Assembly (NCBI GenBank): GCA_013619145.1
Contig: JABXKR010000182.1
Location: forward strand, 1-42,353
Origin: Psychromonas sp.
GTDB taxonomy: Bacteria; Pseudomonadota; Gammaproteobacteria; Enterobacterales; Psychromonadaceae
Direction of reading: 5' to 3'
Length of the DNA stretch: 42,353 nt
Below the pieces are notes generated by a model. It made no database searches, had not been told where the DNA came from, and worked only from the letters and a program-made list of their open reading frames with translations. Of the stretch, positions 1 to 42,353 are shown in pieces. The position numbers and the translations under genes were made by a program. Each line of letters starts with the position of its first letter. Position 1 is the stretch's first letter.

Positions 1-211
1 TTTCTCTGAACACGGTAAAGTACTTTCTGTTCGTTTAATGAAGGACAAACATACGGGAAAACGCCGTGGTTTTGGTTTTGTTGAGATGCCAGAGAAAGAC
101 GCAGCAAATGCAATTAATGCATTAAATGAACAAGAGTTCCAAGAACGTTCATTAAAAGTACGTGAAGCAAACGAACGCGCACCACGCCCAGAGGACAATG
201 AAGAAGCTTAA
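1..211 (+). CDS. RRM-type RNA-binding protein, 3' end only
   Basis: The reading frame is open from base 2 to the TAA at 209-211, giving the last 69 residues of a protein that begins outside the window. It contains the RNP-1 core of an RNA recognition motif (R-G-F-G-F-V-E-M, with two basic residues before it), followed by the usual alternating A/N helix and the closing strand ending LKVREANE. A short acidic tail (PEDNEEA) ends the protein. This is the pattern of the small single-RRM, cold-inducible proteins common in marine gammaproteobacteria, which bind single-stranded RNA. The match to that group is inferred from the RRM and the short tail; the N-terminal RNP-2 strand cannot be seen. A clear intrinsic terminator follows 24 bp downstream. 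Confidence 0.8.
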   Translation, partial: FSEHGKVLSVRLMKDKHTGKRRGFGFVEMPEKDAANAINALNEQEFQERSLKVREANERAPRPEDNEEA

Positions 212-234
212 ATTTTAAGTTAAGCCTCTACTAT

Positions 235-258
235 AAACGCCCTGCTGGGCGTTTTTTT
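235..258 (+). terminator. Rho-independent terminator of the RRM gene
   Basis: An 8-bp perfect stem AAACGCCC/GGGCGTTT with a TGCT loop runs directly into a T tract. It lies just after the RRM stop codon, on the plus strand. Confidence 0.9.
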
Positions 259-291
259 ATGCCTGTTAAAAAGCCCCGTTATACAAATATT

Positions 292-311
292 TAAACTAAA
301 CTAAACTAAAC
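292..311 (+). repeat. Pentanucleotide tandem repeat TAAAC x4
   Basis: Four perfect copies of TAAAC, followed by a degenerate TGAAAC, lie between the terminator and the antiporter gene. The block is in the likely promoter region of that gene. Copy number could vary by slippage, but no promoter element can be tied to it with confidence. Confidence 0.7.
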
Positions 312-393
312 TGAAACATATACCCAAACAATCCCTATTACCCAGTCATCCAGCGTAAAAAACGCTTTGAAACCAGCCGATAAGGAGCTAGTT

Positions 394-2862
394 ATGCATT
401 TAGATGGCAGTGTTTTGATTCTAATATTTGTGGTGTTATCACTATTGCTTGGTGCGTTGGTAAAATCCCTGCCCAAAGTCCTCACTTCACCTTACAGTGT
501 TGTTTTGCTGCTTGCCGGGTTAAGCATAGGTTTATACAGTCGCACGGCGCACATGGAGGAAAACTTACCGGAACTGAGTTTGGCATTAGCAGAGCTCGCA
601 CAGGTCGATCCACACCTGATATTACTGCTATTTTTACCGACCCTTATTTTTGAATCTGCATTTGCCATGGAAACCCACCTGTTTTCACGTATGGTCAGCC
701 AGATAGCCATCCTGGCCGTACCGGGGTTAATACTCACTACCATTTTAACAGCAGCTTTAGCTCATTATTTTTTCCCTTGGCAATGGTCATGGACAGTGTG
801 CTTTTTATTTGGCGCATTAATTAGTGCTACCGATCCGGTTGCTGTTGTTTCATTACTTAAAGAGGTCAGTTCGCGTAAACGCTTAGAAACCTTAATAGAA
901 GGTGAATCCTTGTTGAATGACGGCACTGCAATCGTTTTATTCACCCTCTTTTACAGCCTGTTAAGCTTAGGAGGAGAGCCTAGTTTTGATGCGCTAGCTA
1001 TTTCGGGCAGTTTTTTATCGGTGGTTTTATTCGGTTTGATTATCGGTTTAGCGGTCGGTGCTATTGTTTTATTATGGATCGGACGTTTATTTAATCAACC
1101 AACCATTGAAATAACTCTGACTATTTCAGCAGCTTATATTGCCTATTTTATTGCCGAAAATATTTTCCATGTTTCCGGCGTAGTGGCCGTTGTCGCATTA
1201 GGTTTATTACTTGCCAGTGTTGGACGCACCCGAATATCACCAGAGGTTGCTGATTTTCTACATCATTTCTGGCAGATGATGGCGCATATAGCAAATACTT
1301 TAATCTTTATTTTGGTTGGTATAATTATCGCTTCACGCATTCGTTTAGATGTGCAGGAATGGTGGATAACCTTAGGCGGATTGTATATCGGTATTCAACT
1401 GATTCGCGCATTTTCAGTGTTCGCGTTTATGCCGCTATTAAAACGTATCGGCATTGGCATCAATAGAGCAAAAGCAATTGTGCTGGTGTGGGGCGGTTTG
1501 CGGGGCGCGGTCTCTTTAGCATTGGCATTAATCATCGCCCAGGATACTATGCTACCCAAAGAGCTCGGCGATCAGGTGCTGTTTTTAACTGCAGGTATTG
1601 TGGTACTGACTATCGTTATTAATTCCAGCACTATGACCATGGTTTTAAGATATTTAGGATTAGATAAACTGCCACCAGCCAAACAAGCAAGCTTAGAGAA
1701 AGCGCAATTCAGCGTTAAACAACGTCTCTTAAACGAATTACCTTTATTGCAACAGAATGAATTTTTACAGCGCGCTAATTGGTCCTGTTTAACTCAACCG
1801 CTCAATAAGATACACAAGCCAAGTGAAGTGCCGAGCTCAACGCAAATACAAGATACTGATTTACGTATCGCCTTTAGTCGGCGTTTATTAGAAACAGAAC
1901 GACAATTTTACTGGTCACAATTCAAGCAAGGGGCATTAACTGGGACTGCCACTAAACAATTAGTTAATGCGGTGGAAGTGGCATTAGATGGTGATCCGGA
2001 AATATCGCCGCGTAATACCTTATTTGAGTTTTGGAAAACGCCAAGTTATATACGCTGGTTTAATCATGTTCCTTTTTTGAATCGAATAATTGTGCGCTTA
2101 TCCTTTGAACGGTTAGCACTTAGTTACGATACCGCCCGTGGTTTTATTCAAGCGCAGGAAGAGATAGAAAAATATGTGCCATCTTTATCCCCCTCGGATC
2201 AAGATGCTAAAGCTGCAATAAGTGATATCGCGTTAAACAAACAACATACACGCCTGCATATTCAAGAACTTCGTGACAATTTTCCGGAGCTTTCTTACAG
2301 CTTAGAGACCCATTCAGCGCATCGTTTAATGCTTAATTTAGAGAGAGTTTATCTTGATGATTTAATCAACGAGGGAGTCTTAGATGAAAGTGAAGCTAAT
2401 ATACTGACCAAAGAGATCGAGCATAAATTAGCGAACCTGCATCCAATGCCGCATAGTATTAGCGCAAAAGAGATCAGCAAACAACTGAGATCAATGCCCT
2501 GGTCAAAAGGCATTAAAGATAGAAGTATCGCTTTATTAGGCAAACTGGCAAAACGGCAAATATATAACAGTGGTGAACTAATCTATCGTCAAAATAGGCA
2601 TACATCATCCATTGCCGTGGTTATGCATGGCAAGGTAGATCTCGTTTGTGTATCAAGAGAAGAGATAGTCGAATCAGGAGAAATAATTGGCATTTATGCG
2701 TTTTTAACTGGCCGCTATAAAAACAGTGCAAAAGCAATTACGCCTGTTGAGTTAATCTGGTTAGATATTAATAAACTGAAAAAAATTATCGCCAAAGATA
2801 CTCATTTAGGTGAAATGTTTGCAGAGCATTTAGAACATGAAACCCATGAAACCCATCAATAA
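394..2862 (+). CDS. CPA1 (NhaP/SOS1-like) Na+/H+ antiporter with C-terminal cyclic-nucleotide-binding-like domain
   Basis: This is an inner-membrane cation:proton antiporter of 822 aa. I chose the ATG at 394 because AAGGAG sits 6 bp before it; an in-frame TTG at 367 has no such site. Residues about 1-430 are strongly hydrophobic with roughly 12 membrane segments. They carry the CPA1 transport motifs ATDPVAVVSLLKEV (from about residue 145) and ESLLNDGTA (from about 171), where the Asp residues are the family's ion-binding sites. A soluble region of about 390 residues follows. Its end (about 690-810) resembles a cNMP-binding fold, with the GELIYRQN...VVMHGKVDLV strand-turn pattern. Bacterial and plant SOS1-type exchangers share this layout. 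It probably exports Na+ for pH or salt homeostasis, which fits a marine host. The ion and the ligand of the C-terminal domain are inferred. Confidence 0.88.
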   Translation: MHLDGSVLILIFVVLSLLLGALVKSLPKVLTSPYSVVLLLAGLSIGLYSRTAHMEENLPELSLALAELAQVDPHLILLLFLPTLIFESAFAMETHLFSRMVSQIAILAVPGLILTTILTAALAHYFFPWQWSWTVCFLFGALISATDPVAVVSLLKEVSSRKRLETLIEGESLLNDGTAIVLFTLFYSLLSLGGEPSFDALAISGSFLSVVLFGLIIGLAVGAIVLLWIGRLFNQPTIEITLTISAAYIAYFIAENIFHVSGVVAVVALGLLLASVGRTRISPEVADFLHHFWQMMAHIANTLIFILVGIIIASRIRLDVQEWWITLGGLYIGIQLIRAFSVFAFMPLLKRIGIGINRAKAIVLVWGGLRGAVSLALALIIAQDTMLPKELGDQVLFLTAGIVVLTIVINSSTMTMVLRYLGLDKLPPAKQASLEKAQFSVKQRLLNELPLLQQNEFLQRANWSCLTQPLNKIHKPSEVPSSTQIQDTDLRIAFSRRLLETERQFYWSQFKQGALTGTATKQLVNAVEVALDGDPEISPRNTLFEFWKTPSYIRWFNHVPFLNRIIVRLSFERLALSYDTARGFIQAQEEIEKYVPSLSPSDQDAKAAISDIALNKQHTRLHIQELRDNFPELSYSLETHSAHRLMLNLERVYLDDLINEGVLDESEANILTKEIEHKLANLHPMPHSISAKEISKQLRSMPWSKGIKDRSIALLGKLAKRQIYNSGELIYRQNRHTSSIAVVMHGKVDLVCVSREEIVESGEIIGIYAFLTGRYKNSAKAITPVELIWLDINKLKKIIAKDTHLGEMFAEHLEHETHETHQ

Positions 2863-3030
2863 ATCTCAACATCTTTAATTTAAAATAAAGGGGCAAATAG
2901 CTTGCTGTAGATAAGTGCTCAAGGGTCACCAGGCGCAAATTAATGGCTACCTTTATAGTTGCGCATGTGAGCAGTTATCCAGCCTAGTGCTCAGACTGGA
3001 TAGTCTGGTGAGATATGTAAGGCGGCAGAT

Positions 3031-3930
3031 TTAAATCGCCTCCTTTATTGTTTTTCTTAACCATTGATGAGCAGGGTTTTGAGTAAACTTCTTGCCCCAT
3101 ATCATGTAAAAATCAATGGGTTTAGTTGCAAAAGGAACTGCTAATACTTGTAAATCAAAAAGAGGAGCAAACTGTTCAGCATAACGCGAAATAGTTAAGC
3201 CAATCGCATCGGAATTTTTTACTGTTGCTAACATGCTCATCATTGATGACTGCTCCGTTAACATTTTTCGCTCAGGTAACCTTTCTAGTGAAATCAGTTC
3301 GAGTCCCGTTGAGTTTAAGCGCTTAAGCGTAAGAAAAACGTGTTTTTCATGCAGGTACTGCTCTTTTGACACACTTGCATTGATGCGGGGATGCCCCTTT
3401 CTCACCACACAAACGGCTTTATCAGAAATTATTTTTTCAAATTCCCAGCTACCTTCACTAGGTGGAGCTATATCAATTAAAAGATCTGCTTTTTCCAGTT
3501 CAAGTATACGAGCCATTTCCTCTGCATTACCGGAGCTTTCTTTAAAGGTAATGCTTAGAGATAAATGAGTTAAGATCTTCTGTACTGACGGGAGTAATGT
3601 TTGGATGATGTAGTCGGCGGTTATAACCTTAAATTCACGTTGAGACATTTCAGCATCAAAACCGGAAACACTCGATAACAGCTGATCTATCCTATTCATC
3701 GGATCTATTAAGTTTTTATAAAGATCTTGCGCTGCAGAGGTAGGCGCTATGCCTCGGCCTACTCGAATAAACAGAGGCTCTCCCACGACTTTTCTAAATC
3801 TTGTAATGGCATTACTCACCGAAGATTGATTCAGATTCAGCTCTTCTGCCGCTTGAGTAATGGAGCCTGTACGGCAAACCACCATAAAGACACTTAACAG
3901 ATTTAAGTCAATATTTTTATCATTTCCCAT
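3031..3930 (-). CDS. LysR-family transcriptional regulator
   Basis: The product is 299 aa, normal for the family. Residues about 8-66 form the winged helix-turn-helix (DLNLLSVFMVVCRTGSITQA...NQSSVSNAITRFRKVVGEPLF), with the recognition helix at NQSSVSNAI. The rest is a periplasmic-binding-like effector domain (about 95-299). The N-terminal IDLNLL pattern and the R-G-I-A-P-T sequence after the wing place it near the LeuO/NodD-like branch. It is transcribed divergently from the outer-membrane barrel gene at 4065, with 134 bp between the starts. By the usual LysR arrangement it may control that gene and itself. The ligand is unknown. Confidence 0.9.
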   Translation of the reverse strand: MGNDKNIDLNLLSVFMVVCRTGSITQAAEELNLNQSSVSNAITRFRKVVGEPLFIRVGRGIAPTSAAQDLYKNLIDPMNRIDQLLSSVSGFDAEMSQREFKVITADYIIQTLLPSVQKILTHLSLSITFKESSGNAEEMARILELEKADLLIDIAPPSEGSWEFEKIISDKAVCVVRKGHPRINASVSKEQYLHEKHVFLTLKRLNSTGLELISLERLPERKMLTEQSSMMSMLATVKNSDAIGLTISRYAEQFAPLFDLQVLAVPFATKPIDFYMIWGKKFTQNPAHQWLRKTIKEAI

Positions 3931-4064
3931 CAGAAGCCCAATGCATTCACCAAATCAATATTACAACACGCTTTAGATTCATTTAAAAATAGTTTCGAGT
4001 ATTTATACTGGCTTTATATCGAATAAGGACGCTTTAACCATATATTTAACTTGCGGAGAAATTT

Positions 4065-4601
4065 ATGAAACTTATTAACAGATCACAACTAGCTACTATT
4101 ATCTTAACCGGTATTGCTCTGATGGTTACGGTATCAAGCGTTAAGGCTGATGATTATAGCGGCTGGCGTATTGGTGGCGGATATGATGCAGTCTATAGCG
4201 CAGACTTGAGCGGTGTTGGCCATGGTATACGCTTTGAAGGCGGATATGAATTTAACCGCATAGTGGGCATCACAGTTGCTCAGTCATTTGTTGATGGCGG
4301 TACTGCCGGTAAGTACGATCATGACTACATTAACAGCTCGTCAGTAGCTGCGGAGTTTGGCTATACATGGAGCTTCTCTGGTTTTGATATGAAGCTTTAT
4401 GACTCGATCGGTATTGCATACAGCAGCACTGATTCAACTTCTAACTCATCGTTTTACAGTAGAGCTGGTGTACGTTTTACGCTTGATAATGGCATCTACA
4501 TAGATCCGTCAATTGCTATCCAAAACGTAGACGATCCATCGTGGGATGGTTGGCAAGAGGAGGCTATCACACTATCAATTACAGCTGGTTACAAGTTCTA
4601 A
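4065..4601 (+). CDS. Small outer-membrane beta-barrel protein
   Basis: The product is 178 aa with a Sec signal peptide (hydrophobic core ATIILTGIALMVTV, predicted cleavage after VKA near residue 28). The mature part alternates aromatic and polar residues (YSGWRIGGGYDAV, GIRFEGGYEF, VAAEFGYTWSFSG) and ends in Y-K-F, a C-terminal aromatic barrel signal for the BAM complex. The size suggests an eight-stranded barrel of the OmpA/OmpW/OmpX type. GGAG lies 6 bp before the ATG. It is divergent from the LysR gene and may be its target. I cannot assign a substrate or a named family. Confidence 0.75.
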   Translation: MKLINRSQLATIILTGIALMVTVSSVKADDYSGWRIGGGYDAVYSADLSGVGHGIRFEGGYEFNRIVGITVAQSFVDGGTAGKYDHDYINSSSVAAEFGYTWSFSGFDMKLYDSIGIAYSSTDSTSNSSFYSRAGVRFTLDNGIYIDPSIAIQNVDDPSWDGWQEEAITLSITAGYKF

Positions 4602-4710
4602 TTAGTAACTACATTAAATCTGTTTTAAAGCTGGAATCGAAAAACACGGCTCATATAAAATGTGCTGTATCACTTAATCGGCTTCTTTTTAAACCAGTAG
4701 GGGATATCCA

Positions 4711-4992
4711 ATGAAAAAATTAACAGCAACAATAATCGCGCTAGCAAGCGTCGCTTTAGGAGCTTGTTCAAGTACCCCCACAGCACAAGTAAGTACAACT
4801 GAACTATGTGGTTCATACCACGGCTTACACTCAGAGGCCGATGTGAAATTTAAACACAAAATGTCACGCGAAGAGTTAGGCCACGTCATTATTGATCGTG
4901 GCATAGAGCTACATTCTGAAATGTGTTTAGAAGCAGGTAAACTGACTCGTAAAGCTGAAAACGCTAAAATTATTGCAATACTACTTTGGTAG
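4711..4992 (+). CDS. Small secreted lipoprotein, function unknown
   Basis: The product is 93 aa with a clear lipobox L-G-A-C at residues 16-19 after a short KK-initiated hydrophobic signal. The mature protein is therefore expected to be lipidated at Cys19. Ser at +2 (C-S-S) predicts outer-membrane sorting. The mature part has two further Cys residues (in TELCGS and SEMCLEA) that could form a disulfide, and a middle region MSREELGHVIIDRGIELHSE likely to be helical. AGGGGA precedes the ATG. It lies 109 bp after the barrel gene on the same strand, so the two may be co-transcribed. I do not recognise the family. Confidence 0.7.
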   Translation: MKKLTATIIALASVALGACSSTPTAQVSTTELCGSYHGLHSEADVKFKHKMSREELGHVIIDRGIELHSEMCLEAGKLTRKAENAKIIAILLW

Positions 4993-5014
4993 CAATATTA
5001 GCTCGATTAACAGG

Positions 5015-7069
5015 TTATTCTGCTAAATCAATTAGGAACGCAAACTCTCTGGCGATATCTTCAAAGTGTTTAAAACGCCCTGATTTACCGCCATGCCCTG
5101 CTTCCATATCAGTATATAAGAGCAACTGATTTTGGTCGGTTTTCAGTTCCCGTAATTTAGCTACCCACTTAGCAGGCTCCCAGTATTGTACTTGTGAGTC
5201 ATGTAAGCCAGTGGTCACTAACATGTTTGGGTAGTCCTGCCCGACAACCTGGTCATAAGGGCTGTACGAAAGCATATAGTGATAATAATGTTCCTTATTA
5301 GGATTACCCCACTCATCATATTCTCCCGTAGTTAGCGGAATTGATTCATCTAACATAGTGGAAACGACATCCACAAACGGCACTGCAGCAACGATCCCTT
5401 TATAAAGTTCAGGTGCTTGGTTAATCACCGCCCCCATTAGCAGTCCACCAGCACTACCGCCCATCGCAAAGACCTTCTCTTTTGCGCCATAACCTAATTC
5501 GACAAGCGATTTGCTGACATCCACAAAATCATTAAAGGTATTTTGTTTTTTCAGTAGTTTACCCTCTTCATACCAGCTGCGGCCTAACTCTTCACCGCCA
5601 CGAATATGAGCAACTGCATAAACAAAACCACGATCTAACAGGCTTAAATTTGACGAGCTAAAACCGATATCCAAACTATGTCCGTAGGAACCATAAGCGT
5701 AAATCAATATTGGATTTTGATGATTAAACAGCTCTTTGCGATAAACCAGTGAAACAGGCACCTTGATCCCATCACGCGCGGTAACCCAGACACGTTCACT
5801 TTGGTAATCTTCACTTGCAAACTCCCCCACCACCTGACTTTGTTTTAACAGCTTGGTTTCCCCCGTATCGAGATCTAACTCATAAACCGTTGCCGGCATA
5901 GTAAAGGAAGTATATTGATAGCGGAATTTTGAGGTGTCAGGTTCGGGATTGTAGTGACTGAAGACGGTATAAACAGGATCGTTAAAAGAGAGGGTTTTCG
6001 ATTCCCCGGTTTTATGATTAATTTGACGTAATACAGGCAGTCCCGCTTGACGCTCTTCGACAATTAACCAGTCACGCATCAACTCATAACCTTCCAGCAA
6101 TATATTTTCACGCGCTTCGATAATGGTTTCCCATAAATCGGCATTTTCATTGGTCAATGAATCAGAGGTTTTTAAGGCAAAGTTTTTGCCGCTGTTATTG
6201 GTGCGGATATAGAACTTATCTTGGAAATGATCGATGCTGTATTCATGATCGCCCTCTCGTGCTAAAAATGGGACAAACTGCCCTGTTGGCTTTGTCGCAT
6301 CTAACACTAAACACTCAGAGGTAGTAGTGCTATCGATACAGATTACCAGATATTTTTCAGATCGCGTTTTATAAATATTGACATAAAATGTGTCATCTGA
6401 CTCTTCATAAACCAGCAGATCATTTTCGATATTATCGCCTAATGTATGGCGGTAAACTTGGTAGGGTAATAATGTTTCAGGGTGTTTTTTAACATAAAAA
6501 ATCGTTTTATTATCATTCGCCCAAACCACTGCCGACACATCTTCAATCACATCAGCCAGCTCTTCACCTGTCGATAAATCTTTAAAACGCAGGGTATATT
6601 GACGTCGACTGACAACATCTTCTGAAAAAGCCATCAGCATAGAATCAGTTGATAACGCCAAATCACCCAATTGGTAATAATTATGATTTTCTGCGCGTTC
6701 ATTACAATCTAAAATAAGCTCTTCCGGCGCATCCATTGACCCTTTACGACGGCCATAAATGGTAAACTCTTTGCCTTGCTCATAACGCGACACATACCAA
6801 AATCCTTTTTTGAAATAAGGCACAGATTCAAGATCAGGCTCTTGACGCGCAACCATCTCGTTATACAGCTCAGTTTGCAGTCCAGCTAATGGCGCCATCT
6901 CTTGCTCAGTGAAGGCATTTTCTTGCTTTAGATAATCTAAAATCTCCGGCGTTTCTCGATTATCATCACGCAACCAGAAGTAATCATCACTACGTTGATG
7001 ACCATGAATATCATGAATGTGACGTTTTTTTAAGGCGATAGGTGCTTCGAGTTTAGTTTTTGAATTCAT
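5015..7069 (-). CDS. ptrB: Oligopeptidase B (S9A serine peptidase)
   Basis: This is a 684-aa cytoplasmic peptidase that cleaves short peptides after Lys/Arg, the same size as E. coli PtrB. The N-terminal half (about 70-400) is the seven-bladed propeller that gates substrate size; blade-like repeats such as DSTTTSECLVLDAT are visible. The C-terminal alpha/beta-hydrolase domain carries the catalytic triad: Ser539 in GGSAGG, Asp624 in GLHDSQV and His659 in GHGGKSGR. The spacing matches the family. The conserved N-terminal start RHIHDIHGHQRSDDYFWLRDD supports the chosen ATG. It is convergent with the lipoprotein gene (22 bp between stops) and monocistronic. Its upstream region holds a palindromic repeat element. 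Confidence 0.95.
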   Translation of the reverse strand: MNSKTKLEAPIALKKRHIHDIHGHQRSDDYFWLRDDNRETPEILDYLKQENAFTEQEMAPLAGLQTELYNEMVARQEPDLESVPYFKKGFWYVSRYEQGKEFTIYGRRKGSMDAPEELILDCNERAENHNYYQLGDLALSTDSMLMAFSEDVVSRRQYTLRFKDLSTGEELADVIEDVSAVVWANDNKTIFYVKKHPETLLPYQVYRHTLGDNIENDLLVYEESDDTFYVNIYKTRSEKYLVICIDSTTTSECLVLDATKPTGQFVPFLAREGDHEYSIDHFQDKFYIRTNNSGKNFALKTSDSLTNENADLWETIIEARENILLEGYELMRDWLIVEERQAGLPVLRQINHKTGESKTLSFNDPVYTVFSHYNPEPDTSKFRYQYTSFTMPATVYELDLDTGETKLLKQSQVVGEFASEDYQSERVWVTARDGIKVPVSLVYRKELFNHQNPILIYAYGSYGHSLDIGFSSSNLSLLDRGFVYAVAHIRGGEELGRSWYEEGKLLKKQNTFNDFVDVSKSLVELGYGAKEKVFAMGGSAGGLLMGAVINQAPELYKGIVAAVPFVDVVSTMLDESIPLTTGEYDEWGNPNKEHYYHYMLSYSPYDQVVGQDYPNMLVTTGLHDSQVQYWEPAKWVAKLRELKTDQNQLLLYTDMEAGHGGKSGRFKHFEDIAREFAFLIDLAE

Positions 7070-7104
7070 GCTCAGCTCTGATAAATAGAAGATGTATAGA
7101 TATA

Positions 7105-7328
7105 TATACCCATGTTACTTCAAGATGCAAAATCAGCAAGTCAAATTGTACTTAGATGCTAGGCATAACATTGAAGTATAGTTGTTCTACATTGAGATTT
7201 TATAACGACGCAGATGAGTGCAATTTGGCTTGCCCTGCGGGGGCTCAGCTCGAAAAGCCCTCATGCAGTGCCTTATTCTGCTCTCCGAGCTGAGTCCTGA
7301 TAAAGCACCTTGAGGTATCATGGGTATA
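7105..7328. mobile_element. 224-bp MITE-like palindromic element
   Basis: The two ends are imperfect 24-bp inverted repeats, both beginning TATACCCATG when read inward (left 7105-7128, right 7305-7328). Subterminal parts also pair: the left CAGCAAGTCAAATTG matches the complement of CAATTTGGCTTGCCCTG at 7221-7237. A central hairpin pairs GGCTCAGCTCG near 7242 with CGAGCTGAG near 7286. There is no coding capacity. TA dinucleotides flank both ends. The layout is that of a non-autonomous miniature element or a large intergenic repeat. Related ends occur at 11029-11067 and 19609-19654. It lies upstream of ptrB. Confidence 0.7.
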
Positions 7329-7503
7329 AATGTTAGCACTGAGGAAGGCTTCTAGGAAGCTTGTGTTAGTGTTAGGAGATCTGTTCCTCACTCCCATGCT
7401 GTGCATAGCAATATGCTGCTAATTTAATTTACAGATGAGATAAATTAACTCAGTTAACAGCTCAAACAGAACCACTTAACGTCGCGAAGAAAGTAACAAC
7501 ACA

Positions 7504-7534
7504 CAAAAAAGCCACAGTTACGTGGCCTGAAAAA
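7504..7534 (-). terminator. Terminator of the TorF-like porin gene
   Basis: A GCCAC/GTGGC stem with a 6-nt loop (7511-7526) is followed on the minus strand by six T. It lies 24 bp beyond the stop codon of the porin gene. Confidence 0.8.
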
Positions 7535-7557
7535 ATTTATTGAATCTTAAATAGGGC

Positions 7558-8208
7558 TTAGAAGCTCCAGACGTAAGAGACAACCGCTTTCATATCGTCA
7601 TCATCAAGATCTGTTTTCGATAACATAAAATTCACACCTTTATAATCAGCATAAATATTGTAATCAATATAATCGTCGCCAGCATCAAAAGTGTAAGTCC
7701 CGACATGCACACCTATTTCCAGGTCATCAGCCACAGGGAAAGCTCCTTCTGCATAGTAATAATTGTTGTCAGCAAAGTCAGCACCGTCAGCGTGTGCTAA
7801 TACAGCTAGACCTAATGTGAAATAGCTTAATGATAAACTACCGTATAGTTCACCAAAATCTAAATCTTCGCCATCTGGATAAGCATAATAGATATAACCT
7901 AGGTCATAACTAATAGAGCTTACTTCACCTGCAAAACCAAAATAACCATCCAGCTCGTAACTTGTCTCATCACCAAAATCAACGTTAGAAACCCAGGTAC
8001 CAAGATATAAACCGTTAGCCATTTCATAATCTAATCCGCCAGAAACAGCTGGTTTGCCGTCAGTTTGGCTAATACCGCGCCACAAATAGTCGGATGTGAC
8101 GCCGATATTGGCAGAAAAGCCTTCTAAGCTAGCAGCCGAAGTTGAAGTAGAAGTGAATGCGATAGCAGCAACAACTGCAGAAGTAACTAATTTTAATTTC
8201 ATACTCAT
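7558..8208 (-). CDS. TorF-family putative outer-membrane porin
   Basis: The product is 216 aa with a signal peptide ending near TSTSAA (about residue 26). The mature start carries the family hallmark NIGVTSDYLWRGISQTDGKPAVSGGLDY, typical of the conserved Gcw_chp/TIGR02001 family now called TorF porins. Alternating beta strands rich in Y, G and D follow, ending in V-W-S-F, a C-terminal Phe used for barrel insertion. AAGGGA lies 7 bp before the ATG at 8208; a second Met two codons later is less well placed. The barrel is strongly acidic, as is common in marine bacteria. The transported solute is not known. It is monocistronic with its own terminator. Confidence 0.85.
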   Translation of the reverse strand: MSMKLKLVTSAVVAAIAFTSTSTSAASLEGFSANIGVTSDYLWRGISQTDGKPAVSGGLDYEMANGLYLGTWVSNVDFGDETSYELDGYFGFAGEVSSISYDLGYIYYAYPDGEDLDFGELYGSLSLSYFTLGLAVLAHADGADFADNNYYYAEGAFPVADDLEIGVHVGTYTFDAGDDYIDYNIYADYKGVNFMLSKTDLDDDDMKAVVSYVWSF

Positions 8209-8652
8209 GATTAAATCCCTTAATTATTAAAAAAACGCTTTAAGTAGCGATCCTACTGTCACATTGCACGGCTCGTGCCAACCGCGCAACTAACTGTATT
8301 TAAAGGGTAATGACAAAACAAAAGCAAAGTAAACTGTTTTTTACAGCTCAAATATGGTGCTTATAAACAGACTGTTTGCACCAAAGTGAGGCGTTGTTAA
8401 ACTTGCTTTGTTTATGATATCGAAGAAGAGATCAGCTGAGATTGGAAATATATTAATGCGCTAACTCACAAGGCAGGAACACCTTTAAGCTGACAAATGA
8501 TGCAAAACAAATAAATAGTTGTGATAGCTAAGGCCCCCCGATCAAAGAGCCGTTTTCAGAACAGTTTAGCGGCTTATAATTAATTGCCGTAGATCACATA
8601 AAAAACCGTATACTAGGGGCTGTTTATCTTTTTATTTATTAAAGGCTAAGTT
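8209..8652. other. Intergenic region, 444 bp, no gene seen
   Basis: This AT-rich spacer separates the divergent porin and YkgJ genes and should hold both promoters. I see no convincing ORF, RNA gene or terminal repeat. Confidence 0.5.
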
Positions 8653-8904
8653 ATGGAATGTCGTTTAGGTTGTGGTGCATGTTGTATCGCCCCCAGTATT
8701 AGTAGCCATTTTCTACTCCATCCCAATGGCAAACCGGCAGGACAACGCTGTAAACAGCTGGACGAAAATAACTTGTGTAAACTATTCGGAAAAGCGCAAC
8801 GCCCCAAAGTTTGTTTTGATTTCAAAGCGTGTGAATGGATTTGCGGCAACTCCAATGAACAAGCGTTAATTACCTTAACGGAGTTAGAAGCTGAGACTCA
8901 ATAG
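8653..8904 (+). CDS. YkgJ-family cysteine cluster protein
   Basis: The product is 83 aa and has the compact cysteine pattern of the YkgJ/UPF0153 family: C-x3-C-x2-CC at residues 3-11 (ECRLGCGACC), then C near residue 34 (QRCKQL), C near 42 (NLCKLF), C near 54 (KVCFDF) and C near 60 (ACEWIC). Such proteins are thought to bind Zn or an iron-sulfur cluster. The biochemical role is unsettled. It is a single short gene with its own spacer on both sides. Small YkgJ proteins of this length are common in Vibrio-like genomes. Confidence 0.85.
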   Translation: MECRLGCGACCIAPSISSHFLLHPNGKPAGQRCKQLDENNLCKLFGKAQRPKVCFDFKACEWICGNSNEQALITLTELEAETQ

Positions 8905-9077
8905 ATAAATTAAGGTGCTTAGAACAAAGCCTCTTGCAAGCACGCTTTTTTATTTACCTGATTCTGTGCAACAGATAACTTTTCAGACCTTCATTTTTTG
9001 ACTGTTTTTTAACTGACTCCTACTCTTTTAGCAAACCCAATTATGATCTTCCCTCTTGCAAATCAATCGGAGTTTAT

Positions 9078-10190
9078 ATGCAAATTGGTGTTCCTAAAGA
9101 GATAAAAAATAATGAATACCGTGTTGGTTTAATCCCTTCTAGTGTGGCCGAATTAATAACACGCGGCCATAAGCTGTTTGTCGAAAAAAATGCAGGTGCT
9201 GGGATAGGTTTTGAAGATCAAGATTACATAGATGTTGGCGCTCAAATATTAGCAGATGCGCAGGCGGTTTTTGAGCAAACAGAGATGATAGTTAAGGTTA
9301 AAGAGCCGCAAGCAAGTGAATGCAGGATGCTGCGTCCCGGGCAAATTCTGTTTACCTATTTACACCTTGCTCCTGATTTAAAACAAACCCAAGCCCTTAT
9401 TAACAGTGGCGCAATATGTATCGCTTATGAAACAGTCACAGATGATTTCGGGCGCTTACCTTTATTAATGCCAATGTCCGAAGTGGCAGGTAGAATGTCT
9501 ATTCAAGTCGGTGCAGCCGCGCTGCAAAAGTCCAGTGGCGGTTCGGGTCTGTTATTAGCGGGCGTACCCGGTGTTGCCCCTGCGAATGTCGTTATTTTAG
9601 GGGGAGGAATTGTAGGCCGCAATGCAGCACAAATAGCAGTAGGATTAGGTGCAAACGTGGTTATTTTAGATAACAACACCGACACGTTACGCCGTATCGA
9701 TGTGCAGTTTTCAGGTCGGGTCAATTCAGTTTATTCCAGCAGCGAAAGCCTAAAACGTTATGTATTAGATGCGGATTTAGTGATTGGCGCTGTTTTAATA
9801 CCCGGCGCGACAGCGCCCAAATTAGTAACACACGAATTAATTAAACAGATGAAAAAAGGCAGTGCTGTGATTGATGTGGCGATTGATCAGGGTGGCTGTT
9901 TTGAAACATCACATGCCACAACACATCAAGATCCAACCTATATCCTTGATGGTATCGTACATTACTGTGTCGCAAATATGCCCAGCGCAGTTGCACGCAC
10001 AGCCACCCAAGCGCTAAATCATGCCACTTTGCCTTATGTTACTAAACTTGCAGATCTTGGTTACAGACAAGCGTTACTTGCAGATAAACACCTACTAAAA
10101 GGCTTAAATATCTGCACAGGAAAAGTGACCTTAAAAGAGGTCGCCGAAGCGCATAATTTAAACTTTACTGATGCATTGCAATTAATCTAA
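9078..10190 (+). CDS. ald: Alanine dehydrogenase
   Basis: The product is 370 aa, the family length. The enzyme catalyses reversible oxidative deamination of L-alanine to pyruvate and ammonia with NAD+. The N-terminal signature IGVPKEIKNNEYRVGLIPSSV is diagnostic. The substrate-binding Lys lies in VKVKEPQ (about 72-78) and the catalytic His in YLHLAPD (about 95). The Rossmann segment VVILGGGIVGRNAAQIA (about 170-187) binds NAD. The later Asp is in VIDVAIDQGGCFETS. GGAG lies about 7 bp before the ATG. It is monocistronic. It probably links alanine catabolism to carbon and nitrogen supply; direction in vivo cannot be read from sequence. Confidence 0.96.
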   Translation: MQIGVPKEIKNNEYRVGLIPSSVAELITRGHKLFVEKNAGAGIGFEDQDYIDVGAQILADAQAVFEQTEMIVKVKEPQASECRMLRPGQILFTYLHLAPDLKQTQALINSGAICIAYETVTDDFGRLPLLMPMSEVAGRMSIQVGAAALQKSSGGSGLLLAGVPGVAPANVVILGGGIVGRNAAQIAVGLGANVVILDNNTDTLRRIDVQFSGRVNSVYSSSESLKRYVLDADLVIGAVLIPGATAPKLVTHELIKQMKKGSAVIDVAIDQGGCFETSHATTHQDPTYILDGIVHYCVANMPSAVARTATQALNHATLPYVTKLADLGYRQALLADKHLLKGLNICTGKVTLKEVAEAHNLNFTDALQLI

Positions 10191-10388
10191 TCCGACTCTC
10201 CTTGTAATATACGGATATTGTAAATTAGAGGGGTAGATTAACTCTCAGAAACATCCATCAACAGAGCTTTATTCTTTTTTATAAAAGAGGTTGCAGCCTT
10301 TTTTTTAACTCTGTCACTCGCTAATGTAAATAGACACTTGAAAAGAGGTGATGAATCATTATAAATAGGCTTCTGTTTCTTTTTTCTG

Positions 10389-10892
10389 ATGGTTTATACA
10401 TTGCGAACAAATTTAATCACCCCAGAAGGGTTTAAAAAATTACAACAAGAATTAGATTATCTGTGGCGAGAGTATCGCCCTGAAATAACTGAGAAAGTCA
10501 CTTGGGCGGCCAGCCTTGGCGATCGTTCCGAAAATGCGGATTACAAAGAAAATAAACGTATTCTGCGGCAGATAGACTCGCGTATCCGATTTTTAGGAAA
10601 GCGTATCGAGCAAGTGACAGTCGTTACTCCTTCCCCACAACAAGCGGGCAAAGTGTTCTTTGGTGCTTGGGTAACGATTGAAAATGATCAGGGTGAAATA
10701 AAACGTTTTAAAATTGTCGGTGCAGATGAGATTTACCAGCGCGGAGAACTTGTACAACGTAAAGATTATGTGTCGATTGACAGCCCGATGGCACGAGCAT
10801 TACTGAAACTAGAAGTGGATCAGGAAGCGCAGGTAAAAACCCCTAACGGTTTAGTGACTTGGTATATCAACAAGATTGAATATGATCTTTAA
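10389..10892 (+). CDS. greB: Transcript cleavage factor GreB
   Basis: The product is 167 aa (E. coli GreB is 158). GreB rescues backtracked RNA polymerase by stimulating cleavage of the nascent RNA. The N-terminal coiled coil carries the acidic tip D-R-S-E-N-A-D-Y (about residues 44-51), which supplies the Mg-binding acidic pair. The C-terminal FKBP-like domain has the typical VFFGAWVTIEN and YVSIDSPMARALLKLEV. The strongly basic, long N-terminal domain and the VTWAASLGDRSEN block separate it from GreA. A small insertion (YQRGELVQRKDY) is present relative to E. coli. I see no strong Shine-Dalgarno before the ATG. Confidence 0.95.
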   Translation: MVYTLRTNLITPEGFKKLQQELDYLWREYRPEITEKVTWAASLGDRSENADYKENKRILRQIDSRIRFLGKRIEQVTVVTPSPQQAGKVFFGAWVTIENDQGEIKRFKIVGADEIYQRGELVQRKDYVSIDSPMARALLKLEVDQEAQVKTPNGLVTWYINKIEYDL

Positions 10893-11028
10893 ACACTAGC
10901 CACGCTAGAACAGTGATGGTTGGATAGTTAGCTTTCTGGCGAAACTCCCGAAGGAGATCGCGATAAACGATGATCTTCGTTGTTAGAACGCATTGATTTA
11001 GAATGACTAGAATCGCATCATTTATCGG

Positions 11029-11067
11029 CTTGCTGATTCCTGCATCTTAAAGTGGCTTGGGTAGATA
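11029..11067 (-). repeat. One end of the TATACCC repeat family
   Basis: Read on the minus strand, this segment begins TACCCAAGCCACTT, continues to AAGATGCA and ends ATCAGCAAG. It aligns with the left end and subterminal part of the 7105-7328 element (TATACCCATG...AAGATGCA...ATCAGCAAG). No partner end is seen upstream near greB, so it looks like a decayed, one-ended copy. Confidence 0.55.
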
Positions 11068-11068
11068 C

Positions 11069-11098
11069 AAAAACAGCCCCCGAAGGAGCTGTTTTTTT
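11069..11098. terminator. Bidirectional terminator between greB and malG
   Basis: A 10-bp stem AAACAGCCCC/GGAGCTGTTT (one G-T pair) has a four-base loop that reads TTCG on the minus strand, the extra-stable UUCG tetraloop. T tracts follow on both strands. It lies 23 bp beyond the malG stop and probably ends the malEFG transcript; it can also stop greB transcripts. Confidence 0.88.
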
Positions 11099-11120
11099 AT
11101 AACTTAATGACCAATTAAAA

Positions 11121-12017
11121 TTAGCCTTTATTACCACCGGCTGTTAAACCGCCTACTAACCACTTCTGTGCAAGCATAAACACAATCGTAATCGGCATTG
11201 CAGATAATACAGCTGCAGCGGCAAAATCGCCCCATAGGTAATTTTGCGGGTGAAGGTACTGTTGCATACCTACCGCCAGGGTGTATTTATCAACAGGAAC
11301 ATCCACTAACAATAGAGACGCTACTGGCACTTCAGTAACCGCACCAACGAATGAGAGGATAAATACCACAGCCAAAATTGGCACTGAAAGAGGTAAAAGA
11401 ACCAATCTAAATGCCTGCCAAGGCGTCGCTCCATCTAATGATGCGGCCTCTTCCAGCGATATATCAATAGTTTCAAAATAACCTTTGATTGTCCAAACGT
11501 GCAGTGCAATACCACCTAAATAAGCAAAGATTAAACCACCGTGCGTATTTAAGCCAAGGAATGGAATATAATCCCCCACTTTGTCAAATAGAGCATATAA
11601 CGCAACCAATGCAAGTACGGCAGGGAACATTTGAAATATCAACATCCCCTCTAATATCACTTTTTTACCTGCAAATTTCATTCGTGCAAAAGCGTAAGCA
11701 GAAGTCGTTGATAATGCAACTACAAGGATAGAGGTAATTCCAGCTACCTTTACAGAGTTCCACAACCAAGACAATACCGGGAATGGAGGGTGTGTAACCG
11801 AACCATCTGCATTATTAACCACAAACCCTAAAGCAAGTCTCCAATGATCTAACGTTGGGTTATCGGGAATCAAAGATCCTGCAGCAAAGTTACCCTCGCG
11901 GAACGAGATTGCAATAACCATTAATAATGGAAATAAGATTGTTGCGCAGAACAGCAGTAAAAAAGCATGGGCGAACCAAACACGTTTTTTTTCATTTTTA
12001 GATTTAACAACTGGCAT
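11121..12017 (-). CDS. malG: Maltose/maltodextrin ABC transporter permease MalG
   Basis: The product is 298 aa, as in E. coli MalG (296). It has about six membrane segments and the cytoplasmic EAA loop [21 protein letters not shown] (about 195-215), which contacts MalK. The N-terminal residues include a basic stretch before the first membrane helix ([22 protein letters not shown]). The extreme C-terminus, [12 protein letters not shown], matches the MalG tail that reaches into the MalF/MalK core. It is the last gene of malE-malF-malG, with 11 bp to malF, and forms the inner-membrane channel with MalF. Confidence 0.96.
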
Positions 12018-12028
12018 GATATTATTCC

Positions 12029-13591
12029 TTAAGCTTGTTGTCTTTTTGAAACACGTAGGTTAATAAACGCGAGTGCACCAACCATCAAGAAGATTAATGT
12101 TGCAATTGCACTTGCCAAGCCAAAGTCTTGGCCACCACCGCCTTCGAAAGCGATTCGGTAGGTATAACTAACCAATAGATCTGTATGTCCAGCAGGCGTT
12201 GATGAGCCAATAATATCAGGTGTACCGTTAGTTAATAACTGAATCAATACAAAGTTATTGAAGTTAAACGCAAAGCTGGCGATTAACAGTGGCGCTAATG
12301 GTTTAATGATTAATGGGAAAGTAATCTTGAAGAAATTATCCAGCGGACCTGCACCATCAATTGCAGATGCTTCATATAGATCGCTTGGAATTGATTTTAA
12401 TAAACCCATACATAAAATCATAACATATGGATAACCAAGCCAGGTATTAACGATTAAGATCATCGTTTTAGCCAAGTATGGTTCAGTAAACCACATCAGC
12501 TTGACATTAAAGATCGAATTTAATAGTTCATTAATTTCACCAAAGCTTTGGTTAAACAAACCTTTAAATATCAATATCGAAATAAAGGCTGGTACAGCAT
12601 AAGGTAAAATAAGTAACATACGGTAAACCGCTTTACCTTTTAACTCTTCCCATTGCACTACAGTTGCTAAAACCAGACCAACAGCTAATGTAAGTAATAC
12701 CGAACCACCGGCAAAAACCACTGTCCAGATAAAGATCTGCAGAAATGGTCCCCTAATACCTTTATCTAAAAAGATACGCAAGAAGTTTGTCCAACCAGTA
12801 TTAACCACAAAGCCCGGCGTCATCACTTTTCCAGTCGTAAATGCACCATTTTCATCAACGACCTGGTAATTACCAATCTCAAAATTTGGTTTCATTACTG
12901 TATTATCAAGAAGATTTACTAACGTTGCTTGATCTTCTTGCAGTTTATAGAGAGAAATTACTTCTGAAAACTTACGTAAACCACCCATAGTTAACACTTG
13001 ACCAGACTCAGTGTTAAGTGATAATTCCTTTAACGCCCCGCGGTTTTTAACAAGGAAGCGTATTTTAGCTAGTTCGCCCTGTTTCTCAGTTGTTAATGGT
13101 GTTAGAGCAATATTCTTATTTTTTTGTTCTAACGTTATCGGTGCAGTAACAAATTCTTGAGCATCTTGACTAAGGTGAAGTTGAATTTTATTATTATCTA
13201 ACTGGTAAACTTCAAACTGATAATCTGTTCCTGGCTTTTCATATGTTTGTGCTAAAAATTGAGACTGAACACGCTCAAATGTTAACTGATTCGCGCCACT
13301 GTAATTGGTAAAAGCGATACCAACTGTGTACATAAGCGGGAAAATAATAAACAAAACCATGGCTGCCATACCAGGGTAAATATAGCGATGAGAATAAGTA
13401 TCTTTACGCGCAAAAATAACCACACCCGAGGAGACCAAAACTAAGGTTACCAGTGCAAACGCAATTTCGTTTTGCGCATACATTAAAACAACTGCATAAC
13501 CCGCTACTAATGAAATAAGTGTTAACAAACCCCACTTTATCCAATTCGCACTAGAAGATTGTGCATTTTCCGATTTAATAGATAGTTCCAT
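12029..13591 (-). CDS. malF: Maltose/maltodextrin ABC transporter permease MalF
   Basis: The product is 520 aa (E. coli 514). Three N-terminal helices are followed by the large periplasmic P2 insertion (about 95-275) that is specific to MalF and docks MalE. The core permease carries the EAA loop [21 protein letters not shown] (about 400-420), matching MalF rather than MalG. It sits between malE (80 bp, with a hairpin) and malG (11 bp). The P2 loop identifies the protein as a Mal system member rather than a generic sugar permease. Confidence 0.96.
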
Positions 13592-13623
13592 AAATTCCTC
13601 AGTGGTAAAACCCGATCAATAAA

Positions 13624-13652
13624 GGCTCTTAAGTTGTATTATCCTAAGAGCC
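13624..13652 (-). promoter_or_regulatory. Intercistronic hairpin between malE and malF
   Basis: An 8-bp perfect stem GGCTCTTA/TAAGAGCC with a 13-nt loop, read on the minus strand, is followed by TTTATT. It sits in the 80-bp malE-malF gap. Such a hairpin could partly terminate transcription or protect the malE mRNA 3' end, giving more MalE than MalF/G, the role known for the repeat elements at this place in E. coli. The effect here is inferred. Confidence 0.6.
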
Positions 13653-13671
13653 CCTTTCTACTTACTTTTTA

Positions 13672-14856
13672 TTATTTAACAATACGTGCTGCAGCTGCAT
13701 CAAGTGCTTCAACAACAGTTTGACGACCTTGTACTGCATTGTTAATTGCAGCGCCTTCTGCATACCAGAACTTAGACATTTCTGGAATGTTAGGCATTAG
13801 TTCACCCGTTTGTGCATTCTGCATTGTTGCAGCAATACGAGGATCAGCGTCTAACTTAGCTTGGAAAGAGTTTAACGCAACAGCACCAAGTGGTTTGTCA
13901 TTGTTTACTAGCTCTAAACCAGCATCAGTTAACAGGTAGTTTTCAATGAACTCTTTTGCAAGTTCCTGGTTTGGACTTGAGATGTTAATACCGGCAGTTA
14001 ATACACCAACGAATGGTTTAGCTGATTTACCTTTAAATGTTGGTAGTACTGTAACACCGTAATTGATACCACTTTTATCGATATTGCCCCAAGACCAAGG
14101 ACCGTTAATAGTCATTGCTGTTTTACCAGTATTGAATGCAGACTCAGCAATTGAGTAATCAACATCAGCACTGATCTCTTTACGCTCAATCATATCAAGA
14201 AGGAACTGTAACGCACCTTTTGAACCTGCGTTATTTACACCAGTATCTTTAACATCGTAACTACCGTTGTTAAATTTAAACGCATAACCGCCATCAGCAG
14301 CGATTAGAGGCCATGTGAAGAACGGTTCTTTTAAGTTCCACATGATTGCAGATTTGCCGTCTTTTTTAAGTTTTTTATCAATTTCGCTAATTTCTTCCCA
14401 CGATTTTGGTGGGTTAGGCAGTAAATCTTTGTTGTAGATTAAAGAAAGAGCTTCAACAGCGATTGGGTAACCGATGTATTTACCATTGTAAGTAACAGCA
14501 TCCCAAGTGAAATCAGCCATTTTAGCTTTTAGTTCTGTACTTGGTTTAACTTCAGTTAATAAACCAGCTTTAGCCCAGCCGCCAAAACGGTCATGCGCCC
14601 AAAAAACAATATCAGGACCTGCGCCAGTTGCTGCAACTTGTCCGTATTTTTCTTCAAGTTTATCAGGATGAGCAACAGTCACTTTTACACCAGTATCTGC
14701 TTCAAACTTTTTGCCAACTTCGGCTAAACCGTCATAACCTTTATCACCATTAATCCAGATAGTGATTTGGCCTTCGTCCATTTTCGCATGAGCAATGTTT
14801 ACGCTGCCTAATGCAACTAGTACTGAAACAGCTAATGTACCTAATACTTTTTTCAT
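13672..14856 (-). CDS. malE: Periplasmic maltose/maltodextrin-binding protein MalE
   Basis: The product is 394 aa (E. coli 396) with a signal peptide cleaved near IAHA-K (about residue 24). The mature start [28 protein letters not shown] closely follows E. coli MalE. Ligand-binding aromatics and acids are visible in [47 protein letters not shown] and [13 protein letters not shown]. It binds maltose and maltodextrins and delivers them to MalFGK2. It is the first gene of malEFG. A MalT-type site and a TATATT -10 lie upstream. Confidence 0.97.
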
Positions 14857-15416
14857 AAATATTCCTTTAAAATAAATAGTAGTTTTTAGTTTTGTTTTAC
14901 TTCAACTTCTCAACTTCGTTTTTCAAGTGGTTTATTTATTAACCTTAAAAACGAGGCAAAATATAGTATGTGCTCCAAAAATCGTCACCCTCCTTTTTTC
15001 TACGCCCCCCTCAAGTATCCCTATTTCTTATTAAGAATGTTACCTGACGCACTAATTTACTGACAAAACCCCCTATATCCTGTTGCAAAGCCGCACTTTT
15101 TGTTGCATTTTGTACCCAATGACAGGGGCGGGTATTTATGCCAAATATATTAACAGGCGTAGCCTATTTATAAGTAACACCTATATTATTGCTCAATTAA
15201 AAGTTAAAATGCCCTGGCTCACCATGAATAACCTGTAAATTCATGCGGTTAAGTTTAAAGTCACTCATTTAATGCCGCACCTAGCAAGGGGGCGGAGGTG
15301 ATAAAATGCGGAGCAGTCAAAATTTCGCGGTTCTAGCAGGTAAGCGCAAAGTAAGAAACAAGTATCCAGCTGAAATAGCAAATGGTATTGGCTACTTCTT
15401 TTATTTAAGGTTTAGT
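14857..15416. promoter_or_regulatory. Divergent malE/malT control region
   Basis: This stretch separates the minus-strand malEFG start from the plus-strand malT start. It has several G-runs on the minus strand (complements of CCCTCC, CCCCCCTC and ACCCCCT) upstream of malE, where MalT would bind. I find no clean palindromic CRP site. At its plus-strand end a strong Shine-Dalgarno (GGAGGTGAT at 15294) precedes an alternative malT start at 15306. Confidence 0.55.
14960..14993 (-). promoter_or_regulatory. Candidate malE promoter with MalT-type box
   Basis: On the minus strand, GGAGGGTGAC (14984-14993) resembles the MalT box core GGAKGA. It lies 18 bp upstream of a TATATT hexamer (14960-14965), placing it near -36, where MalT boxes sit in MalT-dependent promoters that lack a normal -35. 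The match to consensus is partial; the call rests on position, context and the similar GGAGGRTG upstream of malK. Confidence 0.4.
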
Positions 15417-17885
15417 ATGATTATCAAATCAAAATTAGCGGTGCCAGCACCACTCAAAAATGGCATCGTTCGCGAACGTTTATTTCAAAATTTCGCAGAC
15501 TGTAAATTAGGATTAATTTGCGCACCTGCTGGTTATGGCAAAAGTACCGCAATTGCCGACTGGGCAAAAGACAAAAGGAATTTAGCATGGTTTACGATTG
15601 ATCGTTTTGACGATAACGTCAGTCAGTTTTGTAACTATTTTATTCATGCTATTAAGCAGATTGAAGCTATTTCTTGCCCGGCCTCTTTAGAGGCGGTAAA
15701 ACAGAGCCAATACCCTGATTTGATCAACCTATTTTCTTTATTTATTAATGAGCTATCTGAGTTTAATGTTCCTATTTGCATTGTCTTAGATGATTACCAT
15801 CACATCAAAAACCCGGTTATCCATCAAGGTATGGCCTTTTTTATTAAACATATGCCTGCGCAGTGGCAAGTACTGATCTCAAGTAGAACCACACCACCTT
15901 TACCTGTTTCAAATTTACGCATTAAGCAACAACTCTTTGAGATAAATGAGACCGACTTAGCTTTTACAGATTTAGAAACTGACAATTTTTTCTCAGGATG
16001 CACAACTTTTTTTCGCGATCCGGCAAAGCAACAAACACTAAGAAAAAATGTCGACGGCTGGCCGACTGCGTTACAACTTGTTTCAATTTTAAGTAAAGAC
16101 ACCGCAAGCTTTAACGAGTGTGCGGAACAAATAGGAAAAAGTAATCACGCTTACCTGTGGGACTACCTGGAAGAAGAGGTGTTTTCACCATTAAGTCAAA
16201 AATTGCAAACATTATTATTAACTATCGCACCACTTAATAAAGTTGATGCCGATATTGTCAATGAACTGTGTAATATTGACGATGGTCAAGCACAACTTGA
16301 AATGTTGCAGGAGCAAGGTGCATTTATTGTTCCCATCAATAATCAACATGAGTTGTTCACTTTCCATTCCTTTTTTAAAGCTTTTCTAATACATAAAAGT
16401 AAACACACACCTAACATTAAGTGTGATCATGAAAAAATTGCACGACTTTGGTTAGCAAGGAAAGATATTGAAGAGGCTCTGCCACACGCTTTAAAAAGTC
16501 AAGACGAGCAGCTACTGATCGATTTATTGAAAGTAGCAGGCTGGCAAATATTGGATGATGGTCAGTTAACCAGTCTGGAAGAGTGTTTTTCAATAATCAA
16601 AGAAGCGGTTTGGGAACATCCACAACTAGTGCTGTTAGAACTCTGGATGCTACAAAGCCGACATCAGGGTTACAAAGTTGTACCTCTGCTCAAAAAAGCA
16701 GAAACAATCTTTGCTGAAAAAAATATTACTTTATCAGAGCAACTGAAGAGTGAATTTGCCGTTATTCATGCTCAAATTGCAATCAATAACGGCAGAATAG
16801 AAGATGCCTTAAAGCAAGCTGAAATAACGTTACTATCCGTAGAGAACAACAACACTCGGGTAAATATTGTCGCACAGGCAATTATCGGAGAAGCCTATCA
16901 TTGTCTGGGGAACCTTCCTTTAGCTTATCAGTATTTTCAAGAAGTAAAACAGCTGGCAGGCGGACAGCATATGCACCAAAGTGTGATTTGGGCCTTGTAT
17001 CAACAAGGGGAAATATTACATGCACAAAGTAACCATAAAGAAGCAGAAAAGCATATAGATGCTGCGATCAGCTTAATTAATAAATATCATCTGCAAAAAC
17101 TGCCTTTGTTCGCATTCCCGCTTCATTTTAAAGCGCAGCAAGCCTATCAGGAAGGTGACTTTGAGCTGGCAGAGCGCTTATGTGAGCAGGCTCTAAAGGT
17201 CGTCTCCCCCTATGGTGAGCAATGGCGGTTATATACCTATACCTTGCAGGCAAAAATAGCCCTTGAAAAAAATGACCTTCAACGCGGAGCACTATTAGTT
17301 GAAGAGATCGAAAGATTACTGCGCAATAAAAATTTCCACAGTGACTGGATTGCAGCAGCTAATTATGTGCGCATTAAATATTGGCGAGCAACAAAAGATA
17401 TAACGGCCATTGAACGCTGGTTAAGTAGCGGACCACGCCCAAAAAATGCCTTTAATCATTTTGACCAATGTCATAACCGCAACCGGGTTCGTGCTTTCAT
17501 TCAGCTGGGGGAGTTACAAACGGCACACAAATTATTAGAAAAAAACATAAGTGATGCACAACAATGTCAATTACAGATAGAGGTCAACCGTAACCTCATT
17601 CTTTTAACCAGTGTTGAAAGCCCCTTTGATTCAGCTTCTGTTATCAAAATCCAATCTCACTCACGGGCACCAAGGTTAGTTAAAAATATTCAACTTACGC
17701 CTCGAGAATGGCAGGTACTGGGCTTTATTCATTCTGGTTATCGCAATCATCAGATAGCGAAGGCAATGGGAGTTGCCCCCACCACCGTCAAATCGCATAT
17801 ACGTAATGTTTATCAGAAATTAGGGTTAGAAGATCGTAACGAAGCCTTACTACTAAGTGAAGAGCTAGTGGCTCTGATAGATTAA
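15417..17885 (+). CDS. malT: Maltose regulon activator MalT (STAND/LuxR family)
   Basis: The ATP- and maltotriose-dependent activator of mal genes, 822 aa from this start (E. coli MalT is 901). I chose the ATG at 15417 because its product begins MIIKSKLAVPAP...VRERLF, collinear with E. coli MalT, and AAGG lies 6 bp upstream. An in-frame ATG at 15306 with a stronger GGAGGTGAT would add 37 residues. Walker A is APAGYGKST (about 36-44) and Walker B is CIVLDDYHH (about 122-130). The centre is helical, TPR-like sensor repeats. The C-terminal LuxR helix-turn-helix (about 760-815) has LTPREWQVLGFI and APTTVKSHIRNVYQKL. In E. coli malT is near malPQ; here it sits between malE and malK. Confidence 0.95.
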   Translation: MIIKSKLAVPAPLKNGIVRERLFQNFADCKLGLICAPAGYGKSTAIADWAKDKRNLAWFTIDRFDDNVSQFCNYFIHAIKQIEAISCPASLEAVKQSQYPDLINLFSLFINELSEFNVPICIVLDDYHHIKNPVIHQGMAFFIKHMPAQWQVLISSRTTPPLPVSNLRIKQQLFEINETDLAFTDLETDNFFSGCTTFFRDPAKQQTLRKNVDGWPTALQLVSILSKDTASFNECAEQIGKSNHAYLWDYLEEEVFSPLSQKLQTLLLTIAPLNKVDADIVNELCNIDDGQAQLEMLQEQGAFIVPINNQHELFTFHSFFKAFLIHKSKHTPNIKCDHEKIARLWLARKDIEEALPHALKSQDEQLLIDLLKVAGWQILDDGQLTSLEECFSIIKEAVWEHPQLVLLELWMLQSRHQGYKVVPLLKKAETIFAEKNITLSEQLKSEFAVIHAQIAINNGRIEDALKQAEITLLSVENNNTRVNIVAQAIIGEAYHCLGNLPLAYQYFQEVKQLAGGQHMHQSVIWALYQQGEILHAQSNHKEAEKHIDAAISLINKYHLQKLPLFAFPLHFKAQQAYQEGDFELAERLCEQALKVVSPYGEQWRLYTYTLQAKIALEKNDLQRGALLVEEIERLLRNKNFHSDWIAAANYVRIKYWRATKDITAIERWLSSGPRPKNAFNHFDQCHNRNRVRAFIQLGELQTAHKLLEKNISDAQQCQLQIEVNRNLILLTSVESPFDSASVIKIQSHSRAPRLVKNIQLTPREWQVLGFIHSGYRNHQIAKAMGVAPTTVKSHIRNVYQKLGLEDRNEALLLSEELVALID

Positions 17886-18008
17886 AAAAGCTTCAGGTGG
17901 CTGCGAATTGAAAGACAGTTCAGGTATATCAGCGAGTGAGTTCTGCAACACTTTTTTGCTTGCAGACAACGATGTATAGCTGGCTTTATTTTGACCAACA
18001 AACACTGA

Positions 18009-18038
18009 ACATCTGACAACATCTGACGACATCTAGTA
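18009..18038 (+). repeat. Decamer tandem repeat, three copies
   Basis: Three consecutive 10-bp units (ACATCTGACA, ACATCTGACG, ACATCTAGTA) are followed by a partial ACATGAG. The spacing of one helical turn would suit cooperative protein binding, but it is over 240 bp upstream of the MalT box and no function is known. Confidence 0.5.
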
Positions 18039-18280
18039 ACATGAGTCTCTGCGCAGCGCGCGGGGATTCATGCTGTCTTTCAGAAAAGCACAGTCGATTT
18101 GCTTTTTTTGCTATAGGTAACAAATAGTTACAAGCGTTAACGTAAAAATAATGGATGCGGGATGTTAATAAACAACTTATCAAAGCATTAATGACAAATT
18201 GAACCGTTAATGACTAATAACGAGATCTGGTTCTCAAAAGCCCAGTCTCAGCCCCCCTAAAACCCCCCCTACGCCCCTTG

Positions 18281-18319
18281 GGGGAGGATGTTTCACCATT
18301 TGCCTTAGCACAATATACC
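18281..18319 (+). promoter_or_regulatory. Candidate malK promoter with MalT box
   Basis: GGGGAGGATG at 18281-18290 matches the MalT box consensus GGGGAKGAGG at 9 of 10 positions. A -10-like TATACC lies at 18314-18319, which puts the box near -40. A second weaker match, GGGGCGTAGG, reads on the minus strand at about 18267-18276. This is the expected MalT-dependent promoter of malK. Confidence 0.5.
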
Positions 18320-18405
18320 CCAAGCAAAATACAGATTCAGATTACTCTCTTATCCATATGGACTAGAAAATCTGACAAACATCAAGAATTAAGAAGGTAA
18401 AGTTA

Positions 18406-19542
18406 ATGGCAGGCGTTGTATTAAAAAAAATAACTAAAGCATTTGGTGATGTTGTTGTACAAAAAGATGTTGACCTAGAAATTATTGATGGCGAGTTTAT
18501 CGCATTTGTTGGCCCATCAGGTTGTGGTAAAACAACGTTATTACGCATGATTGCGGGTTTAGAAGATATCACATCAGGTGATCTCTATATTGATGGAGCG
18601 CGTGTGAACGATACACCTCCATCACAGCGTTCAATTAGCATGGTTTTTCAATCTTATGCACTTTATCCGCATTTAAACCTAAAGGACAATATGACTTTTG
18701 GTTTACGTTTAGCTAAAACCCCAGAAGCGGAAATCCAAGAACGTCTTGATTACGCATCATCAATTTTACAATTGGGTTCGCAATTACATAAAAAACCAAA
18801 AGAGTTATCAGGTGGCCAACAACAACGTGTTGCTATCGGTCGTACTTTGGTTAACCGACCAAAAGTACTGCTATTTGATGAGCCTCTTTCAAATCTAGAT
18901 GCATCGTTACGTGTACAGATGCGTATTGAGATTACAAAACTACACAAACGTCTTAATTCAACCATGGTTTATGTAACGCACGATCAGGTTGAAGCGATGA
19001 CGATGGCAGATCGAATCGTCGTATTGCAAAACGGCAAAGTTGCACAAGTAGGTACACCGCTTGAGTTATACCACAATCCGGAAAACCTTTTTGTTGCAGG
19101 CTTTATCGGCTCTCCTAAAATGAACTTCGTGAAAGCTAAAGTGCTTGAATTAACTGACCAAGGCGTTATTGTTGAATTAGCAAACAAAGCGCCATTAACA
19201 GTACAAGTTGAGCATGACACATTAAAAGTTGGAGATGCCGTTACTGTTGGTATTCGTCCAGAGCATGTCGATACGTCATGTTCAACCCAGTGTGGTGACG
19301 GCAGTGCAGACGGTTGCTTTACAGGTGAAATTCAAGTACTTGAGCAGCTCGGTCATGAAACACAAATTTACGTAGAAGCAAAAGATATTGAAAGTGATTT
19401 GATCATCCGTTATTTTGATGTTGCAGAGATAGCACTTGAGCAGGAATTTGCCTTCAAATTCCCTGCAGAGCGTTGTCATCTATTCAAAGAAGATGGAACG
19501 GCTTGCAAACGTACCTTCAAAGAGATTGGTAGTAAATTATAA
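18406..19542 (+). CDS. malK: Maltose/maltodextrin ABC transporter ATPase MalK
   Basis: The product is 378 aa (E. coli 371). Walker A is GPSGCGKTT (about 37-45), the Q-loop is [10 protein letters not shown], the signature is LSGGQQQRV (about 136-144), Walker B is [12 protein letters not shown] and the switch His is in [15 protein letters not shown]. The C-terminal regulatory OB-type domain (about 240-378) with VGIRPEHVD is the part that in MalK binds MalT and EIIA-Glc. The dimer powers MalFG. It stands alone, with no lamB or malM after it: a terminator follows at once, unlike E. coli malK-lamB-malM. Confidence 0.96.
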
Positions 19543-19548
19543 AACAGT

Positions 19549-19578
19549 AAATAGGAGCCTAAGGGCTCCTATTTTTTT
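19549..19578 (+). terminator. malK terminator
   Basis: A 10-bp perfect stem AATAGGAGCC/GGCTCCTATT with a TAAG loop leads into seven T. It begins 7 bp after the malK stop. Confidence 0.93.
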
Positions 19579-19608
19579 GCCTGAAATAAATAAAAACAGT
19601 CTACTTGT

Positions 19609-19654
19609 TATACCCAAACCACATGAAGATGCATCTTCACATGGTTTGGGTATA
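19609..19654. repeat. 46-bp near-perfect palindrome of the TATACCC family
   Basis: The two halves pair at 21 of 23 positions around a central ATGCAT. Each outer end reads TATACCCAAACCA inward. The half-site ends in GAAGATGC, like the ends of the elements at 7105-7328 and 11029-11067. It looks like a collapsed copy in which the two ends abut. It lies between the convergent malK and murI genes and could also act as a transcript 3' end for murI. Confidence 0.75.
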
Positions 19655-19667
19655 TATCTCTTTGCCA

Positions 19668-20480
19668 TTAAAGATGCGCATAATAATCTAACGATTTAAA
19701 TCCGTAAGCTAAAAAACGGGTCTGCAACGCTTTTAATTTTTCACTTAGCTCTATCTCATAAGCCTTCGTGTAATAAGCTCGGTGCTGATTTGAAAATGGA
19801 CTTCTATTATCTCTTCCAAGCAGCTGGTAAACACGGTTTGCAATTGCTTTACCTGAATCCACCAATTGCACCCTGTTTTGAAAACAGCTAGCGATTTCAT
19901 TTTTTAATAATGGGAAATGGGTACAGCCTAACACTAAGGTATCAGGCTTTTCCTGCAACGCGAGCCAAGGCTCAAGCACCTTTTGTAAACGCTTTTTATC
20001 AACCTCTAAACCTTGCAGTTTTTCTTCAGCTAATTTAACTAACTCTGTCGAACCTATTTTTAATACTTCGATATCTGCGGCAAATTCATTAATTAATAAT
20101 GTAGTGTAATTTCGTTTTATCGTAGCTGGTGTCGCTAATAAACCTATCACACCATTTTTTGTTAATTGCGCAGCAGGTTTAATCGCAGGTACCACCCCGA
20201 CAACAGGAATCAAAAAGTGGGCTCGTAATGCCTGTAATGCGACCGTGCTTGCTGAATTGCAGGCGATAATAATCAGATCAATATTTTGTTTTTTTACAAA
20301 AGAGAGCAGTAATTCTGTTAAATGATTAATTAAGAAATCATCATCTAACTCTCCATAAGGAAAATACTCATTATCAAACAGATAAAAACAATTGATATTG
20401 GCAGTTTGTTGTATCACTTCATGAAAAACGGATAAACCACCTACCCCAGAATCAAAAATTAAAACCTGTTTTGCAGCCAT
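19668..20480 (-). CDS. murI: Glutamate racemase
   Basis: The product is 270 aa. It makes D-glutamate for peptidoglycan synthesis in the cytoplasm. The N-terminal FDSGVGGLSV (about 9-18) and the two catalytic cysteines, Cys74 in ACNSAS and Cys186 in LGCTHFPLL, are intact. The family start MAAKQVLIFDSGVGG supports the ATG. It is divergent from trmA with 127 bp between starts. In E. coli btuB lies between murI and trmA; here btuB is absent. The gene ends 14 bp from the palindrome at 19609-19654. Confidence 0.96.
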   Translation of the reverse strand: MAAKQVLIFDSGVGGLSVFHEVIQQTANINCFYLFDNEYFPYGELDDDFLINHLTELLLSFVKKQNIDLIIIACNSASTVALQALRAHFLIPVVGVVPAIKPAAQLTKNGVIGLLATPATIKRNYTTLLINEFAADIEVLKIGSTELVKLAEEKLQGLEVDKKRLQKVLEPWLALQEKPDTLVLGCTHFPLLKNEIASCFQNRVQLVDSGKAIANRVYQLLGRDNRSPFSNQHRAYYTKAYEIELSEKLKALQTRFLAYGFKSLDYYAHL

Positions 20481-20607
20481 TCTTAAATCACCAATATTTA
20501 TAAACAGACAGTATTTTAACCTGTATAGGAAATAAAATGAATTTATCTGGTCAAGTTGCTAAGGCTACTTTAAAATTCAGCCCAATTACTACACTAATGA
20601 GGTTAAA

Positions 20608-21705
20608 ATGAGTCTGCAATTTGTCGATCCAGATAATTACGAAAAACAGTTAAATGCTAAAAAAGAGCAATTTAACAAACAATTTGCGACATTTAACCTG
20701 CCTGCGCTAGAATGTTTTGATTCACCTAAGCAAAATTACCGTATGCGCTCAGAGTTTCGAGTATGGCATGACGGCGATGATCTTTATTACATTATGTTTG
20801 ATAAGGAAACTAAACAAAAAATTCGTGTTGATCAATTTCCGCCAGCAAGCTCACTGATTAATGCGTTAATGCCACAGCTAATAAATCTTTTAAAATCAGC
20901 CGATATTTTACGCCGAAAATTATTCCAAGTTGATTTTCTATCCAGCTTAAGCGGGCAAGTTATTGTTAGTTTACTTTACCATAAGCAGTTAGATGATAAC
21001 TGGTTAGCAGAGGCAAACCGTATTAAAGCGGAGTTATCGAAACAGTTTGATATCAATTTCATCGGTCGCGCTAAAAAGCAGAAAGTATTGCTAGATCAAG
21101 ATTATGTTGTTGAAGAATTAGATGTTGACGGCAACAAACTGTTTTATCAACAAATTGAAAATAGTTTTACCCAGCCTAATGCTATCGTCTCAGTAAAGAT
21201 GCTTGAATGGGCTATCGACTGTACGCGCAACAGCCAAGGAGACCTGCTGGAGCTTTACTGTGGTAACGGTAACTTCTCACTGGCATTAGCAAAAAACTTC
21301 AATAAAGTATTAGCCACTGAAATAGCCAAACCATCAGTGCACTCTGCACAGTTTAATATCGCTAAAAACAATATTGATAATGTCACAATTATCCGTATGT
21401 CAGCAGAAGAGTTTACCCAAGCTATTAATGGTGTACGTGAATTTAACCGTTTAGAAGGCATTAATTTAAGCGATTATCAGTGTAATACTATTTTTGTAGA
21501 TCCACCACGTTCGGGCCTTGATGATGAAACGGTGAAGATGGTACAAAATTACGACAATATTTTATATATCAGCTGTAATCCAGATACCTTACATAACAAT
21601 CTTGAACTGTTTAATGAAACACATTTCGTTAAACGTTTTGCTTTGTTTGATCAGTTCCCGTATACCCATCATACAGAAGCGGGTGTTTATTTAGTGAGAC
21701 GATAA
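20608..21705 (+). CDS. trmA: tRNA (uracil-5-)-methyltransferase TrmA
   Basis: The product is 365 aa (E. coli 366). It forms m5U54 in the T-loop of tRNA using S-adenosylmethionine. The N-terminal [21 protein letters not shown] is typical of TrmA and there is no TRAM domain, which separates it from RlmC/RlmD. The SAM site is [15 protein letters not shown] (about 213-227). The motif [10 protein letters not shown] and the nucleophilic Cys in ISCNPDTL (about 322-329) are present, and the Glu general base is in [12 protein letters not shown] at the C-terminus. The last 39 nt of this gene are repeated five more times in the array immediately downstream. Confidence 0.96.
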
Positions 21706-22305
21706 AGTGATAGAAAACGTTTACAAACGTTTTGCACTACACCTTAACGAAAGTTGATCAGTTCCCGCGGCACCTTCAAACAGGCACATCATACTGAAGC
21801 TGGTGTTTATTTAGTGAGACGATAAAGGGCAGGAAAACGTTTATAAACGTTTTGCACTATACCTTAACGTAAGTTGATCAGCTCCCGCTGCACCTTAAAA
21901 CAGGCACATCATACTGAAGCGGGTGTTTATTTAGTGAGACGATAAAGTGATAGAAAACGTTTACAAACGTTTTGCACTACACCTTAACGAAAGTTGATCA
22001 GTTCCCGCGGTACCTTCAAACAGGCACATCATACTGAAGCTGGTGTTTATTTAGTGAGACGATAACGTGATAGAAAATGTTTACAAACGTTTTGCACTAC
22101 ACCTTAACGTAAGTTGATCAGTTTCCGCTGCACCTTAAAACAGGCACATCATACTGAAGCTGGTGTTTATTTAGTGAGACGATAACGTGATAGAAAATGT
22201 TTACAAACGTTTTGCACGACACCTTAACGAAAGTTGATCAGTTTCCGCTGCACCTTCAAACAGGCACATCATACTGAAGCGGGTGTTTATTTAGTAAGAC
22301 GATAG
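21667..22305 (+). repeat. 120-bp tandem array built on the 3' end of trmA, six copies
   Basis: A block of 39 nt that encodes [12 protein letters not shown]-stop begins at 21667 (inside trmA), 21787, 21907, 22027, 22147 and 22267, an exact 120-bp period. Between copies lie a palindrome AAAACGTTTACAAACGTTTT (first at 21714) and a copy of trmA sequence GTTGATCAGTTCCCG. Copies 1 and 3 are nearly identical in their spacer while copy 2 differs, which suggests duplication of a 240-bp double unit. Only the first copy is part of a gene. The rest has stop codons after each block and is not coding. Confidence 0.93.
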
Positions 22306-22312
22306 TTTTTAT

Positions 22313-22335
22313 TGAAGCGCTTAAAAAGTGCTTCA
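22313..22335. other. Hairpin at the end of the trmA array
   Basis: TGAAGCGCTT and AAGTGCTTCA pair over 10 bp (one G-T) with an AAA loop. There is no T tract on either strand, so it may be an mRNA end stabiliser rather than a full terminator for trmA or the convergent gene at 22409. Confidence 0.5.
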
Positions 22336-22352
22336 TGCCACCTCTAAATAAG

Positions 22353-22390
22353 CAGTTTCCCTGCACTAGCTGCTGTTTATTTGCGAGATA
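22353..22390 (+). repeat. Decayed extra copy of the 120-bp repeat
   Basis: The segment CAGTTTCCCTGCAC followed by GCTGCTGTTTATTTGCGAGATAC aligns with CAGTTTCCGCTGCAC...GCTGGTGTTTATTTAGTGAGACGAT of the array, with an internal deletion and substitutions. It suggests the array was once longer. Confidence 0.5.
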
Positions 22391-22408
22391 CTAAGAGTCG
22401 CAAATAAG

Positions 22409-23236
22409 TCACTGTGCTTTAATATATGAGCCAATAACCGTTACTGGATATTGGCTTTTTATTTGCTGTAATGCCTGCTTAACATTTGCATCTAAGTGGT
22501 GTCCATCGATATCAATAAAGAAGTGATATTTACCAAGTTGAGATTTAGTTGGACGTGACATAATCGAGGTGAGATTTACTTTCTGAAGAGCAAACGCATT
22601 AATAATATTACCCAATACTCCAGGGCAATCATTTTCATTTTTTACCACTAACGAAGTTTTGTAATGCTTATCAAGCAAGCGATCTTGTGCTTGATTGCTG
22701 ATCACTAAAAACCGAGTTTGGTTATTCTCATAATTAGTGACATTATTTTTAATTAAACTGCCCTTTTCAGCCAGAGTCAAAGCATGCTGAGGAATAATAG
22801 CTCCAGCCCCTTTCCCCTGTTTCTGCGCAAGTACTAACGACTCAATATTACTTTGTGTATTGTGTACATTGATATTCTGTAATCTGTTAATAAATTCAGA
22901 GCATTGTCCATGTGCAACAAACTGCACATAAAGATCAGTCAATTGCGATAAATCATCGCAGTAACCAACAAAAGAGAATTGAATCGGTAAAAGTAATTCA
23001 GAGATAACCACAAGATCGGTATCGAGCAGATGATCTAATACAACTTGAACATATCCTTCCGACAAGTTTTCAATCGGCAGTACACCGATTTCACACTCTT
23101 TACCAATCGCTTTAAATGTATCAGACAGGCTAGTAAAATATTGAATCTCAAAAGGGATATCTTGGCTTTTTACGTATTGCTGAGTTGCCAAATCTGAAAA
23201 CGTTTCTTTAGGACCAAGCGTAGCAATTTTAGGCAT
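22409..23236 (-). CDS. Prephenate dehydratase-like protein with ACT domain
   Basis: The product is 275 aa: a prephenate dehydratase-type domain (about 1-180) and an ACT domain (about 193-270), with no chorismate mutase domain. The family would convert prephenate to phenylpyruvate for Phe synthesis. The T-R-F motif (174-176) that carries the key Thr is kept. Three other motifs deviate: GPKETFS at 8-14 (G of GPxG[TS][FY]S replaced by Glu), PIENLSEG at 54-61 (S/T after PIEN replaced by Leu) and MSRP at 226-229 (Glu of the Phe-binding ESRP replaced). It may be an enzyme with altered feedback control or a non-canonical paralogue. Gammaproteobacterial Phe synthesis usually uses the bifunctional PheA. 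Confidence 0.75.
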   Translation of the reverse strand: MPKIATLGPKETFSDLATQQYVKSQDIPFEIQYFTSLSDTFKAIGKECEIGVLPIENLSEGYVQVVLDHLLDTDLVVISELLLPIQFSFVGYCDDLSQLTDLYVQFVAHGQCSEFINRLQNINVHNTQSNIESLVLAQKQGKGAGAIIPQHALTLAEKGSLIKNNVTNYENNQTRFLVISNQAQDRLLDKHYKTSLVVKNENDCPGVLGNIINAFALQKVNLTSIMSRPTKSQLGKYHFFIDIDGHHLDANVKQALQQIKSQYPVTVIGSYIKAQ

Positions 23237-23283
23237 GAGACACCGAATTGTAATAAAAATAAGGAATTAAAGAGGAGAAACAA

Positions 23284-23310
23284 AAAAGGTGAGCTTATGG
23301 CTCACCTTTT
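23284..23310 (-). terminator. rpoH terminator
   Basis: A GGTGAGC/GCTCACC stem with a 5-nt loop is flanked by A and T tracts on both sides. It lies 4 bp beyond the rpoH stop and is symmetrical enough to work in both directions. Confidence 0.93.
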
Positions 23311-23313
23311 TCT

Positions 23314-24168
23314 TTATGCTAAATCCATGTTCGATTGAAGCTTTTTAATTGCATTCGCTTCTAGTTGGCGAACACGCTCAGCTGAAACGTTATATCGCGA
23401 CGCTAAATCTTGCAAGGTTGCCTTGGGCTCACTTAACCAACGAGAGCTAACAATATCTTGGCTTCGCTCATCAAGCTGAGATAATGCAGAATAAAGTTTA
23501 GTCTTCAGATGTAACTGCGAATTTTCAGCTTCCACTGTAACCGCAACATCTGCGCTTTTATCTTCAAGATATTGAACAGGGGCAAAATTATCGTCGTCAT
23601 CAGAATCACCCGCAGTTAAATCAAAGGACTGATCTTGCCCATTTAAGCGGGATTCCATTTCCAGCACATCTGTGGTGCTAACATTTAAATTTTCAGCAAC
23701 CGTTGCCACTTCATCATGACTAAACCAACCAAGACGCTTCTTTGCTTTTCGAAGATTAAAAAACAATTTACGTTGTGCTTTAGTTGTCGCAACTTTTACC
23801 ATACGCCAGTTACGAATAACATATTCATGAATTTCAGCTTTTATCCAATGCACCGCAAAAGAAACCAAACGAACCCCCACAGAGGGATCAAAACGTTTAA
23901 CCGCTTTCATTAAACCAATATTACCTTCTTGGATTAAATCGGCTTGTGGCAAACCATAACCCGCATAACTTTTAGCTACATATGCAACAAAACGTAAATG
24001 CGACATAACCAATTTTTTCGCAGCGTCTAAATCACCATCATTAAATAAGCGTTCCGCAAGCTCTTTCTCCTCTTCTGCACTAAGCATAGAGAACTGATTG
24101 ACAGATTGAACATAGGCTCCAATACTTCCTTGAGGAACTAAACTCATTGAATCTATTGTTTTACTCAT
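23314..24168 (-). CDS. rpoH: RNA polymerase heat-shock sigma factor RpoH (sigma-32)
   Basis: The product is 284 aa, the family length. Region 2 (about 50-125) has [18 protein letters not shown] and the -10 recognising [20 protein letters not shown]. The RpoH box QRKLFFNLR at 132-140 is diagnostic for sigma-32 and separates it from RpoD and RpoS. Region 4 (about 225-280) has the [14 protein letters not shown] helix-turn-helix. It directs transcription of chaperones and proteases. As in E. coli it lies next to ftsX, here with one small gene between. Translational control by mRNA structure is expected for the family; I did not model it. Confidence 0.97.
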
Positions 24169-24293
24169 GTTTCACCTTATTAATTTCGAATGAATGATAA
24201 AAACGTAAAATGGAAACGTAACTTGCTGTGCTTTTTGTCTAAAAACAAAGAGCTATTATATAGTACAAAATAAAAAAAAGAACAATAAAAATA

Positions 24294-24617
24294 TTAACTG
24301 GCTAGCAAAAAATTAAGGTAGTTATTATTACGTAAATAGCGTTTTAACTGACGTGATAACCAGTATTCCCCTAACATATGATCTTTTATGATACTTCGAA
24401 AATGCAGCGAATTAATGCTGACATTTATATCATCAATAACATCAAAGGTACCATAACCAATAACAGTCCCATCTAAACGAATAATAAGTAACTCAGTACA
24501 ATTATCCAACCATTCATCTTTAGATTGAATTGTATGCTGCGGCATATTCTCGTGGATCAGCGTTTGGCAAATTGGAGAAAAAACAGAGGTTAACTTAACA
24601 TCAATAATTTTATGCAT
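24294..24617 (-). CDS. Small protein between rpoH and ftsX, possible degenerate PanZ-like GNAT
   Basis: The product is 107 aa from the ATG at 24617, which has AAGAGA about 6 bp upstream; an in-frame GTG at 24659 would add 14 residues but has no site. I do not recognise it firmly. A central LLIIRLDGTVIGYGTFDV and a later INSLHFRSII...MLGEYWLSRQLKRYL recall the strand-turn-strand and the motif-A/helix order of a GNAT acetyltransferase. In E. coli the PanZ (PanM) maturation factor lies near rpoH. The protein is about 20 residues shorter than PanZ and lacks a clear R/Q-x-x-G-x-G/A loop. If related, it is diverged or truncated at the C-terminus. Confidence 0.55.
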   Translation of the reverse strand: MHKIIDVKLTSVFSPICQTLIHENMPQHTIQSKDEWLDNCTELLIIRLDGTVIGYGTFDVIDDINVSINSLHFRSIIKDHMLGEYWLSRQLKRYLRNNNYLNFLLAS

Positions 24618-24671
24618 ATTTCTCTTTTCAAATACAATGATTTTTGAGACATGCGTCACATATTACAAGCA

Positions 24672-24705
24672 AAAAAAAAGAGATCAAGTAAGATCTCTTT
24701 TTTTT
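24672..24705 (-). terminator. ftsX terminator
   Basis: GAGATC/GATCTC with a 6-nt loop is flanked by a long A tract and a long T tract, giving an A/T-extended stem. It lies about 20 bp past the ftsX stop, so the gene at 24294 and rpoH are transcribed separately. Confidence 0.92.
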
Positions 24706-24726
24706 ACACTTTATGAAAATACTAAA

Positions 24727-25716
24727 TCATTTAGGTTCGATCTTGACCAGATATTGTTTCACTGAAATATATGATGCAATAAAACCAAGGAATGTCGCAA
24801 CTGCAATTAAAATCGCCACCTCTTCCAGGTTCATAACCGAAATTTGAAACTCTACCTGATACAAGCCCATTAAACTAATTACGCCTGAGTGTAACCATTG
24901 CACTAAGCCAAATGTTAATAACCAGGCAATAAGGCCACCTAATAAACCATACCAAGCACCGACATATAAAAATGGACGTTGAATAAAGCTATTGGTTGCA
25001 CCAACTAATTTAAACACTTCAATTTCAGATCGTTGGTTTAATATATTTAAACGAATGGTATTACTGACAATCAGTAATACCGATAGCAATAATAAAACCG
25101 CAATAGCAATTACAATATCAACCACGACAGACAAAATGGCTTGCAGTTTTTCAATCCAATCAATATCGACCCTTACTAGGTCAACCCCCTGCTCTCTTTT
25201 AAGCTTAGCAACCAGCAATTTACTGCCAGCTATATTCATCGCTTGTGCGACAGGAACTACGATTAATACGTCAGGCAATGGATTTTCATCAAGATAATTC
25301 AGTGCCTTAGAAAAGCCTGACATCTCTTTAAACTCCTGCAGAGCTTGATGAGAGGTAATATGAGTAACCGCCTCGATATCGTCATATAGCCCTAACTTGT
25401 TTATCAATACTTGTATGCGTTGCTCAGAAATATCTTTTTTCAAAAACAAGCTGATTTCTGAAGCCTTATCCCACTGATCAGTTACTCGTTCAGTATTCTT
25501 GTACAGCACATGAAAAACACTTGGTAATGATAAAGCAACGCCCAGCACCAAAATAGTCATTAAGGTTGCAAAGGGTGTTTTCCATAATTCAGAGAAACTA
25601 GTGAAAATCTGCTGAAAATGTTGCTGAAAAACTGATGCGACACGCCCAAAAAATGAAACTTTGGTAATACGTGGTGAACCCGATAATACATTTTTGTCTG
25701 CTTTTTGCTTAGCCAT
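24727..25716 (-). CDS. ftsX: Cell division ABC transporter permease FtsX
   Basis: The product is 329 aa. FtsX with FtsE links divisome assembly to activation of periplasmic amidases through EnvC. There is a cytoplasmic N-terminus, a first membrane helix (FATLMTILVLGVALSLPSVF, about 51-70), a periplasmic domain (about 75-200) and three further helices at about 200-225, 250-275 and 295-320. The NQRSEIEVFKLVGATNSFI segment before the third helix is a family hallmark. Its start overlaps the end of ftsE by 8 bp, which implies translational coupling. It is the last gene of ftsY-ftsE-ftsX and is followed by a strong terminator. Confidence 0.96.
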   Translation of the reverse strand: MAKQKADKNVLSGSPRITKVSFFGRVASVFQQHFQQIFTSFSELWKTPFATLMTILVLGVALSLPSVFHVLYKNTERVTDQWDKASEISLFLKKDISEQRIQVLINKLGLYDDIEAVTHITSHQALQEFKEMSGFSKALNYLDENPLPDVLIVVPVAQAMNIAGSKLLVAKLKREQGVDLVRVDIDWIEKLQAILSVVVDIVIAIAVLLLLSVLLIVSNTIRLNILNQRSEIEVFKLVGATNSFIQRPFLYVGAWYGLLGGLIAWLLTFGLVQWLHSGVISLMGLYQVEFQISVMNLEEVAILIAVATFLGFIASYISVKQYLVKIEPK

Positions 25717-26389
25717 TGCGTTCTCTCATTAGTCCGTCATTGATCATTATTCCCTCTTTAAGGGTTAATGTGCGATAGCGCATTTTTGCAATCAAGCCTA
25801 AATCATGGGTAGCGATTAATACTGACATGCCAAATTCATTAAGTGATTCAAATAAACTTAAAATCTCTAATGATAATTTGGGGTCAAGGTTACCCGTTGG
25901 TTCATCGGCCAGTAATAATGGGGGCTGGTTAATAATTGCACGTGCAATACCAACTCTCTGCTGCTCACCACCAGAGAGGTGAATCGGCGCATAATCTTCT
26001 TTGCCTGACAACCCGACTTTATCAAGTGCGACTAAACTGCGGCGCTTAATTTCATATTGATTATAGCCTTCTATTAATAGTGGCAAACCAACATTTTCTA
26101 ATACCGTTCGATTCATTAATAAACGGTGATCTTGAAAGATCATGCCAATGTGACGACGCATATAAGGAATATCATTACCTTTAATATGGCTTATATCATT
26201 ACCATTTAAGACAATTCGCCCCGTTGTTGGTCGCTCCATCAAGCTAATTAATTTTAATAACGTACTTTTACCTGAGCCTGAGTGGCCCGTTAAAAAAGCC
26301 ATTTCACCTTGTTTTAAGTGAAAATCTACCTCTTTTAATGCGCTGAAATTTCCAGCATAAACTTTACTGACCTCTTCAAATAAAATCAT
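25709..26389 (-). CDS. ftsE: Cell division ATP-binding protein FtsE
   Basis: The product is 226 aa (E. coli 222). Walker A is GHSGSGKST (about 35-43), the signature is LSGGEQQRVGIARA (about 137-150), Walker B is LLLADEPTGNLD and the switch His is in ATHDLGLI. It is the ATPase subunit of FtsEX. Its ATG overlaps the ftsY stop by one base (TAATG), and its end overlaps the ftsX start by 8 bp, so the three genes are translationally coupled. Confidence 0.97.
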   Translation of the reverse strand: MILFEEVSKVYAGNFSALKEVDFHLKQGEMAFLTGHSGSGKSTLLKLISLMERPTTGRIVLNGNDISHIKGNDIPYMRRHIGMIFQDHRLLMNRTVLENVGLPLLIEGYNQYEIKRRSLVALDKVGLSGKEDYAPIHLSGGEQQRVGIARAIINQPPLLLADEPTGNLDPKLSLEILSLFESLNEFGMSVLIATHDLGLIAKMRYRTLTLKEGIMINDGLMRERNG

Positions 26390-27661
26390 TATTCATTTTC
26401 ACCTTGTTGTGAATCTTCCTCTCTCGAGAAAAGTGCTTCAATAAACTCCTTGGCATTAAATTCTCGCAAATCATCAATGCCTTCACCTGTTCCTATATAA
26501 CGAATTGGTAATTTAAATTTATCAGCAATCGAGAAAATAATTCCACCTTTTGCTGTCCCATCCAATTTAGTTAGTGTAATCCCAGTTATACCAACTGCTT
26601 GATCAAATAACTGTACTTGGCTAATGGCATTTTGCCCAGTACCGGCATCAAGAGTAAGCATGATTTCGTGTGGTGCACTGGCATCTTTTTTGCGCATAAT
26701 ACGCACCACTTTGCTTAACTCATCCATTAAATGATCTTTGTTCTGCAGGCGTCCGGCAGTATCTGCAATCAAAATATCAACGCCACGCGCTTTAGCTGCA
26801 TCCATTGCATCAAATAAAACAGATGCACTGTCAGCACCTGTCTGCTGTGCAATAACAGGGATATCATTACGCTCCCCCCATACTTGTAACTGCTCGACAG
26901 CAGCTGCGCGGAAAGTATCTCCTGCAGCTAACATCACAGACTTACCTTGCTGTTGGTACTTTTTGGCTAATTTACCTATGGTGGTTGTTTTACCAACACC
27001 GTTAACACCAACCATTAAAATAACGTATGGAGATTTGCTTTCATCAATAGATAAAGGTTGCTCCACTTTATTCAAAATTTCCGAAAGATCGGTTTTCAAT
27101 AAACTATATAAAGCTTCTGCATCTTTAAGCTGTTTACGATCTGCATGTTCAGTTAGGTTATCAATTATTTTTAAGGTTGTATCAACACCAATATCAGCAA
27201 CAATTAATTGCTCTTCTAACTCTTCAAAAAGATCATCATCAATTTGTTTCCCTTTAAATAAAGAGAATAAACCACTACCAATACTTAAACGAGTTTTAGT
27301 TAGGCTTTGTTTGAAGCGAGCAAAGAAACCTAATGTTTTTTCTTCTTTTTTAGCTCGTAACTTCTCAGATTGTAACTTCTCAGCTTGTAGCTTTTCAGTA
27401 GCCAACTCTTCAGCGGCAAGCTCTTCAGCGGCAAGCTCTTCAGCGGCAAGCTCTTCAGCAGCAAGCTTTTCAGCAGCAAGCTTTTCAGCAGCAAGCTTTT
27501 CAGCGGCTAGCTTTTCAGCGGCTAGCTTTTCAGCGGCTAGCTTTTCAGCCAGCAGCTAAATTTTCAGCAGCTAGCTTTTCAGCTTCGACATTTTCATCTT
27601 GCGCAGTTTCTTGTTTTGATTTTTTCCCAAACCAGGAAAATAGACCTTTCTTCTTTGCCAT
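26389..27661 (-). CDS. ftsY: Signal recognition particle receptor FtsY, reading frame broken by a 4-bp duplication
   Basis: FtsY is the membrane receptor GTPase for SRP. The N and G domains are complete in the frame 26389-27405, with GVNGVGKTTTIGKLA (G1), DTFRAAAVEQL, ADTAGR and TKLDGTAKGG. The natural start is the ATG at 27661: it has AAGG upstream and encodes MAKKKGLFSWFGKKSK, the classic FtsY membrane-targeting N-terminus. That frame stops at TGA 27547-27545 after 38 residues because one 15-bp repeat unit carries an extra CAGC (within 27546-27564). The downstream frame opens only after a TAG at 27558-27556 and has no ATG before the G domain; a TTG at 27405 is the only start-like codon. Without the 4 bp the protein would be 422 aa. 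Since ftsY is essential, this may be a sequencing or assembly error, slippage, or a real internal start. Confidence 0.88.
27385..27584 (-). repeat. 15-bp tandem repeats encoding the AAEKL/AAEEL linker of FtsY
   Basis: About 13 units of 15 bp (plus-strand form CAGCGGCTAGCTTTT) encode the pentad AAEKL or AAEEL and end with diverged QAEKL, QSEKL units. The product is a charged alanine-rich helix in the A-domain linker of FtsY. One unit near the 5' end is 19 bp, with a duplicated CAGC, and shifts the reading frame. The opposite strand shows a spurious Ser/Ala-rich ORF. Confidence 0.9.
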
Positions 27662-27757
27662 TAATTAAAAACCTTACTCACAACCAATTTGACCTGCTAA
27701 AATAGCGGCATCCTTTATCGCAGTATATTACCATCTTATCGCCGGACTAAAAATTAT

Positions 27758-28366
27758 ATGGGTAGAAATCAGCAAGTTAAATCTCACGAAAAAAGCAGAA
27801 AATCGATCAAAGACGGGTTTATTCGCTTAATATCAGGAAAATGGCGCGGTAAGAAATTGCCAGTTAGAGATAAAGAAGGTTTACGACCAACAACGGATCG
27901 TATCAAAGAGACACTATTTAACTGGTTAATGCACGATGTTCGTGATGCAAATTGCTTAGATTGTTTTAGTGGAAGTGGCAGTTTAGCCTTTGAAGCCCTA
28001 TCGCGTTTTGCAAAAAATGCAACATTACTAGAACGCGACAAACATGTTGCCCAACAGTTACGTGAAAACTTAAAAACCTTAAAAGTAGATAATGCAATCG
28101 TTGTTGAAACCGACTCTATCAACTATTTAAAGCAAATAGCGCAACAACAATTCGATATTGTTTTTGTCGATCCTCCTTTTAATAAAGGTTTAGTGCAACC
28201 CTGTTGCGCAGCGTTAGAAGAAAACTGTTATTTAGCAGCACACGCATTAATTTATATCGAGATGGAAGTGCAATTATCTGATCTTGAATTGCCAAGAAGC
28301 TGGCAACTATTAAAAGAAAAAACTACAGGACAAGTGGCTTATCAACTGTATTTGCGGGAGGAATAA
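27758..28366 (+). CDS. rsmD: 16S rRNA (guanine966-N2)-methyltransferase RsmD
   Basis: The product is 202 aa. It methylates G966 of 16S rRNA in the assembled 30S subunit using SAM. The start of the domain, IRLISGKWRGKKLPV followed by GLRPTTDRIKETLFNWL, is diagnostic. The SAM-binding segment is LDCFSGSGSLAFEALSR (about 68-84) and the catalytic motif is FVDPPF (about 135-140). It is divergent from ftsY with about 96 bp between starts, as in E. coli. Its TAA overlaps the ATG of the next gene by one base. Confidence 0.96.
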   Translation: MGRNQQVKSHEKSRKSIKDGFIRLISGKWRGKKLPVRDKEGLRPTTDRIKETLFNWLMHDVRDANCLDCFSGSGSLAFEALSRFAKNATLLERDKHVAQQLRENLKTLKVDNAIVVETDSINYLKQIAQQQFDIVFVDPPFNKGLVQPCCAALEENCYLAAHALIYIEMEVQLSDLELPRSWQLLKEKTTGQVAYQLYLREE

Positions 28367-28629
28367 TGAACTATTTTATTACCTTTGCTAAGTTTCTAAT
28401 GATCATTATTTGGGGACTATTACTAAGCAATCTGTTTTCCCCCTTTCCAGGACAAGTGGCCATCGTATTTTACCTGTTACTGGGATTTATCTGTTTTATG
28501 CACCTTATCCAATTATTGGTTATTTACGGTGCATTTGCAGAAAAACTTAAACTAACTAAATCTGAAGCGATGCAAATTTTTATTTTTGGTGTATTTAAAC
28601 TTTGGCAGATAAAAGAGCGTTTAGGCTGA
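28366..28629 (+). CDS. yhhL: YhhL-like DUF1145 membrane protein
   Basis: The product is 87 aa with two strongly hydrophobic segments (FAKFLMIIIWGLLLSNLF, about 7-24, and AIVFYLLLGFICFMHLIQLLVIY, about 32-54) and a basic C-terminus. The pattern, size and place right after rsmD match the DUF1145 family protein YhhL of E. coli. It starts at the A of the rsmD TAA (TAATG), so translation is coupled. Function is unknown. Confidence 0.85.
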   Translation: MNYFITFAKFLMIIIWGLLLSNLFSPFPGQVAIVFYLLLGFICFMHLIQLLVIYGAFAEKLKLTKSEAMQIFIFGVFKLWQIKERLG

Positions 28630-28659
28630 TTTTTATGCAGCAAATATAGCCAAAGCAAG

Positions 28660-28685
28660 CTCCTCGAGCAAACCAATTCGAGGAG
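28660..28685. other. Hairpin 1 between convergent yhhL and yecH
   Basis: CTCCTCG/CGAGGAG, 7 bp, with a 12-nt loop. No T tract follows on either strand. It is the first of two strong dyads in a 141-bp convergent gap. Confidence 0.55.
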
Positions 28686-28711
28686 AACTGCAATTAAACA
28701 TCTTAAGGAAG

Positions 28712-28745
28712 TTCAGCCTAGGTAAATATGAGCAACTAGGCTGAA
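28712..28745. other. Hairpin 2 between convergent yhhL and yecH
   Basis: TTCAGCCTAG/CTAGGCTGAA, a perfect 10-bp stem with a 14-nt loop and no T tract. It lies 26 bp beyond the yecH stop and probably forms the 3' end of one or both mRNAs by a Rho-dependent or processing route. Confidence 0.6.
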
Positions 28746-28770
28746 AATAGGGCGTCACTAATAGTAACTC

Positions 28771-29007
28771 TTAACAAAGATGATCTTCAGGCATATGAAT
28801 CCCCTCTTCCGATTCAACAAACTTACCTTTTGAAGTAAGAAACTCGATCAAAGCATCCGCCGTCAAATCACTATGCATACAAGTATGAAAATGCGCATCT
28901 TCACCAAATTTAGTGGCTATCTCTGCTTTTAAGGCTGACTTGCTGTAAGTTTTTGCACTCGCGGCCATCATTTCCATTACTTGATGACCATGGATTGATT
29001 CACTCAT
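28771..29007 (-). CDS. yecH: YecH-family putative metal-binding protein
   Basis: The product is 78 aa. It starts with SIHGHQVMEMMAAS and carries the family's conserved His/Cys ligands: HGH at 6-8, HFHTCMHS (about 38-45) and the C-terminal HMPEDHLC. This is the YecH/DUF2492 family of small cytoplasmic proteins presumed to bind a transition metal; the role is unknown. It is monocistronic. It lies immediately downstream of the terminator of the GGA-rich RNA locus on the same strand. Confidence 0.85.
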   Translation of the reverse strand: MSESIHGHQVMEMMAASAKTYSKSALKAEIATKFGEDAHFHTCMHSDLTADALIEFLTSKGKFVESEEGIHMPEDHLC

Positions 29008-29096
29008 TTTTGTTCCTAGTTAATTTATCAAAAAAACACTATAACCCAGCAAAGCAGTCGGGTATTGATGTAAAACAAAATTTTCGAGCATAAATG

Positions 29097-29133
29097 AAAA
29101 AGGGTGAACACAATTAATGCGTTCACCCTTTTA
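29097..29133 (-). terminator. Terminator of the GGA-rich RNA
   Basis: AGGGTGAAC/GTTCACCCT, 9 bp (29101-29109 and 29121-29129) extended by A/T pairs, ends on the minus strand in TTTTTCATTT. It lies about 90 bp upstream of the yecH start and separates the RNA from that gene. Confidence 0.88.
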
Positions 29134-29310
29134 TAGTCTTAATATTCATTCCGTTGAGAATTTCCACACCCTTGTGGTTCCGTGACAATAGCTAATCTAA
29201 GCTTTTTCCTTTTTCTAATCCTTTAGCTTGTCCCTTTCTCCGTATTATCAAATACTATTGAAACCGCTTCTATCCTGAAGGTATCCTTTAACGCTCCGCG
29301 CATTTCCTTT

Positions 29311-29745
29311 CCAATCCTTTTGGAATTCCTTAAATCCATTTTAACAATCGAATCTATTGTTATACCTTTCTTCCTAAAGGCTTCCTAATAACAGCTCCTA
29401 GCTTCTATCCCTTTTCCAATCCTTTTGGAATTCCTTAAATCCATTTTAACAATCGAATCTATTGTTATACCTTTACTTCCTAAAGGCTTCCTAATAACAG
29501 CTCCTAGCTTCTATCCCTTTCCCAATCCTTTTGGAATTCCTTAAATCCATTTTAACAATCGAATCTATTGTTATACCTTTCTTCCTAAAGGCTTCCTTAT
29601 AACAGCTCCTAGCTTCTATCCCTTTCCCAATCCTTTTGGGATTCCTTAAATCCATTTTAACAATCGAATCTATTGTTATACCTTTCTTCCTAAAGGTTTC
29701 CTAATAACAGCTCCTAGCTTATATCCCTTTCCCAATCCTTTTGGA
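29311..29745 (-). repeat. 105-bp tandem repeats inside the GGA-rich RNA
   Basis: The landmark CCAATCCTTTTGG starts at 29311, 29416, 29522, 29627 and 29732, so the period is 105 bp with one 106-bp unit (one extra A in CCTTTACTTCC). There are four complete units and a fifth partial copy. Each unit holds the hairpins CCAA-AAGGA-TTGG, CCTTT-AGGAAG-AAAGG and AGC-TAGGA-GCT plus a non-GGA stem AACAAT/ATTGTT. In the unit at 29627 the stem is lengthened by a C-G pair (CCCAA/TTGGG) where copies 1 and 2 have a T-A pair. Confidence 0.95.
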
Positions 29746-29880
29746 ATTCCTAACTCCCTGTCGCAATTTATGCTATTGCAGCCCTCTTCCTGAAGGTGTC
29801 CTTTTATTCCACTTGCTTTATCTAAAGCTCCTTAACTCGTTGTTTTCCGTAACAACGCTGCATTCCTTAACTTGTGAACA

Positions 29881-29886
29881 AGTATA
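29881..29886 (-). promoter_or_regulatory. Candidate -10 element of the GGA-rich RNA
   Basis: TATACT on the minus strand lies about 23 bp before the first GGA hairpin stem. No good -35 is seen at 16-18 bp, which would fit activator dependence. A half-site like TGTAAAG at 29938-29944 (plus strand) only loosely recalls the GacA/UvrY box TGTAAG-N6-CTTACA. Confidence 0.4.
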
Positions 29887-30102
29887 AATCCAGATTGAAA
29901 ATTTAAGCCTTATTTCTTTTACTTTTAATTTTATGAATGTAAAGATAACACCCCAACACCAAAACAAACCATACAAATCAACAAATTAGAACTCGAGCAT
30001 GTTTTATTACCAGTTATCACCAACAGATAAAACGCAGATTACTCACATAAGAATAGCCGATCTCTTACAGATGAGCCTATTCACCACTATTTCATACAGA
30101 TA
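29887..30102. other. Spacer between the GGA-rich RNA and the nagE 3' end
   Basis: AT-rich sequence that should hold the upstream control region of the RNA. A short plus-strand frame at 29999-30184 has no ribosome binding site and runs through the nagE terminator, so I do not call it. Confidence 0.5.
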
Positions 30103-30131
30103 TAAAAAAGGCACTCCGAAGAGTGCCTTAG
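30103..30131 (-). terminator. nagE terminator
   Basis: AAGGCACTC/GAGTGCCTT, a perfect 9-bp stem whose loop reads TTCG on the minus strand, is followed there by six T. It lies about 46 bp after the nagE stop. Confidence 0.92.
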
Positions 30132-30140
30132 TAAACAACC

Positions 30141-30166
30141 ATAGTTCCTCGCGCTCAGCGTGGGAA
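30141..30166. repeat. REP-like palindrome
   Basis: GTTCCTCGCGCTCAGCGTGGGAA is an imperfect dyad of the form GTTCCCACGC...GCGTGGGAAC. A related element lies at 39441-39469. Both sit between a gene end and a terminator-like hairpin, the usual place for REP-like units. Confidence 0.5.
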
Positions 30167-30176
30167 TACTGCCATA

Positions 30177-31634
30177 TTACTTAACAGTTTTCATACGGTT
30201 CGCAATACTTTCTGCTTGAGGGCCGATGATAACTTGTAAGTTATTTTCGCCTAGCTTAACAACGCCCATTGCCCCTAAACCTTTAAGTTCAGCTTCATTG
30301 ACGACACTACGATCTTTAAGTGTTAAACGTAAACGGGTGATACAAGCATCAATAACCTCTAGGTTATCGATTCCGCCAAGGGCTGTAACATACTGAGTTG
30401 CTAATTCACCAGCATCTTCAGCAGCATTTACTTTTGGAGCATCAACATCTGCTTCTTCACGACCAGGCGTTTTAAGATCCATACCTCGAATAACAGCAAG
30501 GAAGATAAAGTAATAGATTGCGAAGAATACGACACCTTGAACGATAAGCATGTACCATTTAACAGCAAGAGGATTTTGCGAAGACAAGACCATATCCACA
30601 AGACCTGCTGAGAAACCGAAACCAGCCATCCACTCCATTGATGCAGCAAAGAATACTGATACACCCGCTAGTAATGCATGGATTACATAAAGCAGTGGCG
30701 CTGCAAACATGAATGAGAATTCAAGAGGCTCTGTTACACCGGTGAAGAAAGAAGATAGAGAAGCCGCTAGCATTATAGAAGCAACTTTTTCTTTATTTTC
30801 AGGTTTAGCTGCAGTGTAGATAGCAAATGCAGCACCGGGAAGGCCAAACATCATGATAGGGAAGAAACCCGCTTGATACATACCCGTTTTACCTATGATT
30901 GCAGTACCAGCATCAATACCAGACTGGCCACTTAGGAAGTTAGGGATATCGTTAATACCAGCAACGTCAAACCAGAATACTGAGTTTAATGCATGGTGAA
31001 GACCAACAGGGATTAATAAACGGTTAAAGAATGCGTAGAGACCCGCACCAACATCACCAAGACCAGCAATTGTTTCACCAAACGTTTGTAAACTAGAGAA
31101 GATCATTGGCCAGATAGCCATCAGTACGAATGCAAGACCAATCATTACAACTGAGACTACAATCGGTACTAAACGACGTCCTGAGAAGAACGCTAATGCG
31201 CTATGTAGTTCAACACCTGAAAAACGATTGTAAAGCTCAGCAGAGATAATACCCACTAAGATACCTACAAATTGGTTATTGATCTTATTAAATGCGAATG
31301 GCACTTCTGAAAGCGGGATGCTTTGAATTTGCGCAACCGCAGCAGGGGAAAGTAGCGTAGTCACAACCAAGAACCCGACTAAACCAGAAAGCGCAGCCGC
31401 GCCATCTTTATCTTTAGACATACCGTAAGCAACACCAACTGCAAATAACACTGACATATTGTCAATAACAGCCGCTCCCGCTTTGATTAAAAATGCAGCT
31501 AAAGCGGAATCACCACCCCAGCCGGCTGGATCGATCCAGTAACCTATACCCATTAAAATTGCAGCTGCTGGAAGCACTGCGACTGGAACCATTAAGGCTC
31601 TACCTACTTTTTGAAAATACCCAAGAATGTTCAC
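30177..31634 (-). CDS. nagE: N-acetylglucosamine-specific PTS enzyme IICB NagE, without a IIA domain
   Basis: The product is 485 aa. It imports and phosphorylates GlcNAc. It starts at GTG 31634 with AGGAGAG just upstream. The IIC part (about 1-370) has about ten membrane segments, with the family start MNILGYFQKVGRALMVPVAVLPAAAILMGIGYWIDP and the substrate loop VGLHHALNSVFWFDVAG. The IIB domain (about 400-485) carries the phospho-accepting Cys431 in DACITRLRLTLKD. E. coli NagE is 648 aa because of a fused IIA; here the protein stops after IIB, so phosphate must come from a separate IIA, such as Crr. It is divergent from nagB. Confidence 0.93.
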   Translation of the reverse strand: MNILGYFQKVGRALMVPVAVLPAAAILMGIGYWIDPAGWGGDSALAAFLIKAGAAVIDNMSVLFAVGVAYGMSKDKDGAAALSGLVGFLVVTTLLSPAAVAQIQSIPLSEVPFAFNKINNQFVGILVGIISAELYNRFSGVELHSALAFFSGRRLVPIVVSVVMIGLAFVLMAIWPMIFSSLQTFGETIAGLGDVGAGLYAFFNRLLIPVGLHHALNSVFWFDVAGINDIPNFLSGQSGIDAGTAIIGKTGMYQAGFFPIMMFGLPGAAFAIYTAAKPENKEKVASIMLAASLSSFFTGVTEPLEFSFMFAAPLLYVIHALLAGVSVFFAASMEWMAGFGFSAGLVDMVLSSQNPLAVKWYMLIVQGVVFFAIYYFIFLAVIRGMDLKTPGREEADVDAPKVNAAEDAGELATQYVTALGGIDNLEVIDACITRLRLTLKDRSVVNEAELKGLGAMGVVKLGENNLQVIIGPQAESIANRMKTVK

Positions 31635-31917
31635 AACTATCTCTCCTAATATTATGTAAAATCTATTATTTCGCGCCGCTTATTATCTATGGTTTATACT
31701 CTATTGAAATGCATCTTTGTGCTGTAAACAGGGTACAAATCCTACAAATCTTGTAGTGGACTCTAAAGATTTTATTGCCAGGCGCAAACGAAACAAGATC
31801 GTTTTGTGATCGCCGTCACCTTTAAGGCACTTGTTTTTGCCGTTTGTTTGGCATATCGGAAAAACTTAATTTACACTACGCATTAACACTACTGTTCAAC
31901 AGAAATTGGAGAAAAAC
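31635..31917. promoter_or_regulatory. Divergent nagE/nagB control region with CRP site
   Basis: TGTGA-TCGCCG-TCACC at 31805-31820 (22-bp site 31802-31823) fits the CRP consensus TGTGA-N6-TCACA at 9 of 10 core positions. A TACACT -10 at 31873-31878 would place the site near -72 of nagB, a class I position. NagC operators are expected by analogy with E. coli. An AT-flanked ATTATTTCGCGCCGCTTAT at 31665-31683 near the nagE start is a weak candidate. Confidence 0.6.
31802..31823 (+). promoter_or_regulatory. CRP-binding site for nag genes
   Basis: A 22-bp dyad TTTTGTGATCGCCGTCACCT(TT) with both half-sites and the correct 6-bp spacer. It is the best CRP match I see in the window. Confidence 0.7.
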
Positions 31918-32718
31918 ATGCGCTTAATACCTCTTAATAATGCTACTGATGTTGGCCTTTGGTCTGCTCGTTATATTGTAGACGCAATCAATAAATTTGC
32001 TCCGACAGCAGAGCGCCCATTTGTTCTTGGCTTACCAACGGGTGGGACACCACTGGCAACTTACAAGCGTTTAATTGAACTTCATCAAGCAGGTGAAGTC
32101 AGCTTTGAAAATGTAGTTACATTTAATATGGACGAGTATGTAGGTATCAAACCCTCACATCCTGAAAGCTATTACAGTTTTATGCATAATAACTTCTTCA
32201 ATCACATTGATATTCAACCGCAAAATATTAACTTACTTAACGGCCTTGCTGATGATTTAGAAGCGGAATGTTTACGTTACGAAGAAAAAATTAAGAGTTA
32301 CGGTAAAATCAACCTGTTTATGGGCGGTATCGGCATAGATGGCCATATCGCATTTAACGAACCCGCCTCTTCACTGGCTTCTCGCACGCGCATCAAAACA
32401 TTAACACCTGATACACGTATCGCTAACTCGCGTTTTTTCAATAATGACGTTAACCAAGTTCCAAAATTAGCATTAACGATTGGCGTTGGCACATTATTAG
32501 ATGCGCATGAAATATTAATTCTGGTAACCGGTAATAATAAAGCATTAGCTGTTGAAGCGGCTGTTGAAGGTAGCGTAAACCACCTATGGACTGTTTCTGC
32601 ATTGCAACTTCACCCAAAAGCAATTATCGCGTGTGACTCAGGCTCCACGATGGAGCTCAAAGTTAAAACGCTTAAATATTTCACAGAATTAGAAAGCGAC
32701 AATGTCGGCAATTTATAA
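31918..32718 (+). CDS. nagB: Glucosamine-6-phosphate deaminase NagB
   Basis: The product is 266 aa from the ATG at 31918, exactly the E. coli length and start (MRLIPL); an upstream TTG would overlap the GGAG ribosome binding site. It converts glucosamine-6-P to fructose-6-P and ammonia. Asp72 (NMDEYVG) and the catalytic Asp141, His143 and Glu148 in [11 protein letters not shown] are in place. The [14 protein letters not shown] phosphate loop is intact. It is the first gene of nagB-nagA-nagC and carries the CRP-type promoter. Confidence 0.97.
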
Positions 32719-32781
32719 GTTGTCCCTATTGCTTTATTTTGATGTAAAGTAACCCCAATTCCCATGCAATTTAAGTAGGGA

Positions 32782-32798
32782 GCCTTAATAAGTAAGGC
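32782..32798 (+). other. Small hairpin before the nagA ribosome binding site
   Basis: GCCTTA/TAAGGC, 6 bp with a 5-nt loop, ends about 10 bp before the nagA Shine-Dalgarno. An overlapping dyad AAGGCGCCTT follows. It may tune nagA translation or mRNA processing. The effect is unproven. Confidence 0.35.
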
Positions 32799-32821
32799 GC
32801 CTTAAAATGGAGAGATTTGTT

Positions 32822-33958
32822 ATGTATGCATTAACAAATTGTACAATCTACACAACACAAGCAATTTTAACTGATCATGTTGTTGTTATAGAAAATGATA
32901 AAATTAAAAACATTAAGCCAATCTCAGAATTGGATGCCAGCATTCAAACAATTGACCTCAATGGGGCAAACCTCTGCCCCGGTTTTATCGATCTGCAACT
33001 TAATGGTTGTGGTGGCGTTATGTTTAATGACAGTGTCTCTGAGCAAACGCTTGAAACAATGCAGGCTGCAAATCTAAAATCAGGCTGCACAAGCTACCTA
33101 CCAACACTTATCACCTCATCAGATGAAGATATGAAAGTTGCACTTAAAGTTACACGAAATTTCATCGATAAAACAGCTAATGAAGTATTAGGTTTGCATT
33201 TAGAGGGGCCCTTTCTGAGCCTGGAGAGGAAAGGCATTCACCGTCCTGAGTTTATTCGTAAACCCGATCTGGAGATGGTTGATCTTATCTGCGCCAATGC
33301 CGACATTGTAACAAAAGTGACACTTGCACCGGAAAACTCGCCTGTCGAAGTTATTAAGCAACTTAGCGATGCGGGCATTGTGGTATCAATAGGTCATAGC
33401 AATGCAACTTATGCACAAGCAAAGGCCGCCATTGATAATGGCGTAACGTTTGCAACTCACCTGTTTAATGCAATGAGCCCTATTACAGGTCGGGAGCCAG
33501 GAGTAATTGGTGCAATTTATGATAATGATATCTACGCAGGTATTATTGTTGATGGTTTCCATGTCGCTTATGAAAATGTGCGAATTTCTAAAAAAATCAT
33601 GGGCGAAAAACTGATCTTAGTGACTGATGCAACAGCACCTGCCGGTGCAAATATCGATCAGTTTGATTTTGTCGGCACAACCGTATATTACAAAGATGGA
33701 AAATGTTTTGGGGCAGATGGCACACTCGGAGGCTCTGCCGTAACAATGATTGAGTCTATCGAACAGTGCGTTAAATTTGTCGGTATCGAGCTAGCGGAAG
33801 CAATTCGCATGGCAACACTTTATCCTGCAAAAGCGATTTCAGTAGAAGATAAACTGGGTAGCATTGAAGCGGGTAAAGTTGCAAATCTCGCCGTTTTCAC
33901 AAATGACTATAAAATAACTGCAACTGTTGTTAACGGAAGCTACAAAAACACACAATAA
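32822..33958 (+). CDS. nagA: N-acetylglucosamine-6-phosphate deacetylase NagA
   Basis: The product is 378 aa from the ATG at 32822, where the sequence [11 protein letters not shown] matches the E. coli start and GGAG lies about 9 bp upstream; an ATG at 32807 would overlap that site. The enzyme removes acetate from GlcNAc-6-P to feed NagB. The metal ligands are visible: Glu in LHLEGPFL, His in SIGHSNATY and in ATHLFNAM, and the catalytic Asp in [10 protein letters not shown]. The early [12 protein letters not shown] is typical. It follows nagB by 103 bp with a hairpin between. Confidence 0.96.
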
Positions 33959-34028
33959 GTTACTAAATAACGAGCTGTTTGTTAGAATAGTTACTCTCTT
34001 TCAGCTTGTTATTTAAAGTGAAACAATA

Positions 34029-35255
34029 ATGGTACAAAATAACCAACAAACAGATTCAGTGATTGCAAAGATCGATCATATCAAACAAGCAAACTACGCA
34101 ACTATTTATAAAGTTATTGAAAAGCATGCGCCTATTTCCCGCGTAGAAATTGCCAAAGTCAGCAAACTTGCCCCCGCAAGCGTAACTAAAATAACACGAC
34201 AACTGCTCGAAAACGGTATTATTACAGAAACAGCCAGACAAGCATCAACAGGCGGACGCTGCGCTATTTCACTTGCTCCGAATTCATCATCAATCAATGT
34301 ACTTGCCATTAAGATTGGTCGAAAACTGTTATCAATAAGCCGCTATAACTTATCGGGTGAGGAATTATCAAATAAACAGATAAACATAGAATTAGAAAAT
34401 GGTGAGCAACTCATTGAACGACTCACAGCTGAAATAGCGGTCGCTGTTGAGGAAGGAAAACCGCTCGGTGAGAAAATATCTGCCATTTCAATCACCCTGG
34501 CAGGGTTAATTAATCCGAAACTTGGCCGAATTGTTTATACCTCCCGCTACTCATTCAATAACTTCCCATTAGTCGAGATTCTTGAACAGCGCTTTAATAT
34601 CCCAACATTTATTGGCAACCATACCCGCTGTCTCGCATTAGCAGAGCACTACTTTGGTGCATCAAAAGATTGCTTAGACTCAATTTTGATTAGTATTCAT
34701 CACGGTGTGGGTTCGGGCATAATTATTCAGGGCAAATGGTTATTAGGGGAAAACTGTAATATTGGTGAAATTGGACATATTCAAGCAAATCCAGCAGGAA
34801 AACAGTGTCATTGTGGTAACTTTGGCTGTCTGGAAACAGAAGTGAGTGATAATGTAATTGTTGAAAAAGTAAAAAATGCGATTAACTACGGAGGCTTAAC
34901 AACAATAACCCAGGAAACATTAACAATAGAAAACATATATCAAGCAGCGGCTAATAATGATCCCTTATGCCAAAAAATAGTTGAAGATGCAGCCACCTAT
35001 TTAGGTAAAACTGTGGCCATTTTAATTAATCTGCTCAATCCGGAAAAAATAATTATTGCAGGTAAGATTACTGAGAGTGGAAATACACTCTTTTCAACGA
35101 TTCAGCAATGTATTGCTCACCAGACATTACCCGAATTTCAAAATAAGCTAACAATACTGCCAACAGAGTTAAAGCCAAATTCAACAATTGCAGCATTTGC
35201 ATTAATCAAACAAGCCATTTATGAAGGTGATTTGCTACAAAAGATACGCATTTAG
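34029..35255 (+). CDS. nagC: GlcNAc-responsive ROK-family repressor NagC
   Basis: The product is 408 aa (E. coli 406). The N-terminal winged helix (about 25-85) contains ISRVEIAKVSKLAPASVTKITRQLLENGII. The ROK sugar-binding domain has the zinc motif C-H-C-G-N-F-G-C-L-E (about 257-266) preceded by GEIGHIQ. It binds GlcNAc-6-P and represses nag genes in its absence. Placement as third gene of nagB-nagA-nagC gives autoregulation, as in E. coli. The nagD gene is absent. ROK repressors related to Mlc share the fold; the operon context makes NagC the right call. Confidence 0.95.
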   Translation: MVQNNQQTDSVIAKIDHIKQANYATIYKVIEKHAPISRVEIAKVSKLAPASVTKITRQLLENGIITETARQASTGGRCAISLAPNSSSINVLAIKIGRKLLSISRYNLSGEELSNKQINIELENGEQLIERLTAEIAVAVEEGKPLGEKISAISITLAGLINPKLGRIVYTSRYSFNNFPLVEILEQRFNIPTFIGNHTRCLALAEHYFGASKDCLDSILISIHHGVGSGIIIQGKWLLGENCNIGEIGHIQANPAGKQCHCGNFGCLETEVSDNVIVEKVKNAINYGGLTTITQETLTIENIYQAAANNDPLCQKIVEDAATYLGKTVAILINLLNPEKIIIAGKITESGNTLFSTIQQCIAHQTLPEFQNKLTILPTELKPNSTIAAFALIKQAIYEGDLLQKIRI

Positions 35256-35256
35256 A

Positions 35257-35272
35257 TGGGACGGACATCCCA
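35257..35272. other. Hairpin after nagC
   Basis: TGGGA/TCCCA with a 6-nt loop starts 2 bp after the nagC stop. It has no T tract. Confidence 0.4.
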
Positions 35273-35285
35273 CCTGCAATACTCT

Positions 35286-35314
35286 TTCCGCTTCAAAGCC
35301 CCTGCGAAGCGGAA
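35286..35314. other. Hairpin between nagC and pilC ends
   Basis: TTCCGCTTC/GAAGCGGAA, a perfect 9-bp stem with an 11-nt loop, ends 3 bp from the pilC stop. No T tract follows; it may be the shared mRNA end of the two convergent operons. Confidence 0.55.
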
Positions 35315-35316
35315 GC

Positions 35317-36549
35317 TTAACCAATAACACTGCCTAACTGGAATATAGGCAGATACATAGCCACAATCAAACCGCCGACCACCACACCCAGTACAACCAT
35401 AATCATAGGCTCTAACAGGCTGGTTAAAGCATCAACCGCATCATCCACCTGCTGCTCGTAAATATCGGCAACCTTACTTAACATACCATCAAGATCACCC
35501 GACTCTTCACCAATCATAACCATTTGTGAAACCATATCGGGGAAAACGGCTGTCGTTTTCATTGCCACGTTCATCTGCATCCCCGCCATCACTTCAGTAC
35601 GGACATTATGAATAGCACTGCGATAAACATAATTGCCCGATGCGCCTGCTGCTGAAATAAGCGCATCCACTAAAGGAATACCGGCAGCAAAAGTGGTGGA
35701 GAGAGTACGGGCAAAACGTGCAACCGCGGCTTTATCTAAAATAGTGCTGATAACGGGGATTTTAAGGACAAATTTATCGGTATTATCGCGCACCTTCTGC
35801 GATTTTAGATGCGCCTTTTTAAACAGAAAAATAGCGGCGATCACAGCGGCAAGAATAATATACCAATAGGCTTGCACTGCATCAGAAATAGCTAATACAA
35901 ACAGGGTAAACGCAGGCAGTTCCGCACCAAAACCTGCAAAGATATCTTGGAACTGAGGAATAACAAAAAGTAATAAAAGCATGGTAACAATACCAGCAAC
36001 GGCCAATACCGCCGCAGGATAAAACATCGCTTTTTTAATTTTTGATTTGAGTGCTTCAGATTTTTCTTTATAAATTGAGATGCGATCATAAATAGTCTCT
36101 AACGCCCCCGACTCTTCACCCGCATCAACCAGATCACAATATAAATCATCAAAATATTTGGGGTGACCGCGCAGGGTTTTTGAAAGCGGCGTGCCGGTCG
36201 CCACTTCATTGCCGATAGAGGTCATTAACTCCCTTAAGGGCGCTTTCTCATTACTTTTAGCGATCAGTTGCAGGCTCTGTACCAAAGGAACCCCGGCCCC
36301 GAGCATAGTTGCTATTTGACGGGAAATAACCGCAATATCCATCGGCGATATTTTATTGCCGAATGAGAAAAGTGATTTTGATTTTTTCTGAATACGCGTA
36401 ACATTAACGCCCTGCTTGCGCAGTTCAACTTTTACTTCCGCCAGCGATGTGCCTTGTAACTCACCGGAAACCTTACCACCTTTGCGATTAATACCTTTCC
36501 ACTTATAAGTATCAATGCCACTACCTTTTGCTTTTTTCTTTGCAGCCAT
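35317..36549 (-). CDS. pilC: Type IV pilus inner-membrane platform protein PilC
   Basis: The product is 410 aa, typical of PilC/GspF. Residues about 70-195 and 275-395 form the paired GspF domains, both with the RQIATMLGAG or ARTLSTTFAAGIPLVDAL type repeat and the AGEESG/IGEESG signature. Membrane segments lie at about 175-205, 225-250 and 380-405. It anchors the assembly ATPase and drives pilin insertion into the growing fibre. It follows pilB by 125 bp on the same strand. The usual next gene pilD is not present here; the gene is convergent with nagC. Confidence 0.95.
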   Translation of the reverse strand: MAAKKKAKGSGIDTYKWKGINRKGGKVSGELQGTSLAEVKVELRKQGVNVTRIQKKSKSLFSFGNKISPMDIAVISRQIATMLGAGVPLVQSLQLIAKSNEKAPLRELMTSIGNEVATGTPLSKTLRGHPKYFDDLYCDLVDAGEESGALETIYDRISIYKEKSEALKSKIKKAMFYPAAVLAVAGIVTMLLLLFVIPQFQDIFAGFGAELPAFTLFVLAISDAVQAYWYIILAAVIAAIFLFKKAHLKSQKVRDNTDKFVLKIPVISTILDKAAVARFARTLSTTFAAGIPLVDALISAAGASGNYVYRSAIHNVRTEVMAGMQMNVAMKTTAVFPDMVSQMVMIGEESGDLDGMLSKVADIYEQQVDDAVDALTSLLEPMIMVVLGVVVGGLIVAMYLPIFQLGSVIG

Positions 36550-36674
36550 AACTGTTCCTTAATTCATGATTTTTAATCGGCACTACCACGCACGGGTGGA
36601 TATGAGGAAGGGCTGAAGCCATACTGCCAAAAGAGGAAGCGGCTATAATCCCATAAAAGCGAGCTTTTTTATTT

Positions 36675-38363
36675 TTACGTTACCCGAGTAACCTCATTTA
36701 AACTGGTTATACCATTTAGCGCTTGTTGCAGTGCGGACTGGCGCAGCGTATACATCCCTTCCTGTTGGGCTAATTTTGCGATTTCCATAGCGTTGCCATT
36801 ATTTAAAATAATATGGCCGATATTTTCGCTCATCTGCATCACTTCATAGATCCCCACACGGCCTTTATAACCATCCGTACACTTATCGCAACCGACTGGT
36901 TTATATATTGTAATACCCGCATCAATATCTGTCTGGTTAAAGCCGATATTTTTTAGCTCGCTATTATCAAAATGCTCTGCTGTTTTGCACTCGTTGCATA
37001 AACGGCGCGCCAGACGCTGGGCAATAATAAGTGAAACTGAGGAGGCGATATTAAAGGCCGGCACCCCCATATTAAGTAAACGGGTTAAGGTTTCTGCTGC
37101 TGAGTTAGTATGCAGGGTAGATAAAACTAAGTGACCAGTCTGCGCGGCTTTGATAGCAATTTCTGCAGTTTCTAAATCACGAATTTCACCCACCATGACG
37201 ATATCGGGATCTTGGCGTAAAAATGAACGCAGCGCAGAAGCAAAGGTCAGCCCTGCTTTGGTATTGATCTGCACTTGATTAATGCCGGTCAGATTGATTT
37301 CAACCGGATCTTCCGCTGTGGAGATATTGCGTTCAACTGTATTAAGAATATTTAACCCGGTATAAAGCGAAACGGTTTTACCACTACCGGTAGGGCCGGT
37401 TATTAAAATCATCCCTTGTGGTTTTCCAAGAGCATGTAAATATTTGCCTTTCTGCTCATCAGAATAGCCCAAACGGTCAATATCAAGGCTGGCGGCAGAA
37501 GAGTCTAAAATACGCATTACCACTTTTTCGCCCCACATGGTCGGCAGCGTACTGACACGCAGATCCACATTACGTTTATTGGAGATTTTAAGTTTAATAC
37601 GCCCATCTTGAGGCAGACGGCGCTCGGCAATATCAAGCTTGGACATTACTTTTAAACGCGCAGAAAAACGGTTGGCTAAATTAACCGGCGGAGTGGCGAC
37701 CTCATGTAAAATACCATCAACACGAAAACGTACGCGGTATTTTTTTTCATAAGGTTCAAAATGCAGATCCGATGCGCCCTTGCGCACCGCATCAATTAAG
37801 ATGCTGTTGATATATTTAACAATCGGCGCATCATCATCTCCGCCGCCTTGTGTCTCATCAAGACGGGAATCACTGTCATCGACTTCGATATCATCAATAT
37901 CGCCCATCTCACCTAAGGATGAAACATCATCTTCTAATAACGCTTCAATCGCTTTATTAAGGTATTTTTCTTCCACCAGCAACGCTTCGGTATGCATCGA
38001 GAAGCTAAAACCAAAATCCTCTAATGCGGAGACATTAGTGGGATCGGACATGGCGATATAAAGGGTTTTCTGCTGCACATAAACGGGCAGCGCATGATGC
38101 TTCTCTATTAGTTTCTCATTGGTAAACTTATCGGGAATATTATCAAGATTAAGGGTATCGGAATCTAATAGAGGAATACCATATTCAGCTTCGCAGAACT
38201 GCGCGAGTGCTTCACTGGAGATAAAATCATTTTCCACCAGGTAACTAACCAGGGATTTTTTTTCGCTCGCCGCGGAAGTTGTTATCTGTTGGAGTTTATC
38301 AAGGGGCAGTAAACCACGAGTGGCCAGGCTGGAAGCCAGGCCACTAATATTAAGGGTTGTCAT
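36675..38363 (-). CDS. pilB: Type IV pilus assembly ATPase PilB
   Basis: The product is 562 aa (typical 560-570). An N-terminal MshEN-like domain (about 1-150) is followed by the secretion ATPase core. Walker A is [13 protein letters not shown] (about 325-337), the Asp box contains ISTAEDPVE, Walker B is IVMVGEIRD and the His box is TLHTNSA. A C-terminal tetracysteine zinc site is visible: C-N-E-C and C-D-K-C (about 455-500). It powers pilus extension in the cytoplasm. It starts 6 bp after the pilA stop, so it is in one operon with pilA. The acidic linker at about 150-175 ([11 protein letters not shown]) is rich in Asp. Confidence 0.96.
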
Positions 38364-38369
38364 TCGCTA

Positions 38370-38780
38370 TTAACAAAGACCATTTGCGAGACAAGTACCA
38401 GAAGGAGTCCAAGTTACCTGCCCACCACTTAGTAAACCAGTTAAAATATAAGTTGAGTTAGCAGTATCAATGTCTTGCGATACAGCTGTAATTGTAATTC
38501 CAGTTGCACTTTGACCACTAGGCGTAACACTAGCAACATAACCAGAAGCACCAACAGTTTTTAGTCCAGCACTTGCTGTACAGTTAAGTAAAGAGTTATT
38601 AACTTGACCACATAGATCTGCAGACTGTTTCAGCGGCGATGTCGCCAAAATAACTTCAGAGAACTTCGCTTTTTGTGTGTAAGTATTATACGCAGGCAGT
38701 GCCACTGCCGCTAAAATACCGATAATTGCAATTACAATCAGTAGCTCGATTAGTGTAAAACCATTTTGTACTTTTTTCAT
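38370..38780 (-). CDS. pilA: Type IV major pilin PilA
   Basis: The product is a 136-aa prepilin. A seven-residue basic leader ends in Gly, with cleavage and N-methylation predicted at G-F in [12 protein letters not shown]. Glu5 of the mature protein is kept, as needed for assembly. The hydrophobic helix (about 8-32) is followed by a globular domain with four Cys ([19 protein letters not shown]); the last pair probably closes the D-region loop at the C-terminus. Small Ala/Ser/Thr-rich pilins like this are usual in Vibrio-like bacteria. It is the promoter-proximal gene of pilA-pilB-pilC. Confidence 0.95.
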
Positions 38781-39388
38781 TTTGCTCTTCCTTAATTAAT
38801 ATTTAACTTATGCTTAATGTTAATGCTCTTTCCCTAGAGGATTGAGTGAAAATTATTAAGCAGCTAATACTATCTAACTTAGTTTGTAACTTAATATCAG
38901 TAGAAAGCGGGTCAGCACTTTTTATTAGTATTAAGTTGAGTGTGAAAGGTTATTTACAACACAACCTCAAAATTAATCTCGTACTTAGTTTAGTCCATTA
39001 CAGAGAAAGTAACGGTATGAAATAAAGAAATTTTAACTTCAACTAAATAAGAGCCTGATTTTGCTGTGAACGAAAACAACCTTGCGTAGCTTTATTCTCT
39101 CAGAAATAATTTAATGAAACAAGGCGCTGCTCATAACTATTTGAGCTGGATCGATGTTACCTATCTGTTTATAAAAAAACATAAAAACATGTATAAATAT
39201 CAACCGCTTTCTGTGCAAGTTAAAAGCAACTGAAATATATTTATCGGCCCCACTGCCGGAGCTAAGGTAATAAAGGAGACAGATAAAAAGTAAAAAACAG
39301 GTTATAAAATAGCAGGGGATCTAGATAAGAGGGGGAAAAATTAAAAATTAGTGAATAATAAAAAGGGCAATCACTTACAAACTCCTAA

Positions 39389-39413
39389 TACAAAAAACCC
39401 CCCTAAACGGGCA
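39389..39413 (-). terminator. Probable nhaD terminator
   Basis: On the minus strand CCC-GTTTA-GGG lies within GCCCGTTTAGGGGGG and is followed by six T. The stem is short and rich in G, so it is a moderate candidate. It lies about 70 bp past the nhaD stop, beyond the REP-like palindrome. Confidence 0.5.
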
Positions 39414-39440
39414 TTTTACACTTTGCAGCAGAGAGTTGAT

Positions 39441-39469
39441 CTCGTCCCCACGCAGAGCATGGGAACGAG
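39441..39469. repeat. REP-like palindrome after nhaD
   Basis: CTCGTCCCCACG and CATGGGAACGAG pair at 10 of 12 positions around CAGAG. This is the CTCGTTCCCACGC...GCGTGGGAACGAG class of intergenic palindrome found in many gammaproteobacteria. A partial relative is at 30141-30166. Confidence 0.65.
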
Positions 39470-39481
39470 AAACAAGTTTAT

Positions 39482-40924
39482 TTAAAACATTGCTTCATTA
39501 ATCCACAAATGGGTAAGGATACTTGCAGCGTAACCGAGCGCAATAACAGGCGCCCATTTAATATGCGCACCAAAGGTATAAATACCACGCGCCTGGCCCA
39601 TTAATGCAACACCCGCAGCCGAGCCGATAGACAGCAGACTACCGCCGACACCCGCTGTTAATGTAACCAATAACCACTGACCCGTGCTCATATCCGGCTG
39701 CATGCTTAATACTGCAAACATAACCGGAATATTATCTACAATCGCAGATAAAATACCCACAGTGACATTGGCATAGGTCGGATCCCAGTTAGTGTACATA
39801 GCTTCTGAAACCATGCCGAGGTAACCGATAAAACCTAAACCACCGACACAAAGCACCACGCCGTAGAAGAACAGCAGGGTATCCCACTCCGCTTTTGCCA
39901 CTTTATTAAAGATATCAAACGGCGCACCGTCACCTAAATCACGTAAACGCTCATGCTCAACTTTATCTTCAGTTTTTTGAATCGCTGTACGGTAATAATG
40001 TTTTTGTGTTTTACGCAGGAAGAAGGCGAAGAACTGTAATAAACCTAATCCTGTCATCATACCTAAAACAGGCGGCATCCCTAAAAATGAGTGACCTAAA
40101 ACAGCAAAGGAAATTGTCACTAAAAACAGCAAAACAATACGTTTAGCACCATGCTTCATATGTACAACTTCACCATCACCTTGTGCAACCTCTTTTGAGA
40201 TAAAGAAACTCATAATAACGGCAGGTATCAGGTAGTTAACGGCTGATGGTACAAATAGTGAGAAGAAAGTACCAAATTGCACCATCCCTTTCTGCCATAC
40301 CATTAAGGTTGTAATATCGCCGAACGGGCTAAATGCGCCCCCCGCATTGGCTGCAACAACGATATTGACACAGGCAATGGCAATAAATTTAGTGTTTTTA
40401 CCGCCCACTTTCATCACGATTGCACACATTAACAGTGCTGTTGTCAGATTATCTGCGATTGGCGAGATAAAGAAAGCGAGTATACCTGTTAACCAGAAAA
40501 TATTGCGCAGCGTAAAGCCTTTATTGACCATCCAAGCACGTAGCGCATCGAATAGTTGACGTTCTTCCATGGCATTAATATAGGTCATTGCCACTAACAG
40601 GAAGAAGAATAACTCAGCGTACTCTAATAAATTATGACGAAAAGCCGCTTCTGCATCATGGTTCATACCATGTTGAGAATAATAGAAACCAATCATCGCC
40701 CAGATAATACCTGCGGCAACTAAAACGGGTTTTGATTTGCGCAGGTGGATAACATCTTCAAGCATCACGATACAATAAGCTATACCGAAAAACAGAAGTG
40801 CCGCATAACCGATGCCATGTGACGTTAAGTCCATTGATTCACCGCCGCTTGCAAGCAGGTTAGGCGAAAATAAAACGGCGATAAGTGTCAGCAAAACACC
40901 TAACGGTTTAGTTTTTTGTAACAT
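39482..40924 (-). CDS. nhaD: Na+/H+ antiporter NhaD
   Basis: The product is 480 aa with a cleavable-looking N-terminus (LLTLIAVLFSPNLLAS) and about twelve membrane segments. The conserved blocks LLEYAELFFFLLVAMTYINAMEER, PIADNLTTALLMCAIVMKVGGKN and NAGGAFSPFGDITTLMVWQKG are hallmarks of NhaD in the ion transporter superfamily. It exports Na+ or Li+ in exchange for H+ in alkaline or saline conditions, as shown for Vibrio and Halomonas NhaD. It is monocistronic. With the CPA1 antiporter at 394 it makes two unrelated Na+/H+ exchangers in one window. Confidence 0.95.
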   Translation of the reverse strand: MLQKTKPLGVLLTLIAVLFSPNLLASGGESMDLTSHGIGYAALLFFGIAYCIVMLEDVIHLRKSKPVLVAAGIIWAMIGFYYSQHGMNHDAEAAFRHNLLEYAELFFFLLVAMTYINAMEERQLFDALRAWMVNKGFTLRNIFWLTGILAFFISPIADNLTTALLMCAIVMKVGGKNTKFIAIACVNIVVAANAGGAFSPFGDITTLMVWQKGMVQFGTFFSLFVPSAVNYLIPAVIMSFFISKEVAQGDGEVVHMKHGAKRIVLLFLVTISFAVLGHSFLGMPPVLGMMTGLGLLQFFAFFLRKTQKHYYRTAIQKTEDKVEHERLRDLGDGAPFDIFNKVAKAEWDTLLFFYGVVLCVGGLGFIGYLGMVSEAMYTNWDPTYANVTVGILSAIVDNIPVMFAVLSMQPDMSTGQWLLVTLTAGVGGSLLSIGSAAGVALMGQARGIYTFGAHIKWAPVIALGYAASILTHLWINEAMF

Positions 40925-41326
40925 TTCATTATTCCTTCAAGAAAATAAACATTTAGGGGAAAATTCGCGCGATGTTAGCATAGAAGATTGGCATAAAACA
41001 GAATAAAAGAGACGTATATCACAAAGTGTGAGAATGATAACTATATGTTTTAAAGCGGCTCTAACAGCAGTTTGCTTAATCTATCTGCCACTCGCTGAAG
41101 AATTTTCTTAGCAAGCATCTCTGCGTGATTATCAAGCGCTTTGCACTGTACAAGCAGCATTCACATCGTTATTTGTAACAGAACAGGCTGAATATGCACT
41201 AAAAAGAGCAAGTGTGGTTATACTGCGTTAAGGCTTTCCAGATACAAAAAAGCTCCGACAAAGTAGCCAGAGCTTTATTTTTCACCTTTCAGCTAAGCTT
41301 TAAAAAAGTTAGCAAAAAGCGGGTAA
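40925..41326. other. Intergenic region between nhaD and the porin gene
   Basis: It holds the nhaD promoter side and the porin terminator. A palindrome TCACA-AAG-TGTGA at 41019-41031 lies 95 bp upstream of nhaD; the half-sites point outward with a 3-bp spacer, so it is not a normal CRP site. I see no gene. Confidence 0.5.
41244..41278 (-). terminator. Porin gene terminator
   Basis: AAAGCTC/GAGCTTT flanks a 14-nt interior that can pair further. On the minus strand the stem ends in six T. It lies about 50 bp past the porin stop. Confidence 0.8.
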
Positions 41327-42331
41327 TTATAGGTAGATACGTCCGCCGAATACCCACATGTCATTGTCTTCTGCATAATCATTACCTAGATCGAACTGGT
41401 AACCACCATAAACAACAACATTTGACTTCACATTGTATTCAACCTGTACAGCTGAAGTGCTTACTTGTGTGCGATTTAGAGCATCATCTTCAACATTTTC
41501 ATAGTTAACACTTAGGTTTAAACTATTGTCAAAAGCGTACGCTAATAATAATTCTGTTGCCGTTGATTCAGCAGCTTTCGGAATTGAAACATCAGTTGAT
41601 ACCTCGTGCCAAGAAGTGTTAATGTTTTCGTTATCAGCATAGACACCTGCTGCGTATAAACCACTGCCGTAACTACCGTAGCTTACTGAGAAAGCTGTAG
41701 ATGTCGTTTCAACATCAGCAACATCACCCGCGCTGTAAGCAGCATTTACAGAGAAACCCATCACTTTATAAGTCAGTGATGCCTGGCCGCGAGCATCATA
41801 CTCGTCATGCTCACCCTGCCAGCCTAGACCGAAGTTGATTGCACCTGCATTACCAAGGTCAAAACCATTGCGGTAACTTACCATTTTTTCAGCACGTCCA
41901 GTACCCAGGTTATAGTGATCTTCATATAAGAAATCATTGGCAGCAGCGATAGGCATATCAGCAACGCCAGCTGCGTCATAGAATGGCGCCCATTGCGTAC
42001 CAACAACAGCACGACCCAAAGAGTCATGAGTCAGACCAAGGTAACCAAGACGCGTAGAGAATGTATTTTCACCACCTTCTAGGAAGTTAAGCTGCCATTC
42101 AGCTTTTGCATCAGCTGTGAAACCGTTGCCAAGATCACGCGTCGCTACAATATTAATACGCGGAGAAATTGTATTTACTGCAACCTCGCCTGCATCTGAA
42201 TCGCCTAAACCGGCAGTTACATGGCCGCCTAGAGCAAATGTATCTCCATCAACATTGTACAGTTCAACAGCAGAAGCTGCATTTGCTAGTAATAAAGCGG
42301 GAATTGCTGTCGCTAGTAATGTCTTTTTCAT
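41327..42331 (-). CDS. Gram-negative general porin (OmpU/OmpC-like trimeric barrel)
   Basis: The product is 334 aa from the ATG at 42331, which has GAAGG upstream; a TTG four codons earlier overlaps that site and is less likely. There is a signal peptide with cleavage near NAASA-V (about residue 21). The mature protein starts VELYNVDGDTFALGGHVTAGLG, the usual first strand of gammaproteobacterial porins. The L3-type constriction region is suggested by GRAVVGTQWAPFYDAAGVADM. The last residues are FGGRIYL, so it ends in Leu rather than the usual Phe. Many acidic residues fit a marine host. It is expected to allow diffusion of small solutes; selectivity is unknown. Confidence 0.9.
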   Translation of the reverse strand: MKKTLLATAIPALLLANAASAVELYNVDGDTFALGGHVTAGLGDSDAGEVAVNTISPRINIVATRDLGNGFTADAKAEWQLNFLEGGENTFSTRLGYLGLTHDSLGRAVVGTQWAPFYDAAGVADMPIAAANDFLYEDHYNLGTGRAEKMVSYRNGFDLGNAGAINFGLGWQGEHDEYDARGQASLTYKVMGFSVNAAYSAGDVADVETTSTAFSVSYGSYGSGLYAAGVYADNENINTSWHEVSTDVSIPKAAESTATELLLAYAFDNSLNLSVNYENVEDDALNRTQVSTSAVQVEYNVKSNVVVYGGYQFDLGNDYAEDNDMWVFGGRIYL

Positions 42332-42353
42332 AATAACCTTCAATCCTTGTCTT

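Follow-up and report, generated by a model that had tools for sequence, protein, structure and literature searches.

The window analysed here, the whole 42,353-nt stretch of a Psychromonas sp. contig, carries on its minus strand, at 29095..29873, what is very probably the gene of a Csr-type sRNA of approximately 779 nt with 53 GGA motifs, the 5' end being placed from a -10 element and the 3' end from a terminator. Downstream lies a YecH family gene (28771..29007, minus), which also follows the RNA in six of the eight relatives read, and upstream an N-acetylglucosamine PTS IIBC gene (30177..31634, minus) followed by a terminator-like site (30129-30108). The link between yecH and the RNA is not universal: a homologue search returned 13 yecH loci, ten in Psychromonas and three in Shewanella, and the RNA is found at five of them (L021, L022, L023, L025 and L033), while it is missing at the other eight (L024 and L026-L032), where there are at most 11 GGA per 300 nt versus 18-21; L024, L028 and L031 were also read by eye and the RNA is not present. 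As for the upstream side, another small gene (by eye), and not the N-acetylglucosamine PTS gene, is found in L022, L023, L025 and L033; the PTS gene is possibly an incidental neighbour.

The most evident property of the locus is its motif content. On the minus strand between 29095 and 29875, 53 GGA are found within 781 nt, as counted in the sequence-only reading, whose chance expectation of near 12 was too low: approximately 21 are expected by base composition, and dinucleotide shuffles give 27.7±3.4 with a maximum of 38 (500 shuffles), a difference which rules out chance or composition as the source of the excess. The remaining 781-nt stretches of the window hold 5.9 GGA on average and 16 at most. 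The earlier statement that the region has no ORF also holds, in that no frame of more than 54 aa overlaps the RNA (ORFs of at least 40 aa being listed).

The signals delimiting the RNA have been located at both ends. The TATACT -10 element announced upstream of it is read from the sequence at 29881..29886 (minus, 29886-29881), and TATACTT precedes the same start in eight of nine aligned loci, the exception being P. marina, whose RNA was delimited by the conserved start since the -10 pattern failed there. A promoter scanner reported no match on the minus strand at the -10 region, so the -35 element would be weak or absent. The strong terminator proposed to close the RNA was recovered by pattern scan as a Rho-independent terminator of 15 pairs (29098..29132, minus; 29132-29098). 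By alignment, the 5' part (29751..29873, minus), which is not included in the repeat array, starts with AAGTTAAGG, as in the relatives.

Further upstream, a predicted UvrY/GacA-type box, TGTAAGAGATCGGCTATT, occupies 30052..30069 (minus), centred some 187 nt before the inferred start. The box begins 182-183 nt before the -10 element, and likewise in Urea-02u-13, P. hadalis, G007 and G001; its second half differs from the palindromic CTTACA. The strict box pattern gave nothing in P. aquimarina or G011, and in P. ossibalaenae it matched another site; CTAAGAGAT-type boxes are recovered there by the pattern used across the genus. This pattern, T[AG]AGA[GT]AT, is present within the 330 nt preceding 31 of 43 Psychromonas Csr runs, versus 1/43 in the reversed sequence and 4/43 on the other strand; a 44th run was excluded, its upstream sequence being too short, and the runs are mutually related and some are neighbours. 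In E. coli, the footprinted csrB site TGTGAGAGATCTCTTACA is centred at -183/-182, and the Salmonella csrC site is TGTGAGACATTGACCATT (PMC4682653).

The middle of the RNA consists of a tandem array, missed in the sequence-only reading, with a period of 105 nt, 4.2 copies and 97% matches (29306-29751). Repeat scan and copy alignment resolve four full copies on the minus strand, each with 8 GGA: copy 1 (29646..29750, 105 nt), copy 2 (29541..29645, 105 nt), copy 3 (29435..29540, 106 nt) and copy 4 (29330..29434, 105 nt), while a partial fifth copy (29306..29329, minus) was found by repeat scan. The four full copies carry 32 of the 53 GGA, and the RNA is unusually long because this GGA cassette is tandemly repeated four times, although the copy number may have been miscounted by the assembly, even if the copies differ among themselves. 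Since 105 nt correspond to 35 codons, the array could in principle encode a protein with a 35-residue repeat, and a 54-aa ORF does lie inside it (29491-29655); the 106-nt copy 3, however, breaks the frame, no longer ORF overlaps the RNA and the 54-aa frame has no Pfam match, so that a repeat protein was rejected as extremely improbable.

The position of the module in the relatives suggests how the array arose. One good copy is found in P. marina, P. hadalis, Urea-02u-13 and G007, with 79-84% ungapped identity and scores of 87-107 (shuffle maxima 41-50, 50 shuffles), and it starts at RNA position 109-120, the window's first copy starting at 123. In the same four relatives a second, weaker likeness comes next, with scores of 42-62, which equal or barely exceed the shuffle maxima. 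Module matches are also found in P. aquimarina (one, 79), P. ossibalaenae (several, 53-62) and the genome's own csrB (one, 58). From these matches we infer an older arrangement, with one good and one partial unit, which would have been amplified in the window's lineage.

Whether this amplification has consequences is a different question. The fourfold module may be a neutral tandem duplication with little functional effect, a refinement compatible with a Csr-type sRNA and to which we give even odds. The single good copy in four relatives fits it, as do the abundance of tandem units of at least 40 nt in the genus (5 places in 252 kb plus 4 in 260 kb) and the second long array of the window, of 120 nt x 5.3, after trmA. 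On the other hand, internal tandem units recur in 9 of the 44 listed Csr runs of the genus, the window's included, all 8 GGA and the hairpins are kept in every full copy (a weak test, given 97% likeness), and outside the window the source genome is not clearly enriched in arrays. In this genome tandem units of at least 40 nt, counted after overlapping rows had been merged by eye, occupy 7 places in 294 kb, two of them inside the window; the 5 remaining in 252 kb outside it compare with 4 in the 260 kb taken from two relatives. Arrays of this kind are thus not uncommon, but there is no clear tandem-repeat habit of the source genome, and such a habit was rejected as a full explanation.

Two other arrays were observed in the window. 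At 21667-22304, the 120-nt unit in 5.3 copies begins inside trmA (20608-21705), at its 3' end, and extends beyond it, each unit repeating the trmA 3' end including the stop and a AAACGTTTACAAACGTTTT hairpin; the ftsY reading frame has at its 5' end a 15-nt unit repeated 12.7 times (27389-27583).

With regard to structure, mostly paired GGA motifs had been named beforehand as evidence against the proposal, and this was not what folding gave: with a pairing limit of 60 nt, GG is unpaired at 0.71 versus 0.59±0.05 in 30 shuffles (other G, 0.42), and 15 of the 53 GGA (28%) fall in hairpin loops versus 11% in shuffles. The same test gives 0.81 and 9/22 looped GGA for E. coli CsrB, and 0.79 and 15/30 for the genome's own csrB, so loop placement is weaker in the window RNA than in E. 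coli CsrB (0.71 vs 0.81). All four hairpins quoted in the sequence-only reading (CCAA-AAGGA-TTGG, CCTTT-AGGAAG-AAAGG, CTAA-AGGA-TTAG and CTTC-AGGATA-GAAG) exist in the sequence, but the third is absent from the minimum-energy fold of the whole RNA.

Covariation has been detected in two parts of the molecule. The conserved 3' domain (29097..29264, minus; RNAalifold and model R1) has covarying helices: in nine sequences, RNAalifold gives 33 pairs, of which 11 are changed on both sides and 9 are disrupted in one or two sequences. For the module, an alignment of the four window copies with those of four relatives gives four named hairpins, three with GGA loops and one without, and compensatory changes are seen in two of the three helices around GGA. 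All 140 of 140 cells pair, versus 20-49% when the structure is slid along the alignment, a comparison which favours the structure because it was drawn from the same sequences. Five of the 18 pairs are changed on both sides (16 cells), and the covariation score of 0.308 was reached by none of 500 shuffles; two further module measures were no better than shuffles, the number of both-side-changed pairs being reached in 112/500 and that of pair types in 459/500.

A DNA search for the RNA in 60 genomes, the own one included, gave matches in 11: nine belong to the genus, the source genome among them, and the other two, from outside it, are weak (E 7.8e-4 and 7.9e-4). Model R1, for which nine 3'-domain sequences were used, exceeds 130 bits in 10 of 24 genus genomes (the own one and nine others); a tally of 12/24 counts two further genomes with weak matches, and five more weak second places are listed at 34-42 bits. 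Only G002 is an independent find of this model, because nine of the ten genomes are training sequences, and there a GGA run alone is given (147 nt, 11 GGA). Compared with the 779 nt and 53 GGA of the window RNA, the eight measured relatives range over 183-548 nt and 10-31 GGA: Urea-02u-13 (548 nt, 30 GGA), P. marina (544, 28), P. hadalis (541, 31), G007 (531, 29), P. ossibalaenae (465, 27), P. aquimarina (415, 23), G001 (388, 22) and G011 (183, 10). No literature on Psychromonas Csr RNA was found among open-licence papers.

The covariance models proposed in the sequence-only reading for recognising CsrB or CsrC did not reach their curated cut-offs: RF00084 (CsrC) scores 27.8 bits (E 3.9e-6 in a 1351-base search; gathering cut-off 61) and RF00018 (CsrB) 21.2 and 17.2 bits (cut-off 71). 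The Rfam search of the window gave no family at its gathering score, and none of nine other loci of the RNA family reached the Rfam cut-offs. Other weak Rfam matches (sxy, L20 leader, CRISPR repeats and others) were discarded, being below cut-off and many of them on the terminator hairpin.

In size, the window's GGA run is the longest among the 44 distinct runs listed in the genus, with 742 nt and 54 GGA, one of which lies upstream of the -10 element, the run inside the RNA comprising 717 nt and 53 GGA. The next longest listed are 634 nt with 44 GGA, 583 with 40 and 566 with 41 (L034, L044 and L048), Psychromonas CsrB RNAs which are likewise GGA-rich with internal tandem units (133, 159 and 153 nt, respectively) but occupy other loci and have shorter runs. 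Internal units of at least 40 nt are present in 9 of the 44 listed. At L044, the csrB RNA (2323-2780) has its 159-nt unit in 2.9 copies, another internal module repetition, and in several Psychromonas genomes (L035, L039, L040, L041 and L042) two or three csrB-like genes lie in a row, approximately 0.7-0.85 kb apart. An order-wide search with stricter filters gave a CsrB match in 108 of 197 genomes, the source genome being missed by those filters; the longest of the 41 runs in L063-L094 has 613 nt and 43 GGA, in a set formed by the best-scoring order-wide loci plus E. coli, with runs not made unique, which is not a random sample.

Among known systems, the length of the Csr RNA family has been given as 100 to >400 nt (PMC6262261). 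The window RNA resembles E. coli CsrB and CsrC (RF00018, RF00084) in being a GGA-rich noncoding RNA with looped GGA, a Rho-independent terminator and a UvrY-type box some 180 nt before the start; it differs from CsrB in having 53 versus 22 GGA and about 780 versus 369 nt, in keeping with the earlier estimate of near twice its length, and from both in its tandem modules and its scores below both Rfam cut-offs. CsrB1 and CsrB2 of Shewanella oneidensis, BarA/UvrY dependent, are also gammaproteobacterial Csr RNAs with a GacA/UvrY box, but are two separate genes of predicted 420 and 421 bp (PMC3171408). Pseudoalteromonas fuliginea shares the presence of several GGA-rich Csr RNAs in a cold-marine genome, but its Pf1-Pf3 have 25, 21 and 9 GGA, and the available portion of that report mentions no amplified module (PMC11882849). 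Vibrio tasmaniensis CsrB1-4 also represent a Csr RNA set grown by duplication, with the difference that whole genes were duplicated (PMC6262261), whereas the repetition in the window RNA concerns a unit within a single gene.

The source genome (3.95 Mb, 336 contigs, 85.6% complete) also contains csrA, whose absence would have spoken against the proposal; it is present on contig C2 (8.6e-25). Near csrA, a GGA-dense stretch (L001) was rejected as a Csr RNA, since inspection by eye shows a simple repeat of the GGAATTT type next to tRNA-like sequence. A second Csr RNA was observed in the same genome (L002; G000:C268, Rfam matches at 14743-15177), of about 468 nt with 30 GGA, 64.8 bits to RF00018 (cut-off 71) and its own TGTAAGAGATCGACCATT box. 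The uvrY gene was not found in this 85.6%-complete assembly (best match, 31% identity), as would be expected if this lineage had lost UvrY and its Csr RNA gene were in decay. Nevertheless, the assembly is incomplete and divided into 336 contigs, all 23 other genus genomes have uvrY (66-72% identity), and in the window the box, the -10 element, the 5' and 3' domains and the terminator look intact, all of which makes decay highly improbable.

The architecture of a CsrA-titrating RNA, as first proposed, is supported by the homologues, the compensatory changes in the helices, the UvrY-type box at the canonical distance and the csrA gene, observed directly together with the motif excess and the tandem origin of the extra length. 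The locus is read as a Csr-type CsrA-titrating sRNA with a probability of about 0.92, transcription, CsrA binding and UvrY control of the RNA being predicted from the sequence features. It is concluded that the window RNA belongs to a Psychromonas subfamily lying below the Rfam cut-offs, and that it has been enlarged by module repetition. In the mechanism envisaged, phosphorylated UvrY would bind the far-upstream box and turn transcription on, the RNA of about 780 nt would present dozens of GGA in hairpin loops and single-stranded linkers, and many CsrA dimers would be held per RNA, relieving CsrA control of mRNAs. With 53 GGA, where E. coli CsrB has 22, the CsrA-binding capacity per molecule would probably be greater.

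More tentatively, and as a view that we consider possible rather than likely, the Psychromonas Csr RNAs might be evolvable modular sponges, with cassettes that expand and contract by recombination and a copy number that sets the amount of CsrA removed per transcript; the window locus would then be an extreme state of a natural rheostat for a global regulator. As it stands, the locus provides a Csr-type RNA missed by the Rfam cut-offs, with the longest such run among those compared, and illustrates the repetition of an internal module as one way of enlarging a CsrA sponge, the duplication of whole genes being the way already known. Moreover, the natural relatives with one good module, set against the four of the window RNA, make the scaling of titration with site number testable.
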